Under the pieces are notes generated by a model, which searched no databases, was not told where the DNA came from, and worked only from the letters and a program-made list of their open reading frames with translations. This document shows positions 1-64,000 of a stretch of DNA of 64,000 bases, piece after piece. Both the position numbers and the translations under genes were made by a program. The stretch is from Sphingobacteriaceae bacterium (lineage in GTDB: Bacteria; Bacteroidota; Bacteroidia; Sphingobacteriales; Sphingobacteriaceae), in contig JAQSWM010000010.1 of the NCBI GenBank assembly GCA_029266635.1, positions 1-64,000 on the forward strand, read 5' to 3'. Position 1 is the stretch's first letter. Every line of letters starts with the position of its first letter.

Positions 1-866
1 GCAGTTACTACCCAAAAATATTTCAGGGTAGCCTTCATTGACGGAGTTGCCTGTATGCTTAACAGTGGGTCTTCTCCGGGGATAGTTTCCGCGACTTCTT
101 CCTGGTGGTTCCTGGCATTATAGAACACAAGCAAGCCAATGCCCAGCAACAGCATGATCACGCTAAACCCGGTCCAGATCATCAGGTCTCCGGTAGCAAT
201 GTTGCCAACCAGTGGCTCCGAAGGCCAGTTATGCGTGTACGACACAGTTTCGCCCGGACGCTCGGCAACACATGCCCAGCTCGCCCAGAAAAAGAACATA
301 TTGATCTGCTTCAGCCTGACAGGATCTTTAATGGAATTCTTCGGGATGGCATATGCTTCCCGCAACTTGTTAAACTTCGGGTCATCCGCGAAAAGCGATG
401 AATAATATTGACTTAGGTAAGAAAATGCCTTGGCTCTTACAGGTGAAAGTTCAAGAGTCTTGGTTTGTTCATTGAAGGTATTCTTTCTCACTTCTGTTGT
501 AAGCCGGGCCTGCAATGCCGCCTTCCTCTCGCCCGTGAGGCGATTGTAAGGATGCCCGAATTCTTCTTTTGCCCAATAATCAAGAATGAACATGGCTTCC
601 CGATGTATCCAGTCAGCAGTCCAGTCTGGAGCTACATAAGCGCCGTGCCCCCATATAGATCCAACTTCCTGCCCACCTATGCTCTGCCAAACGTTCTGGC
701 CATCCTGAATGTCGCTTCCGGTAAACAGCACCTTACCTGCCGACACTACCTTCTCAGGAATTGGAGGTGCTTTTTGATAAATTTTAATTCCATAATACCC
801 CAGCGTGGCAAACGATAGGCCAACTACTACCGCAAACAGGACCCAGAGCTTTCGTGTACTTTTCAT
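1..866 (-). CDS. norB: nitric-oxide reductase large subunit, quinol type (partial)
   Basis: Reduces two NO to N2O at a haem b3/non-haem iron site in the inner membrane. Only the N-terminal 288 codons lie in the window; the gene runs off the left edge, so the catalytic histidines are not visible. The translation starts MKSTRKLWVLF with a membrane helix, then a periplasmic domain containing WQSIGGQEVGSIWGHGAYVAPD and WIHREA, typical of the fused, single-subunit quinol NOR (about 750 residues), then a second helix near residues 235-260. The ATG at 866 follows a good Bacteroidota -7 element. It is divergent from ric and the rest of the NO-response operon, which supports an NO-detoxifying or denitrifying role. 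Confidence is high for the family; cytochrome-c-type NOR is less likely because of the fused N-terminal domain. Confidence 0.9.
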   Translation of the reverse strand, partial: MKSTRKLWVLFAVVVGLSFATLGYYGIKIYQKAPPIPEKVVSAGKVLFTGSDIQDGQNVWQSIGGQEVGSIWGHGAYVAPDWTADWIHREAMFILDYWAKEEFGHPYNRLTGERKAALQARLTTEVRKNTFNEQTKTLELSPVRAKAFSYLSQYYSSLFADDPKFNKLREAYAIPKNSIKDPVRLKQINMFFFWASWACVAERPGETVSYTHNWPSEPLVGNIATGDLMIWTGFSVIMLLLGIGLLVFYNARNHQEEVAETIPGEDPLLSIQATPSMKATLKYFWVVT

Positions 867-903
867 TGATTATTCGTTTTATAAACCCTTATTAGTTCTG
901 AGG

Positions 904-911
904 CAAAGATA
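904..911 (-). promoter_or_regulatory. putative norB promoter -7 element
   Basis: On the minus strand the octamer TATCTTTG matches the Bacteroidota -7 consensus TAnnTTTG exactly and lies 38 bases before the norB start codon. No good -33 TTTG is seen at the usual spacing of about 19 bases. The AATAACGGATAA word sits just upstream, between the -7 and the expected -33 position. Confidence 0.55.
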
Positions 912-921
912 TATCACGAAC

Positions 922-940
922 AATAACGGATAAAAATATC
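922..940. promoter_or_regulatory. candidate operator, copy 1 (norB side)
   Basis: AATAACGGATAA (922-933) is repeated exactly at 1011-1022. It continues into a dyad with GATA and TATC arms around AAAA (929-940). It lies directly upstream of the norB -7 element, a typical repressor position. The regulator is not known from sequence; one of the two Rrf2 proteins of the cluster is the obvious candidate (inference). Confidence 0.45.
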
Positions 941-996
941 TTTTATAATTTTAATGTCAGGAAAACTGCATAAAGAATAAAAATTGGCAAGCAAGA

Positions 997-1027
997 CTTG
1001 GAACTTAAATAATAACGGATAATTTTG
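997..1027 (+). promoter_or_regulatory. putative promoter of the ric operon
   Basis: The -7 element TAATTTTG (1020-1027) fits TAnnTTTG. A -33-like CTTG lies at 997-1000 with a 19-base spacer, the usual Bacteroidota spacing. The ric ATG follows 18 bases downstream. The repeated word AATAACGGATAA overlaps the -7 element, so a bound protein would block the polymerase. Confidence 0.6.
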
Positions 1028-1030
1028 TCT
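1011..1030. promoter_or_regulatory. candidate operator, copy 2 (ric side)
   Basis: This is the second exact copy of AATAACGGATAA, 89 bases from the first. Here the dyad is weaker (GATA, ATTT, TGTC). Shared bases across both copies are ACGGATAAnnnTnTCTT. It overlaps the ric -7 element. Confidence 0.45.
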
Positions 1031-1045
1031 TAAATTAAAAATCAC

Positions 1046-1996
1046 ATGGAAACCCTTGATATCTTAAACGTGAGCGTGATTGAACCACGCCTGAAACACC
1101 CAACGATCTTTGGCAAGTTTGACGAGCTAAACTCCGGAGAAGGCTTCGTAATCCACAACGACCACGACCCTAAACCACTTTACTACCAATTATTAGCAGA
1201 GCGGGGACAAATCTTCAACTGGGAGTACCTTGAAAGCGGCCCTGAGGTTTGGCGTGTAAAAATTGCCAAGCGCAAAGCAGGGCAGGATGAAGAAACCATA
1301 GGCGAATTGGTTGCCAAGGATTTCCGCAAGGCCCAGGTATTCAAAAAGCTCGGTATAGACTTTTGCTGCGGCGGCAAAAAAACTTTGCAGGAAGTTTGCG
1401 ATAAAAAAGGCATTGACATTCAGGCGGTAGAAGCCGAGCTGACAGCCATCTCACGCGAGGGACAACCTTCCGGCCAGGATTTCCAGAAATGGGACCTTGG
1501 ATTTCTGAGCGATTACGTTGCGAACACCCACCACAGCTATGTACGTGAAAGCATTCCATTCCTGAGTGAGATCTCACAAAAAGTTGCCCGTGTTCACGGA
1601 GACCGCCACCCCGAGTTGGTAAAAGTGGCACAGTCCTTCGCACGTGTGGCACTGGACCTGAGCATGCACATGGTGAAAGAAGAGAATATTCTTTTCCCAT
1701 ACATTAAAGAGATGGCAGCGGCTAAAAAAACCGGGGCTTCTCTGCCGACTTCGCACTTTACAAGCGTTTCAAACCCAATCCAGGTGATGGAAATGGAACA
1801 CGAAACTGTTGGAGAGGATCTATCGGAAATCAGAACTCTGACAAACGACTTTGGCCTACCGGCTGATGCCTGCGCATCGTACACTGTTTTATTCCAAAAG
1901 CTTCAGGAGTTCGAAAGCGATTTGTTCCAGCACGTGCACCTGGAGAATAACATTCTGTTCCCCAAAGCTCTTGAGCTTGAAAAAGAATTAAAATAA
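1046..1996 (+). CDS. ric: iron-sulfur cluster repair di-iron protein (RIC/ScdA family)
   Basis: Repairs Fe-S clusters damaged by NO or oxidative stress, in the cytoplasm. Three domains are visible: a DUF2249 domain at residues 10-75, the ScdA_N/DUF542 domain at about 85-135 with the hallmark LGIDFCCGGKKTL, and a hemerythrin-like domain at about 150-316 with di-iron ligand motifs (THHSY, HGDRH, HMVKEEN, MEHE, HVHLENN). The classic YtfE/ScdA protein lacks the N-terminal DUF2249 domain, so this 316-residue form is an extended version common in Bacteroidota. It is the first gene of the operon divergent from norB and carries the repeated operator-like word in its promoter. Identification is secure; the role of the DUF2249 part is unknown. 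Confidence 0.95.
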   Translation: METLDILNVSVIEPRLKHPTIFGKFDELNSGEGFVIHNDHDPKPLYYQLLAERGQIFNWEYLESGPEVWRVKIAKRKAGQDEETIGELVAKDFRKAQVFKKLGIDFCCGGKKTLQEVCDKKGIDIQAVEAELTAISREGQPSGQDFQKWDLGFLSDYVANTHHSYVRESIPFLSEISQKVARVHGDRHPELVKVAQSFARVALDLSMHMVKEENILFPYIKEMAAAKKTGASLPTSHFTSVSNPIQVMEMEHETVGEDLSEIRTLTNDFGLPADACASYTVLFQKLQEFESDLFQHVHLENNILFPKALELEKELK

Positions 1997-2023
1997 AACG
2001 GGGGTTGGGAAGAGGGGAAGCTT

Positions 2024-2452
2024 ATGTTGCTGTCGAAATCGTGCGAATACGCCATCAGAGCTTCTATCTACATTGCTGCTAAAACAGCAGTGAAGAAGCG
2101 GGCTGATATTCGTGAAATTGCCGACGCCATAGGCTCCCCTATTTCTTTCACAGCAAAAGTGCTGCAAAAGCTATCTTGCAAACAGCTTATCTCATCTGTA
2201 CGAGGACCGAACGGCGGCTACTACATAAAAGATCCATTGGCAGTGTATTTGGTAGACATTGTGCGGGCAATTGATGGCAATGATCTTTTTTCTGCATGCG
2301 CTATGGGGCTGCAAACCTGTTCTGACACAAAGCCCTGTCCCATGCACCACGATATCAAGCCGCTCCGGGCACAATTGCTCACAGAATTCAGCAAGGCATC
2401 TGTAGGCGAAACCTCAGCTGATTACTGGCTGGAAAAATACTTTCTGAAATAG
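2024..2452 (+). CDS. Rrf2 family transcriptional regulator, NsrR-like (copy 1)
   Basis: A 142-residue winged-helix Rrf2 regulator. The N-terminal helix (LSKSCEYAIRASIYIA), the recognition helix region and the wing GPNGGY are present. Three cysteines at about residues 92, 99 and 105 (C-x6-C-x5-C, in SACAMGLQTC and KPCPMHH) match the place where NsrR and IscR bind a cluster, suggesting an NO- or Fe-S-sensing repressor. It lies 27 bases after ric and 12 bases before the hemerythrin gene, so it is probably co-transcribed and autoregulated. A close paralogue ends the same operon (6546). The name nsrR is withheld because the C-x6-C spacing is one residue longer than usual and no target is proven. 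Confidence 0.9.
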   Translation: MLLSKSCEYAIRASIYIAAKTAVKKRADIREIADAIGSPISFTAKVLQKLSCKQLISSVRGPNGGYYIKDPLAVYLVDIVRAIDGNDLFSACAMGLQTCSDTKPCPMHHDIKPLRAQLLTEFSKASVGETSADYWLEKYFLK

Positions 2453-2464
2453 TTAAATATCGTT

Positions 2465-2932
2465 ATGAAAAGGAACATCAATCTACAGGAGCTTTCCAAA
2501 GATCACCACCATGGTTTGCTGCTGGGATGGAAAATCAGGCAGGGCCTGCAAAGGAAGATCGCCCCGGAGGCGATTAAGAACTACGTATCATACTTTGTGA
2601 ACGAAGCATTGCTGCCACATTTCAGAGAAGAAGAAGAGGTTATTTTTTCCAGCCTTGCCGATACTGATAATCTTATACAAGAAGCGCTAAAGGAGCACTC
2701 TCAGATAGAGGATTTGGCAAAAAGAATCAGCAAGAAACCAAATACTGAAAATTTGAATCTTCTCGCGGACTTGCTGGATGCTCATATCCGCTTCGAAGAG
2801 CGCACTTTATTCCCTCATCTGGAGCAAAACCTGACGGCTGAGGTGTTGGAAAGTATAGGGCAAGAGTTAAAAAACAGGCATCAGCCATTTATAGAAAATT
2901 ATCCCGATGAGTTTTGGAAACGAAGCAATTGA
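2465..2932 (+). CDS. hemerythrin domain-containing protein
   Basis: A 155-residue stand-alone hemerythrin HHE protein, predicted four-helix bundle with a di-iron site. Candidate ligands are in DHHHG (residues 13-17), PHFREEEE (about 51-58), KEHSQIE (about 78-84), DAHIRFEERTLFPH (about 107-120). Its position between an NsrR-like gene and a DUF2249 gene points to NO or O2 sensing or binding, or iron delivery to RIC. Its last 26 bases overlap the next gene in another frame, evidence of translational coupling. The function beyond the fold is inferred. Confidence 0.88.
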   Translation: MKRNINLQELSKDHHHGLLLGWKIRQGLQRKIAPEAIKNYVSYFVNEALLPHFREEEEVIFSSLADTDNLIQEALKEHSQIEDLAKRISKKPNTENLNLLADLLDAHIRFEERTLFPHLEQNLTAEVLESIGQELKNRHQPFIENYPDEFWKRSN

Positions 2933-3728
2933 CCGGAATACCACGATCAAAACCCTTCTCGATGTCAAAGAGGGACTGGTAATTGATGCGCTGATAAATC
3001 TCAACAAGAACTTCAGCAAGCTCAAAAACCCAATTCTCAGGAAGCTACTCGCCAAAAGAGTTTCGATTGCGGATGCCTGCAAAATTGCCGGCTGCAACAT
3101 TCCTGATTTCCTGAAAACGATGCAGCACATCGGCTTCAGGCTTGCTGATGAGCCGGGCGAGGCAAAAACAGCAGAACAAACTCCGTTTACTCCACCACCC
3201 GAACACCTTGTAATAGAGTTCGACGTAAGGCCAATCCTCGCCCGGAACGAGGATCCGCTCAAGGCAATCGTGAACAAAGCATCGCAGCTAAAGCCGGGCG
3301 AATATCTCAAGGTCATCAACAGCTTTGAACCAACTCCGTTGATCACGCTCCTGAACAGAAAAGGCTATCAATCTTACACCAGCCTTGAAAAACCAGATCT
3401 TTCAATAACCTACTTTTTTAAATCTCAGAATCAAATGGAACAGGATATTGCTGTAGGAACTTTCATCAACACCATGGCGAATTTCGACGAGACCCTGGAG
3501 AAATATCGCAGCAAGCTGAAGGAAATTGATGTTACACATTTGGAGATGCCGCAGCCCATGCATACCATCCTCAACGAAATAAAGAATCTGGGCCCGGACC
3601 AGGCACTCTTTGTGCATCACAAAAAGATTCCAGTCTATCTTTTGCCTAATTTGCACGACGAAGGATTTGAATATCTAATCCACGAAGAAGCACCCGGAAA
3701 AGTTTCTATATTGATTTACAAACCGTAA
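2907..3728 (+). CDS. DUF1858-DUF2249-DUF2249 protein
   Basis: A 273-residue soluble protein. Residues 10-80 look like a DUF1858/ScdA_N-type domain (FSKLKNPILRKLLAKRVSI, then ACKIAGCN), followed by two DUF2249 domains (about 95-175 with VIEFDVRPILA; about 205-273 with MPQPMHTILNEIKNLGPDQ). DUF2249 is also fused to the front of ric in this operon, so both proteins probably share a partner or ligand. The ATG at 2907 lies inside the upstream gene; the next in-frame methionine would remove most of the first domain. DUF1858/DUF2249 proteins are recurrent companions of NO-stress genes, but their biochemical role is unknown. Confidence 0.85.
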   Translation: MSFGNEAIDRNTTIKTLLDVKEGLVIDALINLNKNFSKLKNPILRKLLAKRVSIADACKIAGCNIPDFLKTMQHIGFRLADEPGEAKTAEQTPFTPPPEHLVIEFDVRPILARNEDPLKAIVNKASQLKPGEYLKVINSFEPTPLITLLNRKGYQSYTSLEKPDLSITYFFKSQNQMEQDIAVGTFINTMANFDETLEKYRSKLKEIDVTHLEMPQPMHTILNEIKNLGPDQALFVHHKKIPVYLLPNLHDEGFEYLIHEEAPGKVSILIYKP

Positions 3729-3738
3729 AGCTGCCGCC

Positions 3739-4995
3739 GTGTACAGGATTGTCGTTGCCCATTACGTATTTTCTGCTCTTTGCCTGGTTGCTCTCGCAAC
3801 ACTGCTGCTATTTTCTACCGGTGATCTTTTCGGCAATTACTTCAGTCCGCACCTGCTTGCAATTACCCATCTCGCTGCTTTGGGCTGGGGCACTTCTGTG
3901 ATATTCGGCGCCTGCTACCAGCTCATCCCGGTTGTATTTGAAACCAAATTGTTCAGCACCAAACTTCCGTGGATCGGTTTTGTGATGCTGGCTGCCGGTG
4001 TAATTTTGCTGGCAAGCTCGTTCTGGAGATTCGATGTTGGCACCTACATGCAGCTTGCGGGAGCCCTTATCGTTACCGCCATCGTTCTGTTCAATGCAAC
4101 TGTGATGCTCACCGCACGCCAAAACAAAAAAGCAGCTGCAATTTACCAGGAATTTATCTCCACCGCCTGCATTTGGCTTTTTGCCACGGCTTTGCTCGGA
4201 CTTCTGCTGGTGCTAAATTTCAGATACATTTTCCTCCCAAAAGACCACCTGCACTTTCTAAAACTGCACGCACACATGGGCATCGCGGGCTGGTTCCTGC
4301 TTCTGATCATCGGCGTAAGCTCTAAGCTTATCCCTATGTTCCTGGCTTCGCGGAAGCAAAATGAAAAGCTCCTTAACTGGAGTTACTACCTGATAAACGC
4401 GGCATTGCTGGCTTTCCTCGTTGACGGCTACATCAATGGAATCAATTACAAAACCTTCGCGATAGCTGCCGCTGCGGTTGCCGGCCTGGTTTTTTATGCC
4501 ATTTACATTGTGCAGTGCTTCCGCTCAAGGCTCAAAAAGAAAATAGAGCTGCCTATAACCAACACCCTTATTTCATACGGCTTACTTGCTGCTGCAGTTC
4601 TGATTTTACCATTGATCATCTATTTCCATCTGCAAAACGACGGGCGAGCTGTGCTCTACAGCAATGTGTATGGCTTTTTGATCTTCATTGGCTGGATAAG
4701 TTCGCTAATCCTCGGGCAGGCATTCAAAACGCTTCCATTTATAGTCTGGACTAGAAAGTATGAAGATCTGGCGGGGCGGGTGAAAACTCCTTTGCCCGCC
4801 GAGCTCTACAGCCATTCTCTGCTAAAGGTCCAAACCGCTGCTTATACTCTGTTCTGCGCCTGTTTTTTCATTGGGATGCTTTTGCAGAATAGCTGGCTTA
4901 CCCTGGCGGGATTAATTTGCCTGCTGATCACCTCGCTGACTTACATCGGCAATATCTTTGTACTCTTATCCCACAAATCTGCCCGGCTGAAATGA
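3739..4995 (+). CDS. polytopic membrane protein, NnrS/haem-copper oxidase subunit I-like
   Basis: A 418-residue integral membrane protein with about 12 hydrophobic helices. Conserved-looking histidine motifs sit at helix ends: FSPHLLAITHLAALGWG (about residues 36-52) and LKLHAHMGIAGW (about 173-184), reminiscent of NnrS and of subunit I of haem-copper oxidases. The start is GTG at 3739, 10 bases after the previous stop; no upstream ATG fits. The last four bases overlap the next gene (ATGA), a coupled junction. In this NO cluster it could bind haem and take part in NO detoxification or signalling; that is inference. Confidence 0.75.
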   Translation: MYRIVVAHYVFSALCLVALATLLLFSTGDLFGNYFSPHLLAITHLAALGWGTSVIFGACYQLIPVVFETKLFSTKLPWIGFVMLAAGVILLASSFWRFDVGTYMQLAGALIVTAIVLFNATVMLTARQNKKAAAIYQEFISTACIWLFATALLGLLLVLNFRYIFLPKDHLHFLKLHAHMGIAGWFLLLIIGVSSKLIPMFLASRKQNEKLLNWSYYLINAALLAFLVDGYINGINYKTFAIAAAAVAGLVFYAIYIVQCFRSRLKKKIELPITNTLISYGLLAAAVLILPLIIYFHLQNDGRAVLYSNVYGFLIFIGWISSLILGQAFKTLPFIVWTRKYEDLAGRVKTPLPAELYSHSLLKVQTAAYTLFCACFFIGMLLQNSWLTLAGLICLLITSLTYIGNIFVLLSHKSARLK

Positions 4996-5324
4996 AAGAC
5001 TTCGATATCAACAATCCTGATGTATTTCTTCAAATTGAGATCCAGGAAAACCTGCGTACGGTAATTGATCCCGAGTTGCACGTGAATATCATTGATCTCG
5101 GCTTGGTTTATGAAATTGAGGCGTCGCAGGACAATAAACATATTGCCGTTCTCATGACCATGTCGTCACGATATTGCCCCATGAGCGAGGCCATTCTTAA
5201 TTCTGTGCGTAATTGCCTGGAAGAAAACTACCGGGGCTACTCGGTTGAGGTAAATTTAACGTGGGAGCCGCCCTGGAGCTATGAACTCATATCTGAAGAA
5301 GGGCTGAAACAACTGGGGCGCTGA
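4992..5324 (+). CDS. DUF59 (MIP18/SufT-like) Fe-S assembly protein
   Basis: A 110-residue protein of the DUF59/MIP18 family, involved in Fe-S cluster maturation. The core motifs LRTVIDPELHVNIIDLGLVY (residues 17-36) and the cysteine-containing MSSRYCPMSE are visible. The start chosen is the ATG at 4992, which overlaps the previous stop as ATGA; a longer frame from 4917 would run into the upstream gene. Sandwiched between two membrane proteins in an operon headed by ric, it suggests cluster insertion into, or repair of, a membrane or NO-damaged protein. Confidence 0.88.
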   Translation: MKDFDINNPDVFLQIEIQENLRTVIDPELHVNIIDLGLVYEIEASQDNKHIAVLMTMSSRYCPMSEAILNSVRNCLEENYRGYSVEVNLTWEPPWSYELISEEGLKQLGR

Positions 5325-5326
5325 GG

Positions 5327-6526
5327 GTGGAAAGAAGGCTGGTTTATTGGGCATTCGCTGGATTTATTGTGCTGTCGGTATTTGGCACTTTGCTCAGGGC
5401 GATGTTTGTGCTGCCCATTCCCCTGCTTAATTATTCCTTTTTGCTGCACGCCCATTCGCACTTCGGCTTTTCCGGGCTTGTATTTCTTTCGCTGGCACTA
5501 TTGGTGGTTAAGGCGATTTCACCGGAAGGCTTAAAAAACTATCGGGCTGTTTTCATCCTCACGCTCATATCTGCTTTTGGGATGCTTGTAGCTTTTTCGC
5601 TCCAAGGTTACAAAGCCGTTTCGATTATCTTTTCAACCCTGTTCATTGTCACTAACTACTACTTTGCTTACAAGCTGTTCCACGATAGGAACTTTAAGGC
5701 AGCACTCACTCCGCTCTCGCATCTTCTTTTAAAGTCTGCGCTGGTTTTCCTGTGCCTTTCGTCACTCGGCCCATTTTCTCTGGAGCCGCTGGTTTTGGCA
5801 GGATATAAAGCAACGCCTTTGTATAATGATGCCATTTACTTCTACCTACATTTCCAGATGAATGGCTGGATGCTCTGTGCCGCTTTAGGACTTTTTGCTA
5901 ACACTTATGCCCAAAATTGCGAGAGCCAAAAGGCAAAGCTTTGGGCTACGATCTTCGTTCTATCAACGGCGCCATTGTATTTCCTCTTCACGCTGTGGGG
6001 CTCTCCTCCGCAAATTGTGCGTTGGCTTGCCTTCGCGGGAGCTGCTTTCAACCTGATAAGCTGGATTAAACTCCTCCAGTCACTCAGGCTCAATTATAAA
6101 AGCCTGCCGATTTTGATCAAAGTTGCACTTTTAGGCATTTTGCTCAAGGTGATTTTCCAGGTGCCGGCTTGTTTTCCACCGATTGGCGACTGGGTATTTT
6201 CAAACCGCAATCTGATCATCGGCTACATCCATTTGCTGACCCTTGGCATAATCATGCCGATCATCCTGCAGTTATTTGTATCGTCTGGAATGGTGAAAGC
6301 CACGTTTTTATTCCAAAAACTTAATTTGCTTTTTATCGCAACCACCGTGCTTTATTTGCTGGTTTTGTTTGTTCAGCCTGCTGCTGCTTTCTTCAATGTG
6401 AGCATACCGAACCTGCAAATCTTCCTTTTGGCTATCGCGATTATTTTCCTCCTGGTGGGAGTAGCTTATATGTTTGCGGTTAAACAGCGGAATAATTCAG
6501 ATAATCCTTTAAATATAGGCAGTTGA
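5327..6526 (+). CDS. polytopic membrane protein with HAHSHFGFSG motif
   Basis: A 399-residue protein with about 12 predicted helices. The second helix region contains LLHAHSHFGFSG (about residues 39-50); other membrane histidines occur in YFYLHFQMNGW and YIHLLTLG. These histidine pairs resemble haem-binding positions of haem-copper oxidase/NOR-like proteins, but the sequence is too divergent to name by eye. It starts with GTG at 5327, two bases after the previous stop, so it is in the same transcript. It is not a copy of the membrane protein at 3739, although both share histidine-rich helices and size. Function unknown; an NO- or respiration-related role is inferred from context. Confidence 0.7.
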   Translation: MERRLVYWAFAGFIVLSVFGTLLRAMFVLPIPLLNYSFLLHAHSHFGFSGLVFLSLALLVVKAISPEGLKNYRAVFILTLISAFGMLVAFSLQGYKAVSIIFSTLFIVTNYYFAYKLFHDRNFKAALTPLSHLLLKSALVFLCLSSLGPFSLEPLVLAGYKATPLYNDAIYFYLHFQMNGWMLCAALGLFANTYAQNCESQKAKLWATIFVLSTAPLYFLFTLWGSPPQIVRWLAFAGAAFNLISWIKLLQSLRLNYKSLPILIKVALLGILLKVIFQVPACFPPIGDWVFSNRNLIIGYIHLLTLGIIMPIILQLFVSSGMVKATFLFQKLNLLFIATTVLYLLVLFVQPAAAFFNVSIPNLQIFLLAIAIIFLLVGVAYMFAVKQRNNSDNPLNIGS

Positions 6527-6545
6527 TAATTAGGTTTGTGAACGT

Positions 6546-6974
6546 ATGATCCTATCAAAGTCATGTGAGTACGGCATCAGGGCTGCTGTTTACATCGCCT
6601 ACAAATCGTCTAAAGGGCTAAAGGCGGGCATTACAGAAATTTCCGATGAAATAGGGTCGCCAGTGCATTTTACAGGCAAAATCCTTCAGCAGCTATCGCG
6701 AAAGAAAGTGATCTCAGCAATCAAAGGGCCAAACGGTGGATACTTCATTGAGAATTCGGCAAACGTGTACCTCGTGGATATTGTGCGTGCGATTGATGGC
6801 AATGAGCTTTTCAGCGCCTGTGTGATGGGGTTAAAAAACTGCTCTGATCTGCGCCCTTGCCCCATGCACGAGCAAATCAAGCCGGTGCGCACGCAATTGC
6901 TCATCGAGTTCAGCAAGAAATCTGTGCAGGAACTGGTGCAGGATTACGAGCAGAACAAATACTTCCTGAAATGA
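6546..6974 (+). CDS. Rrf2 family transcriptional regulator, NsrR-like (copy 2)
   Basis: A 142-residue paralogue of the regulator at 2024: same length, more than half the positions identical by eye, same wing GPNGGY, same cysteine pattern (SACVMGLKNC, LRPCPMH), same C-terminal KYFLK. It closes the operon, 19 bases after the last membrane protein. Two near-identical sensors at the two ends of one operon suggest duplication with division of labour, for example different affinity for NO or different target sites. Most differences fall in residues 20-35 and 120-137. Confidence 0.9.
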   Translation: MILSKSCEYGIRAAVYIAYKSSKGLKAGITEISDEIGSPVHFTGKILQQLSRKKVISAIKGPNGGYFIENSANVYLVDIVRAIDGNELFSACVMGLKNCSDLRPCPMHEQIKPVRTQLLIEFSKKSVQELVQDYEQNKYFLK

Positions 6975-6977
6975 TTC

Positions 6978-8216
6978 TTAGTAGTCGCTCAATCGCACAG
7001 CAAAAACGCACCTGTTGTCTTTGGCGTATTTAGAATATTCGAATTCCGTAAGGCTCCACAGCAATCCATTATCATCCAGGTGCAGGTCCTCAGCTCCGTG
7101 CGCCCATGGAAAGTAAGTTGCAGAGTTCGCCCCATCCACATACTTCGCAAGCCGGGCAGTAGAACCGTTTAAAGAACTGTTGCCGGTTTTCGAAACATAG
7201 GTTTTGTTGCCTGCCCTGTAAACCCCTTGCATCCCATACATGGTTGAACCCTTATCATCTTTCGGATTAACCAGTATTGCCGGTGCGCTGACTACTCCTG
7301 CAGAAGAGATTGGGAAACCGAGTACCTGGGCTGTTCCGCCCGAGGTTTGATATTGGGCTGTCCACAGGCGCTTGTCGGACGGTGTGCTGCCCTCGCCAAG
7401 GCTCACGCAGGAGAATGGGCTGCCGTTCGTGATTTTGTAGTAAGCAGATTGAGGCAGGATGTATTCGTAATCGAATGCCTTCAGGCTGCCATCTGTATCT
7501 TTCCCGATGGTGTTCTTAGTCGCATCGGCACTAGCGGCAACCAGTTGATTCAAGTCATAAACCCGCAGTCCAAGACTGGTATCCACTATGTAAATCTTCT
7601 GGTTGTAATAAGCCAGGCCACCCGCATGCATCGTTACAGGGATAAAATTGCTAAGCTGAGTGAAGCTGTTCTTTGGCTTATCATACAACAACGTATTGCC
7701 AGAGTTGCTGATATTTTGCACCAACAGAATGTAGTTGTAACTGATGTCATTCATATCAGTAATATCCACCAGCGCCAGCCTCACGCCTTTATGCTCATTT
7801 CTAACCCCGGTTATTTCATTCGGACTTATTGCATACCAGCTTACCAGCAGATACGATTTTCCAGCCCAGCTAAAACCTGTAATTCCCTGTGGACGCCACT
7901 CCTGGGTTTTCTCATCCTCATCATTCCATTTGAAGCCTTTCACCTGGTTTGAGGCAGGAACTGCAAATCCGTAAACCGAGTTGTATCCGCTTGCAGTCGC
8001 GGAACGTTTGAGCACTATTTGTGAAGGATTTTTAAATCCGTAAGATGCAAACGACGAAGCAAATCCCGACTCATCAAAGTACGTAGCAGCAGATGAGTTG
8101 AGTGGCAAATCGCCTGTCGTAGTTCCACCACCATTATCAGCCGGTGCATCGGATGTACGCTTTTTACAGGCACTCGCGGCTAAAATCAGCAGGAGAAATA
8201 AGAGAAACCTTCTCAT
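6978..8216 (-). CDS. secreted lipoprotein of unknown function, beta-propeller-like
   Basis: A 412-residue predicted lipoprotein. The signal peptide MRRFLLFLLLILAASAC ends in a lipobox with Cys17, followed by a Ser/Gly/Thr-rich linker (DNGGGTTTGD). The mature part has repeated short beta-rich segments (GGLAYYNQKIYIVDTSLGLRVYDL, and later LHLDDNGLLWSLTEF), as in propeller-type surface proteins. I chose the ATG at 8216, five bases after the upstream Dabb stop; longer in-frame starts would lengthen the signal peptide and overlap that gene. It converges on the NO operon with only three bases between stops. Confidence 0.7.
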   Translation of the reverse strand: MRRFLLFLLLILAASACKKRTSDAPADNGGGTTTGDLPLNSSAATYFDESGFASSFASYGFKNPSQIVLKRSATASGYNSVYGFAVPASNQVKGFKWNDEDEKTQEWRPQGITGFSWAGKSYLLVSWYAISPNEITGVRNEHKGVRLALVDITDMNDISYNYILLVQNISNSGNTLLYDKPKNSFTQLSNFIPVTMHAGGLAYYNQKIYIVDTSLGLRVYDLNQLVAASADATKNTIGKDTDGSLKAFDYEYILPQSAYYKITNGSPFSCVSLGEGSTPSDKRLWTAQYQTSGGTAQVLGFPISSAGVVSAPAILVNPKDDKGSTMYGMQGVYRAGNKTYVSKTGNSSLNGSTARLAKYVDGANSATYFPWAHGAEDLHLDDNGLLWSLTEFEYSKYAKDNRCVFAVRLSDY

Positions 8217-8220
8217 GTTC

Positions 8221-8523
8221 TTAAACATCAACCGAATCATAAACAATTACTTTGCTCCACAAATGATGGCAATTTTCGCGGAAGGCATCGTGGGTAGGAT
8301 GAACCTGATATGCTTCTTCATCTTCAGCGGATTCAAAGGTTAAAAGCAAAGAGAAATCGTACGAGGTATCTATAACTCCCCGGCTTGTACCAGCCGGAAC
8401 GCCAACGTGCGCTGCGATGTGCAGCTTTATGCTAAGCAAGGACTGCAAACCCGCAGACAGTTGCTCTCTTTCTAAAGCATTGTCAGAATTTTTCAGCCAA
8501 AAGAAAACGTGATGTATAAACAT
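8221..8523 (-). CDS. Dabb (stress-responsive A/B barrel) family protein
   Basis: A 100-residue ferredoxin-like alpha/beta barrel protein. The N-terminal IHHVFFWLK and the C-terminal HPTHDAFRENCHHLW are typical of the Dabb family, where the C-terminal HPxH segment closes the dimer pocket. It lies between a secreted hydrolase and a lipoprotein gene, spacing 5 bases on each side, so the three form one transcript. Dabb proteins range from stress proteins to polyketide cyclases; the substrate here cannot be told. Confidence 0.82.
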   Translation of the reverse strand: MFIHHVFFWLKNSDNALEREQLSAGLQSLLSIKLHIAAHVGVPAGTSRGVIDTSYDFSLLLTFESAEDEEAYQVHPTHDAFRENCHHLWSKVIVYDSVDV

Positions 8524-8528
8524 GTGAG

Positions 8529-9338
8529 TTATTTAAAGAAACCGATTACTGCATCAGCGAACTGCTGCGTTTTGGAAGCGGTGCCGTGTGTTCCGGGCGT
8601 ATATACAAGCTTAGAACCTGGGATGTACGTTTGCAGCACTGTCTCCGAGCCATTCTCCTGGTCTTCGGTGCCGCGGATAATCAATACCGGAATTTTAACT
8701 TTCGCCAGTTCAGCAGGAGTGGTAACCGGCTGATATTTCTGCTGATAAGCTAACGCAATTTTATCGGCACCTGAAGTGGTAAGCCGCTTAACTGTAGCAT
8801 CCATTTCGTGGACAGAAGTGTCGCCCATCAGTGCAGCATACGTGCGGAGGCGCTTTGGCCAAACCTTGTTAGTATAGCTATCGCCCATTCCTCCCATCAC
8901 CAACTTCTTTACCCGCGGATCCATCGTCATCAGTTTAGAACCCACAATAGAGCCTCGGGAATACCCGACAACATTATATTCTTTGATGTTCAGTTCTTTC
9001 ATCAGGCTGATCAGGTCCTTTGTTTCAATCTCATCAAGATATCCTTCGTCGCTGTGCGGATGCTCAGATAAGCCGTTGCCTCTCAGGTCGGGGATGATCA
9101 TCCGATATCCGGCTTTGCTGAGTGAGGAGAAAAGAGCCGAGCCTTTCCAGTTTTTGCCCGTGCCGGTGAAGCCGTGAAGCAGGAGGATCGGGTAACCTTT
9201 GCCGATGTCTTCGTAATAAATTTTAACCTGATCTGTTGCTGCGTAAAAATGGCCTTCCGGCGGAAGCTCCTGCGAAAATGCCTTTGAAATGAGCATTGAA
9301 GCTATTAAAATGAGAGTACCGGCAAACTTCTTCATCAA
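8529..9338 (-). CDS. secreted alpha/beta hydrolase
   Basis: A 269-residue alpha/beta hydrolase with an N-terminal signal peptide (about residues 1-22, ending ISKAFSQ). The oxyanion region LLLHGFTGTG, the nucleophile elbow GYSRGS (Ser127), the acid in IRGTEDQEN and the catalytic His in TPGTHGT form a full triad. It is probably a periplasmic esterase or lipase-like enzyme; the substrate is unknown. It is first in a three-gene minus-strand unit with the Dabb protein and the lipoprotein. Confidence 0.85.
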   Translation of the reverse strand: MMKKFAGTLILIASMLISKAFSQELPPEGHFYAATDQVKIYYEDIGKGYPILLLHGFTGTGKNWKGSALFSSLSKAGYRMIIPDLRGNGLSEHPHSDEGYLDEIETKDLISLMKELNIKEYNVVGYSRGSIVGSKLMTMDPRVKKLVMGGMGDSYTNKVWPKRLRTYAALMGDTSVHEMDATVKRLTTSGADKIALAYQQKYQPVTTPAELAKVKIPVLIIRGTEDQENGSETVLQTYIPGSKLVYTPGTHGTASKTQQFADAVIGFFK

Positions 9339-9386
9339 ATTTTTACTTGCTCTAAGTTAACATATTTGGAAGGAAAGCCGCCGCGA

Positions 9387-10802
9387 TTACTCAAATACTG
9401 CGATGGCAATTTCCTGAGGGTTAAGCTTGATCGTAAAATTATTTGCAGCCCCAGCTGGTAGCACTTCAGTTGATGTTTTATACTCAAACTCCTTCCCGCT
9501 GATCCGCCACACTTTACAGGAATGAAACCTTTGCTTTCCTTCCAGATTGACTGCAATCTCCGTCGGCGCCTCAACTTTCCTGCCGCTTAGTACGAGAGTG
9601 GATGATGTTCCTGAATACGATGCGAACGAAGGAATGTTGTCAGCCGTTTTTATCTGCACCAGGTTTCCCGTTAGGTTGTGGGCAAGCTGCCTATGGATTT
9701 GATAAAGAATGGACGGTTGATCAGTTTTATAGTCAAGCAGCGTTGGCTTTTTGTATTTCATCCGCATTGGCCAGAGTGACGTCAGGTCCATCTTCGCGTT
9801 GAGCATGGAACCAAGCATCTCTGTAAGGTGCATGAAAGATTCATCGGTGCGCTCGGTAACATTGTACTCCGACATGTTAAGAAGGAAGTTTTTTCCGGGA
9901 TACATTTTCGTGAAAAGTTCCTGAACTTCCAACAGCTTTTTGGTGACCATCGGCAATTGGTTCGGGCCAAAATACCAGTGCACAATAATCATATCTATTT
10001 TGCTGCCGCAGATTCGGGCAACGGTATTCCACCACTTTGTATCACCTTTTGTAATAGGCATAATGGTGTTTGCCTTCACAAATTCCTCGTACGCTGCTGC
10101 GTCTTTTTTGCTGTTGATGTTTTTGCGCAAGTGCAGCATTCGCTCGTAGGCTTCGGGTTTGAAGCGTTCTTTTGTACCGACAAAATTGATGTCCCAATGC
10201 CCGTTTATCCCAACAATAATTGACGGATCTACTCGCTTCAACGAATCAGCATATACGTTCACTAAGTTCCCGTATTCCTCTGCCGACATGATGGGGTGCC
10301 AGTAAGTTTCATTGCCAATCTCAACATATCGAACCTTGTAGCCTTTCCGTTTGCAGTAGCGCAGCCAGTCCGCAGCCTCGTGCGCACCGCCGCTTAAGTC
10401 GTTCCTTACTGCCCAGGTTTCAGTATTTAACACAAGCTCCGGCTCTGCTCCAGCGAGCTTGCACTGAGCCATAAACTCGTCGAAATTAGTTTCGTCAGCC
10501 CCGCTCTGGAAAGGGAACATGTTCAGATTGTCGAGCGTGGAAGTTTTCCAGTGAAAGTTGTCGGCAATTGTGCCGCCGGGATAGCGCAGCAACCTGATTC
10601 CCGCTTGCCTGATTTGCGAAACAATTTTTCCGTTCGCCAGGGCACTATCATCGTCTATCCAATAAAGGAAATTTGTGCCCCAAAATTCAGGCTTGATCTC
10701 ATGAATTTTTTGATCCGTTTGCACTGTTATTGTCGAAGTGTTTTGGGAAAAACAGCTGAGGGCATAGAACAGCGAAAGAAAAAAGATGGTAGTGGCTTTC
10801 AT
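9387..10802 (-). CDS. secreted glycoside hydrolase, GH51/alpha-L-arabinofuranosidase-like
   Basis: A 471-residue enzyme with signal peptide MKATTIFFLSLFYALSCFSQ. The TIM-barrel hallmarks of clan GH-A are visible: RYPGGTIADNFHW, the acid/base glutamate in VEIGNETYW, and the likely nucleophile in LNMSEYNVT. The C-terminal 100 residues look like a beta-sandwich. This fits GH51-type arabinofuranosidases or a close GH-A relative acting on plant polysaccharide side chains. The start was set to the ATG at 10802, the first codon of the signal peptide; the reading frame extends 16 codons further without resembling a leader. Confidence 0.75.
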   Translation of the reverse strand: MKATTIFFLSLFYALSCFSQNTSTITVQTDQKIHEIKPEFWGTNFLYWIDDDSALANGKIVSQIRQAGIRLLRYPGGTIADNFHWKTSTLDNLNMFPFQSGADETNFDEFMAQCKLAGAEPELVLNTETWAVRNDLSGGAHEAADWLRYCKRKGYKVRYVEIGNETYWHPIMSAEEYGNLVNVYADSLKRVDPSIIVGINGHWDINFVGTKERFKPEAYERMLHLRKNINSKKDAAAYEEFVKANTIMPITKGDTKWWNTVARICGSKIDMIIVHWYFGPNQLPMVTKKLLEVQELFTKMYPGKNFLLNMSEYNVTERTDESFMHLTEMLGSMLNAKMDLTSLWPMRMKYKKPTLLDYKTDQPSILYQIHRQLAHNLTGNLVQIKTADNIPSFASYSGTSSTLVLSGRKVEAPTEIAVNLEGKQRFHSCKVWRISGKEFEYKTSTEVLPAGAANNFTIKLNPQEIAIAVFE

Positions 10803-10939
10803 AGAATCAATTCGGGAGACATAAATGCAGATTAAAATCGAGCCATGCAATTAATATCCAAGATATTACCTGGAATTATAGTTGACTTAGTGTCATCTGG
10901 CTCCAAACGCGTTGGCACAGATTTTATTTCATTCTTTAC

Positions 10940-11230
10940 ATGAAACGAAAGTTGAAGATAATACCCTACCAAAGCAAAAGCGGAAAGGAATTTGGTGTAG
11001 TTGCTTATGCACTCGCCAAGGACTCGATTATTCTTTGGTACAACTCAACAAAACCGGAAATCATGATTCGGTACACCTATTCTTACAAGAGTGCTGGCGA
11101 AACTGAAATTAAGGAGATGAGAACTCGAGCCAAAAAACAGAGAGGTCTCAGCACTTATGTAAGCAAGAATAAACCCGACTATGATGACAAGATTGAAGTC
11201 CCTGCGCTCAAGGATAGTGATTTTAGCTAA
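10940..11230 (+). CDS. hypothetical protein, possibly KTSC-like
   Basis: A 96-residue basic protein, isolated between divergent and convergent neighbours. The central segment (Y-T-Y, then a run of A-K-K-Q-R-G-L-S-T-Y-V) loosely resembles the KTSC fold, where an aromatic beta strand precedes a helix ending in a glycine and Ile/Val-K. The match is by eye only. ATG at 10940 is the first good start. Expression is plausible but not shown; it ends 11 bases before the proC stop on the other strand. Confidence 0.5.
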   Translation: MKRKLKIIPYQSKSGKEFGVVAYALAKDSIILWYNSTKPEIMIRYTYSYKSAGETEIKEMRTRAKKQRGLSTYVSKNKPDYDDKIEVPALKDSDFS

Positions 11231-11241
11231 CCAGCAGAATT

Positions 11242-12057
11242 CTAATCTTCCTTCGTGTACAATTCTCCCGCCTTTACAGCCGACGTTTTAATCCCCTTGA
11301 TCATGGCCGAACTGAAGCCGTTATGCTCCATTTCATTGAGCCCTGCAATGGTGCAGCCTTTCGGCGAAGTCACTTTATCAATTTCCTGTTCGGGATGGGA
11401 GGCTAACTGAAGCAGAAGGTCGGCAGCGCCTTTGGCAGTTTGGGCGGCCATTTTTAAGGCATCGTGGGCGTGAAAGCCAATTTCTGTTCCACCTTGAGAC
11501 GCAGCCCGGATGGAACGGAGAAAGAACGCGATCCCGCAGGCGCACAAGGCTGTCGCGGAAGTCATCAGTTCTTCGTTGATCTCGATGCTCACGCCAACAG
11601 TATCAAACAGGCTTTTAACAGTGCTTAGATTTTCAGGTGTGGCGTTATCACTGGCGATACAAGTCATGGAATGTCCAATCGCGATAGCAGTATTCGGCAT
11701 TGCCCGCACCACCTGCACATCTGAGCCTAGCTCCCGCCTCACATCCGCACAGCTTACCCCCGAAGCAACAGAAATAAACAATTGCTTATCCGCCTGAATC
11801 CCATCTTTTATCTCGTCCAGCAATTTGTTCAACTGTTGAGGCAGAACCGCGATAACTATTATCTCCGCGTCTTTTACTGCATCCAGATTATCCGTACTCG
11901 TGTGGTAGCCTGCCTGTGCCATCGGCTCAAGTGAAGAAAGGCTGCGGCGTGTAAGGGCGATTTGCCCAGGCTGATAAATGCCTGCCTTTACCAATCCTTT
12001 GGCCAGCGATAAACCAATGTTGCCGCTGCCCAGAATGGCTATTTTTGTATTTTGCAT
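11242..12057 (-). CDS. proC: pyrroline-5-carboxylate reductase
   Basis: Catalyses the last step of proline synthesis, NAD(P)H-dependent reduction of P5C, in the cytoplasm. A 271-residue protein with N-terminal Rossmann motif ILGSGNIGLSLAKGL and the C-terminal signature region containing PKGCTIAGLNEME. It is the last gene of the arginine operon, three bases after argB. ProC inside arginine clusters is common in Bacteroidota and links ornithine/glutamate semialdehyde metabolism to proline. Confidence 0.93.
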   Translation of the reverse strand: MQNTKIAILGSGNIGLSLAKGLVKAGIYQPGQIALTRRSLSSLEPMAQAGYHTSTDNLDAVKDAEIIVIAVLPQQLNKLLDEIKDGIQADKQLFISVASGVSCADVRRELGSDVQVVRAMPNTAIAIGHSMTCIASDNATPENLSTVKSLFDTVGVSIEINEELMTSATALCACGIAFFLRSIRAASQGGTEIGFHAHDALKMAAQTAKGAADLLLQLASHPEQEIDKVTSPKGCTIAGLNEMEHNGFSSAMIKGIKTSAVKAGELYTKED

Positions 12058-12060
12058 GTC

Positions 12061-12867
12061 CTATTCTATTAGTCGCGTTCCGAACTCACGGCCATTCAGT
12101 TCCGAAAGTTCATCGGCTTTGCCAATATACACCTCTTTTACGCCATTTTTTATTGCTTCAAACGCATTGTGCAGTTTCGGGATCATGCCGCCTGCAACAA
12201 TCCCGTCTTGTTTGAGGCTGTCAAACTCCGAAGAGCGGATCTCTCGAACCACAGAACCTTCATCTTCAACATCCTTCAAAACACCTTTTTTCTCGAAACA
12301 GTAAATCAGGCTGGTTTCATAATACTTCGACATGGCTACCGCAATGGCAGACGCAATCGTATCAGCGTTGGTGTTGAGGAGTTGTCCCTGGCCGTCGTGC
12401 GTGATGGCACAAAGCACCGGCACAAGGCCGTCTTCTAAGATCTTGCTGATGGTATGACTGGCGACTGACGTTTCATGGATATCGCCGACGAAACCGTAAT
12501 CTACCCCCTGCCCCCTGGGAGGGGAAATTACGGGGCGTTTAACCGCACGTATAATGTTTGCATCAGCACCAGTCATCCCGATCGCATTGCAGTTACGGAA
12601 CTGCAGCTGAGCTACGATATTTTTATTAATAAGCCCGGCGTAAACCATCGTAACAATACGCAGTGTTTCAATGTCAGTAATGCGGCGACCCTCCACCATC
12701 TTTGCTTCGATTCCAAGAGAATCGCCCAATTCGGTTGCCACTTTGCCGCCGCCGTGGACGAGTATCTTATCCCCGGGAAGGCCAACAAAGCTCTCCAGGA
12801 ACTTGTGGAGGTTCTCGGAATTATCAATGACGTTCCCGCCGATTTTTATGATGAAGAGTGGTTTCAT
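12061..12867 (-). CDS. argB: acetylglutamate kinase
   Basis: Phosphorylates N-acetyl- (or N-succinyl-) glutamate, second step of arginine synthesis. 268 residues from the ATG at 12867 (MKPLFIIKIGGNVIDN); the open frame extends 37 codons upstream but these encode the dispersed repeat, not protein. The family motifs KIGGNVI, VHGGGK, and LNTNADTIASA are present. Between VKRPV and DYGFVGD there is an unusual stretch ISPPRGQGV coded by a GC-rich palindromic repeat (12503-12530), apparently an in-frame insertion. Confidence 0.93.
   Translation of the reverse strand: MKPLFIIKIGGNVIDNSENLHKFLESFVGLPGDKILVHGGGKVATELGDSLGIEAKMVEGRRITDIETLRIVTMVYAGLINKNIVAQLQFRNCNAIGMTGADANIIRAVKRPVISPPRGQGVDYGFVGDIHETSVASHTISKILEDGLVPVLCAITHDGQGQLLNTNADTIASAIAVAMSKYYETSLIYCFEKKGVLKDVEDEGSVVREIRSSEFDSLKQDGIVAGGMIPKLHNAFEAIKNGVKEVYIGKADELSELNGREFGTRLIE
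12503..12530. repeat. GC-rich palindromic repeat inside argB
   Basis: On the plus strand ACCCCCTGCCCCCTGGGAGG and the following GGAAAT form an imperfect palindrome (CCCCT, then AGGGG). It codes for the ISPPRGQG segment of ArgB without breaking the frame. This kind of C-rich/G-rich palindrome is a frequent intergenic repeat in Bacteroidota genomes (recalled, not searched). Confidence 0.55.
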
Positions 12868-12878
12868 TTTGCATGTGC

Positions 12879-13003
12879 TGTCAGCCTGAGCAGCCTGCCC
12901 GACGATTGGCGGGGAGTCGAAGGCTTTACTTCCAAAGATCATTTTGTCAGATGCTTCGACTCCGCTCAGCAATGACAAACTTGTAAACCGCTCAGCATGA
13001 CAA
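12879..13003. repeat. dispersed inverted repeat in the argF'-argB spacer
   Basis: The word TGTCATGCTGAGCGGAGTCG, well known as a scattered repeat in Bacteroidota, appears here in several forms. Reading the minus strand there is a truncated copy at 12981-13003, a fuller copy at 12950-12977 and an inverted copy at 12879-12924, so the transcript can fold into a long hairpin. The argF' stop codon TGA and its last two codons lie in the first copy. Confidence 0.7.
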
Positions 13004-13951
13004 GAGCATTTCCTTCAGCACTGCCTGAGCCGCCCAAACCCGATTCCCCGCTTCATGAATAACCAGCGAATTTGGTCCATCGAGGATTTCAGATGCCAGT
13101 TCCAGATCCCGGCGCACCGGCAAGCAATGCATAACCTTTGCGTTATTGGTATTTGTAAGCTTGGCACTATCCATCATCCAGCCATCTTTGTACGTGAGAA
13201 CCTTGCCATATTCTTTATAGCTGCTCCAGTTCTTCACATAAATGAAGTCAGCACCTTTCAACGCCTCTTCCTGGTTGTTTGTGATGTTTGCGCCTTGCGT
13301 AAACTGTTCAGAAAGCTCGTAACCTTCCGGATGCACGATGGTAAAATCAAGCAGATTTTCCTGTTGTGCACGGCACATCCATTCTGAAAAGGAATTCGGC
13401 ACAGCCTGCGGCAAGGCTTTCACGTGCGGAGCCCATGTGAGCACAACTTTTGGACGAAAAGTGGCTTTTGTTTCCTGTATGGTTATCAAGTCGGCGAGGC
13501 TTTGCAGCGGATGCAGTGTTGCGCTTTCGAGGCTCACAACTGGCACGTTGCAGAACTTCACGAACTTCTTGAACAAGCCTTCGCTGTAATCTTCTTCGCG
13601 GTTATGGAGTTTAGGAAAAGAGCGGATGCCAAGGATATCGCAGTATTGTCCCATCACAGCGGCGGCTTCGCGGATGTGCTCTACCGTGCTGCCATTCATT
13701 ACTACGCCATCCTCGGTTTCCAGCGCCCAACCTTCTTTATCAAGGTTCATTACCATTACGCTCATACCGAGATTAATGGCAGCTTTTTGCGTGCTAAGCC
13801 GGGTGCGGAGACTGGGGTTCAGGAATACTAACCCAAGGGTTTTATTCTTCCCAAGATCTTGGTAAGCGTAAGGCGATTTCTTCAATTCTAAAGCTTCGGC
13901 AACCAGCTTTTGAATATCGTTTACATCGTTTACGGAAGAAAAAAGTTTCAT
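12992..13951 (-). CDS. argF': N-acetyl/N-succinyl-ornithine carbamoyltransferase
   Basis: Transfers the carbamoyl group to acylated ornithine, the Bacteroidota/Xanthomonas variant of the pathway. 319 residues. The carbamoyl-phosphate loop appears as NPSLRTRLSTQ rather than STRTR; later motifs are HPLQSLAD and MHCLPVRRD. The region VMNGSTVEHIREA marks this transcarbamylase subgroup. Whether acetyl or succinyl substrate is used cannot be decided by eye. The C-terminal residues Ser-Cys and the stop codon are supplied by a dispersed repeat, so the native end may have been slightly altered. Confidence 0.9.
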   Translation of the reverse strand: MKLFSSVNDVNDIQKLVAEALELKKSPYAYQDLGKNKTLGLVFLNPSLRTRLSTQKAAINLGMSVMVMNLDKEGWALETEDGVVMNGSTVEHIREAAAVMGQYCDILGIRSFPKLHNREEDYSEGLFKKFVKFCNVPVVSLESATLHPLQSLADLITIQETKATFRPKVVLTWAPHVKALPQAVPNSFSEWMCRAQQENLLDFTIVHPEGYELSEQFTQGANITNNQEEALKGADFIYVKNWSSYKEYGKVLTYKDGWMMDSAKLTNTNNAKVMHCLPVRRDLELASEILDGPNSLVIHEAGNRVWAAQAVLKEMLLSC

Positions 13952-13957
13952 TTTTAT

Positions 13958-13990
13958 TAAGCTAAAAGCATAAAGACTAAAGACTAAAGG
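13958..13990. repeat. 7-base iterons, downstream flank of four-helix gene 1
   Basis: CTAAAAG CATAAAG ACTAAAG ACTAAAG G, four consecutive units with a 7-base period on the plus strand. The stop codon of the four-helix-bundle gene (13984-13986) lies inside it. It is inverted relative to the block at 14357-14377 on the other side of the gene. Confidence 0.65.
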
Positions 13991-14346
13991 TTTGGGCGTA
14001 AGCGCTTAATCAAACCTATGAGCATTGCTTTAACTTCGTTTACAATTGTGTTTACTGTTGAGTATTGCTCCTCGTTAAGATAACATAAGTCTCTGGCTAA
14101 CAAACATGCATATTCCAACTCCTGTGTTGAACCTAAAGCATTATCTAAGAAGTGAGCAAAATCTTTTTCGGTGTTTCTCCCTGCACCTTCAACGATATTT
14201 AGCGGAACAGAGTAAGCAGCCCTCTTTATTTGACTGCTTAGATCATATTTTTCGTGAGATGGGAGCAATGGCAATACTTCTTTGTAAACGTGTAAGGTCA
14301 CAAAATGTGCCTTCTTCCATACATCAAGCTTCTTGTAGTCTCGCAT
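13984..14346 (-). CDS. four-helix-bundle protein (S23/IVP family), copy 1
   Basis: A 120-residue member of the 23S rRNA intervening-sequence protein family, which folds as a four-helix bundle, oligomerises and is related to the Avd protein of diversity-generating retroelements. The signature YKKLDVWKKAH, SHEKYDLSSQIKRA, NIVEGAGR and FAHFLDNALGSTQELEY is complete. The ATG at 14346 starts the conserved MRDYKKLDVW; extra upstream codons belong to the iterons. The gene sits inside the arginine operon between argD and argF', bracketed by inverted 7-base iterons, as if inserted as a unit. Function unknown; nucleic-acid binding is suspected for the family. Confidence 0.9.
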   Translation of the reverse strand: MRDYKKLDVWKKAHFVTLHVYKEVLPLLPSHEKYDLSSQIKRAAYSVPLNIVEGAGRNTEKDFAHFLDNALGSTQELEYACLLARDLCYLNEEQYSTVNTIVNEVKAMLIGLIKRLRPNL

Positions 14347-14356
14347 GCTCTCTCGG

Positions 14357-14377
14357 CTTTGGTCTTTAGTCTTTAAG
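14357..14377. repeat. 7-base iterons, upstream flank of four-helix gene 1
   Basis: On the plus strand CTTTGGT CTTTAGT CTTTAAG, three units with a 7-base period, complementary to the AAAGACT units at 13972-13990. The argD stop codon (14366-14368) is formed within this block, so the end of argD is defined by the repeat. Confidence 0.65.
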
Positions 14378-15499
14378 CACCTTCGCAAATGCTTCTAAAA
14401 ATTTGTCTGCATCGGCTTTGCTCAAATTCAAAGCAGGCAACAGACGAATCACGTTGGGCTTCGCTTCGCCGGTAAAAATATGATGTTTAAAGAGCAAATC
14501 TTTCTTCGCGTTGGCAAATTCTTGAGGCAGATCGATCCCAATCATCAATCCGCGACCGCGAACCTCTGATATTTGCGGAAACTTCTTTAGTTCCTCAATC
14601 AGGTAAGAACCAACCTCCGCTGCATTCTGCATAAGGTTATCCTGCTCAATTACCTCGAGTACAGCAAGTGCGGCTGCACACGCCAGGTGGTTTCCGCCAA
14701 ACGTTGTCCCGAGCATTCCGTACCACGGCTGGAATTTTGGCGCAATTGAGATTCCACCTATCGGAAAGCCGTTGCCCATGCCCTTTGCCATTGAATAAAT
14801 ATCAGCATCAACTCCCGCAAAATCGTGTGAGTAAAACTTGCCTGTCCTGCCGTATCCACACTGCACAGAATCGGCGATGAAAACGGCGTTGTATTTATCG
14901 CAAAGCGAGCGGATCTTTTGAAGGAAGCTTTCTGTAGCAACCCTGATTCCTCCCACACCCTGAATTCCTTCAACAATCACGGATGAAATCTCATCGCCAA
15001 AGCTGCTGAATGCATTTTCAAGTGCGACTTCATCGTTGAACGGAAGAAAAGTTACATTGTCTGTTTCGTTAACCGGAGCAAGAATTTTTGGATTATCCGT
15101 ACAGGAAACAGCCAGCGAGGTGCGCCCGTGGAAGGCACCCGTGAAGGCAATTACCTTTTTTCGATTGTTGTAGAACGATGCAAGTTTCAGGGCATTTTCA
15201 TTCGCCTCTGCTCCTGAATTTACCAGGAACAACTGGTAGTCCGGCTTGCCCGATACCTGCCCAAGCTTTTCTGCCAGCTGCTGCTGAATTGAAATCTTCA
15301 CCGAGTTAGAGTAGAATCCAACTTTGCTCAATTGATCGGTAAGCCTTTTCACGTAATGCGGGTGCGTGTGGCCAATTGAGATCACGGCATGCCCACCGTA
15401 AAGGTCTAGGTATTCGGTGCCATTAGCGGCCCATACAGTGCTGCCGCTGGCTTTTACAATTTCTATGTCGTTGAGGGGATATACGTCGAATAATTTCAT
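14366..15499 (-). CDS. argD: acetylornithine aminotransferase
   Basis: PLP-dependent class III aminotransferase converting acyl-glutamate semialdehyde to acyl-ornithine. 377 residues. Visible are NSGAEANENALKLA, FHGRTSLAV, EGIQGVGG, the DSVQCGYGRTG segment and the PLP lysine in SMAKGMGNGFP. It lies in the arginine operon with a four-helix-bundle gene on each side. Its last codons and stop are within an iteron block. Assignment is confident; substrate acyl group follows argF'. Confidence 0.94.
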   Translation of the reverse strand: MKLFDVYPLNDIEIVKASGSTVWAANGTEYLDLYGGHAVISIGHTHPHYVKRLTDQLSKVGFYSNSVKISIQQQLAEKLGQVSGKPDYQLFLVNSGAEANENALKLASFYNNRKKVIAFTGAFHGRTSLAVSCTDNPKILAPVNETDNVTFLPFNDEVALENAFSSFGDEISSVIVEGIQGVGGIRVATESFLQKIRSLCDKYNAVFIADSVQCGYGRTGKFYSHDFAGVDADIYSMAKGMGNGFPIGGISIAPKFQPWYGMLGTTFGGNHLACAAALAVLEVIEQDNLMQNAAEVGSYLIEELKKFPQISEVRGRGLMIGIDLPQEFANAKKDLLFKHHIFTGEAKPNVIRLLPALNLSKADADKFLEAFAKVLKD

Positions 15500-15505
15500 A
15501 AGGAG

Positions 15506-15533
15506 AAAGGTAAAGGGTTTAAGGTTTAGGGTC
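15506..15533. repeat. 7-base iterons, downstream flank of four-helix gene 2
   Basis: On the plus strand AAAGGTA AAGGGTT TAAGGTT TAGGGTC, four units with a 7-base period. It contains the stop codon of the four-helix gene and ends 7 bases from the argD start codon, so it also forms the argD leader. Confidence 0.6.
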
Positions 15534-15896
15534 GTTTCCGTTGCCTCTCAAAAATTTGATAAAAGAGATTAACATAGCTCTAACCTCATTTATTCTTTTG
15601 TTAACTAAAAGATAATCCTCTTCTGAAATGTAGCTTAGTTCGAAAGCGCAAAAGCAACAATAATCTATTTCGTTGGTAGAGCCTAAAGCGGTATCTAGAA
15701 AATGAGCAAAATCTTTGTCAGTCATGCGCCCGCACCCTTCAACTATGTTGAGGGGAATTGATAAGGAGGCTCTGGTAAGTTGAGATCTTAGCTCATACTT
15801 CTCTTCTGGAGGAAACTGCACTGCAATATTCTTCTTGACGAGCATGTTCAGTTCATGCGATTTCTTCCAAACATCAAGTTTTTTGTAGTCTCTCAT
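15519..15896 (-). CDS. four-helix-bundle protein (S23/IVP family), copy 2
   Basis: A 125-residue paralogue of the protein at 13984. It shares MRDYKKLDVWKKSH, PPEEKYELRSQLTRA, NIVEGCGR and FAHFLDTALGSTNEIDY, with the middle and C-terminal helices diverged. It lies between argC and argD, again bracketed by inverted 7-base iterons, though the iteron sequence (AGGTNNA type) is unlike that around copy 1 (AAAGACT type). The two copies are therefore not a recent tandem duplication of the whole unit; they look like independent insertions of related units. Confidence 0.9.
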   Translation of the reverse strand: MRDYKKLDVWKKSHELNMLVKKNIAVQFPPEEKYELRSQLTRASLSIPLNIVEGCGRMTDKDFAHFLDTALGSTNEIDYCCFCAFELSYISEEDYLLVNKRINEVRAMLISFIKFLRGNGNDPKP

Positions 15897-15898
15897 TG

Positions 15899-15930
15899 CC
15901 TTACACCTTCAGCCTTATACCTTTCACCTC
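15899..15930. repeat. 7-base iterons, upstream flank of four-helix gene 2
   Basis: On the minus strand AGGTGAA AGGTATA AGGCTGA AGGTGTA AGG, a clean 7-base period over four and a half units, starting right at the argC stop codon and ending three bases before the four-helix start codon. It is inverted relative to 15506-15533. Confidence 0.65.
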
Positions 15931-16915
15931 AAAATGCTACTGCCTTGAGCCTCAACCCCGCCGTCTCATCGAAACCAAACATCAAATTCATGTTTTGAAC
16001 TGCCTGTCCACTGGCTCCTTTCAACAAGTTGTCTATAATGCTGATGATAAACAGCTTATTCCCATGCTTCTCGATGTAGATCAAGACCTTGTTGGTGTTT
16101 ACTATCTGTTTCAGATCTATGTTTTTGTGGCTTACGTGCGTAAAAGGATGGCTCGCGTAATAGGTTTCGTACAAAGCTCTCGCTTCTTCCTCGCTTAGAG
16201 CGCTTTGGAGATAAACCGCAGAGTAAATGCCGCGGGTAAAAGCTCCGCGTTGCGGTATGAAGCTGATCTCCTGATCAAAGTTTGCTTGAAGTTGCTTCAG
16301 GCTTTCGCCGATTTCATTCAAATGCTGGTGACCAAATGCTTTATAAACTGAAAGATTATTGCTGCGCCAGGTGAAGTGAGATGTTGCCGAAAGGCTCTGC
16401 CCTGCTCCGGTAGAACCCGTTGTAGCATTGATATGTACTTCGGATTTCAATAATCCCTTTGCTGCCAGCGGGAGAAGTGTCAACTGAATTCCCGTAGCAA
16501 AACATCCCGGATTAGCAATGTTCGAAGCTTTTTTGATCTCCTCGCGATTCAACTCCGGCAAGCCGTAAACGAACCTACGATTCAGGATTTGCGATTCGCG
16601 ATTTGCTCCAAGCCTGAAATCCTGACTCAGGTCAATGATCTTAACCTGAGCATCAATCGCGTTAGCTTCTAAAAACTTCTTTGCATCGCCGTGCCCCACG
16701 CAAAGGAAGAGCACGTCAATATCTTGTTGAAGTTCGCCAGTAAATTTTAAATCTGTATCGCCAAGCAGATCAGTGTGAACAGCAGAAATCAGATTGCCTG
16801 AATTGCTGTTGCTATGTACAAAGACGATGTCAACATTCGGGTGATTGATCAGGATGCGCAGCAGTTCCCCACCGGTGTAGCCTGCGCCCCCAACGATGCC
16901 AGCCCTAATTTTCAT
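15929..16915 (-). CDS. argC: N-acetyl-gamma-glutamyl-phosphate reductase
   Basis: NADPH-dependent reduction of acyl-glutamyl phosphate to the semialdehyde. 328 residues with the nucleotide-binding GIVGGAGYTGGELLR and the active-site cysteine in NIANPGCFATG. Between DFRL and FVYGLPELNRE, where the family normally has only a few residues, lies GANRESQILNRR, coded by four exact-period 7-base units (16576-16603), a probable in-frame insertion. Overlaps argG by 11 bases. Confidence 0.93.
   Translation of the reverse strand: MKIRAGIVGGAGYTGGELLRILINHPNVDIVFVHSNSNSGNLISAVHTDLLGDTDLKFTGELQQDIDVLFLCVGHGDAKKFLEANAIDAQVKIIDLSQDFRLGANRESQILNRRFVYGLPELNREEIKKASNIANPGCFATGIQLTLLPLAAKGLLKSEVHINATTGSTGAGQSLSATSHFTWRSNNLSVYKAFGHQHLNEIGESLKQLQANFDQEISFIPQRGAFTRGIYSAVYLQSALSEEEARALYETYYASHPFTHVSHKNIDLKQIVNTNKVLIYIEKHGNKLFIISIIDNLLKGASGQAVQNMNLMFGFDETAGLRLKAVAF
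16576..16603 (-). repeat. in-frame 7-base iterons inside argC
   Basis: On the minus strand AATCGCG AATCGCA AATCCTG AATCGTA, 28 bases, exactly four 7-base units. It codes for part of the extra loop of ArgC before FVYGLPEL. The same architecture, with other unit sequences, occurs at several gene junctions in the window. Confidence 0.6.
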
Positions 16916-18098
16916 CAGAGTTCACTTTGTGGTAAATCATTACCTGGTTGCCGAAAATCTTGGAAAATCCTTTCACGTCCTCGCCCGTCCAGGCGTTGTT
17001 CATTTCTCCGTAGCTGCCGAATTTGCTCGACATTAGATCATGCTTAGATTCAATTCCAATGATCTGGAAACGATAAGGCAATAACTCTACGAACACTTTC
17101 CCACTGACGCTTTTTTGTGTATCAGCTAAGAAAGCTTCAATATTCCGCATAATCGGATCGTGGAACTGACCTTCGTGTAACCAGTTGCCGTAGAACGATG
17201 CTAACTGATCTTTCCAGCTAAGCTGCCATTTGGTGAGCGTATGCTTCTCCAGGGTGTGGTGCGCCTTGATGATGATAATCGGTGCGGCTGCTTCAAAACC
17301 AACCCGGCCCTTAATGCCAATGATTGTATCGCCAACGTGAATATCGCGGCCAATGCCAAAGGGCTGTGCAATTGCCTGTAGCTTTTGGATAGCTTTTACA
17401 GGCTCCATCGCTTCTCCATCGATGCCCGTCAGTTCGCCTTTGTCAAAAGTTAATTCAATTTTGCGGGATTGCGTTTCGCTCACCTGTGTTGGCCAGGCTT
17501 CTTCGGGCAGGGTGCCATGGGAAGTAAGAGTTTCCTGCCCGCCAACCGATGTTCCCCAAAGCCCTTTGTTGATGGAATAGCGTGCTTTTTCAGCACTGTA
17601 TTCCACGCCATGATTTTTTAGGTATTCAATCTCTGCTTCGCGGCTTAATTTCAAATCGCGGATTGGCGTGATGATCTCAACTCCCGGAATAAGGATGTTG
17701 AATATCATATCAAAACGCACCTGGTCGTTGCCGGCTCCGGTTGAGCCGTGCGCCACATAATCAGCGCCAATCTTCTTTACGTAGTTTGCGATCGCGGTAG
17801 CCTGGCTCACACGCTCTGCGCTAACAGAGAGCGGGTAAGTAGCATTTTTTAACACGTTGCCGAACACCAGGTATTTTATGCAGCTTTGGTAATAATTACT
17901 GGTTTCATCTACAACAGCATGCGATGCAACGCCTAAGGCATAAGCCCGCTGTTCTATATTTTTAAGCTCTTCTTCAGAAAAACCGCCGGTGTTTACAATT
18001 ACAGAGTGGACTTCAAGATCACGATCCTGAGATAAATAAATGGCGCAAAATGAGGTGTCTAAACCTCCGCTAAATGCCAATACTACTTTTTTCTTCAT
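16905..18098 (-). CDS. argG: argininosuccinate synthase
   Basis: Joins citrulline and aspartate with ATP. 397 residues with the pyrophosphatase loop AFSGGLDTSFC at the N-terminus and HGSTGAGNDQVRFD in the middle. It is the second gene of the operon. argH and argE, the partners needed to finish the pathway, are not in this window, so they must be located elsewhere. Confidence 0.95.
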   Translation of the reverse strand: MKKKVVLAFSGGLDTSFCAIYLSQDRDLEVHSVIVNTGGFSEEELKNIEQRAYALGVASHAVVDETSNYYQSCIKYLVFGNVLKNATYPLSVSAERVSQATAIANYVKKIGADYVAHGSTGAGNDQVRFDMIFNILIPGVEIITPIRDLKLSREAEIEYLKNHGVEYSAEKARYSINKGLWGTSVGGQETLTSHGTLPEEAWPTQVSETQSRKIELTFDKGELTGIDGEAMEPVKAIQKLQAIAQPFGIGRDIHVGDTIIGIKGRVGFEAAAPIIIIKAHHTLEKHTLTKWQLSWKDQLASFYGNWLHEGQFHDPIMRNIEAFLADTQKSVSGKVFVELLPYRFQIIGIESKHDLMSSKFGSYGEMNNAWTGEDVKGFSKIFGNQVMIYHKVNSDEN

Positions 18099-18144
18099 TT
18101 TATGCGAATTTGCGAACTCTGATAAGCTCGCAATTAAGTGTTGA

Positions 18145-18843
18145 TTAAATATGTAAAGCTTTCCAAACCAGAGCCGGCAGCACAGGCACCATTTTTAAGC
18201 TGTTCCGAAGCTTTTCTTCTATCACATCAAAAATGGAAGATTTTGCAACGATCTTATTAGCCTCCTGCTCAATTTCCTTTTGCTTTTCTTCTTTCTGTTT
18301 CAGCTTGTCGGCAGGGTCCCAAAGCATGGCTGTGCACAGGCAGTTTTTCCGCTCCTTCATGGTCAGGATATCGTAATTCACACAGCTTTGGCATCCTTTC
18401 CAAAAGTTTTCGTCCTGGGTAAGCTCTGAATACGTAACAGGTTCATAGCCCAAATCAGAATTGATCTTCATCACAGCTAAACCAGTTGTAAGCCCGAAAA
18501 TTTTAGCCGCAGGATATTTCTCCCTGGAAAGCTCAAAAACCCTTTTCTTTATTTTTTTAGCTAAACCAGCTTTGCGGAAAATAGGGTTTACGATTAAGCC
18601 TGAATTAGCAACAAACTCGCCGTCCCAGGTTTCGATGTAACAAAAGCCTGCCCAGGTGCCATCTTTGTGAAGGGCTATAACGGCTTTGCCCTCGAGCATT
18701 TTCTGGGCCACGTACTCCGGCGAGCGCCTTGCAATACCCGTGCCCCTGGCTCGGGCCGACTCCTCCATTTCATCACAAATTTGCTGTGCGTATGTGGTAT
18801 GTTCTTCTGTTGCAGGAATTACAACAAAATCGTTTTCTTCCAT
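18145..18843 (-). CDS. GNAT family N-acetyltransferase, probable N-acyl-glutamate synthase
   Basis: A 232-residue protein with a GNAT core in residues 1-145 (NSGLIVNPIFRKAGLAKKIKKR resembles the acetyl-CoA loop, here R-K-A-G-L-A). It heads the arginine operon, where the first enzyme (ArgA) is otherwise missing, so it is the likely source of N-acetylglutamate in this organism. A cysteine cluster follows the core (GCQSC and, 13 residues on, NCLC), then a Lys/Glu-rich helix. The cluster could bind a metal. Role inferred from position; family is confident. Confidence 0.85.
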   Translation of the reverse strand: MEENDFVVIPATEEHTTYAQQICDEMEESARARGTGIARRSPEYVAQKMLEGKAVIALHKDGTWAGFCYIETWDGEFVANSGLIVNPIFRKAGLAKKIKKRVFELSREKYPAAKIFGLTTGLAVMKINSDLGYEPVTYSELTQDENFWKGCQSCVNYDILTMKERKNCLCTAMLWDPADKLKQKEEKQKEIEQEANKIVAKSSIFDVIEEKLRNSLKMVPVLPALVWKALHI

Positions 18844-18850
18844 TTGTTAT

Positions 18851-18892
18851 AAGAAAATCCGCTTAGCGGAAAAGGCTACGCTTTTAGCCTTT
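18851..18892 (-). terminator. attenuator-like double hairpin before the arginine operon
   Basis: Reading the minus strand: hairpin AAAGGCT / AGCCTTT (7 bp, 8-base loop), then immediately TCCGC-TAA-GCGGA followed by TTTTCTT, a classic intrinsic terminator, ending only 7 bases before the ATG of the first operon gene. A terminator at this place would stop transcription unless an alternative structure forms, the layout of an attenuator or riboswitch expression platform. Confidence 0.6.
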
Positions 18893-18920
18893 GGTTTAAA
18901 AATAAGTTGATTATCTATTG

Positions 18921-18943
18921 ATAAAAGAACCGTGCGGAACGGT
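18921..18943 (-). terminator. intrinsic terminator-like hairpin
   Basis: Minus strand ACCGT-TCCGC-ACGGT followed by TCTTTTAT. It would end a transcript about 80 bases before the arginine operon start. The stem is short (5 bp) but the U-tract is good. Confidence 0.5.
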
Positions 18944-19110
18944 AAAGGTTTGAAAGAGGGGGAGTTCAAACCCGCGGCATAAAGGGCCGTCGTTGCCTAA
19001 AAGCAATTGTGCGTTTTCCGCAAATTTCACATGCCGGCACATGCCCAAAACCAGGTTGAGCTAGGTTAACCGAAACAGGCATGTAAGCGAATATTTTCAT
19101 CTCAGGCTAT
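18921..19110 (-). ncRNA. unidentified structured leader or small RNA
   Basis: This 190-base stretch carries no gene but several hairpins in succession (plus-strand coordinates): 18929-18943 (ACCGT/ACGGT), 18947-18972 (GGTTTGAA/TTCAAACC, perfect 8 bp), a CGGC/GCCG stem at about 18975-18989, a TTGC/GCAA stem, a TGCG/CGCA stem, and a CATGCCGGCACATG segment near 19030. On the minus strand the last hairpin is followed by TTCTTTT, like a terminator, giving either a free small RNA or an upstream leader of the arginine operon. I do not recognise it as tmRNA, 6S, SRP, RNase P or a known riboswitch. Confidence 0.4.
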
Positions 19111-19214
19111 TTGACTTAGAGTGAATAGTTTAAACGATGCAAAAATTCTAATAAAAATTGTGTATTACAATATCTATTTTCTATTTCATTGTAAAAACTA
19201 AAGAGTTTATGCGA

Positions 19215-19946
19215 TTACTGCACTTTTCGGAGCTTAATAATTCCCGCCCAATGCATTAGCTTCATTACCGGATAGACAGGGTCAACTTCAAACCATCTGT
19301 GGGCAAAGTTTGCACTGTTGGGATGTTTATGATGATTGTTTTGGAAAAGCTCGCCCAACATGAGGAAGTCGAAGGGGGTAGTGTTTCTTGATTTGTCGTT
19401 ATTATCGAAATTGGAATACCCGTATTTATGCCCGCACCAGTTGACAATTGCCCCATGGATTGGTCCCATTAAAAAATGGATTGGCAACAGCAAAAACATC
19501 CACCAATGAGTAGCGAAGGCGATATAAAACCAGGTGTATAATCCTCCGAAAGCTATCCTTGAAATAATTGATGAACCAACCCGGTCTATAAACGGCCACT
19601 CCGGGTAATTTCCGGTAAACCGAAATTCCGGATTTTTGGTGTTGTTAACGTGATCCCGGAAGGTTTTTATCGTTGCCATCATCATCTGAAAGACATCGGT
19701 AAAGAAGTGAGGCGAATGCGGATCTTTCTCAGTATCACTGTAAGCATGGTGCTCCCGGTGCATCAGTGCGTAAGCCCTGGGGTTTAAGAATGAAGCTCCT
19801 TCAAAAATGTATGCTAATATGTAAAAAACGCGTTCCCAGAATTTGTTCGTAGTAAACATACGGTGTGACGCGTAACGGTGCTGGAAAAAAGTCTGGAAGA
19901 ATAAGGACAAGAACCAGTGAGCAATGAAGAAAATTAAAATATACAT
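19215..19946 (-). CDS. acyl-CoA / fatty acid desaturase
   Basis: Membrane di-iron desaturase introducing a double bond in fatty acyl chains. 243 residues with the three histidine boxes of the family: HRYASH (residues 23-28), HREHH (about 63-67) and NNHHKHP (about 205-211). Hydrophobic helices surround the boxes. It is shorter than eukaryotic delta-9 desaturases but normal for the bacterial group. A 168-base region separates it from the DUF2383 gene; it may have its own promoter. Confidence 0.92.
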   Translation of the reverse strand: MYILIFFIAHWFLSLFFQTFFQHRYASHRMFTTNKFWERVFYILAYIFEGASFLNPRAYALMHREHHAYSDTEKDPHSPHFFTDVFQMMMATIKTFRDHVNNTKNPEFRFTGNYPEWPFIDRVGSSIISRIAFGGLYTWFYIAFATHWWMFLLLPIHFLMGPIHGAIVNWCGHKYGYSNFDNNDKSRNTTPFDFLMLGELFQNNHHKHPNSANFAHRWFEVDPVYPVMKLMHWAGIIKLRKVQ

Positions 19947-20068
19947 ATATCGTGTTGAAGATTATTGATCAGCTTACTAGCCATAACAATTATTTTTCCA
20001 CGATAATTTTGTATGATTTGATGTTGCTGCCATTGTAACGATACTAAGTGGGATTTGTTGTAAATAAA

Positions 20069-20096
20069 AAGCCGCCCATGTAGGGCGGCTTCTTCA
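20069..20096 (-). terminator. intrinsic terminator after the DUF2383 gene
   Basis: Perfect stem AAGCCGCCC / GGGCGGCTT with loop ATGTA. On the minus strand it is followed by TTTTTATTTA and lies 24 bases past the stop of the upstream gene. Confidence 0.85.
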
Positions 20097-20114
20097 GCAC
20101 TTAATCCTTCCTCA

Positions 20115-20573
20115 CTAAACTTGCGCATCACGCAATGCTTTGATCTGATCGTGAGATTCTCTTAGTTTTTGTTTCTGTTCGGTAATCAACGAACGGATAT
20201 GAGCAGGCATGCTTTCATCTTCAAGAGCCATTTTGTAGGCTTTTTGAGCGGCATCTTCGCCGAACTCACAGTTGCTAAGCACTGTTTTACGGTCGTGACC
20301 GGTAAACATTGCTTTTACGTCCATCCAGGCACGGTAAATTTTGCCGCTGGCAGTGGTACCTTTATCAACATCGTCGCCCATTGCGCTAATCTCAGTAGCC
20401 AGAGCTAACTTATACTGGTGGCTTTCGCCGATCATCTTTACGAAAAGGGATTTTAAATCGCTATCCTCATCATGAAGTTCTTTGATAGCTCTTTCATATC
20501 CGTTGATACGATCATTATTTATCTGAACCAAGTCGTTCAGAATTGTAGTGGTCATTTCTGCTGTAGTTTCCAT
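20115..20573 (-). CDS. PA2169/DUF2383 family four-helix-bundle protein
   Basis: A 152-residue ferritin-like helical protein of the PA2169 family. It begins METTAEMTTTILNDLVQINNDR and contains a repeated acidic/histidine pattern in long helices. The family is often stress-induced; no enzymatic activity is established. The start at 20573 was chosen because the upstream codons of the open frame do not look like protein. Single-gene unit with its own terminator. Confidence 0.85.
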   Translation of the reverse strand: METTAEMTTTILNDLVQINNDRINGYERAIKELHDEDSDLKSLFVKMIGESHQYKLALATEISAMGDDVDKGTTASGKIYRAWMDVKAMFTGHDRKTVLSNCEFGEDAAQKAYKMALEDESMPAHIRSLITEQKQKLRESHDQIKALRDAQV

Positions 20574-20706
20574 ATTAGTGTTTGATAGATTTACACCAAC
20601 CAACTCAACTTCTGTTCCAAAAAACTGATAACGAGGTAATTTAATCCTGATATGCTGAATTGGAAGCACCTGTAGGCATTATGGTTGTGGCTTGCTACCT
20701 TTGGCC

Positions 20707-21468
20707 GTGGCCGATCATTCCCGAAAATTCATAGAGCTGTCTTATAATGGCAACAACTACCATGGCTGGCAGGTACAACCAAACGCAGTAACGGTTCAGG
20801 CGGTGGTCCACAAAGCGCTAAGCACCTTCTTTCGTTTGCCAATTGAAACACTCGGCTGCGGGCGCACCGACACAGGCGTTCACGCTACACAGTTCTTCGC
20901 TCATTTTGATCTGCCCGAAGAAACTTCCACCCCCGAAAGCATCATCCAAAACATAAATGCCCTGCTTCCGCACGATATCGCGGTTAAGCGCCTCATCTCC
21001 GTGCTGCCAGATGCGCACGCCCGCTTTGATGCCACTTCACGCTCTTACCAATACCACATCCACTTTCGCAAAGACCCTTTTAAGCATAACCGTTCGTGGC
21101 TATTGCGGGATTTTCCCGATGTGGAGGCTATGAACCAGTCCGCAACAATATTATCAGAATACACTGATTTTAGCAGCTTCAGCAAATCGAACACCCAGGT
21201 CTTTACAAATAACTGCATTATCAAAAGAGCTGAATGGCAGCATTTTGAGGAAGGATTGATCTTTCACATTACCGCCGACCGCTTCCTGCGCAACATGGTG
21301 CGGGCAATTGTGGGCACACTGATAGAAGTTGGTCGCGGCAACTTAAAACCAGAAGAAATCAGGAAAATTATTGAAAGCAAGAACCGCTCAAATGCGGGGA
21401 GTTCGGTGCCGGCTTGCGGCCTATATTTAACAGAAGTAGTTTACCCATATATACCAGCAAATGTCTGA
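20707..21468 (+). CDS. truA: tRNA pseudouridine(38-40) synthase
   Basis: Converts uridines 38-40 of tRNA anticodon arms to pseudouridine. About 253 residues, with the catalytic aspartate in GCGRTDTGVHATQ and the N-terminal FIELSYNGNNYHGWQ. There is no in-frame ATG near the start; GTG at 20707 is preferred, TTG at 20692 is an alternative. Ends by overlapping the ABC transporter gene by 8 bases. Confidence 0.92.
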   Translation: MADHSRKFIELSYNGNNYHGWQVQPNAVTVQAVVHKALSTFFRLPIETLGCGRTDTGVHATQFFAHFDLPEETSTPESIIQNINALLPHDIAVKRLISVLPDAHARFDATSRSYQYHIHFRKDPFKHNRSWLLRDFPDVEAMNQSATILSEYTDFSSFSKSNTQVFTNNCIIKRAEWQHFEEGLIFHITADRFLRNMVRAIVGTLIEVGRGNLKPEEIRKIIESKNRSNAGSSVPACGLYLTEVVYPYIPANV

Positions 21469-23263
21469 AGTTACCGGCAAAGCAGTAGATATAAAGTTGT
21501 TGGGGCGGGTGATGCGGTATGTGCGGCCGTACCGGCTCCTCTTTGTAATGGCCGCCATACTTACCATACTGCTTTCAGTGATCTCGCTTGCACAGCCTCT
21601 ATTGATGGAGTGGGCGGTGGATAAATATATCCTTACTGGAGACTACTCCGGATTGTGGAACCTTGTTCTCGTGATGGTTGGACTCTTGCTGTTGCAAACC
21701 ATTATTCAATACTACCAGACTTTTACAACCAATTCGCTCGGGCAGTCGGTTATCCTTGATCTGCGGAAGCATGTTTTTGGGCACATCAGTTCTTTGCGGC
21801 TGAAGTATTTTGACCGGACACCTATCGGGATGCTGATTACACGCACAGTTTCGGATTTGGAGACAATTGCTGATATCTTTTCTGAAGGGCTTATCTCAAT
21901 CCTCGGCGATATGCTTCTGGTAATCGGAATCCTGGTGCTGATGCTTGTGCAGGATTGGCGGCTGACCCTCGTAACTCTCATTCCCATGCCGCTGCTCTTT
22001 TTAGCCACGTACATTTTTAAGGAAGCCATAAAAGATGCTTTTCAGGATGTTCGCACGCAGGTAGCCAAGCTCAATACCTTCCTGCAGGAGCACATTACCG
22101 GCATGAGCATCATTCAATATTTCGCTCGTGAAAACCAGGAAATGCACAAATTTCAAGAAGTGAACAAGCTTCATCGCGATGCGCATATCCGATCAAACTG
22201 GTACTATTCCATTTTCTTTCCTGTAGTGGAGATCATTTCGGCGATGTCGCTGGGCTTGCTGGTTTGGTATGGCTCGAAGCGGATACTTTCTGACCAGGAA
22301 ATCGCTGCAGTTTTAAAAAACTTTGAGGGGGTTACACCGGGGCTGATCATCTCCTTTATCGCTTTAACGAATATGCTTTTCAGGCCCATCCGCCAACTGG
22401 CGGATAAATTCAACACTTTGCAAATGGGCATGGTAGGTGCCGACCGCATATTTAAAGTGCTGGATACAAAGGAAGCCACAGTAAATGCGGGCAAGCTTAA
22501 GCCTGAAGACATCCGGGGTGAAATAGAATTCAAGCATGTCTGGTTTGCTTATAATGAGGAGAATTGGGTACTGAAAGATATTTCGTTCGAGGTAAAGCCG
22601 GGGGAAACGCTGGCATTGGTGGGAGCAACGGGTGCGGGGAAATCTTCAACAATAAATATTCTCAACCGATTTTATGAGATCAGCAAAGGCAAGGTTAAGT
22701 TAGACGGCATCGATATCCGGGATTATGAGCTTGATTTCCTGCGAAGCCAGATTGCAACTGTTATCCAGGATGTTTTTCTTTTTTCTGATTCCATCGCCAA
22801 CAACATCAGCCTTAACAATCCGAATATCGGCAGGGAGAGAATGATTGCAGCAGCCAAAGAGGTTGGTGCGCATGAGTTTATAGAGCGTTTGCCCGGCGGA
22901 TATGATTATCAGGTAATGGAGCGTGGCGCAACACTTTCGTCTGGACAAGCACAGCTCATTTCCTTTATCCGAGCATTGGTGTATGATCCTCGGATATTGG
23001 TTTTAGACGAAGCAACTTCCTCGGTTGATACGGAAACAGAAGAACTCATCCAAACCGCTATCCAAAAGCTGATGCAGGGGCGCACTTCCATCGTGATCGC
23101 TCACCGGCTTTCAACCATCCAGAACGCTGATAAAATTATTGTTTTAGATCACGGGGAAATAATGGAAGCAGGATCTCACCAAGAGTTGCTGAAACTAAAC
23201 GGATACTATAAAAGGCTTTACGATCTACAGTTCAACAGTGGAGGAATTGAAAAGGCCAGCTAA
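21461..23263 (+). CDS. ABC exporter, fused permease and ATPase
   Basis: A 600-residue half-transporter of the MdlB/LmrA type. Six transmembrane helices occupy about residues 20-325; the nucleotide-binding domain follows, with Walker A GATGAGKSS, signature LSSGQAQL (LSGGQ variant), Walker B ILVLDEATSSVD and the switch histidine in VIAHRLS. Probably exports a lipid or drug; substrate unknown. Transcribed with truA. The stop codon lies in the loop of a terminator. Confidence 0.92.
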   Translation: MSEVTGKAVDIKLLGRVMRYVRPYRLLFVMAAILTILLSVISLAQPLLMEWAVDKYILTGDYSGLWNLVLVMVGLLLLQTIIQYYQTFTTNSLGQSVILDLRKHVFGHISSLRLKYFDRTPIGMLITRTVSDLETIADIFSEGLISILGDMLLVIGILVLMLVQDWRLTLVTLIPMPLLFLATYIFKEAIKDAFQDVRTQVAKLNTFLQEHITGMSIIQYFARENQEMHKFQEVNKLHRDAHIRSNWYYSIFFPVVEIISAMSLGLLVWYGSKRILSDQEIAAVLKNFEGVTPGLIISFIALTNMLFRPIRQLADKFNTLQMGMVGADRIFKVLDTKEATVNAGKLKPEDIRGEIEFKHVWFAYNEENWVLKDISFEVKPGETLALVGATGAGKSSTINILNRFYEISKGKVKLDGIDIRDYELDFLRSQIATVIQDVFLFSDSIANNISLNNPNIGRERMIAAAKEVGAHEFIERLPGGYDYQVMERGATLSSGQAQLISFIRALVYDPRILVLDEATSSVDTETEELIQTAIQKLMQGRTSIVIAHRLSTIQNADKIIVLDHGEIMEAGSHQELLKLNGYYKRLYDLQFNSGGIEKAS

Positions 23264-23280
23264 GTTGCTGGCCTTAATTC
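23252..23280. terminator. bidirectional terminator between the ABC exporter and lepB
   Basis: Perfect 9-bp stem AAGGCCAGC / GCTGGCCTT with loop TAAGTT. The loop contains the ABC gene stop codon. On the minus strand the stem is followed by TTTT, so it also serves lepB. Confidence 0.8.
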
Positions 23281-23288
23281 TATCGTTG

Positions 23289-24497
23289 TTAATGAATTCC
23301 CATAAACAATCGGTTCCAGCGTATTTTGCTCAGGAACGAGGCATTATCATCCCAGCTCATCCAAACAAACAACGCCTTTCCCACTACGTGATCTTCGGGA
23401 ACAAAGCCCCAAAAACGCGAATCGAGCGAGTTATGGCGGTTGTCGCCCATCATCCAAAAGTAGTCCATTTTGAATGTGTATGAATTTGTGGGTTTGTCGT
23501 TGATATAAATTGTATTGCCTTTCAGCTCCAGTTTGTTGCCTTCATAAACCGAAATAGCACGTCTGTAGAGAACGAGATTTGATGTATCCAGCTTTACAGT
23601 CCAGCCTTTTTTAGGGATAACAAGCGGTCCGAAATTATCTTCATTCCATTTGAAACGTGGATCGTGCGGGAACACGGCAGAAGAATAATCGTCGATTGCC
23701 CTGATTTGCGGCTGAACCTGCTTCACATTTACCCACTTTTTCATTTCATTCGCCTGCTCAGTGGTGAGGGTAAGGCTGTAGTCGTAGGCTGTGATCTGGC
23801 TTTCCTTATAATCAATGTGCATTTCCTCAAAGCGTTCCGGGTTGAAAGGCTCGCCATTGGTTCTCACCAGGTAATTGGTTTGGCCGAACTGAGGAGTTTC
23901 TGAAGCTTTCCCGTTGATGTAAATCTGGGCATTGATGATCCGGATAGTATCTCCGGGAGTTCCGATACAGCGTTTAATATAGTTCTCCCGCTTGTCTACA
24001 GGCCTCCAAACAATGGTATAATCCGGATTGCTGCGAACCACTGATTTCCCGATTTGCCGGGCCAGGTCGTAGTAACTGGCACTTGACTGAGTTTCGAGAA
24101 TTACAGTATCACCTTCCGGATAGTTGAACACAACCACATCGCCGCGTTTTACATCATTAAATCCGGGCAAGCGACGGTACTTCCATTGAACACCGTCCCA
24201 ATAGGCTTTGGTGCCGGTAACTGGCATCGTGTGATGCGCAAACGGAAAAGCAACCGGAGTCATCGGCATTCGTGCGCCGTAGTTCACCTTGCTTACAAAA
24301 AGGAAATCGCCAATTAAAAGAGATTTCTCCATTGATCCTGTCGGGATGGTATAGGCTTCAATAAATAAGCCGCGGATTAGGGTTGCCGCAATAACGGCGA
24401 AAATAATAGCATCAAACCACTCGCGGCCTGCGCTCTTTTTCTTCTTAACAGTAGTAGTTTTTTTATCAGGATTCTTATTCCAGAACTTCCAGTTCAT
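23289..24497 (-). CDS. lepB: signal peptidase I
   Basis: Cleaves Sec signal peptides at the inner membrane. 402 residues, long as in other Bacteroidota. One N-terminal helix (about 29-47), catalytic Ser in TIPTGSMEKSLLIGD, catalytic Lys in RENYIKRCIGTPGD, and the C-terminal GDNRHNSLDSRFWG box. Between the Lys and the last box there is a large insertion (about 130 residues) of mixed composition. It is the last gene of the parAB-DUF5683-dapB-lepB unit. Confidence 0.94.
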   Translation of the reverse strand: MNWKFWNKNPDKKTTTVKKKKSAGREWFDAIIFAVIAATLIRGLFIEAYTIPTGSMEKSLLIGDFLFVSKVNYGARMPMTPVAFPFAHHTMPVTGTKAYWDGVQWKYRRLPGFNDVKRGDVVVFNYPEGDTVILETQSSASYYDLARQIGKSVVRSNPDYTIVWRPVDKRENYIKRCIGTPGDTIRIINAQIYINGKASETPQFGQTNYLVRTNGEPFNPERFEEMHIDYKESQITAYDYSLTLTTEQANEMKKWVNVKQVQPQIRAIDDYSSAVFPHDPRFKWNEDNFGPLVIPKKGWTVKLDTSNLVLYRRAISVYEGNKLELKGNTIYINDKPTNSYTFKMDYFWMMGDNRHNSLDSRFWGFVPEDHVVGKALFVWMSWDDNASFLSKIRWNRLFMGIH

Positions 24498-24509
24498 TTT
24501 AATTCTAAA

Positions 24510-25253
24510 TTATACGCTAAAATCAAACATATCATCAACCGTGTAAAAACCGGTTTTGCCCTTTAGCCATTCTGCTGCCAGCACAGCTCCAAAGGCAAAG
24601 CCCGAGCGGTTGTGGGCAGTGTGCTTAAATTCAATATCATCAACTTCAGAGCTGTAGATAACGGTGTGAGTGCCGGGCACATCTTCAATACGGTGCGATT
24701 CAATTAGCAGCTGATCGCCTTTGGCAACCAGCTCCTCGCCTGTCCCGACCACATCATTCACCCACTCTCTTTTCCTCTTTACGCCAGCCAGAATACCTTC
24801 AGCAATAGTCATGGCTGTTCCGCTCGGCGCATCCAGCTTTTGAGTGTGATGTATTTCTTCAACCTGCACATCATATTGTGGATAACGGTCCATCAGCTTT
24901 GCCAAAATCTTGTTCACGAAGAAAAACACGTTCACTCCCACGCTAAAATTAGATGCATAAAGCACCGATCCGTTACTGCCTTCGCACTTATTTTTAATGT
25001 CTTGCAAATGCCCATACCAACCGGTGGTGCCTACAACAACTGGTACGCCGGCATCAATACACGCACGTATGTTTGAAAGAGCTGAATCGGGCGTGCTGAA
25101 ATTGATGGCTACATCTGCTTTTTGAAGGTTTTCTGAGGTAAGTTCGTCCAGGTTGTGGGCATCGATGGTTAAGACTACCTGATGTCCCCGGCTCAGGGCT
25201 ACGTCTTCAATTATGTGGCCCATTTTGCCATAACCTAAAAGGGCAATATTCAT
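24510..25253 (-). CDS. dapB: 4-hydroxy-tetrahydrodipicolinate reductase
   Basis: NAD(P)H-dependent step of lysine/diaminopimelate synthesis. 247 residues with the Rossmann motif ALLGYGKMG, the EIHHTQKLDAPSGTA signature with its catalytic lysine, and FKHTAHNRSGFA at the C-terminus. Located between a DUF5683 gene and lepB, a conserved Bacteroidota arrangement. Confidence 0.95.
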   Translation of the reverse strand: MNIALLGYGKMGHIIEDVALSRGHQVVLTIDAHNLDELTSENLQKADVAINFSTPDSALSNIRACIDAGVPVVVGTTGWYGHLQDIKNKCEGSNGSVLYASNFSVGVNVFFFVNKILAKLMDRYPQYDVQVEEIHHTQKLDAPSGTAMTIAEGILAGVKRKREWVNDVVGTGEELVAKGDQLLIESHRIEDVPGTHTVIYSSEVDDIEFKHTAHNRSGFAFGAVLAAEWLKGKTGFYTVDDMFDFSV

Positions 25254-25283
25254 GTAGTGATTTATTAAAGGTTGTTGTTGAGG

Positions 25284-25928
25284 CTATAAAGATAGTGTAA
25301 TTTTTAGCGAGGGCACGCTGCTGGAGGCGTTATATGGATATGTTTGCACAGACGGGCTAAGCCGCAATGATAAATCGCTGTTGATGTCGTAACGTGCAAA
25401 TTTGGCTTTTACGTAAGCGTCTATCGCCTGCAAAGCATAAAAACCAACGCCTCCTAAAATGCTGAGATCGCGATTACGGCGGTAGAAGTCTTTGTATGTT
25501 ATGATGCTGCTTGTGGGATACCTATCAAACGTTGGATTCTTATGCGCATCATTATGTGCCAGCCGGTATTGCAATTCAGTTAGTGTTTCGCTATAATTCT
25601 GCTGATAAAAATTAAACACCAACCCGATGCCCACAAAGCCGCCATACACAAAAGGCAGCTTCCAGGCTTGTTTGTTGTATATCTGCCCTAAGCCAGGGAA
25701 AATGAGCGCCCGCCGCAAAGCGATCTTAGGCATCGCCTCAAGCGCAAGCCTCGCTGAATCTTTAACAACCTCATGCTTCTTTTGAACTGTTGTGCTATCG
25801 GGCCGACGATTTTTTGTGCCGGGGTTCAGCATATTGGTATCTACCTTCACCACACCATTATCCGTTTGAGCGGAAAGGCTCAGGCTAAATGCCGAAACGA
25901 ATAAAATAATGAGAAGGCATCTAAGCAT
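25284..25928 (-). CDS. DUF5683 domain protein
   Basis: A 214-residue predicted envelope protein with a cleavable signal peptide (residues 1-20, ending SLSAQ) and the DUF5683 core RALIFPGLGQIYNKQAWKLP with two hydrophobic segments (about 88-108 and 155-172). Its start codon overlaps the parB stop by one base. Function unknown; the gene order with parAB suggests a link with chromosome segregation or the cell envelope only by co-expression. Confidence 0.85.
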   Translation of the reverse strand: MLRCLLIILFVSAFSLSLSAQTDNGVVKVDTNMLNPGTKNRRPDSTTVQKKHEVVKDSARLALEAMPKIALRRALIFPGLGQIYNKQAWKLPFVYGGFVGIGLVFNFYQQNYSETLTELQYRLAHNDAHKNPTFDRYPTSSIITYKDFYRRNRDLSILGGVGFYALQAIDAYVKAKFARYDINSDLSLRLSPSVQTYPYNASSSVPSLKITLSL

Positions 25929-26833
25929 TACCAGTCTAATAACTCAAGAATGCGGCTGAGGTCATCGTTAGAAACAAACGGTATTTCTATGGACCCTTTG
26001 CCCTGTCCCTGCACTTTCAACTTTACGTGAGTGGCAAATTTTGAGCCAAGGTCGTCTTGAATTTTTTGGTATTGAAATGAGATTGGCTCAGGTCTTTTGC
26101 CGTCCGGTTTTTTGGTTGTCTTCTGTTGCTGTATTTCGCGGACTAATTCCTCAGCTTTCCGAACCGACAAACCTTTACTGATCACTTCTTTGTGCACAAA
26201 CAGTTGCTTGTCCACCTGCTCAAGCCCGAGGATGGCTTTCGCGTGCCCCATGGAGATTTGCCCATCGCGGATAGATGCCTGGATTGCGGGCGGGAGCTTC
26301 AGCAATCGCAAATAGTTGGTGACTGTTGAGCGGTTTTTGCTTACGCGATCACCCAACTCCTCCTGTTTCAAGCTGCATTCATCCAGCATCCGCTGAAAGC
26401 TCAAAGCAACTTCAATAGCATTCAGGTTTTCCCGCTGGATGTTTTCAATTAAAGCCATTTCCAGCATTTGCTGGTCGTTGGCTGTGCGCACATACGCGGG
26501 AATCTCCGTTAACCCCGCAAGTTTGCTGGCCCGCAGGCGGCGCTCGCCCGATATAAGCTGATAGCTGTTCTGCCCCGATTTCCTTACCGTGATCGGCTGG
26601 ATCAAACCCTGAAGCCTGATTGAATCCGAGAGCTCAAGCAGAGCCTCTCGATCAAATTCGGTACGTGGCTGAAATGGGTTTACCTCAACCTGGCTAACTT
26701 GTATATGGCTGATGCTCCCCGGTTGAGAGCCATTCGAAGGAGGTATCTCTTGCTTATTATTCTGAACGGCTTCGGTATCATCCAGCAATGCACTTAATCC
26801 TCTCCCTAATCCCGTTTTTTTCTGGTAGGTCAT
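25928..26833 (-). CDS. parB: chromosome partitioning protein ParB
   Basis: CTPase and parS-binding protein of chromosome segregation. 301 residues: N-terminal ParA-interaction region (GLGRGLSALLDD), ParB N-domain with ISGERRLRASKLAGL (about 90-104), helix-turn-helix around EELGDRVSKNRSTVTNYLRLL, and a C-terminal dimerisation region. Six bases after parA. No parS-like site was found nearby. Confidence 0.95.
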   Translation of the reverse strand: MTYQKKTGLGRGLSALLDDTEAVQNNKQEIPPSNGSQPGSISHIQVSQVEVNPFQPRTEFDREALLELSDSIRLQGLIQPITVRKSGQNSYQLISGERRLRASKLAGLTEIPAYVRTANDQQMLEMALIENIQRENLNAIEVALSFQRMLDECSLKQEELGDRVSKNRSTVTNYLRLLKLPPAIQASIRDGQISMGHAKAILGLEQVDKQLFVHKEVISKGLSVRKAEELVREIQQQKTTKKPDGKRPEPISFQYQKIQDDLGSKFATHVKLKVQGQGKGSIEIPFVSNDDLSRILELLDW

Positions 26834-26839
26834 TCTATC

Positions 26840-27655
26840 TTAAACTACTGCCTCTCCCGCGGCTTCCTGCCCTGCAGGCAATTCTTTCACTAAACCGTTC
26901 TTGCGCACAATTTCGCGTGCTAAATTAAGATAATTGATTGCGCCTTTACAATTTGCATCATGCATGATCACAGACACACCGAAGCTTGGCGCCTCGCTCA
27001 AACGTGTGTTGCGCTGAATGATTGTTTCAAATACAAGCTCCTGAAAGTGAGTTTTTACCTCTTCTACAACCTGGTTTGAAAGCCGCAGCCTCACATCATA
27101 CATAGTTAAAAGTATGCCCTCAATCTCAAGTTCCTTGTTCAAACGGTTTTGAACAATCTTTATGGTATTGAGCAATTTGCCCAAACCTTCTAACGCAAAA
27201 TATTCGCACTGAACAGGGATAATTACCGAGTCTGATGCTGTAAGGGCGTTGATGGTTATCAGTCCCAATGATGGGGAACAATCAATGATAATGAAATCGT
27301 AATCGTCGCGAACGCGGTTCAAAACGGCTTTCATTTTGTATTCGCGGTCCGTTAAATTGATCATCTCAATTTCGGCTCCTACCAGATCAATATGCGCCGG
27401 CAACAGGTCCAAAAATGGCGTATCAGTTTTTTGAATGGCTTCGCGAGGATCTATGTCGTTGATGATGCACTCGTAAATGCTAGCCTTTATAGTGCGTGGG
27501 TCAAACCCGATGCCGGATGTAGAGTTGGCTTGGGGGTCTGCATCAACCAAAAGTGTGCGGTACTCGAGCACAGCCAGGCTTGCCGCAAGGTTAATAGACG
27601 ATGTTGTTTTCCCTACGCCGCCTTTTTGGTTTGCTAACGCGATGATTTTGCTCAT
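26840..27655 (-). CDS. parA: chromosome partitioning ATPase ParA
   Basis: ATPase that moves ParB-parS complexes. 271 residues with the deviant Walker A KGGVGKTTSS, DADPQANST, and the Walker B-like FIIIDCSPSLG. Operon leader of the parA-parB-DUF5683-dapB-lepB group. Confidence 0.96.
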   Translation of the reverse strand: MSKIIALANQKGGVGKTTSSINLAASLAVLEYRTLLVDADPQANSTSGIGFDPRTIKASIYECIINDIDPREAIQKTDTPFLDLLPAHIDLVGAEIEMINLTDREYKMKAVLNRVRDDYDFIIIDCSPSLGLITINALTASDSVIIPVQCEYFALEGLGKLLNTIKIVQNRLNKELEIEGILLTMYDVRLRLSNQVVEEVKTHFQELVFETIIQRNTRLSEAPSFGVSVIMHDANCKGAINYLNLAREIVRKNGLVKELPAGQEAAGEAVV

Positions 27656-27720
27656 GCTTAAAAATAATTACAAGAGGGTGATTTAAAAGCCTTTCGGCGG
27701 ATCATTAAACCAAGTGAAAA

Positions 27721-27825
27721 TGCCTAATTTTACCGCAATTAGCGGCTTTTACCGACCGCCTAAGATACGAACTTTAAACAAATTAGGCAGCCGGGCTCTT
27801 TTACGTTTTGCACATATTATCCACA
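27721..27825. promoter_or_regulatory. palindrome-rich spacer with a DnaA-box match
   Basis: Between parA and the flavin reductase gene a perfect 10-base inverted repeat, TGCCTAATTT (27721-27730) and AAATTAGGCA (27780-27789), encloses a CCGC-AATTA-GCGG hairpin. Further on lies TTATCCACA (27817-27825), a perfect DnaA-box consensus. This may be only the divergent promoter region. Confidence 0.4.
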
Positions 27826-27827
27826 TA

Positions 27828-28349
27828 ATGATTACTGTAATTTCTTCTACAAACCGCCCCGAAAGCCATACGCTTAAGCTGTCGCAATATTATCAGCGGA
27901 AGCTAAAAGAGGCGGGAGAAGATGCAGGCTTGTTGTCGCTGACTGACTTGCCGCCAAATGTGATTCAGGCAGACATGTACAAAAATGCGGCAGATGATTT
28001 CAAGCCTATTCAAGATATTATCACTGCCAGCGATAAGTTTGTCTTTGTGGTTCCGGAGTACAATGGCAGTTTCCCGGGCGTGCTGAAGGTACTGATAGAT
28101 GCATGCAAATATCCCGACAGCTTTTTTGGGAAGAAGGCAGCCCTCGTGGGCTTATCCTCCGGCAAGTACGGCAACATCCGGGGAATAGACCACCTCACAG
28201 GCATTTGCCATTACATCAACTTGCATGTTTTGCCCATGCGCATCCACATTCCTGCCATTGATAAGGAGTTTGACGAATCAGGTAACTTGTTCAAGCCCGA
28301 TACTGTTAAATTCACCGACGAGCAGATCAGGCGGTTCTTATCCTTCTAA
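27828..28349 (+). CDS. NADPH-dependent FMN reductase family protein
   Basis: A 173-residue flavodoxin-like reductase. The phosphate-binding ISSTNRPESHTLKLS and the flavin-site VPEYNGSFPGVLK (about residues 74-86) match the ArsH/ChrR/SsuE superfamily. The ATG at 27828 is the natural start; the open frame upstream runs through non-coding repeats. Electron acceptor unknown (quinone, chromate, azo dye or FMN). Confidence 0.9.
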   Translation: MITVISSTNRPESHTLKLSQYYQRKLKEAGEDAGLLSLTDLPPNVIQADMYKNAADDFKPIQDIITASDKFVFVVPEYNGSFPGVLKVLIDACKYPDSFFGKKAALVGLSSGKYGNIRGIDHLTGICHYINLHVLPMRIHIPAIDKEFDESGNLFKPDTVKFTDEQIRRFLSF

Positions 28350-28412
28350 GCCCCTCAATTTTACCCGCAACAAACAATACATTGGGATATTACTTTTTAC
28401 TTTGTTCCCCAA

Positions 28413-29552
28413 ATGAAAATAGGAATTGTATGTTATCCAACCTTTGGCGGCAGCGGCGTTGTGGCCACCGAGCTTGGCAAAGCGTTGGCGGATAAAGGCC
28501 ATCAGGTACACTTTATAACATACAGCCAGCCCGCAAGGCTCGACTTCTTCTCCGAAAACCTGTTTTACCACGAGGTTTCCGTTTCACAATACCCGCTTTT
28601 TGATTTCCCGCCCTACGAACTTGCCCTTGCCAGCAAACTGGTAGATGTGGTAAGGTTTGAGAAATTAGACGTGCTGCATGTGCATTATGCTATTCCTCAC
28701 GCCTCAGCAGCGTACATGGCGAAGCAAATACTAGCTACTTACGGAATCCGCATTCCGGTTATTACCACGTTGCACGGCACCGACATAACATTAGTGGGAC
28801 GGGATGTAACTTATAAGCCGGTTGTGACTTTTTCCATAAACCAGAGCGATGGCGTAACATCAGTTTCTGAATATCTGAAGCAAGCAACGCTCGACCATTT
28901 CGCTATTACAAACGAAATAAAGGTCATTCAGAACTTCATAGACCTGAACCGCTTCAGCTTAAAGCCAAAAGATCATTTTAAAAAGGCTATTGCCCCGCAC
29001 GATGAACGCATTTTGGTCCATACCTCAAATTTCCGAAAGGTTAAGCGTGCTGGAGATGTGATCAGGGTTTTCAAAGAAGTATCATCCAAAATCCCATCGA
29101 AATTACTGATGGTTGGCGACGGACAGGATCGTGTGAATTGCGAGCAGCTTTGCAGGGAACTGGGCATTGCAGAAAATGTTCGATTCTTAGGAAAGCAGGA
29201 AGCGGTGGAAGAAATCCTATCTGTTTCTGACCTTTTCATCATGCCATCTGATTCTGAGAGCTTCGGATTGGCAGCGCTAGAGGCGATGGCCTGCAAGGTT
29301 CCTGTTATTTCATCAAACACAGGCGGCTTGCCGGAACTGAATATAGAAGGCGTAACCGGATTTTTGAGCAATGTTGGCGACGTAGCGGATATGGCAAAGA
29401 ATGCGATTTACATTCTGGAAGATGAGCAACGCCTGGAAACCTTTAAAGAAAACGCACTAAAGCGTGCGAAAGAATTTGATCTGAGCCTGGTGCTTCCTGT
29501 GTACGAAGCGTATTACAAAGAGGTAATTGAGCGAACAAAGGCTATCGTTTGA
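28413..29552 (+). CDS. bshA: N-acetyl-alpha-D-glucosaminyl L-malate synthase
   Basis: First enzyme of bacillithiol synthesis, joining UDP-GlcNAc and L-malate. 379-residue GT4 glycosyltransferase. The start GIVCYPTFGGSGVVATELG, the HVHYAIPHA motif, and the C-terminal ESFGLAALEAMACKVPVISS are typical of BshA. The organism therefore probably uses bacillithiol, relevant to thiol and NO homeostasis of the first region. Confidence 0.93.
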   Translation: MKIGIVCYPTFGGSGVVATELGKALADKGHQVHFITYSQPARLDFFSENLFYHEVSVSQYPLFDFPPYELALASKLVDVVRFEKLDVLHVHYAIPHASAAYMAKQILATYGIRIPVITTLHGTDITLVGRDVTYKPVVTFSINQSDGVTSVSEYLKQATLDHFAITNEIKVIQNFIDLNRFSLKPKDHFKKAIAPHDERILVHTSNFRKVKRAGDVIRVFKEVSSKIPSKLLMVGDGQDRVNCEQLCRELGIAENVRFLGKQEAVEEILSVSDLFIMPSDSESFGLAALEAMACKVPVISSNTGGLPELNIEGVTGFLSNVGDVADMAKNAIYILEDEQRLETFKENALKRAKEFDLSLVLPVYEAYYKEVIERTKAIV

Positions 29553-29579
29553 GTTATAAATAGGTAGTAGCTTCGCTGT

Positions 29580-30332
29580 TTACTTATTTTTTGTAATCGT
29601 AACCCACGACTTGTCAAACCCAATCTTACTCAGGAAATTGGTTTTATCTACAACATCGGGAGCTTTGACTTTTATATGAACGTTCTTCGTCGGAATGTCT
29701 TCAATAATGGTAAATTGAGTGCCTCCTGACTGCCAAGTGAATTTATGCTTATTATCTCGTTTAAAATAACCTTCCAAATTTCTCTGCTTATTCCATTTCC
29801 AATAAAATAATTCGGGGTCATACAGGATTGTGTTGTATTCAAAAATTACTACTTCGGAGAGGTCAGGCGAACGAACGAATACCAAAGTTCTTAGTTGTTC
29901 GTGCGTTTCTCTTACTTTTGAAACTTTGCTATTGTAGATGTCCAAAACCAGTGCTCCTGTTTCATCTGGATCGGTTTCAAGTGGTTTGATAATGTGACCA
30001 TCATAAGCGTATTGTAAATCATTTCTGCCGGAAATTAATCTGACAGTTTTAACTTTGGATGGTTTCAATTGTTTTACCGATTTTGCTCCCCAAGCGGTAT
30101 TTCCTAAAATAATATCGTCTAAACCCGCGGGGTGATAGGACCATTTAGCTTGTATAGCATCTGCAAACATTTTCTCCCATTCTCGACCCTGTACATCACA
30201 GTTTCCGCGTGTCGCCATAATATAAACCAGCTCTTCAGCAATTTTATAGGGTAAATAAGAAGGGAATTCGTTGAGTGGAAATGCAGGAACGGCGTGAGAC
30301 ATCGTTCGCATCTTTGGTTTAGGCCTCTCCAT
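29580..30332 (-). CDS. probable type II restriction endonuclease
   Basis: A 250-residue protein with no family I can name. It immediately follows a DNA cytosine methyltransferase (the stop and start share one base, TAATG), the usual place of the cognate endonuclease. A PD-(D/E)xK-like arrangement is visible: an upstream acidic helix (GREWEKMFADAI), then GLDDIILGN and WGAKSVK. Codon use is more AT-rich than neighbouring genes. Specificity cannot be told. Confidence 0.65.
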   Translation of the reverse strand: MERPKPKMRTMSHAVPAFPLNEFPSYLPYKIAEELVYIMATRGNCDVQGREWEKMFADAIQAKWSYHPAGLDDIILGNTAWGAKSVKQLKPSKVKTVRLISGRNDLQYAYDGHIIKPLETDPDETGALVLDIYNSKVSKVRETHEQLRTLVFVRSPDLSEVVIFEYNTILYDPELFYWKWNKQRNLEGYFKRDNKHKFTWQSGGTQFTIIEDIPTKNVHIKVKAPDVVDKTNFLSKIGFDKSWVTITKNK

Positions 30333-31306
30333 TAATTTTCGTTATAAGGCACTTCATATTCCCTAAGCACATCAGCCATATCTAAAGTAGTAGCAACATA
30401 AGGCAATAACTTTAGAATTACAGCTTTCACCATATTTACTGGCACAGCGTTACCAGCCTGTTTTCTAGCTTGTGTGTCATTAATGATTATTTTATACGAA
30501 TCTGGAAAACCTTGAAGCCTAAACATTTCTCTAGGAGTTAAACGCCTTTCGCCATTAACCAATAAATAGTTGTATGATGCCCCAGCTCTTAAAGCACATG
30601 AATATGGATATGAACAAATGTTGCCCGCTTTGTTTTCATGCCAAATTGAGAGTTTATAAGCAGACTTGTGCATATCCTTTCTCTTTTCTTTAATGTAATC
30701 TGAGGCAAGATGCTTCTTGTCAACATTCTTTTCCAAAATTTCGATTAGTGGCTTAAACGGTCGTATCGGAGAAGGATAAGAAAAAAGGATGGGATCTTTA
30801 TGACCTACTATTATTACACGTTCTCTCTTTTGTGGCAGGCCAAAATCTAGTGCATTTAAAACTGCATACTGTACTTGATAACCTAGATCTCTCAATGTTT
30901 TTACTATAACTTTTAACGTCTGGCCTTCATTGTGCCCAACAAGCTGTTTTACATTTTCTAAAATAAAGGCTTTCGGTTTTTTTTCCTTTATTATATTGGC
31001 TATATGAAAGAAAAGAGTTCCTCTTGTATCATCAAACCCTTTCATTTGGCCAAGTATACTAAAAGGTTGACATGGAAAACCTCCAAATAAAATATCGTGA
31101 TCTGGTATTGAAGTAGGATCTATTTTAGTTATATCTCCCAAGGGTCGCTCTCCAAAATTCATTTCGTAGCTATCCTGACAGAACTTATCAATATCCGAAG
31201 AAAAAACACACTCCGGCACAATAGCATTTTCTTTACAGGCTTGATCCATTGCGATCCTGAAACCGCCTATACCACAAAACAAGTCTATGAACCTAATTTT
31301 TTCCAT
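30332..31306 (-). CDS. DNA (cytosine-5-)-methyltransferase
   Basis: A 324-residue C5 methyltransferase. Motif I FIDLFCGIGGF, motif IV with catalytic cysteine FGGFPCQPFS, motif VI FILENVKQLV, motif VIII QKRERVIIVG, motif IX RRLTPREMFRLQGFP and motif X QAGNAVPVNM are all there in order. The target-recognition part between VIII and IX is short (about 90 residues). The pair is strikingly AT-rich against its neighbours, suggesting acquisition by transfer. Confidence 0.93.
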   Translation of the reverse strand: MEKIRFIDLFCGIGGFRIAMDQACKENAIVPECVFSSDIDKFCQDSYEMNFGERPLGDITKIDPTSIPDHDILFGGFPCQPFSILGQMKGFDDTRGTLFFHIANIIKEKKPKAFILENVKQLVGHNEGQTLKVIVKTLRDLGYQVQYAVLNALDFGLPQKRERVIIVGHKDPILFSYPSPIRPFKPLIEILEKNVDKKHLASDYIKEKRKDMHKSAYKLSIWHENKAGNICSYPYSCALRAGASYNYLLVNGERRLTPREMFRLQGFPDSYKIIINDTQARKQAGNAVPVNMVKAVILKLLPYVATTLDMADVLREYEVPYNEN

Positions 31307-31383
31307 GAATATTAGTTTGAATCAAATGTAAGTTTTTTGGAGAACTACGAAAACATAATCAGCTGCTTTGCTCTACAAGCTCT

Positions 31384-32439
31384 TTAATCCTGTTTTTCTT
31401 TAACAGCTAACTGTCCACAGGCGGCATCAATATCCTTTCCGCGGCTGCGCCGGATGTTTACAGTAATGCCTTGTTTTCTCAGATAATCAGCAAAAGCTTC
31501 GGTCTTGTCTTCTTCCGCGTTTAGGAAGGATGCGAACGAAATGGGGTTGTATTCTATGATATTAACCTTGCATGGAAGATGCTTGCAGAACTTTGCCAAC
31601 TCCTGCGCATCCTGAAGCTCGTCATTGAAGTTATTGAAGATGATGTACTCGTACGTAACCGGATTCTTGGTTTTCGCATAGTAATACTTTAGCGCTTCAG
31701 CTAACGCCTTTAATGAGTTTTGCTCATTAATAGGCATTATTTCGTTGCGCTTCTTATCGTTGGCTGCGTGCAGGGAAAGGGCGAGATTAAATTTCACCTG
31801 ATCATCGCCTAGCTTCTTAATCATTTTAGCGATGCCAGCGGTTGAGACCGTGATACGCTTGGCTGCCATATTCAGCCCATCAGACGATGTTATGCGCTCG
31901 GCAGATTTCAAGACATTGGCATAATTGAGCAAAGGCTCACCCATACCCATGTAAACAATGTTGCTTAGCGGCTGCCCGTAATTTTCTTTTGCCTGGTTGG
32001 CGATGAGTACCACCTGATCGTAAATCTCTGCTGCATCCAAATTGCGTTTGCGCTCCATGTAGCCAGTTGCGCAGAACTTACAAGTTAAGCTGCAACCCAC
32101 CTGCGAACTCACGCAAGCGGTCATCCGGTCATCAGCAGGAATTAAAACGCCCTCGATGATATTTCCGTCGTGAAGCTTGAAAGTATTTTTGATAGTCTTG
32201 TCGGAGCTAAACTGCGACTGGTGGACCTGAACAGGGTTTATCGTGAACTTTTCCTGAAGCCTTTCCCGCAGTGCCTTGGAGAGATTGCTCATCTCATCAA
32301 AACTCTTGGCAGACTTAGCCCAAAGCCATTCCCAGATTTGCTTTGCACGAAAGGGCTGTTCGCCAAATTCGGTTAACGAATTTTTCAAATCGTCAAAACA
32401 AATACTTCGTATATCTATTCTTTTTACGGGAAATTCCAC
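31384..32439 (-). CDS. rlmN: 23S rRNA (adenine(2503)-C(2))-methyltransferase
   Basis: Radical SAM methylase for A2503 of 23S rRNA and A37 of some tRNAs. The cluster motif CSLTCKFCATG, the substrate cysteine near the C-terminus (DAACGQLA) and the GMGEPLLNY motif are present. No ATG is available: GTG at 32439 gives 351 residues beginning just before KRIDIRS; TTG at 32499 is an alternative but lies in the upstream palindrome. Confidence 0.92.
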   Translation of the reverse strand: MEFPVKRIDIRSICFDDLKNSLTEFGEQPFRAKQIWEWLWAKSAKSFDEMSNLSKALRERLQEKFTINPVQVHQSQFSSDKTIKNTFKLHDGNIIEGVLIPADDRMTACVSSQVGCSLTCKFCATGYMERKRNLDAAEIYDQVVLIANQAKENYGQPLSNIVYMGMGEPLLNYANVLKSAERITSSDGLNMAAKRITVSTAGIAKMIKKLGDDQVKFNLALSLHAANDKKRNEIMPINEQNSLKALAEALKYYYAKTKNPVTYEYIIFNNFNDELQDAQELAKFCKHLPCKVNIIEYNPISFASFLNAEEDKTEAFADYLRKQGITVNIRRSRGKDIDAACGQLAVKEKQD

Positions 32440-32442
32440 GTG

Positions 32443-32450
32443 CAAAGATA
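32443..32450 (-). promoter_or_regulatory. TAnnTTTG-type -7 element near rlmN
   Basis: Minus-strand TATCTTTG matches the Bacteroidota -7 consensus. It is only 3 bases before the GTG start chosen for rlmN, so either the transcript is nearly leaderless or the true start is different. Confidence 0.35.
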
Positions 32451-32485
32451 CCGAATGCGAGGGATAGAACGTTTGGCACAATTGC

Positions 32486-32497
32486 GACAATTTTGTC
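32486..32497. promoter_or_regulatory. perfect palindrome GACAATTTTGTC
   Basis: A 12-base perfect palindrome in the divergent spacer between rlmN and the amidohydrolase gene. It could be an operator for either gene; no second copy was found in the window. Confidence 0.35.
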
Positions 32498-32566
32498 AAA
32501 AAATTGTTGTTATAACAGCAAAATTTTATCTTGCCGAAACTTTTCGGGAGAGAAGGACAGCGTTCT

Positions 32567-33742
32567 ATGATTAAGTACTATTCAGCAGATTACATTTTAC
32601 CTGTTTCTTCCGATCCAATCAAAAACGGAATTGTGGCTGTCACTGGCACCGGCGAAATTGCCCGGGTGTATGATGGCGACAACCACGATCTGCAAGGGAA
32701 AAACGTTGAATACCGCAAGGGAATTATTGTTCCCGGTTTTGTCAATTCACATTGTCATCTCGAACTTTCACACCTCCGCGGCAAGATCGAGAAATCCCAG
32801 GGGCTTATAGCATTTATTAAGCAGGTGCTTGCCAAACGGGCAGACAGCGAAAAAGCGATTGAACAAGCTGCACGGGAAGCAGACGAGGAGATGTTTAAAA
32901 ACGGCATCATCGCAGTTGGCGACATTTGCAATAACAACTCCTCTCTACCGGTAAAGAAAAAGAGCAAAATTCATTATCATTCCTATATCGAATTATTAGG
33001 GTTTAATCCTGATAAGGCGAAAGAGATTTTTGAGAGCGGTCTTGAGCTGGAGGAGAAACTGGATACTCTAAAAAGCTCCATAGTTCCGCATGCTGCTTAC
33101 TCAGTGAGCAAAGAATTGCTGAGACTGATCAGCAGCTCTTCATCCGAAAACAAGAATTTATTGACGGTTCACAACCAGGAAACTGAAGAAGAGAACAAGT
33201 TTTTCCGGTACAAAACCGGGCAGTTCGTAGAGTTTTACAAAAACATTGGAGTCAACATAGATTACTTCAAGCCTCAGGCAAGAAATTCCATTCAGAGCAT
33301 TCTTCCGCTGCTGCCCGCAAACCAAAGCATTATGCTGGTGCATAATATCTATACCAGCCTGAAAGACATTTACTTTATAAGGCGTTTTGGGCGAGATGTG
33401 ACCTGGTGCTTCTGTCCTAACGCGAACTTGTACATCGAAGACCGGCTACCGAAAGTCGAGATGTTCCTGTTCGGCGATTTCAACATCACCCTCGGCACAG
33501 ACAGCTTAGCGTCTAACGATGGCTTGTGCATGCTTTCAGAGCTCAAAACCCTAGCGAAATTCTGTCCTTCCATCCCACTCACCAAAACACTTGCCTGGGC
33601 TACGCTCAATGGCGCAAAGTTTTTACGTATCGACGATCTTTTCGGAAGTATTGAAAAGGGCAAAAAGCCAGGGCTTAACCTCATCAACAATATGGATGGG
33701 TTAAAACTTACTTCCGAGTCAACCGTTACCAAACTTATCTAA
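32567..33742 (+). CDS. amidohydrolase family protein
   Basis: A 391-residue metal-dependent hydrolase of the cytosine deaminase/ATZ-TRZ type. The N-terminal metal motif is NSHCHLELSHLRG (about residues 60-72), then VPHAAYS, TVHNQE, and the terminal aspartate in TLGTDSLASND. Substrate unknown; such proteins include guanine and aminofutalosine deaminases. The ATG at 32567 is the first start that gives the conserved beginning MIKYYSADYILP. Confidence 0.85.
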   Translation: MIKYYSADYILPVSSDPIKNGIVAVTGTGEIARVYDGDNHDLQGKNVEYRKGIIVPGFVNSHCHLELSHLRGKIEKSQGLIAFIKQVLAKRADSEKAIEQAAREADEEMFKNGIIAVGDICNNNSSLPVKKKSKIHYHSYIELLGFNPDKAKEIFESGLELEEKLDTLKSSIVPHAAYSVSKELLRLISSSSSENKNLLTVHNQETEEENKFFRYKTGQFVEFYKNIGVNIDYFKPQARNSIQSILPLLPANQSIMLVHNIYTSLKDIYFIRRFGRDVTWCFCPNANLYIEDRLPKVEMFLFGDFNITLGTDSLASNDGLCMLSELKTLAKFCPSIPLTKTLAWATLNGAKFLRIDDLFGSIEKGKKPGLNLINNMDGLKLTSESTVTKLI

Positions 33743-33798
33743 GCCACCCGCTGGCAATTTTCTTGCTGTTGCGCTTACAAAAACACAATTTTACCAGC

Positions 33799-34755
33799 AT
33801 GAACGCTGTGTGCAAACTCTTTGACATCAGGTATCCGATCATTCAGGCTGGGATGGTGTGGTGTAGCGGCTGGGAACTGGCTTCGGCTGTGTCGAACGCA
33901 GGCGGTTTGGGCTTGATCGGTGCGGGGTCTATGTATCCGGATACGCTTAGGGAACACATCAGGAAGTGCAAAGCCGCAACAGCAAAACCTTTCGGTGTAA
34001 ATGTGCCTCTGCTGTACCCCGACGTTGAAGAACATATGGCAACGATCGTGGACGAAGGTGTGAAAATTGTGTTCACATCTGCCGGGAACCCCGCCACATG
34101 GACGAGCTTTTTAAAGGAAAAAGGCATAACCGTCGTACATGTCATCGCAAACAAAAAGTTTGCAGAAAGAGCTCAGGACAGCGGCGTTGATGCGCTTGTT
34201 GCGGAAGGCTTTGAGGCCGGCGGGCATAATGGACGGGAGGAAACTACTACTATGTGCCTGGTGCCGATGATCCGGGACATTGCTAAAGTTCCCTTGATTG
34301 CTGCTGGCGGAATTGGAAGTGGAAGAGCAATGCTGGCAGCGATGGCGCTGGGAGCGGATGGTGTGCAGGTTGGCTCAGCGTTTGCTGCGGCAAGTGAGTC
34401 GTCGGCACATGAAAATTTTAAAAAAGCAATAATTGGCGCAGCAGAAGGAGATACAAAGCTGAGTTTGAAAAAGCTGGTTCCGGTACGGTTGCTAAAAAAT
34501 GACTTTTACAGGCAGGTTGAGCAATTGGAGTTGAATGGCGCCGGGCGTGAAGAACTGGCTAATCTGCTCGGCAATGGGCGGGCGAAAAAAGGAATGTTTG
34601 AGGGCGATTTAGAAAGTGGAGAGTTGGAGATCGGGCAGGTTGCTGCGATGGTGGATTCTGTGAAGCCGGCGGCAGAAATCCTTCAAGATATATGGCAGGA
34701 GTTTTTCGCGGAGAAGGAGCGGATATCTACGCTGGAATTGGCTCGTAAAGCGTGA
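33799..34755 (+). CDS. nitronate monooxygenase / FabK-like flavoprotein
   Basis: A 318-residue FMN TIM-barrel enzyme of the NMO/2-nitropropane dioxygenase superfamily. YPIIQAGMVW, the GGHNGRE segment (FMN and catalytic His region), AAGGIGSGRAMLAAMALGADGVQVG are all typical. It may act on nitronates or as an enoyl-ACP reductase; not separable by eye. 18 bases before the acylphosphatase gene. Confidence 0.87.
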   Translation: MNAVCKLFDIRYPIIQAGMVWCSGWELASAVSNAGGLGLIGAGSMYPDTLREHIRKCKAATAKPFGVNVPLLYPDVEEHMATIVDEGVKIVFTSAGNPATWTSFLKEKGITVVHVIANKKFAERAQDSGVDALVAEGFEAGGHNGREETTTMCLVPMIRDIAKVPLIAAGGIGSGRAMLAAMALGADGVQVGSAFAAASESSAHENFKKAIIGAAEGDTKLSLKKLVPVRLLKNDFYRQVEQLELNGAGREELANLLGNGRAKKGMFEGDLESGELEIGQVAAMVDSVKPAAEILQDIWQEFFAEKERISTLELARKA

Positions 34756-34773
34756 TTAAGGAAGATAAATTAA

Positions 34774-35058
34774 ATGAAGCATCTAAATATTACAGTTCAC
34801 GGAAAAGTGCAGGGCGTGTTCTTCAGGGCAAGCACTAAGGCGGTGGCCGATCAGCTCGGTGTGAAAGGGCTGGTGCGCAACCAGCCGGACGGCACAGTTT
34901 ACATCGAAGCAGAAGGAGATGATTTCGCGTTAGATTCGTTTGTGGAATGGTGCCACGAAGGACCGCAGAATGCCAGGGTTGAAAAAGTGGAAACGAGCGA
35001 AGGGGAAGCCAAAAACTTCCGTAATTTTGAAGTAATTAAAAAGAATTTGCTGTGGTGA
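34774..35058 (+). CDS. acylphosphatase
   Basis: A 94-residue enzyme that hydrolyses acylphosphates. The start region KHLNITVHGKVQGVFFRAST has the catalytic Arg, and the Asn lies in GLVRNQPDGTVYIEAEG. Small and soluble. Spaced 18 bases after the NMO-like gene, likely co-transcribed. Confidence 0.94.
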   Translation: MKHLNITVHGKVQGVFFRASTKAVADQLGVKGLVRNQPDGTVYIEAEGDDFALDSFVEWCHEGPQNARVEKVETSEGEAKNFRNFEVIKKNLLW

Positions 35059-35095
35059 TGGAAGTTCCGCCGCATTCCTCAACTCAAAACATCCA

Positions 35096-36601
35096 TTGTC
35101 TACACTAAAGAAATTCGCCGGGCAAACTGCTATTTATGGCCTAAGTACAATTCTGGCCCGGCTGTTAAATTTCATTTTAACGCCGCTTTTCGTCAAGGTT
35201 TATCCCGCTAAGGTTTACGGGATTTTTACCTATATGTTCAGTGTTGCCTCTATGGTTAATGCTGTGCTGGCCTTTGGGATGGAAACAACCTTTTTTCGGT
35301 ATCTCAACAAGTACGAAGACAAAAAAGAAAAGGTTTACTCCAACACGTTCTTAACAGTTTTAACCATTTCCATAATCTTTCTTGCATTTACTACTCTTTT
35401 CCCCACCGACATTGCCATCTGGCTACAGGATGGAAAAATCACAACCACTGTTACAGACTACGTACGTTTTGTTAAATATTTCATCTACATCCTCGTTCTT
35501 GATGCATTAGCAGTAATACCATTTGCAAAAGTTCGGGCAGACGGCAGGCCGATCCGGTACGGCATTATCAAAGCGGTAAACATTGTTGTATTTGTCGGTT
35601 TGAACCTGATTTTCATAATCGTTATCCCGCTCATGCTAAAAAACCACTGGGCTGGCGCAGAATCTATCTCGAGCTGGTATAGGCCAGGATGGGTGGGATA
35701 CGTTTTCATTTCAAATCTGGTAGCCAGTGCTATCACTCTTCTGCTGTTAATACCGGAGCTTTCGCAATTGAAACTTAGCTTTGATCGACAGCTCAGCAAA
35801 GAAATGTTTCTTTACAGCCTGCCTGTGTTAATTGCGAACATGTCGTTTATAATCAATGAAAATATCGACAAGTTCTTTCTCGGCAGGTTGTTGCCGGTTG
35901 GGATAAGCGAGCAACAATTAGGGATTTATGGCGCCTGCTGTAAGCTGGCTATCTTCCTGAGCATTTTTGTGCAAGCTTTCAGGCTCGGAGCTGAGCCGTT
36001 TTTCTTCAGTCACGCCAAAAACAAGAATTCGGGAGAGACTTATTCGCGGATTATGACCTGGTTTGTGATCGGAGTTTGCCTCATCTTCGTGGGATTAGTT
36101 GCCAACATTGAAATATTGAAATATTTTATCCCGGGAGACGGCAATCAGAAGTTTATCTATTGGTCTGGATTGGATGTGGTGCCAATCCTGCTTTTCGGAT
36201 ATGTAAGCCTCGGTATCTATATGAACCTGTCGATCTGGTACAAACTATCCGATCAAACGCGTTATGGATTGTATATTTCGGGTGCAGGAGCCATCGTAAC
36301 AGTTGTGTTGAACCTGATTTTCATTCCTAAATACAGCTATATGGCAGCAGCCTGGGTTTCATTAACAGCTTATGTAACCATGATGGTGCTTTCGTACATC
36401 CTGGGACAGAAAAACTATCCGATTCCATACGATTTGAAGAAGAATATCGCTTATCTGTTATCGTCGGCTGTTGTGGTGTACTTATCTTATGTGATATTTC
36501 ACCGCAACCTCATCGCGGGAAACGCACTTTTACTTGCCTTTGCGGCGATTACAGCTTTCGCGGAACGTAAAGAACTGAAACAATTACTTGCAAACCGATG
36601 A
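35096..36601 (+). CDS. oligosaccharide flippase / polysaccharide biosynthesis protein
   Basis: A 501-residue MOP-superfamily membrane protein with about 14 helices, starting [24 protein letters not shown], typical of Wzx-type flippases that move lipid-linked glycans across the inner membrane. The start codon is TTG at 35096. Its end overlaps dut by four bases (ATGA). The glycan substrate is unknown. Confidence 0.88.
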
Positions 36602-37029
36602 ACATAAAGATCATAAACCTCTCGCAAAATCCTTTGCCGGCTTACGAAACAGAAGCTTCGGCGGGGATGGACCTGCGGGCAAATTTGATAGAAGATGTTG
36701 TGCTAAAGCCAATGCAGCGCTTGCTCATTCCAACGGGATTGTTCATTGAATTGCCAACAGGTTTTGAAGCTCAGATACGGCCACGCAGCGGTTTAGCGTT
36801 GAAGCATGGAATCACAATCCTGAACTCGCCTGGAACCATTGATGCTGATTATCGTGGCGAAATCAAGATATTGCTGATCAACTTTTCTTATACAGATTTT
36901 GTGGTAAAAAACGGGGACCGGATTGCGCAAATGATTGTTGCCAGCCATGAAAAAGTATCCTGGAGCCAGACAGAAGAATTAACTGAAACTGCCCGCGGCA
37001 CCGGCGGCTACGGACATACAGGAATATGA
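36598..37029 (+). CDS. dut: deoxyuridine 5'-triphosphate nucleotidohydrolase
   Basis: Hydrolyses dUTP to dUMP. 143 residues, trimeric dUTPase. The five motifs are visible: [38 protein letters not shown], and the C-terminal [10 protein letters not shown]. The start overlaps the flippase stop and the end overlaps the TPR gene by four bases. Confidence 0.96.
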
Positions 37030-38744
37030 AAAAAATAGCCTTGCTTCTCGTTTTGCTTAATGCCAGTGTTTGCCTCGCACAAAAAACTGCGCCGACTATT
37101 GTAACGGGAAGAGTGCTAAGCCTTCAGGACAGCCTTAAGGTTAAAGAGTGGTTTTTTGCAGCCCTAAGCGCAAAGACGATCAATAATTATGATCAGTCCA
37201 CAGAGTACTTCAACAAAATTTTAGATGTTGATCCGGCAAACGACGCTGCCCTTTATGAACTAGGTTACATTTCGCACCGCTCAGGCAAAGAGCAAGACGC
37301 CGAAAACCTGGCCCGTAAGGCAGTAACCGTAAAACCAGAAAACGAATGGTATTGGCTTCTGCTTGCCGATGTCTATAAAAAAACCAGCAATCTTCCCCAG
37401 CTCACTCTAGTCTTTGATGAACTTATCAGGATTTCGCCTGACAAGGAAGATTACTACTTCGATAAAGCAAATGCCTTATTCCTTCAAACTCAGTACGACG
37501 AGGCACTTGAAACTTACGCCGCGATTGAGAAGAGATTTGGCTTAAGCGAAGACCTGATCTCGATGCGGCAACGGGTTTATCAAAAACAGGGAAAGAGCGA
37601 TAAAGCAGCAGGCGAGCTCCAGAAATTGGCAGAAAGCAACCCGAACGATGTGCGGAGTTTGGTTGAGTTGAGCCAGGTGTATTTAAAGGCGGGCAACAAT
37701 GCCAAAGCGCTTGAAACTCTCCTAAAAGCGAAAACTGCTGACCCGAGCAATGCCTATGTGCAGCTTTCTCTGGCGGATCTATATCGCGGGCAGGGCAAAA
37801 ACGATGAAGCTTTCGTGGAATTAAAATCCGCTTTCGGCAGCACCGAAATGGATGTTGATTCTAAACTAAGGATCATCCTATCTTTCTTCCCCCAGTTCGC
37901 CGCAGAAAAGGTACGCAATGAAGCCGAGGAATTGGCTATGATCATGACAAAAGCTCATCCGGCAGAGCCGAAAGCCTGGTCGGTTTATGGCGATGTGCTT
38001 TTTCAGCAGCAAAAATATCCGGAAGCCCGCACTTCCTACAGAAAAGCACTTGAACTGAATAGCCAGGTTTACATGATCTGGGAGCAGCTGGTTCGGATTG
38101 ACGTTACAGAAGGCGATTACGACGCAGCCATCAAAGAAGGTGAAGAAGCCCTTTCTATCTTCCCGAACCAAGCCAACCTGTTTTTGCTGACCGGCACGGC
38201 TTACGCTCAAAAGCAGGATCATGAAAAAGCAGTTAGTTATCTTAAAAATGCAGTTTCCCTACAAATTGACGATAAGGAGAGCCTTGCTCAAACTTATTCC
38301 ATTTTAGCAGATTCGTACAACTCATTAAAACGCTACAAAGAATCTGATCTTGCTTACGACGAGTCGTTGAAGTTAGAGCCCGACAATACCTTCACCCTGA
38401 ACAATTACGCCTATTATTTATCGTTAAGGTCAGAAAGGCTCGATAAAGCAGAACAAATGTCTCGCCGGGCAAATGAGTTGGACAAAGGAAATCCGTCGTA
38501 TGAAGACACCCATGCATGGGTACTTTTCAGGGAAAAGAAATATAAAGAAGCCCGGACCTGGATTGAAAAGGCAATTGCTGACGACAAGACCGGCAACGGT
38601 ACTTTATTTGAACATTATGGCGACATCCTGTTCATGCTAAATCAAAATGAACTGGCGGTTACGCAATGGACAATAGCCCGCGACAAAGGGGTTGTGTCTG
38701 AGACCTTAAACAAGAAAATAAATGAGAAGAAATATTTGGAGTAG
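37026..38744 (+). CDS. secreted tetratricopeptide repeat protein
   Basis: A 572-residue exported TPR protein with a signal peptide ([19 protein letters not shown]). At least ten helical repeats run from residue 40 to the end, e.g. [23 protein letters not shown] and SWVLF-like units. It precedes DUF4292 and EnvC, so a role in outer-membrane or peptidoglycan assembly is plausible. Function unknown in detail. Confidence 0.85.
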
Positions 38745-39501
38745 GATATTTTCTTTGTGTGCCGTTGTGCTTTTTCTAAGCAGCTGCGCAGCTCAAAAGG
38801 AAGTGGTAAAGGCCGAACCAAAGACGATCCCTGCTAACACAGATAAGTTTGTAAACATTCCTGACAGCATCCGAAAAAACCAACTTAACTTTTCGACTCT
38901 GTCGGTGAAGGCAAAAGCCGATATCAACATCGGAAAGAAAAACAATGATGCAACGCTGACCATCCGAGTGAAAAAGAATGAGGCTATTTGGGTTGCAGTA
39001 ACAGCGCTGGCCGGCGTGGAGGTTGCCCGTGCGCTAATCACGCCCGACAGCGTTAAGCTTATGAACAAGCTTGATAATACCTATCTTAAAAAGCCATTCA
39101 GCTATTTACATGAGTTTGCCGGAGATGAACTCGACTTCAACATGTTGCAGGCAATACTGATCGGAAATGTTGGAGATAGATTTTTGACGGGCACTGTAGC
39201 AATTGGCGACCAGGGACCAGAACTTAGCGGTTCCATAAACAGTTTGAAGTATAAGCTTTTGTTCAACCAATTGTTCAAGCTGAATACTTTGAACTTAAAC
39301 GATTCATCAGCGAATCAGGAACTTGCTATTGCTTACAACGGCTGGTCGCTGGCAAACGGACAGGAACTTCCTCAGCAGGTTTCCATCAAATCAACCGCAG
39401 AAAACAACCTCAGTATAGACTTAGAATATAGCAAAGCGGTTTATAATCAACCGGTAGATATGCCGTTTACAGTTCCCAAACGGTTTGAAGTTATAAATTA
39501 G
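38722..39501 (+). CDS. DUF4292 family lipoprotein
   Basis: A 259-residue predicted lipoprotein; signal peptide with lipobox LSSC (Cys22). The mature part is beta-rich and LolA/LolB-like in appearance (VKAKADINIGKKNNDATLTIRVKK), the DUF4292 pattern. It overlaps the TPR gene by 23 bases. A part in lipoprotein or lipid transport is only suggested by the fold. Confidence 0.82.
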   Translation: MRRNIWSRIFSLCAVVLFLSSCAAQKEVVKAEPKTIPANTDKFVNIPDSIRKNQLNFSTLSVKAKADINIGKKNNDATLTIRVKKNEAIWVAVTALAGVEVARALITPDSVKLMNKLDNTYLKKPFSYLHEFAGDELDFNMLQAILIGNVGDRFLTGTVAIGDQGPELSGSINSLKYKLLFNQLFKLNTLNLNDSSANQELAIAYNGWSLANGQELPQQVSIKSTAENNLSIDLEYSKAVYNQPVDMPFTVPKRFEVIN

Positions 39502-39505
39502 CGGT

Positions 39506-40771
39506 ATGAAATTCCTCAGGCTTCTGCCTTTTTTAGCTTTTCTTTTAATTGCGGGCACTGCCTTCGCTCAAAGCAGTGCCGAACTAAAACGCCGCAAAGA
39601 TGCGCTTTCGCGGGAGATCGAGCTACTGAATAAAAGCCTCCGAAACACTTCCAGCAATAAGAAATTATCTCTTAAACAGATCAATGCGCTAAACGCTCAA
39701 ATCCGTTTACGTGAGCAGAAAATCGGCACCATTAACTCAGAAGTAAGGCTGTTAGATAATGAAATTGCTGACAACACTAGTACAGTCCACTCGCTGCAAA
39801 GCCAATTGGAGAAGCTCAAGAAAGGTTATGCCAGCATGGTTCTGTTTGCGTTTCACAATCAAAGCGCATACAGCAAACTGATGTTTGTTTTTGCTGCCAA
39901 AGATTTTAATCAGGGTTACATGCGGTTGCGGTATTTGCATCAGTTTGGCGAATACCGGCAAAAGCAGGCGCAATACATCAAGGAAACTGCCCGTCAGCTT
40001 AATATCAAAATTGTAGAGCTCGACCACAACAAACGCAAAAAGAGCAGTTTGCTCCAGGATCAGGAGAAAGAGAAGCAAACTTTAGGCAAGCAAAAAGTAA
40101 ATCAGTCAAAGGTTCTCAGCACCCTCGCAAAACAGGAAAGCAAGTACAAAAAAGAAATCTACCAAAAGCAGAAAGAAGCAGCGAAGTTGAGCAGTGCGAT
40201 AAATGCTGCAATCAGGCGGGAGATAGAAGAGGAAAGGCGCAAGGCGGAAGAAGAGGCACGGAAAGAGGCTGCGTTGGCCAAAGCAGAGAATCGGGCGCCT
40301 GTAGCAGCAAAACCAATCGCAAAAGGATCGAGCATTTTATCGGCTACGCCGGAGTCGGCTAAACTATCGTCAGACTTTTTGGGCAGCCGGGGCAACTTGC
40401 CGTGGCCAGTGGCTGCGGGCACCATCGTGGAAACATTTGGAACTCACAAATACGGTGTAAATGTGTCGGTGGAAAACAGCGGAATAGACATCAAAACACC
40501 TGCAGGAGCTGCGGTTAGAGCGATCTTTTCCGGCACCGTGGGCAGAATAGTTTCGATCAACGGCTCACAAACGGTTATTATCCGTCACGGCGAGTATTTC
40601 AGCATCTATTCCAACCTGCGATCAGTGAGCGTATCATCGGGACAAAAGGTTACTACAAAACAGAATATTGGCACGGTTGCGACCGACTCTGACGATGGCA
40701 CAACACAGGTCCATTTAGAGATTTGGAAGGTGAGCACGCCCACTAATCCTGAAAGTTGGCTGGCCAATTAA
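39506..40771 (+). CDS. envC: murein hydrolase activator EnvC family protein (M23 domain)
   Basis: A 421-residue periplasmic protein: signal peptide (residues 1-21), a long coiled coil from about 22 to 270 with many Lys/Glu/Gln, an Ala/Glu-rich linker, and a C-terminal LytM/M23 domain. The metal ligands are only partly kept (GIDIKTPAGAAVRA in place of HxGxDxxxxxGtpV, and HLEIWK), so it is probably a non-catalytic activator of amidases at division, as in EnvC. Confidence 0.88.
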   Translation: MKFLRLLPFLAFLLIAGTAFAQSSAELKRRKDALSREIELLNKSLRNTSSNKKLSLKQINALNAQIRLREQKIGTINSEVRLLDNEIADNTSTVHSLQSQLEKLKKGYASMVLFAFHNQSAYSKLMFVFAAKDFNQGYMRLRYLHQFGEYRQKQAQYIKETARQLNIKIVELDHNKRKKSSLLQDQEKEKQTLGKQKVNQSKVLSTLAKQESKYKKEIYQKQKEAAKLSSAINAAIRREIEEERRKAEEEARKEAALAKAENRAPVAAKPIAKGSSILSATPESAKLSSDFLGSRGNLPWPVAAGTIVETFGTHKYGVNVSVENSGIDIKTPAGAAVRAIFSGTVGRIVSINGSQTVIIRHGEYFSIYSNLRSVSVSSGQKVTTKQNIGTVATDSDDGTTQVHLEIWKVSTPTNPESWLAN

Positions 40772-40796
40772 TAAACCTTTGGATAAGTTAAATGTC

Positions 40797-40804
40797 TATC
40801 TTTG
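40797..40804 (+). promoter_or_regulatory. putative tatA promoter -7 element
   Basis: TATCTTTG matches TAnnTTTG and lies 24 bases before the tatA ATG. A TTTG at 40778-40781 is 15 bases upstream, shorter than the usual spacing of about 19. Confidence 0.45.
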
Positions 40805-40828
40805 TATTACTACAGTAAATTATAAGCA

Positions 40829-41089
40829 ATGCATACTTTATTATTCTTAAACATCGGCACTCCCGAAATGATGCTGATCATGTTTGTAGCCCTGCTTTTA
40901 TTTGGGGGGAAGAAATTGCCGGAACTGGCACGCGGGCTTGGAAAAGGGATCAGAGAATTTAAAGATGCCTCCGAAAGCGTTAAGACAGAAATCCACAGGA
41001 ACATAAATGCCGTAAATGACGATTTAGCAGTAGATCTTGAAACCAAGAAACTGGAAGAGAAATCCGTTATAAACGACCAAACTCATTAA
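40829..41089 (+). CDS. tatA: Sec-independent translocase protein TatA/E (copy 1)
   Basis: An 86-residue single-helix membrane protein. One hydrophobic helix (about 7-25) followed by the amphipathic helix with FGGKKLPELARGLGKGIREFK, the TatA hallmark. The tail is charged and longer than in copy 2. tatC is not adjacent. Confidence 0.93.
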   Translation: MHTLLFLNIGTPEMMLIMFVALLLFGGKKLPELARGLGKGIREFKDASESVKTEIHRNINAVNDDLAVDLETKKLEEKSVINDQTH

Positions 41090-41099
41090 AACAAAGTAG

Positions 41100-41291
41100 A
41101 TGTTAAATTCAATTTTATTAGCCTGGTTAGGCGGTCCGGAGATCATAATCATAGTAGTAGTGATCCTTCTGATGTTCGGTGGCAAAAAAATTCCTGAACT
41201 TATGCGTGGCTTAGGTAAAGGTGTAAAGGAATTTAAGAGCGCTAAAGACGGCGATCCGGCCACTGACGAAGATCATCGCAGAGACGTCTAG
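41100..41291 (+). CDS. tatA: Sec-independent translocase protein TatA/E (copy 2)
   Basis: A 63-residue second TatA/E protein, 10 bases after copy 1, with hinge and amphipathic helix [21 protein letters not shown]. Two TatA paralogues in tandem could give different pore subunits or substitute for TatB. Confidence 0.92.
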
Positions 41292-41298
41292 TCTCTGC

Positions 41299-42348
41299 TC
41301 ATTTTTTCTTCAGAAAACCCACATTCCAGATCTTTTCTGCTTTTCTGCCTATCGCCCAGAACGAAATGGCAAGTATTCCAAAAAAGATAGTTTTATCAGC
41401 AATATCCCATAGGTATTCGAAGTACCGGGAGTAGATATTGATGAGCAGAAAGGTTATCCCGAACTCACGGGCAACCTCATCCTTGTATTTCAATCCGGCT
41501 ACGGTAAAAGCTACCGCGATTAATGCCGAAATAATTCCCCAGTAAAACAGCTCAATCTGCCTGATTCTTAGCCAGTCTTCTATGCTGCCGAAGTTTCCAA
41601 ATATCGAAAGGAGCCACAAAGAGATGAACATATAGAGCATGCCAATAATATAGCTTGGCAGCTGAAAATACTCCAGTTTCTTCCATCCTCGCATCATAAA
41701 GCTGAACCCAACCAGTAAAGCTCCAAACAGCACAAACCTAAGCGGGTAATTCATCCCGAGAAAATAATAACTCCATCGGGTTTGATAGCCTGTTTCTGTT
41801 CCGAACCAGCTTCCCAGCGAGATCAGCGCAAAAGCCCAGATCAGCCTTGAATTGAATTTGTAGGCAAGAAACCCGTAAACGAACACCGAAATCAGGAATA
41901 GGATTGAAAAATGTCCCGAGCCATTGTCGAACGTTTTACCCAGGTAGGCGATACAACTTGCGGTGAACAAAACGCCTAAGAAGATAATTGCCTCGTTGCT
42001 GAAAACCCGCTGCGGATATTTGTTCTCCATCCGTCGGCCGTAGTAAAAGAAGAAAGCAGCCAGCCCGCCGCAGATTACACTAATTACAATATCTGGTGTG
42101 TCATACAGACGCTCAAGCCACCTGATTACGGTATCATCAATGATTAGCGACGCAATTGAAACCACACCGCACACCAGCGCAACCCAGAAAGAATATTGAG
42201 CAAGCCTACGCCAGTCAAATCCTTTTACCTCGTACGATGCCCGCAGCTCCGAGGCTTTGCCCTCATCTAAAAGCCCCGAGCTTTGCCATTGGGTGATGGT
42301 GTTGTCAAGAAAATCAGCTTCGTTTTTGTCGAGGTTTAGTTTTGCCAC
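41299..42348 (-). CDS. DUF2157 membrane protein
   Basis: A 349-residue membrane protein with an N-terminal cytosolic helix pair (NEADFLDNTITQWQSSGLLDEGKASELRASY, the DUF2157 start) and about nine hydrophobic helices. Function unknown. It converges on the tat genes with 7 bases between stops, so the two transcripts must overlap or use a shared region. Confidence 0.82.
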   Translation of the reverse strand: MAKLNLDKNEADFLDNTITQWQSSGLLDEGKASELRASYEVKGFDWRRLAQYSFWVALVCGVVSIASLIIDDTVIRWLERLYDTPDIVISVICGGLAAFFFYYGRRMENKYPQRVFSNEAIIFLGVLFTASCIAYLGKTFDNGSGHFSILFLISVFVYGFLAYKFNSRLIWAFALISLGSWFGTETGYQTRWSYYFLGMNYPLRFVLFGALLVGFSFMMRGWKKLEYFQLPSYIIGMLYMFISLWLLSIFGNFGSIEDWLRIRQIELFYWGIISALIAVAFTVAGLKYKDEVAREFGITFLLINIYSRYFEYLWDIADKTIFFGILAISFWAIGRKAEKIWNVGFLKKK

Positions 42349-42383
42349 GGCGATGTTTTCAGTTTGAAGCTACCGATATAAAC

Positions 42384-43349
42384 TCAGGCAAGCAAATCTG
42401 AGGCAGATTTCTTGTCGGCTGAAAGCTGAGCCTTCAGCTCCTCAAGCGAATCGAACTTTATATCTGCTCTGATGAAATGGTTAAAATAAATGCGGATGAT
42501 TTGACCGTAAATATCCTGATCAAAATCAAAGAGATTAACCTCGATATTCCGCGACATGCCGTTTATCGTTGGGCGGTGACCGATGTAGCCCATGGCGTTG
42601 TAAGATTTTAGATGTGAGATTTTAGATGTTAGAGCTTTATCCTTTACAACTTTAACCTCCACAGTTACAGCATAGATTCCATCTGCCGGGATGAGTTTGT
42701 AAGACTCTTCAACAAACAGGTTAGCAGTGGGGAAGCCGAGCGTTCGCCCGAGCTGATCGCCTTTTATAACCTTGCCGGTGATGTGGAAAGGATAGCCCAG
42801 GAAACTGTTGGCCTTATCAATTTCTCCTGCAAGCAGCGCATTCCGCACCTGGGTTGAACTCACCGCAACATTCTGAATATCTTCTTCCGGAATCTCCTCC
42901 ACTTCAAAGCCATACACCGGAGCAAAATTTTGCAGATCGGCTAAACATCCTGCACGGTCCTTTCCAAAGCGGTGATCGTATCCAATCACGATCTGCTTCG
43001 TCCCTATCTTGTCAACAAGAACCTGCTGAATGTATTCTTGTGGTGTTTGATTAGAAAAATCGCGTGTAAACGGAGTGATGATAAGGTGATTTACTCCGGC
43101 TTTTTCAAGCAATTCAATCTTCTCATCCATTGTGGTCAGCATCTTTAACTTTTGATCTTCAGGATGGAGGATAAGCCGCGGGTGCGGAAAGAAGGTGAGG
43201 ATGACCGTTTCGCCGCCGAGCTCCGCCGCCAGTTGCTTTAAACGTGAAATTATTTTTTGATGCCCGATGTGAACTCCGTCAAAAGTGCCGATGGTAACTA
43301 CAGCTTTATCGAGCTTTGTAAATTCGTTAATGTGGTTGTAAACCTTCAT
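42384..43349 (-). CDS. ribF: bifunctional riboflavin kinase / FAD synthetase
   Basis: Makes FMN then FAD. N-terminal adenylyltransferase (IGTFDGVHIGHQKII, about residues 21-35) and C-terminal flavokinase (LGFPTANLFVEE, then YIGHRPTIN). 321 residues. In the kinase domain the segment VKDKALTSKISHLKSYNA contains about 15 residues with no family counterpart, coded by 7-base iterons (42601-42633), an apparent in-frame insertion between two strands. Confidence 0.93.
   Translation of the reverse strand: MKVYNHINEFTKLDKAVVTIGTFDGVHIGHQKIISRLKQLAAELGGETVILTFFPHPRLILHPEDQKLKMLTTMDEKIELLEKAGVNHLIITPFTRDFSNQTPQEYIQQVLVDKIGTKQIVIGYDHRFGKDRAGCLADLQNFAPVYGFEVEEIPEEDIQNVAVSSTQVRNALLAGEIDKANSFLGYPFHITGKVIKGDQLGRTLGFPTANLFVEESYKLIPADGIYAVTVEVKVVKDKALTSKISHLKSYNAMGYIGHRPTINGMSRNIEVNLFDFDQDIYGQIIRIYFNHFIRADIKFDSLEELKAQLSADKKSASDLLA
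42601..42633. repeat. in-frame 7-base iterons inside ribF
   Basis: On the plus strand AGATTTT AGATGTG AGATTTT AGATGTT AGA, a clear 7-base period. The 14-base word TTTAGATGTGAGAT (42607-42620) recurs exactly at 54634-54647 in the groES-groEL spacer. Confidence 0.65.
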
Positions 43350-43361
43350 TCTGCCGCAAAA

Positions 43362-44084
43362 CTAACGTAATTCCCCGGCTTCTTTCAGACTGCGGATGTG
43401 GTTTACCAGTTCCATAACTTCGTAGGCGTTTGCTACATTGAAACTTCCGCTGCGGGTGCGCCTCAGAGCAGATAGATAAGCACCGTTGCTGAGGGATTTT
43501 CCAAAATCATGCACCAGCGAGCGGATGTACGTGCCTTTGCCGCAAACAACCCGAAAATCTACTTCGGGAAGCTCCATGCGAGTGATTTCAAATTCTGAGA
43601 TCGTCACCTTCCTGGTTTTCAACTCTATTTCTTCCCCGCGACGGGCTTTTTCATAGAGGCGCTCTCCTCCTACTTTTACAGCCGAGTGCGGTGGCGGATA
43701 TTGATCCAGATCTCCGATGAACTGCTGAGTTGCTGCCTTAATCTGAGCTTCCGATAAATCCCCAAAATCAAACTGCTGATCAACCGCAGTTTCCATGTCG
43801 TATGATGGAGTGCTTGCCCCGAGGATCATGGTGCCGGTATATTCTTTCTCCTCCGCCTGAAATTCGTCAATCTGCTTGGTCATTTTACCTGTGCAGAGGA
43901 TAAGTAATCCGGTAGCAAGCGGATCGAGTGTGCCGGCATGCCCAACCTTCAGCTTGAGCGGCTTGAAGGAATTGCGGATTTTTCCCACAACATCGAAGCT
44001 CGTCCAGCCGTAAGGTTTGTTTATTAGCAGAAGTTCACCTTCGGCGAAATTGAAATTTTTAAACTCAGGAGATTTGCTTTCCAA
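43362..44084 (-). CDS. truB: tRNA pseudouridine(55) synthase
   Basis: Makes pseudouridine 55 in the T-loop of tRNAs. 240 residues with KVGHAGTLDPLATGLL (catalytic Asp), KEYTGTMILGAST and the later GTYIRSLVHDFG. Downstream of uppP and upstream of ribF on the same strand, a common Bacteroidota order. Confidence 0.94.
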   Translation of the reverse strand: MESKSPEFKNFNFAEGELLLINKPYGWTSFDVVGKIRNSFKPLKLKVGHAGTLDPLATGLLILCTGKMTKQIDEFQAEEKEYTGTMILGASTPSYDMETAVDQQFDFGDLSEAQIKAATQQFIGDLDQYPPPHSAVKVGGERLYEKARRGEEIELKTRKVTISEFEITRMELPEVDFRVVCGKGTYIRSLVHDFGKSLSNGAYLSALRRTRSGSFNVANAYEVMELVNHIRSLKEAGELR

Positions 44085-44110
44085 TAGTGTATAAAGAAGA
44101 AAAAAGCGGG

Positions 44111-44905
44111 TTAAATTACTTGCAGGTTATGGCCTGTGAGCAGGAAGGCGAGGATTACGATTCCAACAACAATCCGGTACCAGCCAAATAACCTAAAGCC
44201 ACGCTTCTCCAGAAAGCTGATAAAAGATCGGATGGCGAGCATTGCTACAATAAAAGCAACCACATTGCCGATTGCCAGCAACTTGAATTCCTCGCTACTT
44301 AATACGTAACCATCTTTATAGAAATCGTAAAGCTTTTTGGCCGTTGCACCGAACATTGTGGGAACTGCCAGAAAAAAGGAAAACTCGGCTGCAGCTTTAC
44401 GCGATAGCTTTTGCGACATCCCGCCTACAATGGTAGCAGCAGAACGCGAGGTTCCTGGAATCATTGAAATACACTGAAACAAGCCAATTTTCAGAGCTGT
44501 TCCGTAACTGATCTCATCCGTGCTATTTACAGTTGGATTTCTGAACCACTTGTCGACAAAAAGCAAAATAATCCCACCTATCAGCAACGCGATGGCAACG
44601 CACAAAGGGCTTTCTAAAAGCTCATCAATCTTTTTGCTAAGCAACAATCCAAAAATCACAGCCGGTATAAACGCGACTAGTAACTTAAAATAGAAATCGA
44701 ACGTTTGAAAAAAGCGCTTAAAGTAAAGTACAATCACCGAAAGGATAGCGCCAAGCTGAATTGCAACAGTGAAAAGCTTCACAAACTCCTGCGACTGAAT
44801 GCCCATCAGCGCAGAGCCAATGATCATATGCCCGGTGGATGATACCGGCAAAAATTCGGTAAGGCCTTCTATGATGGCCAGCACTATCGCCTCGAAAATG
44901 TTCAT
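44111..44905 (-). CDS. uppP: undecaprenyl-diphosphate phosphatase
   Basis: Recycles the C55 lipid carrier of peptidoglycan synthesis. 264 residues, about seven to eight helices. The conserved [16 protein letters not shown] (residues 13-28) and [13 protein letters not shown] (about 153-165) are present. Overlaps the DUF3098 start by one base. Confidence 0.95.
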
Positions 44906-45147
44906 TATGCCTTGGTTTGGGAAGGCTTTTTAAGGATCGCGTAGAAACCGATGCCAAACCCAACCAGCACTACTATAGGTGCAAGCACGGTTTTCCTGAA
45001 ATCGTAAATGTCTGTATCGCCAATCATGAGGATAAATCCGAGGATAATTACGCCAATGCACAAGAGCATCAAACGATAGTTTTCTTTATTGAACACGAAG
45101 TGAACCTGCTTCGTTTCGTGCGTGGTGGTTGTTCTCTTTTGTGCCAT
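44905..45147 (-). CDS. DUF3098 membrane protein
   Basis: An 80-residue protein with two hydrophobic helices (about 26-45 and 53-72) and the DUF3098 signature [20 protein letters not shown]. It lies between ftsX and uppP, overlapping each by one base, so the three are tightly coupled. Function unknown, probably envelope-related. Confidence 0.87.
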
Positions 45148-46025
45148 TACCTGTAAAGGTCGTAAATTTTTAAACGCAAATATTTTCTTACCGCAAAATA
45201 GGTGCTGAGCCCTGAGATCAATATTCCGATAATGATTACTGCGACGAAAACGATTATGAATTCCGTCCAGTTTCGCAATATCACCATTTCAGGAACCTGC
45301 TGCTGAGCAAAATACAAGGTTACGAGCAAAAGAATAATTGCTATAAGCCCGCCGATCAGTCCATGCAATACACCGCTGGTTAAAAACGGCCTGCGTATAA
45401 AGCTCTTGGTAGCGCCTACAAACTGCATACTTTTTATCAGGAAGCGTTGCGAGTAAATAGCCAGTCGGATAGTGTTGTTGATGAGTGCGATTGCGATAAC
45501 GGTCAATATCGTTGCAAAAACAAGGATGATTAAACCGATAATGCGGATATTCTGGTTTACCATATCAATCAAAGATTTTTGATAGGTAACTTCTTTCACC
45601 AGTGGATTGCGCTGCAATTGCCGGCTAAAGCTTTCAATGCTCGCGTTATTGGCGTACTCCGCTTTCATGTAAACATCGATAGAAGATAACAGCGGATTGT
45701 ATCCCAAAAACTCAACGAAATCTTCGCCGAGGTCTTTAGTAAGGTTTCGGGCAGCAAGCTCTTTGCTCACGTATTGGGTTTTTAAAACCGATGGATTTGC
45801 ATCAATCTGCTTCTGAAGAGCAATGATATCAACCTCCTTAGCACCATCATTTACTATGATATTTAGGACTATGTTTTCTTTCACATAGTTCGACAGATTC
45901 TTGGCGTGCACCAGTATCAAGCCCAACAAACCAACCATAAGCAGCACAAGAGAGATGCTTATAACATTAGAAATGTAAATGGTCTTTGTCTTTTTAGAGG
46001 AAGCGCTGGCTTCGAATTCTTCCAT
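45147..46025 (-). CDS. ftsX: cell division protein FtsX
   Basis: ABC-type permease-like partner of FtsE that activates peptidoglycan hydrolases at the septum. 292 residues with four helices (one N-terminal, three C-terminal) and a periplasmic domain between about 45 and 165. The segment QFVGATKSFIRRPFL is characteristic. EnvC, its usual periplasmic partner, is coded 4.4 kb away in this window. ftsE is not adjacent. Confidence 0.92.
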   Translation of the reverse strand: MEEFEASASSKKTKTIYISNVISISLVLLMVGLLGLILVHAKNLSNYVKENIVLNIIVNDGAKEVDIIALQKQIDANPSVLKTQYVSKELAARNLTKDLGEDFVEFLGYNPLLSSIDVYMKAEYANNASIESFSRQLQRNPLVKEVTYQKSLIDMVNQNIRIIGLIILVFATILTVIAIALINNTIRLAIYSQRFLIKSMQFVGATKSFIRRPFLTSGVLHGLIGGLIAIILLLVTLYFAQQQVPEMVILRNWTEFIIVFVAVIIIGILISGLSTYFAVRKYLRLKIYDLYR

Positions 46026-46116
46026 AAAATCTCGGATTATAGCACGCGAAAATAAAGATTAAAGCCCATAACGCGAAAAAGCATGCATTTAGTTTCTGCT
46101 GCGCTGATGCGAATTC

Positions 46117-46144
46117 TAAATGATAAAGGTTAAATGCTAAAAGC
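46117..46144. repeat. 7-base iterons upstream of leuS
   Basis: TAAATGA TAAAGGT TAAATGC TAAAAGC, exactly four 7-base units (28 bases), followed by TTAG. It lies 34 bases before the leuS start codon in a 152-base spacer that holds no gene. Confidence 0.6.
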
Positions 46145-46178
46145 TTAGTATTTTCGCAGCTCATTTGTAAACGATAGA

Positions 46179-49007
46179 ATGGATTATCAATTTAGGCGCA
46201 TAGAAAAGGATTGGCAGCAGTTTTGGGCAGAAAATCAAACATTTAAAGCCGACAATACATCGTCAAAACCTAAGTACTATGTGCTTGATATGTTCCCTTA
46301 CCCTTCGGGCGCAGGCCTTCACGTCGGGCACCCGCTGGGCTACATTGCCTCTGATATTTTTGCCCGCTACAAGCGCCTCAAAGGCTTCAACGTTTTACAC
46401 CCGATGGGCTACGACTCTTTCGGCCTTCCCGCTGAGCAGTACGCCATCCAAACCGGTCAACACCCTGCCATCACAACCGAAGCCAACATCAGTCGCTACC
46501 GCGAACAGCTCGACAACATGGGCTTCTCATACGATTGGAGCCGCGAAGTACGCACCAGTGATCCCTCCTATTACAAATGGACACAGTGGATATTCATGCA
46601 ACTGTTCAACTCCTGGTATAATCAGGATAGCGACAAAGCTGAAAATATCCAGACACTGATTTCGAAATTTGAGCAGAACGGAAACGAAGGCGTCAGCGCA
46701 GTCTGCGATGATGATGTCCCTTCTTTCACTGCCGAGGAATGGCGTAATTTCAGCGAAGAGGACAAGCAGGCTACATTACTTAAATATCGCCTTACTTATC
46801 TGCGGGAAAGCACCGTAAACTGGTGCCCTGCTCTTGGCACGGTGCTCGCCAACGATGAAGTAAAAGATGGCTTTTCAGAGCGGGGAGGCTATCCGGTGGA
46901 GCAGAAAAAAATGATGCAGTGGAGCATGCGCATCACTGCGTATGCAGACCGGTTGCTGAAAGGCCTCGACACAATTGACTGGCCCGAGCCGCTAAAGGAA
47001 ATGCAGCGCAACTGGATTGGCAAAAGCGTGGGCGCCCTAGTGGAGTTCACGGTTGACGGCATTATGTACACCCGCGAAGACGAGGACGATTTTGCCCATC
47101 TTAAGCCTGCGGTAATTGAGGTTTTCACAACACGCGTTGATACAATTTTCGGTGTTTCCTTCCTGGTTATCGCTCCCGAGCATGATCTTGTGCCGGTTCT
47201 TACAACCGCTGCTCAAAAAGAAGAAATAGAAAACTACATAGCCCAGACAAAGAAAAAGTCCGAGCTCGACCGTATGGCAGACGCAAAGGTTGTTTCCGGT
47301 GCTTTTACAGGAAGCTATGCGGTCAATCCGCTGAACGGAGAAAAAATTCCGATCTGGATTGCTGACTATGTACTTGCCGGCTATGGCACAGGTGCGGTGA
47401 TGGGCGTGCCTTCGGGCGATCAACGCGACTACCTTTTTGCAAAACAGTTCGATTTGCCGATCATCCAGATACTTGATTCTCAAAAAGATCTTGAGAATCA
47501 AGCTGATGCTACAAAAGAAGGAAAATACATCAACTCAGGTTTGATCAACGGCACCAACTACCCTGAAGCTATTGCCACTCTCAACTCCCTGCTGGAAAAC
47601 AGCGGCTTCGGCAAGCCAAAGGTGAATTACCGTATGCGTGATGCCATTTTCGGAAGACAGCGTTACTGGGGCGAGCCCGTACCGGTGTATTTCAATGGCG
47701 ATATGCCATGCCTGATAGACGAGGAAGAATTGCCGCTGGTTCTGCCCGAGGTTGACAAATATCTGCCTACAGAAAGTGGCGAGCCGCCACTTGGCCGGGC
47801 TGAAGACTGGAGATACCAGGGAGCTTATCCGTACGAGCTTAGCACAATGCCTGGGTGGGCTGGTTCAAGCTGGTACTGGTACCGGTACATGGATGCTAAT
47901 AATGAGCACGCTTTTGCGGATGAAAAAGCCATAGCCTACTGGAAAGATGTGGATCTGTACATAGGCGGGTCTGAACACGCCACGGGACACTTGCTTTATA
48001 GCCGTTTCTGGAACAAATTCCTGAAGGATCTGGGGTTAGTGAAGGAAGAAGAGCCTTTCAAAAAGCTGATTAACCAGGGAATGATCCAGGGGAGATCGAA
48101 CTTTGTGTACCGGGTGATTGACGAAGAAGGAAAAGCAACAAATAAGCTCGTTTCGGCTGGATTAAGGAACCAGTACAAAGTTTTGGCAATGCACGTGGAT
48201 GTAAACATCGTAGAAAACGATGTCTTGGATATCGATGCGCTTAAGAAGTTCCGGCCGGAATTTGAAAGTGCTGAGTTCATTCTTGAAAATGGCAAATACA
48301 TCTGTGGTGTGGAAGTTGAAAAAATGTCGAAATCCAAGTTCAACGTGGTTAACCCCGATGATCTGATTGAACGCTACGGCGCCGACACACTTCGGATGTA
48401 TGAAATGTTCCTCGGTCCGCTGGAGCAGAGCAAACCATGGAATACCAACGGCATTGAAGGCGTATTTAAATTCCTTCGCAAATTCTGGAAGCTGTTCCAT
48501 GATGATGAGTTCAACTTCAATGTTTCGGACGAAGAACCCACAAAGGCGGAACTGAAGTCGCTTCATAAGATCATAAAAAAAGTAGAAGAAGATATTGAGC
48601 GCTTTTCGTTCAATACCTCGGTTTCCAGCTTCATGATCTGTGTAAATGAACTTACCGACCTAAAATGCAACAAGCGTGCAATCGTGCAAGATTTGGTAGT
48701 GGTGCTTGCACCGTATGCGCCGCACATTACCGAAGAGCTTTGGTCTTTGCTGGGCAATGCTCCGGGCACGATCTCGTATGCTCAATACCCTAAGTTCAAC
48801 CCGGATTACATGGTGGAGAACGAATTCTCCTATCCTATTTCTGTAAACGGCAAAATGCGCATGAACCTCAATATCCCTTTAAGCCTTGAAGCGGCTGAAG
48901 TGGAAAAATTGGTCCTCAGCAATACAGACTTTCGAAAATACCTGGAAGGCAAGCAGCCGAAAAAGGTGATTTTTGTAAAAGGAAAGATTGTAAACGTTGT
49001 GATATAG
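46179..49007 (+). CDS. leuS: leucyl-tRNA synthetase
   Basis: Charges tRNA(Leu). 942 residues, class I synthetase. HIGH-type motif in [15 protein letters not shown] (about residues 45-59), editing domain in the middle, KMSKS in [16 protein letters not shown]. An extra segment at about 155-205 ([14 protein letters not shown] and following) is a known Bacteroidota feature. In the editing region the coding DNA contains a perfect 12-bp hairpin (47472-47502). Confidence 0.97.
47472..47502. repeat. perfect inverted repeat inside leuS
   Basis: CTTGATTCTCAA and TTGAGAATCAAG with a 7-base loop, a perfect 12-bp stem within coding sequence, translating as [12 protein letters not shown]. Such a long perfect hairpin is unusual by chance in a gene. 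Confidence 0.6.
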
Positions 49008-49052
49008 TTCCAAAATATCGCCTGCCATTCTGTCATTGTACGCAAATAATTG

Positions 49053-49060
49053 TAGTTTTG
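49053..49060 (+). promoter_or_regulatory. putative miaB promoter -7 element
   Basis: TAGTTTTG matches TAnnTTTG, 17 bases before the miaB ATG. No clear -33 element at the right spacing. Confidence 0.4.
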
Positions 49061-49077
49061 CAGTTCAATTATCAGAG

Positions 49078-50511
49078 ATGTTTGATCAGGATTTAAGCGA
49101 AGTACAGGCAAAACATAAGCAGCATGACGAGGAGAGGCAAGGCGAGGCGCTGCTTTTAGATATTCCGGTGGAACAGAAGGGCGGGCGCAAGCTTTACATT
49201 GAGAGCTACGGTTGCGCCATGAACTTTTCCGACAGCGAAATTGTCGCCTCCATCTTATCAGATAATGGCTTCGAGACTACTTCTGATTTCAGGCAGGCCG
49301 ATGTAGTTTTCATAAATACCTGCTCCATTCGTGAAAACGCTGAAGTCCGCGTCCGCAACCGGATAAAGGAATTTGGCGCTGCCCGCAAAGAGAATCCTGG
49401 AATGATGATCGGTGTGCTTGGCTGCATGGCCGAGCGATTAAAATCAAAATTCCTTGAAGAAGAAAAGCTGGTTGATGTTGTGGTTGGCCCAGATTCCTAC
49501 CGCGATCTCCCAAACCTCATCAACCGTGTTGATGAAGGTCACAGAGCTGTGAACGTATTGCTTTCCCGCGAGGAGACTTACGCAGACATAAGCCCCGTGC
49601 GCCTCAACTCAAATGGAATTACAGCTTTCATTTCTATCATGCGGGGCTGTGATAACATGTGCTCGTTCTGCGTGGTTCCATTTACCCGGGGCCGGGAACG
49701 CAGCCGCGATGCGCATTCCATAATTGAAGAAGCAAAAGATTTATATAACAGAGGCTACCGCGAAGTCACACTGCTGGGTCAAAATGTCGACTCTTATAAA
49801 TGGAGTAGCGAAGATGGTTCAGAGCAGGTGAATTTTGCCAAACTGCTCGCCCTTACCGCAGCCGTTGCACCAGACCTTAGGGTTCGCTTTTCCACTTCGC
49901 ATCCAAAAGACATTACCGATGAGGTGCTTTACACAATCGCAACGCACGATAACATTTGCAAATACATCCACCTGCCGGTTCAATCGGGCAACTCGCGTGT
50001 GCTGGACCTGATGAACCGCACGTATACACGCGAATGGTACATGGACCGTATTGAAGCAATTCGTCGCATAATTCCGGGTTGCGCAGTTTCTACGGATGTT
50101 ATCACCGGATTCTGCACCGAAACAGAGGAAGAACACCAGCAGACATTAAGCATGATGGACTTTGTGAAGTATGATTATGCGTATATGTTCTCCTACTCAG
50201 AACGCCCGGGAACTTTGGCGGCAAAGCGGTACGCGGACGATATTCCTGAAGAAATTAAAAAGCGCAGGTTAACAGAAGTTGTTGACAGGCAACGGAAGCA
50301 TTCGCATGAGCGTTTGCAGGCGCAGGTGGGAAAAACACACCTGGTTTTGATCGAAGGCTTTTCTAAAAAATCAGAACTCGACTATTGCGGAAGAAATGAT
50401 GCTAACGCGATGGTAGTTTTCCCTGTTGACGAACGCTACAAACCAGGGCAGTATGCGGAAGTGTTCGTTGACCGATGCACACCAGCAACTTTGATTGGTA
50501 AGATAGTTTAG
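49078..50511 (+). CDS. miaB: tRNA-2-methylthio-N6-dimethylallyladenosine synthase
   Basis: Radical SAM methylthiotransferase for A37 of tRNA. 477 residues: N-terminal UPF0004 domain with three cysteines ([21 protein letters not shown]), radical SAM motif [21 protein letters not shown] domain at the end. The ATG at 49078 was chosen; the open frame extends upstream from a TTG without support. Confidence 0.95.
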
Positions 50512-50516
50512 GTTAT

Positions 50517-50573
50517 CTGTTGTGGGTTGTCAGTTACCAGTACCGGCAACTCGCAACCCACAGCTCACAACAG
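50517..50573. repeat. inverted 7-base iterons between miaB and the sigma-54 activator
   Basis: Left arm GTTGTGG GTTGTCA GTTACCA; right arm on the other strand GTTGTGA GCTGTGG GTTGCGA GTTGCC. Both arms show a 7-base period and are complementary, so the spacer can form a hairpin before the regulator start codon. Confidence 0.65.
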
Positions 50574-50579
50574 AATAAA

Positions 50580-51824
50580 ATGGACATTCAAGATATAAAA
50601 AACCGTTTCGGGATAATTGGAAACTCGCCTTTGTTAAACAGAGCGATCGACATTGCCCGTCAGGTGGCTCCAACAGATATTTCAGTTCTGATAACTGGCG
50701 AAAGCGGTAGTGGCAAGGAGGTTTTCTCGCACATTATCCATTCGCTGAGTGCCCGCAAGCACGGGCCTTTCATTGCGGTTAACTGCGGCGCCATCCCGGA
50801 AGGAACGATTGATTCAGAACTTTTCGGTCACGAAAAGGGCTCGTTCACAGGCGCACACGAAGCGAGAAAAGGCTATTTTGAAGTGGTGGATGGCGGAACA
50901 ATCTTTTTAGATGAAGTTGCCGAGCTTCCCCTGGGCACACAAGCCCGCCTTCTCCGCGTACTTGAAACCGGAGAATATCTTCGCGTAGGCTCATCCAAAG
51001 TTCAGAAGACGAACGTGCGTGTTATTGCTGCTACAAATGTGGATGTTTTTGATGCCGTGCGAAATGGCAAATTCCGGGAAGACCTTTATTATCGCTTAAA
51101 CACTGTTCCGTTGAAAATTCCTGCCCTACGGGAACGAAAAGAGGATATCAATCTGATTTTCCGGAAGTTTATTGCCGACTTTACGGACAAATATCGGAGC
51201 CCGAATGTGCAGTTAGATGAAGGCGCTCAACAGGTGCTGATGAATTATAGCTGGCCGGGAAACGTGAGGCAATTGAAAAACATTGCCGAGCAAATTGCCG
51301 TCTTGGAAAAGGATCGCAATATCACCGCCCAGGCAATTATGAATTACATCCCATCCGAAGGAAGTAATTTGCCGATGCGCATAAATCAGAAGAGCAGCGA
51401 AGATATTTCTGAACGCGACATCCTGTACAAGGTGCTGTTTGATATGAAGCGGGATATGGTTGAGTTGAAAAAGCTGGTGGCAGAAATCATTCAACACGAT
51501 GGAAACGCTTCGGCAATCGCCAATCCGCAGCTCATTAATCAGCTTTATCGCGACATTGAGATTTCCGGCGTTGAGCCATCTCATCCAAAGCTAACTATTC
51601 ATCAGCCGAATGGCGCAACAGCAAACCCTGCGCCGCAGCATGATTACAGCATCACTCACCACGATGAAGAAGTTGAGGAATCTCTGTCGCTCATTGATCG
51701 GGAATCTGAGCTCATTAAAAAGGCATTGAAAAAACATCGCGGAAAGCGCAAACTGGCAGCACAGGAACTGGGAATATCCGAGCGCACACTCTATCGCAAA
51801 ATCAAAGAACTAAACCTAAACTAA
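50580..51824 (+). CDS. sigma-54-dependent transcriptional regulator
   Basis: A 414-residue AAA+ activator of RNA polymerase with sigma-54. It lacks a receiver domain: the AAA+ module starts by residue 15. Walker A GESGSGKE, the sigma-54 contact loop GSFTGA (GAFTGA variant), Walker B GGTIFLDEVAEL, arginine-finger region NGKFREDLYYRLN, and a C-terminal Fis-type helix-turn-helix (KRKLAAQELGISERTLYRK). Control must come from a partner or expression level. It is followed 5 bases later by lptE. Confidence 0.93.
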   Translation: MDIQDIKNRFGIIGNSPLLNRAIDIARQVAPTDISVLITGESGSGKEVFSHIIHSLSARKHGPFIAVNCGAIPEGTIDSELFGHEKGSFTGAHEARKGYFEVVDGGTIFLDEVAELPLGTQARLLRVLETGEYLRVGSSKVQKTNVRVIAATNVDVFDAVRNGKFREDLYYRLNTVPLKIPALRERKEDINLIFRKFIADFTDKYRSPNVQLDEGAQQVLMNYSWPGNVRQLKNIAEQIAVLEKDRNITAQAIMNYIPSEGSNLPMRINQKSSEDISERDILYKVLFDMKRDMVELKKLVAEIIQHDGNASAIANPQLINQLYRDIEISGVEPSHPKLTIHQPNGATANPAPQHDYSITHHDEEVEESLSLIDRESELIKKALKKHRGKRKLAAQELGISERTLYRKIKELNLN

Positions 51825-51829
51825 GACGT

Positions 51830-52342
51830 ATGGCTGCTTTAAAGAAGGTATATTTGCTTTTGATTCCCGGTTTGTTGCTTTTGCAATGTTGCGGCATTTA
51901 CTCGCTGGGTGGCGCAAAAGTGCCCGATGCGATGAAGACGGTTACAGTTCAGTTTTTTGAAAATAATGCACCTTTGGTGATACCTGCACTTAGCCAGCAA
52001 TTTACCGAAGCGCTTAAGGCTCGAATCCGGGATCAGTCGCGGCTCAGCATTGTTCGCACCGATGGCGACGCGATTTTTGAAGGCAGGATTACTGACTACA
52101 ACATCAAGCCAACCGGAGTTGGAAGCAATGATATTGCAGGGCAGGTTCGGGTGACTATAACGGTTGCGGTAAAATACACCAACAGCCTGGATGAAACACA
52201 AAGCTTCGAAGAATCGTTTAGTGCCTTTAAGGACGTTTCTATTCAGACGCAGACCTTAGAATCGCAGCAATCGAGCATTATAACCGATGTGAACAAACAA
52301 TTAACTGAGAATATTTTCAATCGTGCTTTTGCCAATTGGTAA
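51830..52342 (+). CDS. lptE: LPS assembly lipoprotein LptE
   Basis: Outer-membrane lipoprotein partner of LptD. 170 residues, signal peptide with a lipobox cysteine in LLLLQCCGIYSLGG. The mature part shows the LptE pattern VTVQFFENNAPLVIPALSQQFTEALKARI. In the same transcript as the sigma-54 activator, acidic protein and secG. Confidence 0.9.
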   Translation: MAALKKVYLLLIPGLLLLQCCGIYSLGGAKVPDAMKTVTVQFFENNAPLVIPALSQQFTEALKARIRDQSRLSIVRTDGDAIFEGRITDYNIKPTGVGSNDIAGQVRVTITVAVKYTNSLDETQSFEESFSAFKDVSIQTQTLESQQSSIITDVNKQLTENIFNRAFANW

Positions 52343-52372
52343 GCATTTTGTAGTTTAAACCCAAATCGACAG

Positions 52373-53788
52373 GTGGTGGATCAGATTAATCCGGATCAGT
52401 ATAACTTACTTCTCAGTTCTTTCCTGGAGAAACCCGATCAGGTTGACCAAGCTGTTCTCAATCAACTGATTGAGCAATATCCCTTTTCTCAGCCCCTGCA
52501 TTTTATTTATGCAGCGAAGCAGAAAAACGATCACAATGCTTTTGAAAAAGCCTTGCCCAAAGCATCCGCTTATGCTCCGAAGCGTGAAGTGTTGTATGCT
52601 GCCGTGCATGAGCCGTGGAGCCTTGTAAAAGTTGCCCAGGGTATGGCACCAGCCGATACGGAGCCTGTGTTTTTAACCGGCAACGCAGTTGAGCCAGTTT
52701 CCCATTTTGAAGAAGTGGACCAGGCGATGGCCGATGCGGATACCGAAACAGAAGACAACATCAACACAGGCCTTCCGGAGGATTTCAGTTCGCACGATCC
52801 AATATTTGAGCAGATATTAGATGAGACCGGCACTTCCGCCCCGCAGGAAGATGCTGAAGAAGAAGAGCCTATTGAAGAGATTTCAGAAGTTCAAAGCCCG
52901 TACGAGACCGATGACATAAACATTGTTTCTCCTGAGCATAACGCGTTTATTGAGGCTGATGAACGGGGGCTGATTGAGGATGAAACCTTCGAAGAAATCG
53001 CAGAAGCACCAAATGAAGAGGAGAATAAGAGTGAGGTTGAGGATAGCAGCGCAAGCCATTTTTCAGAACCAGAAATAGAAACTGCCGAGAACCTTGTTGA
53101 TGAAGAGGAAGATCGGGATGAGCCTAAAGCCGAAGAAAAAGAGGAAGCTTTGCGACAGGATAAACTGATTGGCAGCATTGCCGGATCAGACTTTTTTGCG
53201 TTTGAAAAATCCGCAGTCGATCCGTTGCAACCGGAAGAAGCTGCGCCAAAGCAAACCGGCAGCCGGGCAAATGTATCGCGTTACAATGATGACAAGTTGC
53301 CGTACACCTTTCTCTGGTGGCTCGACAAAACCCGTAAGCAGCACTCAGGAACTTATCAGCCGTATGCAAATTTCTCCTTGGATACCACGCAGGTGATACG
53401 TCACAAGCCTGTGGAGGAGTTGAATCATCAAATCATTGAGAATATTTTCCACCTTCAAACTCCGTTGGATAACATGGAGCCTGAGCTTCATCCCACAACA
53501 GTGGAGTTCGAGGTAAAGAAAAAGGAGGCTGTAATCATAGAAAAGTTCATCAAAGAAGAGCCGCAGATTAAGCCGCCGCAGCTTGAAAAAATAGATAGCG
53601 AGAACAAAGCTCGCCGCAGCGCCGAAGACCCGAATGATCTTGTCTCTGAGACCCTCGCCCGCATCTACACCGATCAGATGCTATATCACAAAGCAATAGA
53701 CACATACAAAAAATTAAGTTTGAAGTTCCCGGAAAAAAGCACGTTCTTTGCCAACCAAATTGTGGAATTAGAAAAGAAAATCAATTAA
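52373..53788 (+). CDS. acidic Bacteroidota protein with TPR-like C-terminus
   Basis: A 471-residue protein with three parts: an N-terminal helical region (MVDQINPDQYNLLLSSFLEKP and following), a very acidic low-complexity middle (about 105-270, Glu/Asp-rich), and a C-terminal helix pair like a TPR (SETLARIYTDQMLYHKAIDTYKKL). GTG start at 52373. It sits between lptE and secG; function unknown, perhaps an interaction hub of protein secretion. Confidence 0.75.
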   Translation: MVDQINPDQYNLLLSSFLEKPDQVDQAVLNQLIEQYPFSQPLHFIYAAKQKNDHNAFEKALPKASAYAPKREVLYAAVHEPWSLVKVAQGMAPADTEPVFLTGNAVEPVSHFEEVDQAMADADTETEDNINTGLPEDFSSHDPIFEQILDETGTSAPQEDAEEEEPIEEISEVQSPYETDDINIVSPEHNAFIEADERGLIEDETFEEIAEAPNEEENKSEVEDSSASHFSEPEIETAENLVDEEEDRDEPKAEEKEEALRQDKLIGSIAGSDFFAFEKSAVDPLQPEEAAPKQTGSRANVSRYNDDKLPYTFLWWLDKTRKQHSGTYQPYANFSLDTTQVIRHKPVEELNHQIIENIFHLQTPLDNMEPELHPTTVEFEVKKKEAVIIEKFIKEEPQIKPPQLEKIDSENKARRSAEDPNDLVSETLARIYTDQMLYHKAIDTYKKLSLKFPEKSTFFANQIVELEKKIN

Positions 53789-53794
53789 AAACAT

Positions 53795-54130
53795 ATGTAC
53801 CTTTTTTTAGTAATCCTGGCCATTATCGTTTGTGTGTTGCTTGGCCTTTTAATTTTAGTCCAGAATCCTAAAGGCGGTGGTTTATCGTCCGGTTTCTCGG
53901 GTTCAAACAACGTGATGGGCGTTCAGCGCACAGGCGACATCCTTGAAAAAGGCACCTGGGGTTTAGTTATAACTTTGATGGTTTGCGCATTGTTGATCAA
54001 TGCAACCCTTCCAAAAGGTGCAACTAACACCAAAGGCGAAGATTTACAGAACCAAATTAACAAGCCGGCACAAACACAGATGCCAGCTTCAACGCTTCCT
54101 GCTTTACCAACAGATACAAGTAAGAAGTAA
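53795..54130 (+). CDS. secG: preprotein translocase subunit SecG
   Basis: A 111-residue membrane subunit of SecYEG. Two helices (about 2-20 and 53-72) flank a cytosolic loop with PKGGGLSSGFSGSNNVMGVQRTGD, the SecG signature. The tail is Gln/Pro/Thr-rich. A strong terminator follows. Confidence 0.94.
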   Translation: MYLFLVILAIIVCVLLGLLILVQNPKGGGLSSGFSGSNNVMGVQRTGDILEKGTWGLVITLMVCALLINATLPKGATNTKGEDLQNQINKPAQTQMPASTLPALPTDTSKK

Positions 54131-54145
54131 AAAGTATCCATTTCA

Positions 54146-54178
54146 AAAATGGCTTGCCACAACGGCAAGCCATTTTTG
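54146..54178 (+). terminator. intrinsic terminator after secG
   Basis: Stem AAATGGCTTGCC / GGCAAGCCATTT with loop ACAAC, followed by TTGTTT. 12-bp perfect stem. Confidence 0.9.
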
Positions 54179-54183
54179 TTTAG

Positions 54184-54205
54184 TGACATCACTGACAGCC
54201 TGACA
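54184..54205 (+). promoter_or_regulatory. three TGACA repeats upstream of groES
   Basis: TGACA occurs at 54184, 54193 and 54201, spaced 9 and 8 bases, 140 bases before the groES start. No CIRCE element (TTAGCACTC/GAGTGCTAA) is seen in this spacer, so heat-shock control, if any, uses another site. Confidence 0.3.
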
Positions 54206-54344
54206 CAGGGAACACATCTTAAGAGTACATATTTTCAGCATGAAATGAAAATTTGACAAGCAAAGCCTTTAGAACCTAAAAGAAATGGCTTTGGCATAAT
54301 TACTGACCACAGGAAAACAAATTCTAACAAACAATCAATACATT

Positions 54345-54620
54345 ATGGCATTGAATATTAAACCTATCGCAGACAGAGTAGTAGTTGAAGCTGCTCCTGC
54401 AGAAGAAAAAACAGCATCAGGTCTTTACATTCCTGACACCGCTAAAGAGAAACCGCAAAGAGGTACTGTTGTTGCCGTTGGTGGTGGCAAAGTAGATGAG
54501 CCCCTAACTGTTAAAGTGGGTGACGAGGTTTTATATGGCAAGTATGCAGGTACTGAAATTACTTACGATGGTAAGGAGTATCTGATCATGCGTGAGTCTG
54601 ATATCTACGCGGTTCTGTAA
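54345..54620 (+). CDS. groES: co-chaperonin GroES
   Basis: The lid of the GroEL folding chamber. 91 residues with the start [34 protein letters not shown], the mobile loop, and [20 protein letters not shown]-type end. 133 bases separate it from groEL, unusually long for this operon. Confidence 0.97.
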
Positions 54621-54622
54621 AA

Positions 54623-56397
<1,775 letters not shown>

Positions 56398-56419
56398 GCC
56401 AACTTACTCAAATAGAATA

Positions 56420-56457
56420 AACCCTTGTTCATTAATTTGGACAAGGGTTATTTTTTT
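56420..56457 (+). terminator. intrinsic terminator after groEL
   Basis: Stem AACCCTTGT / ACAAGGGTT with a 12-base loop, followed by a run of seven T. Confidence 0.9.
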
Positions 56458-56699
56458 ATAGGTCAGCTGATTACACGTTTAGCTCAACCGAGCAGTATTA
56501 ATACTCTCCTATTGGCAATCTGCCGTGGGGAAATACTCGTATTTGATTAAAAGCAAGTTTATTCCTATTCGGGCATGTACTTTGCTTAATAACAACCATG
56601 AAGCGAAGCCTACCCTTAAAAACCAAAAGAATTCCGGTAAAAGTATTTGAATGGGTAGTGTTGAAGGCACCGCAAATTCTGGTTTCGCTTATCGTCTGA
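56458..56699. other. gene-free spacer after groEL
   Basis: About 240 bases with no recognised gene. A possible 33-codon frame runs from ATG 56598 to TGA 56699 on the plus strand (basic, with a hydrophobic end), abutting the DUF58 stop codon. It has no support beyond being open, so I do not call it a gene. Confidence 0.4.
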
Positions 56700-58046
56700 T
56701 CAAATCCCCTGCTTTGCTTTAATTTCCAGATACCTGTTGATGGTGTTTACAGTAACGTTCTGTGGAGCAGTTAAGATGGATTGGATGCCGTGTTTGGCAA
56801 GTTCCTTAACAATCAGTTTCTTTTCATACGCAAATTTTTCAGCAATAGCCTTCACGTAGATGCCTTCTACATCCTTCGCGGGAGCTTTGCTAAGGCTGGC
56901 TAGCTCAATATTCTCGAAGAATACAATTAGTAGCAGATGAAACTTGTTGATGCGCTGTAGAAAAGGCAACTGCCGCTGTAAAGCCGACATGCTTTCAAAG
57001 TTGGTGAAAAACACCACCAGACTCCGCTGTTTTAAAGTAGAGCGCACGCAGGTATAAAGCGCCTCCATATTGATTTCCAGGTAGCGGGTTTTCTCTTTGT
57101 AGAGCACTTGGAGAATTTTGTTGAGTTGAGTGCCTTTTCTATCCGCGGGAATTACCGAGCTGATCTTTTCGGAAGCGGTTATAAGCCCCGCTTTATCCTC
57201 TTTCAGCAAAGCCACGTTGGATAATACAAGGCTCGCATTGATTGCGTAATCCAGTAGGCTCACACCGTCGAAAGGCATCTTCATTGCTCTTGACTTATCA
57301 ATGATGCAATACACGTGCTGGGATTTTTCATCAGTGAAGGAGTTCACCATTAATTCACTCTTGCGTGCCGACGCTTTCCAGTTCACCGTCCGGTAATCGT
57401 CGCCCGCAACGTAGCTTTTGATCTGCTCGAATTCCATGCTGTTGCCCAGCCGCCTGATCCTTTTAATACCGTATTCGTTCAACCGATTCGAGATCGCCAT
57501 CAGCTCATACTTGCGCATCGAAAGAAATGATGGATAAACCGGCAAAGTTTCTTTCTCGTTAAAATTGTACCTGCGACTGACAAGCTTCAAAGGCGATTGC
57601 ACATAAACCCTAATCTGCCCGAAGTCGTATTCGCCCCGCTTTGTAGGCCTGAGCTGATACGTGATCATTTTGTGCTGCCGCGATTTCAGATCGGTGGTAA
57701 ACCACAAATCCCGCTTTTGAAATTGAAATGGAATTTCATCTATGATTCCAACCGAGACAGGAAAAGCGTAGAAGTTTTCGATGTAGATGCTGAGCGGATT
57801 TTCGTCGCTGTTGCTCAGGCGCTCCGGCGAATTGCGGCGGGCAAATATACCGTTCGTAAGCCTGTAGAGAAGTAGCAAGTCAATAGCTAATAACGCCATT
57901 AAGCTCCAGAAAAAAAGCTCCGGAATAGCTCCCAGCCATGGAAAGAAAAAAGAAAGTACGAAAAGCACGCAGGCTATGCCCAGGCAGATAAACAGCCTAT
58001 CGCCAAGGAAAAGGTTGCGGTAAAATTTTGTCAGGAGTGCTTTCAA
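56700..58046 (-). CDS. DUF58 domain protein
   Basis: A 448-residue protein with two N-terminal helices (about 14-60), a beta-rich region, and the DUF58 core: IRRLGNSMEFEQIKSYVAGDDYRTVNWKASARKSELMVN, followed by a von Willebrand A-like fold (VYCIIDKSRAMKMPF, a variant metal site DKSRA). DUF58 proteins partner with MoxR ATPases. It is the last gene of the cluster. Confidence 0.92.
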   Translation of the reverse strand: MKALLTKFYRNLFLGDRLFICLGIACVLFVLSFFFPWLGAIPELFFWSLMALLAIDLLLLYRLTNGIFARRNSPERLSNSDENPLSIYIENFYAFPVSVGIIDEIPFQFQKRDLWFTTDLKSRQHKMITYQLRPTKRGEYDFGQIRVYVQSPLKLVSRRYNFNEKETLPVYPSFLSMRKYELMAISNRLNEYGIKRIRRLGNSMEFEQIKSYVAGDDYRTVNWKASARKSELMVNSFTDEKSQHVYCIIDKSRAMKMPFDGVSLLDYAINASLVLSNVALLKEDKAGLITASEKISSVIPADRKGTQLNKILQVLYKEKTRYLEINMEALYTCVRSTLKQRSLVVFFTNFESMSALQRQLPFLQRINKFHLLLIVFFENIELASLSKAPAKDVEGIYVKAIAEKFAYEKKLIVKELAKHGIQSILTAPQNVTVNTINRYLEIKAKQGI

Positions 58047-58070
58047 TGAATGATTGGCTTAATAGCAGTA

Positions 58071-59048
58071 TTATCGAGGCACCTCAATTTTTTGAATGAT
58101 TTGTGCAACCACTTCATCCGGCGTAATGCCTTCCATTTCCCTATCTGGCGTTAGCATAATCCGATGCCGCAGCACGGCAGGTGCTACTTCAATCACATCT
58201 TCAGGAGTCACAAAGTCCCGCCCGCGAATGGCTGCTACCGCTTTTGCGCTGTTTACAATGGCGAGAGAGGCTCGTGGTGAACCACCCAGAAAAAGAGACT
58301 TGTTGTTTCTTGTTTCATGGATGATTTTAGCAACAAATTCCAGAATATTCGGCTCTACGAAAAGCTCCCGCACCTGTTTTCTGAACTTCATGATCTGAGC
58401 CGCCGTAAGCACAGGCTCCACCTCCTGCAATTGCTCGGTTGTTTTTTGCTGATGCTGCTGGGCGAGAATGGCAGTTTCTTCCTCGAGCGAAGGATATCTA
58501 ACCTCAATCTTGAACAAAAAACGATCAAGCTGCGCCTCGGGCAAGCGATAAGTGCCCTCATGTTCCACAGGGTTTTGCGTGGCCAGCACCACAAAAGGTT
58601 CTTCCATTTTATAGGTGACACCGTCCATCGTGACCTGCCGCTCTTCCATTACTTCGAACAGGGCTGCCTGTGTTTTGGCAGGCGAGCGATTGATCTCGTC
58701 AACCAGGATCACATTGCCGAAAATTGGCCCTCTTCTGAACTCGAAGCTTGCATCCTTAGGGTTGAAGACTGACGTGCCTAACACATCAGACGGCATGAGG
58801 TCGGGAGTGAACTGGATGCGGGAGAATCGGGCATCTACACATTTGGCGATGAGCTTAGCTGTGAGGGTTTTGGCAACTCCGGGGACGCCCTCAATCAGCA
58901 TGTGCCCATCCGCTAAAATACCGGCAATCAGCAACTCGATCATCGCCTGCTGGCCAACTACGATCGTGCTTAAGGTGGCTTTGATTTGCTCAACAGCCGC
59001 ATTCAACTGGCTCAAATCCGTTCTTTTTTCAAATATTTGCTCTTCCAT
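58071..59048 (-). CDS. MoxR family AAA+ ATPase
   Basis: A 325-residue MoxR chaperone-like ATPase with Walker A GVPGVAKT, Walker [24 protein letters not shown], and sensor [22 protein letters not shown]. Expected to remodel the DUF58/vWA protein encoded next to it. 24 bases from the DUF58 gene and 6 bases from the DUF4350 gene. Confidence 0.95.
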
Positions 59049-59054
59049 TAAGGC

Positions 59055-60221
59055 TTAGTAAAAATGTTCAATTAGTTTGTTTAACCCAATCAGTTCGCTG
59101 TCGCTTATTTTATAACCCGACCGCACATTGTGAATGTACATCAACACCTGATCTATTATGGCTGGCTCGATGCCGGATTTGTTAATCAGCATCTCGCGAA
59201 ACTCCCCATCCAAAATGCTTGTTTTAAGCTGGTAATTGCTTCGGATGAATTCCAGTAGATATGTTATTTTCTTTTCGGCAATGTTGTGATTGTTCCTTTG
59301 CTGATAATAAACCTGTCCAACAACCTTGACAAACTCCGCTGTCGTGTTGGTCATAGGGTCTGTAAGTGGAATGATGCGCTGCCTGCGTTTAGATTGATAA
59401 ACAACAAAGATCAGCATGCTGAACAGCGCAATGTAGTACGCCCACCTCAGCTCCGGATGCTTCAGAAAAACCCGCATCGGCGACTGTTCTCCTTCAATTC
59501 CCCTGGTGGCATGTTCGTCCCAGATCAAATTTTCACCGGGCTTTACATACGAAAGTGCTTTGGCAGCATAGTCGGCGCCTCCGGGCTTCAGCATATTGTA
59601 ATTCGTGAAGAACTGTGGACTTGCCACCAGGTAAAGCGCCCCCTTTCCGAAGGGATATTTTAAAAAGTTGGCATGTCCTCGCTCATTGGTGCCCAAGACA
59701 ATGGCTCTGGCCGTGTCAAATTTGCTGAAGTACTGGTGCCCCGTTCCTTTATCAAACGTATAGCTTGTTTTACTGAGCGATGGATTGGAGAAGCGTACCG
59801 AAAGATCATCTTTGTCAGAAATACCTCCCTCAGAATTTATCTTTAGTTTCAAGAACTTTTCAAGGAAACTTCCAAGGTTGAATGTTGCGATAAAGACTTC
59901 GTTACCTTTTTTCATGAATGGAATTAACCTGGCGAAATCGTACTGATCAAGTTCCACACTGCTGGCGATAGCAATGTAACTGCCGCTTTTCAACAGCGAA
60001 TCGTTGCTCAGCGTATATACAGCTTCCCGATGGGTGCTGATCTCTGTAGACGGAAAAATATCCGGCAGCCGATTGTAGAGAATGTATGTGCCGTAAGGAA
60101 TCTTATCTGTTTTGACATAAGTCGGCGACCAGTCGACGGGCACAGGCTTGTTGTACTCGGCTATCACGTAGATGATAAGCAGTACTGAAGCGATGCCGAT
60201 GTATATCTTGAGGTCTTTCAC
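59055..60221 (-). CDS. DUF4350 domain membrane protein
   Basis: A 388-residue protein with one N-terminal helix (about 5-23), a large extracytoplasmic part with a flavodoxin/GATase-like look (YGTYILYNRLPDIFP, then GKGALYLVASPQFFTNYN), a second helix near 272-290, and a cytosolic helical tail. It overlaps the DUF4129 gene by four bases. Typical member of MoxR/DUF58 clusters; exact role unknown. Confidence 0.85.
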   Translation of the reverse strand: MKDLKIYIGIASVLLIIYVIAEYNKPVPVDWSPTYVKTDKIPYGTYILYNRLPDIFPSTEISTHREAVYTLSNDSLLKSGSYIAIASSVELDQYDFARLIPFMKKGNEVFIATFNLGSFLEKFLKLKINSEGGISDKDDLSVRFSNPSLSKTSYTFDKGTGHQYFSKFDTARAIVLGTNERGHANFLKYPFGKGALYLVASPQFFTNYNMLKPGGADYAAKALSYVKPGENLIWDEHATRGIEGEQSPMRVFLKHPELRWAYYIALFSMLIFVVYQSKRRQRIIPLTDPMTNTTAEFVKVVGQVYYQQRNNHNIAEKKITYLLEFIRSNYQLKTSILDGEFREMLINKSGIEPAIIDQVLMYIHNVRSGYKISDSELIGLNKLIEHFY

Positions 60222-60946
60222 GATAGCCTTTGATTAAAATCATGAAAGGAATTATTAACATGCTGATAGCCGTTTCCATCAACCGGAAAATCGCCGTACC
60301 AAATATATTCAAACTGAAGGGTAAGGTTTTTGAATTGCTGCTGCTTATCCGGATGATTTATTTCGCTGATGTATGCGGCATTTGTTTTGTCGAGCTGCCA
60401 ATTAATAAAGCCGCGATCGTTAAGTTTTTTTAAGCAATTGAGGTAGAGCAGCCTCACTGCCAGGCGGTAGTTTTTGTTAGACACCGCTCTTTCAATCTCT
60501 TCGTCAAAGCTGATTTCATGAATATTCTCTAACGATTCTTCGTAAGGGATTTCAATCGATTTCGATTTCCCGGTGAGCAGTTGCAAGGCATCCATTCCCA
60601 TCAGCTTCAAAACAATGTAGACTAAGCCAGATAGGCCAAGAATGAGAAAAAGATATTTCCAAAAGCCGCCAGGGATAGCTTTTGAATTCACCCCATCGAA
60701 CAGGTGCCAGAACCATTTCCAAAACCGGTCCCATAAAGATGCACCTGGCGCATCATTGTAGCTGTAATCAAAGTCTTTGCTAGTCTTGTATTCGTTTATT
60801 TCCTTCTCGCTAAAATGACGTGCCCGAACAGCGGAAGAATCAGCCTTGATAATTAAGGGCACGTGCTTGCTAAGCGGCTTTTGCCCAGTGCCGGCGCTCG
60901 CCAAAAAAGGTGCAAACAGGAAAAAGAAGAATACAAGTATCCGCAT
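60218..60946 (-). CDS. DUF4129 domain protein
   Basis: A 242-residue protein: signal peptide (1-18), tryptophan-rich periplasmic segment (DRFWKWFWHLFDG), one helix at about 100-118, and a C-terminal DUF4129 domain with FEYIWYGDFPVDGNGY, related to the C-terminal domain of transglutaminase-like proteins. Part of the MoxR cluster. Confidence 0.82.
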   Translation of the reverse strand: MRILVFFFFLFAPFLASAGTGQKPLSKHVPLIIKADSSAVRARHFSEKEINEYKTSKDFDYSYNDAPGASLWDRFWKWFWHLFDGVNSKAIPGGFWKYLFLILGLSGLVYIVLKLMGMDALQLLTGKSKSIEIPYEESLENIHEISFDEEIERAVSNKNYRLAVRLLYLNCLKKLNDRGFINWQLDKTNAAYISEINHPDKQQQFKNLTLQFEYIWYGDFPVDGNGYQHVNNSFHDFNQRLS

Positions 60947-60948
60947 CT

Positions 60949-61818
60949 TTAATATTCTTCCGATGGAAGATCAGTATCTATTTGAGCTTTGCCAAGGTTA
61001 TTGATCCGGCTCATCAGTCCGGTGCCTTCTTTCAATTCACTAAGGCTAAAGTACGATAGCGATACTACAACGGATGGCAGGATGAACACACACATACAAA
61101 GAGCCCCTAGCAAAGAGGTTAAAATGGTGAGCGATATTGATATATTAGGATTAGGGTTTATAAACATGTTGCCCATATTTATAATTGTTACGGGCATCAC
61201 AATGGCCATAGACCCTCCCCAGGCAAGAATATAAATAATTGCCAATGCACCGAAAGTTGTCCACCAGTTCCGCTGAATGAGTTTAAAGCCTTTATTAAAA
61301 GAATAGCTTAAAGTTCCATTATCGAGCACCATAACAGCAAGAATGAGGGAAACTATCGGCCACAGCCAAATGCCTGGAACCAGGCAGAAGAAGGTTCCCG
61401 TGGTTAGTAACAATATCATTAGCACGCTGGCTACTGCGTACCGGAGGAAATAATATTTCACGTATGACCAGACCTCTTCTGTTGTAGGCGCCTCATTACC
61501 TTTTTCAACGTACAGGCTAATGAAGCAAAGCGTTATCAAACCAACCAGGATAATGTTTATCATACTCACGCCAATGCTAAAGAAATACTCCCAGCCATAA
61601 AGCCGGAACCGCTCAACGCTCCTTCGCCCGCTTGCGGCTACTACGCCTTTTAGCTTAGAGTTCAGAAAAGCACTTATCACAACATTAGCCAACAGAAAAA
61701 TGCCTGCAATTGTGAAATAGGTTTTCAACAGCGGCTTCCAGACATTCTTTATAAACACGATGGTGTCATGGATCAGTTCGCCGAAATCGCGGACTTTTCT
61801 AAATTCAAAGGTTTCCAT
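60949..61818 (-). CDS. polytopic membrane protein of the MoxR cluster
   Basis: A 289-residue protein with six or seven hydrophobic helices, not assigned to a named family by eye. It starts METFEFRKVRDFGELIHDTIVFIK, which resembles the cytosolic lead of DUF4013/GPDPase-type membrane domains. It overlaps the SpoIIM gene by 14 bases and is 2 bases from DUF4129. Confidence 0.75.
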   Translation of the reverse strand: METFEFRKVRDFGELIHDTIVFIKNVWKPLLKTYFTIAGIFLLANVVISAFLNSKLKGVVAASGRRSVERFRLYGWEYFFSIGVSMINIILVGLITLCFISLYVEKGNEAPTTEEVWSYVKYYFLRYAVASVLMILLLTTGTFFCLVPGIWLWPIVSLILAVMVLDNGTLSYSFNKGFKLIQRNWWTTFGALAIIYILAWGGSMAIVMPVTIINMGNMFINPNPNISISLTILTSLLGALCMCVFILPSVVVSLSYFSLSELKEGTGLMSRINNLGKAQIDTDLPSEEY

Positions 61819-62773
61819 TGTATGGGCCAGGTTTTAGGTTTCGGTGTAAACGGTTAGGGTAGAAAATTGCGTACCAGGCGATAAAAAGGAGAGATACTGC
61901 CAGGATAATGATGCTTAGCCACATTGGCATTTCGGTGTGCCGTGTTACAAAGCTTTCCAGAAATGCCGCAACGATCAAGATAGGAACGATGCCAATAGCT
62001 ATTTTCATCGCATCTTTTGCGCCGCGTTTGAACGACTCCAGCCGCGTAAAGGTTTTTGGGAAAAGGATACTGTTGCCCACGGTTAGCCCTGCTCCTCCCA
62101 CTATCACAATTGCCGAAATCTCCAGAGTTCCATGTATCCAGATGGTGAGGACAGAAGGCCAGCCCAGCCCTTTGCTGAAAAAATAATATTGAAAGGATCC
62201 GAGCATAATGCCGTTGCTGAGGAGTTGGTAAACGGTTCCTACTGACAGCAGAATCCCGCTGGCAAACACACGAAAAGAAACGTAGATGTTATTTGCGGCA
62301 ATCATGAAGAACATCGGGAACTCACCTATTGATTTGTACACGCCAAATGGATCGCCTTTGGCGATGTTCTCGTTCGTCATCTTCACATATCCTTCGCCCA
62401 TTATTAAGGTAACAAAACGATCATCATACTTAGCCGACAAGGCTCCTATCAGGCAGAAAACGAAGAAAAATAGAAAAGAATAAAGCAATTGCTTTTGGCG
62501 ATGGGCGAAAATCAGCGGAAGCTCTGTTTTCCAGAAGGAAATAAATCGGTTTGATTTTTCTTTTTTGTTCTTGTAAATAGACTGATGGAATTTTGATGCC
62601 AGCCCATTGATGTAAGCGGTTGTTTGAGATTTCGGATAGAAAGTTTTGGCGTAAGCGAGATCGTTAGTTACCTCTATAAAGCGCTCTGCCAACACATCCG
62701 GATCGGTAGATTGTAGCTGTTCGTAGCTTTTCCACTTCTCAGAATTTTGCTTTACGAACAGTGCTTCCCTCAT
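61805..62773 (-). CDS. stage II sporulation protein M (SpoIIM) family membrane protein
   Basis: A 322-residue protein with an N-terminal soluble part starting MREALFVKQNSEKWKSYEQL and five to six helices. The core FFMIAANNIYVSFRVFASGIL and WIHGTLEISAIVIVGGAGL are the SpoIIM/DUF95 signature. The organism is not a sporulator; SpoIIM homologues are common in MoxR/RDD clusters. The ATG at 62773 is used; upstream codons overlap the divergent gene. Confidence 0.88.
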   Translation of the reverse strand: MREALFVKQNSEKWKSYEQLQSTDPDVLAERFIEVTNDLAYAKTFYPKSQTTAYINGLASKFHQSIYKNKKEKSNRFISFWKTELPLIFAHRQKQLLYSFLFFFVFCLIGALSAKYDDRFVTLIMGEGYVKMTNENIAKGDPFGVYKSIGEFPMFFMIAANNIYVSFRVFASGILLSVGTVYQLLSNGIMLGSFQYYFFSKGLGWPSVLTIWIHGTLEISAIVIVGGAGLTVGNSILFPKTFTRLESFKRGAKDAMKIAIGIVPILIVAAFLESFVTRHTEMPMWLSIIILAVSLLFIAWYAIFYPNRLHRNLKPGPYNGNL

Positions 62774-62860
62774 TGGTAATTGATGAAGTAATTTGTTTAA
62801 AATTTTTGAAATTAAGAGAGCGATATAAATTTTTCTTTTGGGAAGTATATATTTGATTAC

Positions 62861-63598
62861 ATGCAAACCATCCGAATCACAACAGCCCAGAATATTGACA
62901 TTGATTACGAAGTAGCCTCTGTTGGCGATAGGATTTTGGGGAACCTTATTGATATAGCAACCTTTGTTGCCTTGTGTCTTCTTGTATTCGCGGTCGCGAT
63001 GATTTCGAGAGGTGGTCTGGAGAATTTCTCAGTTGGATTTTCGGTACTGCCGATCGCACTTATTATATTATGGGCTTTTTATGATTTGATCTGTGAAGTT
63101 TTTTTCAATGGCCAGAGCATTGGAAAGAAGGCGATGAAAATTCGGGTAATCAGCCTTGATGGCGGCAGGCCAACCCTCGGACAATACCTTATCCGCTGGC
63201 TGCTACGAATTGTTGATTTTACGCTTACCTCCAGCCTGGGAGCAATGATCTGTGTCATAGCTACGGAAAAGAAGCAACGGATCGGCGATATCGCCGCAGG
63301 CACAACACTGGTCAAAACTCATCCCGGGACTCAGGCTTCTCACATCGCCTTTGCTCCCCCAGCAGAGGATTATACGCCGGTGTACCTGAACGCCCGCGAC
63401 CTAAGCGACCAGGACATCGCCTTGATCCACGAGATCATCGGAAATTTCAAAAAAACCGCCAACCTTGTTTTGCTTTATAGCATGGCGGATAAGGTTAAAG
63501 AGCTTCTGAACGTGAGCTCAACTAATACCGATGCGCTTACTTTCCTGGAAACTGTGGTAAGGGACTACAATCATCTCACCGCCAAGGAATACGTTTAG
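62861..63598 (+). CDS. RDD family membrane protein
   Basis: A 245-residue protein divergent from the SpoIIM gene. The RDD domain occupies about residues 15-150 with three helices and the Asp/Arg-containing motifs ASVGDRILGNLIDIATF and RLIRWLLRIVDF-like segment; DLICEVFFNGQSIGKKAMKIRVI is typical. The C-terminal 85 residues are soluble. Only 87 bases separate the two start codons, so they share a control region. Confidence 0.9.
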   Translation: MQTIRITTAQNIDIDYEVASVGDRILGNLIDIATFVALCLLVFAVAMISRGGLENFSVGFSVLPIALIILWAFYDLICEVFFNGQSIGKKAMKIRVISLDGGRPTLGQYLIRWLLRIVDFTLTSSLGAMICVIATEKKQRIGDIAAGTTLVKTHPGTQASHIAFAPPAEDYTPVYLNARDLSDQDIALIHEIIGNFKKTANLVLLYSMADKVKELLNVSSTNTDALTFLETVVRDYNHLTAKEYV

Positions 63599-63994
63599 CT
63601 AAGCTTTCAAATAGTTTCCCAACTCTGTTGGCAGATTCCTGAGCACGGCAAATCCAACCACCAGAATGAAGATCAGGATTGGTGTAAGGGTATAGTCGAG
63701 CGCTCGGAATCTGATATCCCTTCCTGTAAAGATTGATGCTGCTTTATAGCGGAAATGAACCACGAGCAGAGGAATGCTAAACACAAGCAAAAGGTTGTAG
63801 TCGGCGGCTTCTTTCAGATTCCCGTTCAGCAGGCTGTGCAGCGCCCGTTGTGAGCCGCAGCCCGGGCAATCTAACCCTGTAAGTACATGAAACGGGCATT
63901 GGGGGAAGAAGCTGTATGTTGAAGGATTTACAAATCCGTATAGCAGGAAAACTCCAGCCAAAACGAACAGCCCTACAATATACAGCTTTTGCAT
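63599..63994 (-). CDS. DUF2752 membrane protein
   Basis: A 131-residue protein with three helices and the DUF2752 hallmark CPFHVLTGLDCPGCGSQRALHSL (about 33-55), with a CPxC-like metal or redox motif. It converges on the RDD gene with zero bases between stops. Function unknown. Confidence 0.88.
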   Translation of the reverse strand: MQKLYIVGLFVLAGVFLLYGFVNPSTYSFFPQCPFHVLTGLDCPGCGSQRALHSLLNGNLKEAADYNLLLVFSIPLLVVHFRYKAASIFTGRDIRFRALDYTLTPILIFILVVGFAVLRNLPTELGNYLKA

Positions 63995-64000
63995 ATTATG

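Follow-up and report, generated by a model that had tools for sequence, protein, structure and literature searches.

The beginning of the window, that is, of the whole 64,000-nucleotide stretch of Sphingobacteriaceae DNA that was analysed, appears to encode a nitric oxide (NO) response island, a reading to which we assign a probability of roughly 0.6. In this island, NsrR-type Rrf2 repression would govern qNor, a set of repair genes and two membrane proteins, MP1 and MP2, that may act as NO-binding haem b protectors. Two Fe-S Rrf2 repressors of the NsrR type would occupy a pair of GGATA-N4-TRTC operators in the qNor-ric gap, with repression presumably lifted by NO. In turn, NO would be removed by qNor, and, judging from what is known of their families, ric, the hemerythrin protein, the DUF2249 proteins and DUF59 may repair or replenish NO-damaged iron and Fe-S sites. 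MP1 and MP2 are pictured as inner-membrane haem b proteins with a heme-copper-oxidase subunit-I fold and no copper/iron-B site. Within the membrane, they would most likely bind NO, or iron or haem damaged by NO, and shield haem proteins, iron proteins and, in genomes that have it, NosZ, much as is thought for NnrS.

Gene order and predicted operator

The window was examined to about position 9,000, with DNA patterns and neighbouring ORFs followed as far as 20,000. The features considered are the following, in order along the window:

3..866, minus strand: qNor (quinol-dependent NO reductase), N-terminal 288 aa; PF22085, E 7.5e-72
928..946, plus strand: predicted Rrf2 operator 1, perfect match to GGATAWWWWTRTCTTWWAT
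1017..1035, plus strand: predicted Rrf2 operator 2, second perfect match to GGATAWWWWTRTCTTWWAT, 10 bases upstream of the ric start
1046..1996, plus strand: ric/YtfE-type di-iron repair protein with N-terminal DUF2249; TIGR03652, PF10006, PF04405, PF01814
2024..2452, plus strand: Rrf2 regulator a; PF02082, E 4.3e-21, three cysteines as C-x6-C-x5-C
2465..2932, plus strand: hemerythrin-domain protein; PF01814, E 6.5e-16
2907..3728, plus strand: DUF1858 and two DUF2249 stretches; PF08984 at 2e-9, PF10006 at 4.5e-24
3739..4995, plus strand: MP1, predicted 12-helix heme-copper-oxidase fold; model pLDDT 83.5, H44 and H177 conserved
4992..5324, plus strand: DUF59 (SufT/MIP18-type) Fe-S assembly factor; PF01883, E 1e-11
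5327..6526, plus strand: MP2, predicted 12-helix heme-copper-oxidase fold; model pLDDT 93.8, H43, H45, H175 and H302 invariant
6546..6974, plus strand: Rrf2 regulator b; PF02082, E 1.3e-19, cysteines as in regulator a

The sequence-only reading had described a qNor gene divergent from an eight-gene unit with gaps between -26 and 27 bases, and every gene lies where it was placed, the successive gaps being 27, 12, -26, 10, -4, 2 and 19 bases. The ric product scores 255.4 bits against TIGR03652 (cut-off 204.7), as expected of RIC/YtfE. The qNor gene is truncated by the start of the window contig (C18). Residues 1-289 of a relative's qNor are matched by the window at 66% identity, and the terminal frame of contig C15 shows 81% identity to residues 315-752 of the same protein; the remainder of the gene is thus probably on C15, if the two contig ends are joined. 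Both parts that define a qNor, NorB with a fused cytochrome-c-like domain and a COX1 core, are found in this way, PF22085 in the window and the COX1 part on C15. In the closest named relative (L079), the order ric-hem-DUF1858/2249-MP1-DUF59-MP2-Rrf2 is identical, with only the first Rrf2 missing, and the unit adjoins a nos cluster. The unit is thus conserved and not a product of chance.

The two Rrf2 proteins are identical at 91 of 142 positions, and each has the Rrf2 domain and three cysteines by which NsrR is recognized. Their scores against the NCBIfam NsrR equivalog model NF008240 (42.2 and 49.9 bits) lie below its cut-off of 182. In the best 80 of 431 confirmed MP2 loci, all 45 Rrf2 hits carry C-x5to7-C-x5-C. 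Only two perfect GGATAWWWWTRTCTTWWAT sites occur in the entire 3.6-Mb assembly, both within the qNor-ric gap. When up to 2 mismatches are allowed, the same genome holds 7 sites for the real pattern vs 6 for the backwards control, and weight is therefore placed only on the two perfect sites; 21 matches came from a loose search for palindromes, vs 9 expected, with neither perfect operator among them. Upstream of unit genes, the operator core was found at 21 of 41 loci with rrf2 vs 1 of the 39 others (best 80 of 431 confirmed), a comparison that is partly circular for those loci in which the motif was first noticed. Counted as sites, there are 31 in the 40,469 bases that precede unit genes vs 6 in the 63,960 bases that precede other genes; the operator spacing was derived from relatives and then tested, and several loci are close relatives, which inflates the operator p-values. 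The GGATA-N4-TRTC form is not the one known for the E. coli-type NsrR site. Repression, with induction by NO, is the regulation that we would propose here.

Predicted fold and conserved residues of MP1 and MP2

Neither MP1 nor MP2 matches any Pfam or NCBIfam family above its cut-off, and neither gives a Pfam COX1 (PF00115) match at E up to 1; the three COX1 hits in the genome are all away from them. Nevertheless, both are predicted to be full heme-copper-oxidase subunit-I folds. The MP1 model aligns with CcoN 9g6b_A at a VIA Z of 34.9 (rmsd 3.0, 391 aligned) and with cNOR 4xyd at Z 32.2, and the MP2 model aligns with CcoN 3mk7_D at a VIA Z of 34.9 (rmsd 2.8 over 384) and with cNOR at Z 32.7. 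All the matches listed, 50 for each protein after re-ranking of the best 1000 Foldseek chains, are described as heme-copper oxidases or NO reductases.

Sequence profiles lead to the same superfamily for MP1. In local hhalign comparisons, MP1 helices 1-4 align with CcoN helices 9-12 at a probability of 96.8 (E 2e-10; reversed control 0.1), and MP1 aligns with MP2 at 85.3 (E 6e-6, 274 columns; reversed control 0.2). Global comparisons gave 97.0 for MP1-CcoN and 94.2 for MP1-MP2 (reversed controls 0.2 and 0.1), and searching the PDB with the MP1 profile retrieved CcoN chains at 8e-8. As local controls, three unrelated membrane families reached at most 9.5, and one reversed pair in another local run reached 11.3, over 16 columns. 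MP2 showed no significant similarity to CcoN by profile comparison (probability 0.4), so that its kinship is argued from the model and from MP1. As a check for a circular rotation of MP1 relative to CcoN and MP2, reordering the thirds of MP2 against MP1 gave close values (85.3 over 274 columns in order, 91.4 over 308 as 3-1-2 and 90.3 over 204 as 2-3-1), as did reordering for CcoN (94.3 over 97 columns, 95.8 over 130 and 95.8 over 130, respectively). Since the similarity between MP1 and CcoN is offset by one four-helix unit, the equivalence of ligands residue by residue is uncertain.

One of the membrane proteins had been called NnrS-like, a label that the profiles do not bear out. PF05940 recognizes the pHG1 NnrS at 6.9e-111 and has no match in MP1 or MP2; it also has none in 60 relatives, in a scan in which no control genome matched either. 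Comparison of MP1 and MP2 with nine NnrS proteins by hhalign gave probabilities of at most 0.4, although this test has little power because the link between NnrS and CcoN is equally undetected.

The histidine motifs that had been likened to haem ligands are real and conserved, and they fall within the predicted fold. MP2 proteins of 360-480 aa were obtained from 78 of the best 80 of 431 confirmed loci, and 64 of them, with the window MP2, form alignment A2. H43, H45, H175 and H302 are present in 81 of 81 MP2 sequences and H41 in 80 of 81. In MP1, H44 and H177 are the only histidines kept in 11 of 11 sequences from four phyla. As a control, eight CcoN sequences were passed through the same pipeline, and the six known ligands (H59, H206, H256, H257, H344 and H346) were among 12 conserved histidines. 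This six-histidine set (helices 2, 6, a pair in 7 and a pair in 10) is incomplete in both MP1 and MP2. The helix-7 pair, which binds CuB/FeB in the heme-copper-oxidase family, is absent from both, and helix 10 has one conserved histidine in MP2, none in MP1 and two in CcoN. With these ligands missing, oxidase or canonical NOR activity was rejected; without the helix-7 pair, the earlier suggestion of a membrane enzyme is not supported either. An Fe-S membrane enzyme, also proposed from the sequence, was discarded as well, as no invariant or nearly invariant cysteine occurs in alignments A2, A3 or A4. Most likely, then, MP1 and MP2 are haem b proteins of the three-unit heme-copper-oxidase homology (HCOH) kind, neither NnrS by profile nor Fe-S enzymes; we infer haem in them because of the conserved histidines.

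Genomic context and alternative roles

The genomic context of MP2 in NO and N2O metabolism is strong. Within the fetched stretches, nos genes, ric or qNor accompany MP2 in 72 of the best 80 of 431 confirmed loci; of the 8 loci in this set that lack all three, six lie on stretches of 12 to 21 kb. Of 49 MP2-bearing genomes (out of 247), 43 have NosZ or a NorB-type reductase, compared with 58 of 198 others; the 49 include 21 weaker matches in the phylum (E above 1e-60), and sub-cut-off PF22085 hits (8 of 33 genomes) were not counted as Nor. With the weaker matches excluded, the figures are 25 of 28 vs 76 of 219. NosZ by itself occurs in 37 of 49 MP2 genomes vs 48 of 198 others (p 4.7e-11) and in 13 of 15 MP1 genomes vs 72 of 232 others (p 2.7e-5), both p-values being inflated by kinship among genomes; neither NosZ nor a PF22085 reductase was found in 6 of the 49 MP2 genomes. 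The NO/N2O setting suggested for both membrane proteins is thus borne out, and in the sets tested their genes do not occur mainly outside NO or denitrification contexts. MP1 and MP2 were rejected as an obligate pair, since, of the 247 genomes, 15 have MP1, 49 have MP2 and 6 have both; a further MP1 hit (G211) was excluded, as it covers residues 31-106 only, within a 721-aa CcoN-type frame. Among 60 relatives, MP2 is present in 14 of 18 MP1 genomes, CcoN-frame cross-hits being excluded.

MP1 is closely tied to DUF59, which adjoins it in 8 of 10 Bacteroidota loci and which, in all four annotated MP1 loci fetched from other phyla, is either the next annotated gene or separated from MP1 by a DUF2249 gene. 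These neighbours are what would be expected if MP1 assisted Fe-S or iron/haem repair from the membrane and did not bind NO, with DUF59 and DUF2249 serving its cytoplasmic side. Such a role is tentative and somewhat unlikely, as the conserved histidines of MP1 would lie in the periplasm-facing half of helices 2 and 6, by oxidase helix numbering, and DUF59 may mature only another protein of the unit. MP1 matches were also found in 114 plasmid records. The S. medicae locus reads norCBQD-hemN-DUF2249-MP1-DUF59-NnrS-Crp/Fnr, and the MP1 loci of Thermus pTF19b and Aliarcobacter have no denitrification gene in view.

A bolder and unlikely proposal is that MP2 founds a Bacteroidota oxidase-fold family with a low-spin haem and a second haem or metal site (H41/H43/H45, H175 and H302, spread over three helices related by symmetry), which would act as an FeB-less NO guard or reductase coupled to clade II N2O reductase; MP1 would be a CcoN relative with its units rotated (a circular permutation), acting together with DUF59 and DUF2249. 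It is quite unlikely that MP2 is instead a haem b electron carrier to NosZ or Nor, placed between menaquinol and the nosZ-adjacent cytochrome c of Bacteroidota clusters. MP2 does adjoin cytochrome c-nosZ clusters, for instance in a plasmid segment rrf2-ric-MP2-cytc-nosZ that has Tn3 genes on both flanks and no annotated NosR gene. Nevertheless, 24 of the best 80 of 431 confirmed MP2 loci have ric or qNor without nos in reach, the genome studied here has no NosZ match, and 48 NosZ genomes lack MP2. Finally, MP2 (perhaps also MP1) is quite unlikely to be an active NO reductase with a low-spin haem and a second haem site in place of the three-histidine FeB site, for although the models have the oxidase/NOR fold, the four invariant histidines of MP2 (plus H41) lie on three symmetry-related helices, and seven MP2 genomes (G000, G006, G023, G057, G078, G221 and G272, including the present one; G023 is only 85% complete) have qNor or ric nearby and no NosZ found, MP2 has no helix-7 pair and no quinol or cytochrome c domain recognized by Pfam or NCBIfam profiles, and a second reductase alongside qNor would be redundant.

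To our knowledge, little is known about NO sensing and the protection of N2O reductase in Bacteroidota, and a literature search yielded neither a paper naming MP1 or MP2 nor any experimental work on the two families. Directly testable handles on both processes are offered by the predicted operator and by two membrane proteins that are conserved but unnamed. In a wastewater genome survey, Bacteroidota make up 70.6% of clade II N2O reducers (PMC11409646). In addition, proteins that have the oxidase fold but not the oxygen-reducing site are relevant to the origin of heme-copper oxidases and NO reductases.

Relation to known systems

The sequence-only reading regarded the two membrane proteins as an undescribed kind. 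Reportedly, however, three-unit HCOH proteins, including NnrS, were described computationally by Pei et al. in 2014. These are said to have three four-helix units that form an oxidase fold but lack the set of oxidase ligands, with 12 helices, few histidines, one suggested haem and NO or denitrification contexts. The predicted models and ligand counts of MP1 and MP2 agree with this definition, although HCOH proteins have two histidines and MP2 has four to five conserved. An association between DUF2249 and the oxidase superfamily is credited to Pei et al. 2014 in PMC11218638. With CcoN (cbb3 oxidase subunit I), the likeness extends over the whole predicted fold and, in MP1, to the sequence of one four-helix unit; the differences are the absent helix-7 pair and the fewer helix-10 histidines.

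In Proteobacteria, NnrS is thought to protect haem and iron proteins from NO. NnrS (PF05940), similar to MP1 and MP2 in length, is likewise a membrane protein and belongs to NO regulons; norB, dnrN/ric and nnrS of Proteobacteria are under Rrf2-type regulation (NsrR regulons; PMC1274295). Rhizobial records place NnrS with DUF59, an MP1 homologue and Crp/Fnr; by contrast, MP1 and MP2 lack the profile match and have another histidine set. A neighbourhood similar to the present one is seen in the Bacteroidota clade II nos clusters with Rrf2 of a 2018 study, where dnrN and nnrS occur in some scaffolds; the passages on these clusters describe neither a fold of the membrane proteins nor an operator (PMC6264515). 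The position of MP1 and MP2 and the predicted operator would fit a place in an NO-responsive regulon, such as NnrS has.

Layout of the unit and predicted fold of its membrane proteins

The assembly that carries the unit is of 3.6 Mb and 95.76% complete, and base 1 of the window is also base 1 of contig C18. The features of the unit that are needed here are as follows:

1-866, minus strand: qNor, N-terminal part
3739-4995, plus strand: unnamed membrane protein MP1
5327-6526, plus strand: unnamed membrane protein MP2

The eight genes to the right of qNor (ric, Rrf2 a, hemerythrin, DUF1858/DUF2249, MP1, DUF59, MP2 and Rrf2 b) lie on one strand, with successive gaps of 27, 12, -26, 10, -4, 2 and 19 bases. 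The qNor gene is cut by the contig edge, and its C-terminal part is probably the one at the end of another contig of the assembly (C15, 36225-37456). Probably, the two contig ends adjoin in the genome and qNor was split by the assembly. The family assignments of the sequence-only reading were borne out for the unit genes, except that neither MP1 nor MP2 matches a Pfam or NCBIfam family over the cut-off.

The closest named relatives of MP2 among the matches listed are from Desertivirga, a Pedobacter bin and Mucilaginibacter, which makes a host within Sphingobacteriaceae most likely. Alignments of 65 (MP2) and 11 (MP1) sequences were built. The predicted structures have a mean pLDDT of 93.8 and a pTM of 0.92 for MP2, and of 83.5 and 0.83 for MP1. 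When Foldseek's best 1000 PDB chains were re-ranked, all 50 matches listed for each model were heme-copper oxidase or NO reductase subunits. The top match of both was CcoN, subunit I of cbb3 oxidase (Z 34.9, 384-391 residues aligned, 10-12% identity); in a trial supplied with the tool, Z rose to about 14 for five models that were mostly helical and had no clear match. For MP1, this likeness agrees with sequence profiles: a PDB search with the MP1 profile retrieves CcoN chains at 8e-8, and local profile-profile comparison pairs MP1 helices 1-4 with the last four helices of CcoN (probability 96.8, E 2e-10; reversed 0.1). One stretch of MP1, residues 35-97, also weakly matches a cbb3 oxidase model (E 7e-6). 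The two proteins also resemble each other, both locally (probability 85.3, E 6e-6, 274 columns; reversed 0.2) and globally (94.2, E 2e-8, 380 columns; reversed 0.1), while three unrelated membrane families used as a control gave probabilities of at most 9.5. Profile-profile comparison of MP2 with CcoN showed no significant sequence similarity. Neither protein showed such similarity to NnrS, after which one of them had been labelled, in a test that also leaves NnrS and CcoN unlinked.

Conserved histidines and candidate haem sites

As a control for ligand recognition, eight CcoN sequences were passed through the same pipeline; it returned 12 conserved histidines, and all six of the known ligands were in this set. 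In MP2, H43, H45, H175 and H302 are kept in 81/81 sequences and H41 in 80/81, and the predicted model places the conserved histidines on helices 2, 6 and 10. In oxidases, CuB or FeB is held by a histidine pair on helix 7; no conserved histidine was found on this helix in the MP2 alignment. In MP1, H44 (helix 2) and H177 (helix 6) are present in all 11 sequences, from Bacteroidota, Alphaproteobacteria, Thermus and Aliarcobacter, and H179 is present in 10/11 of the Bacteroidota set. Because its two conserved histidines lie on different helices, MP1 is suggested to bind one haem; MP2 could bind one, with a second site possible. The preferred reading, with a probability of about 0.6, is that the membrane proteins of the unit would be NO-handling haem proteins. 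A rival reading is that of a reductase devoid of FeB.

Genomic neighbourhoods

Among the best 80 of 431 MP2 loci, nos genes occur in 48 and ric or qNor in 58; at least one of these is present in 72, and neither in 8. By record title, these 80 are from Bacteroidota except for an Ignavibacteria bin and an Opitutales bin. In a survey of 247 genomes drawn evenly from Bacteroidota, MP2 was found in 49, of which 37 carry NosZ (against 48/198 genomes lacking MP2) and 43 carry NosZ or PF22085 NorB (against 58/198). In 34 of the 49, the distance from MP2 to nosZ or nor is at most 25 kb. A second rival would make the membrane proteins electron carriers to NosZ; a profile search of the source genome found no PF18764 match for NosZ.

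Some genomes carry two MP2 genes (locus L028; genomes G020, G090 and G028), which in G020 and G090 are about 10 kb apart with nosZ between them. On a Tunicatimonas plasmid (L178:1972-18509), the order is rrf2-ric-MP2-cytc-nosZ-two small genes-nosD-ABC ATPase-ABC permease-Crp. Tn3 transposase genes, the right one a short fragment, flank this segment on both sides, and N2O reduction may thus be mobile cargo.

With regard to MP1, DUF1858/DUF2249 adjoins it in nine and DUF59 in eight of ten Bacteroidota loci, and in the phylum survey NosZ is present in 13/15 genomes with MP1 against 72/232 without. Outside Bacteroidota, four annotated loci were compared, out of 114 plasmid records with a match. 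Sinorhizobium medicae pSymA has norCBQD-hemN-DUF2249-MP1-DUF59-NnrS-Crp/Fnr-pseudoazurin (two other small or unrelated genes omitted), and Mesorhizobium has MP1-DUF2249-DUF59-DUF1858-Crp/Fnr-pseudoazurin-NnrS. A Thermus plasmid (L179:5527-9325) has DUF2249-DUF1858/DUF2249-144-aa protein-protoglobin-domain protein-MP1-DUF59, and Aliarcobacter has DUF2249 (weak match)-MP1-DUF59; no denitrification genes were seen within the stretch in view at these two loci. The Thermus 144-aa protein matches COX1 weakly, below the cut-off (E 7e-5), and may be an oxidase homologue of one unit that neighbours another of three units. On a Martelella plasmid (L167), two tandem NnrS genes are followed by NnrU on the opposite strand.

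The partner domains have been met elsewhere. A DUF1858 gene stands at -29.2 in a table for a Bradyrhizobium nnrR mutant (PMC6710368), and DUF2249 genes are described as going up in denitrifying haloarchaea (PMC11218638). The DUF59 protein SufT is assigned a role in Fe-S maturation in a study that counts four DUF59-DUF1858 architectures (PMC4982691). A third rival reading of the membrane proteins is that of an iron-repair partner.

Regulation and comparison with known systems

The 179-base gap between qNor and ric holds two perfect copies of a predicted Rrf2 operator, GGATAWWWWTRTCTTWWAT, at 928-946 and 1017-1035. No third perfect copy was found in the whole assembly, and shuffling the bases of the gap yielded a perfect operator in 0 of 20,000 trials. 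Its core, GGATA-N4-TRTC, lies upstream of rrf2, ric, MP2, qNor, hemerythrin or cytochrome c genes in 22 of the best 80 (of 431) MP2 loci: 21/41 with rrf2 against 1/39 without (p 5e-7). Read backwards as a control, the core was absent from the MP2 loci. Rrf2 a and Rrf2 b are 64% identical (91/142) and both keep three cysteines. The simplest reading is a common Rrf2 regulon, which by analogy with NsrR would sense NO.

In addition, a Crp-type regulator directly precedes MP2 in 23 of the best 80 (of 431) loci (for instance, L085, L087 and L096), and one member scanned with Pfam has receiver and Crp domains. The predicted operator is present in 1/30 loci that have such a regulator and lack rrf2. 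This can be read as a second regulatory type for the MP2 module.

Pei et al. (2014) reportedly described heme-copper-oxidase homologues of three four-helix units, including NnrS, with few histidines and denitrification contexts. MP1 fits this description closely. MP2, by comparison with the homologues reportedly described there, has a richer set of histidines and is linked to nos clusters. A 2018 report (PMC6264515) describes clade II nos scaffolds that include Rrf2 and, in some cases, dnrN and nnrS. As far as the literature searched shows, three findings are new: the assignment of MP2 to a fold, the link that it shows across the phylum, and the operator.
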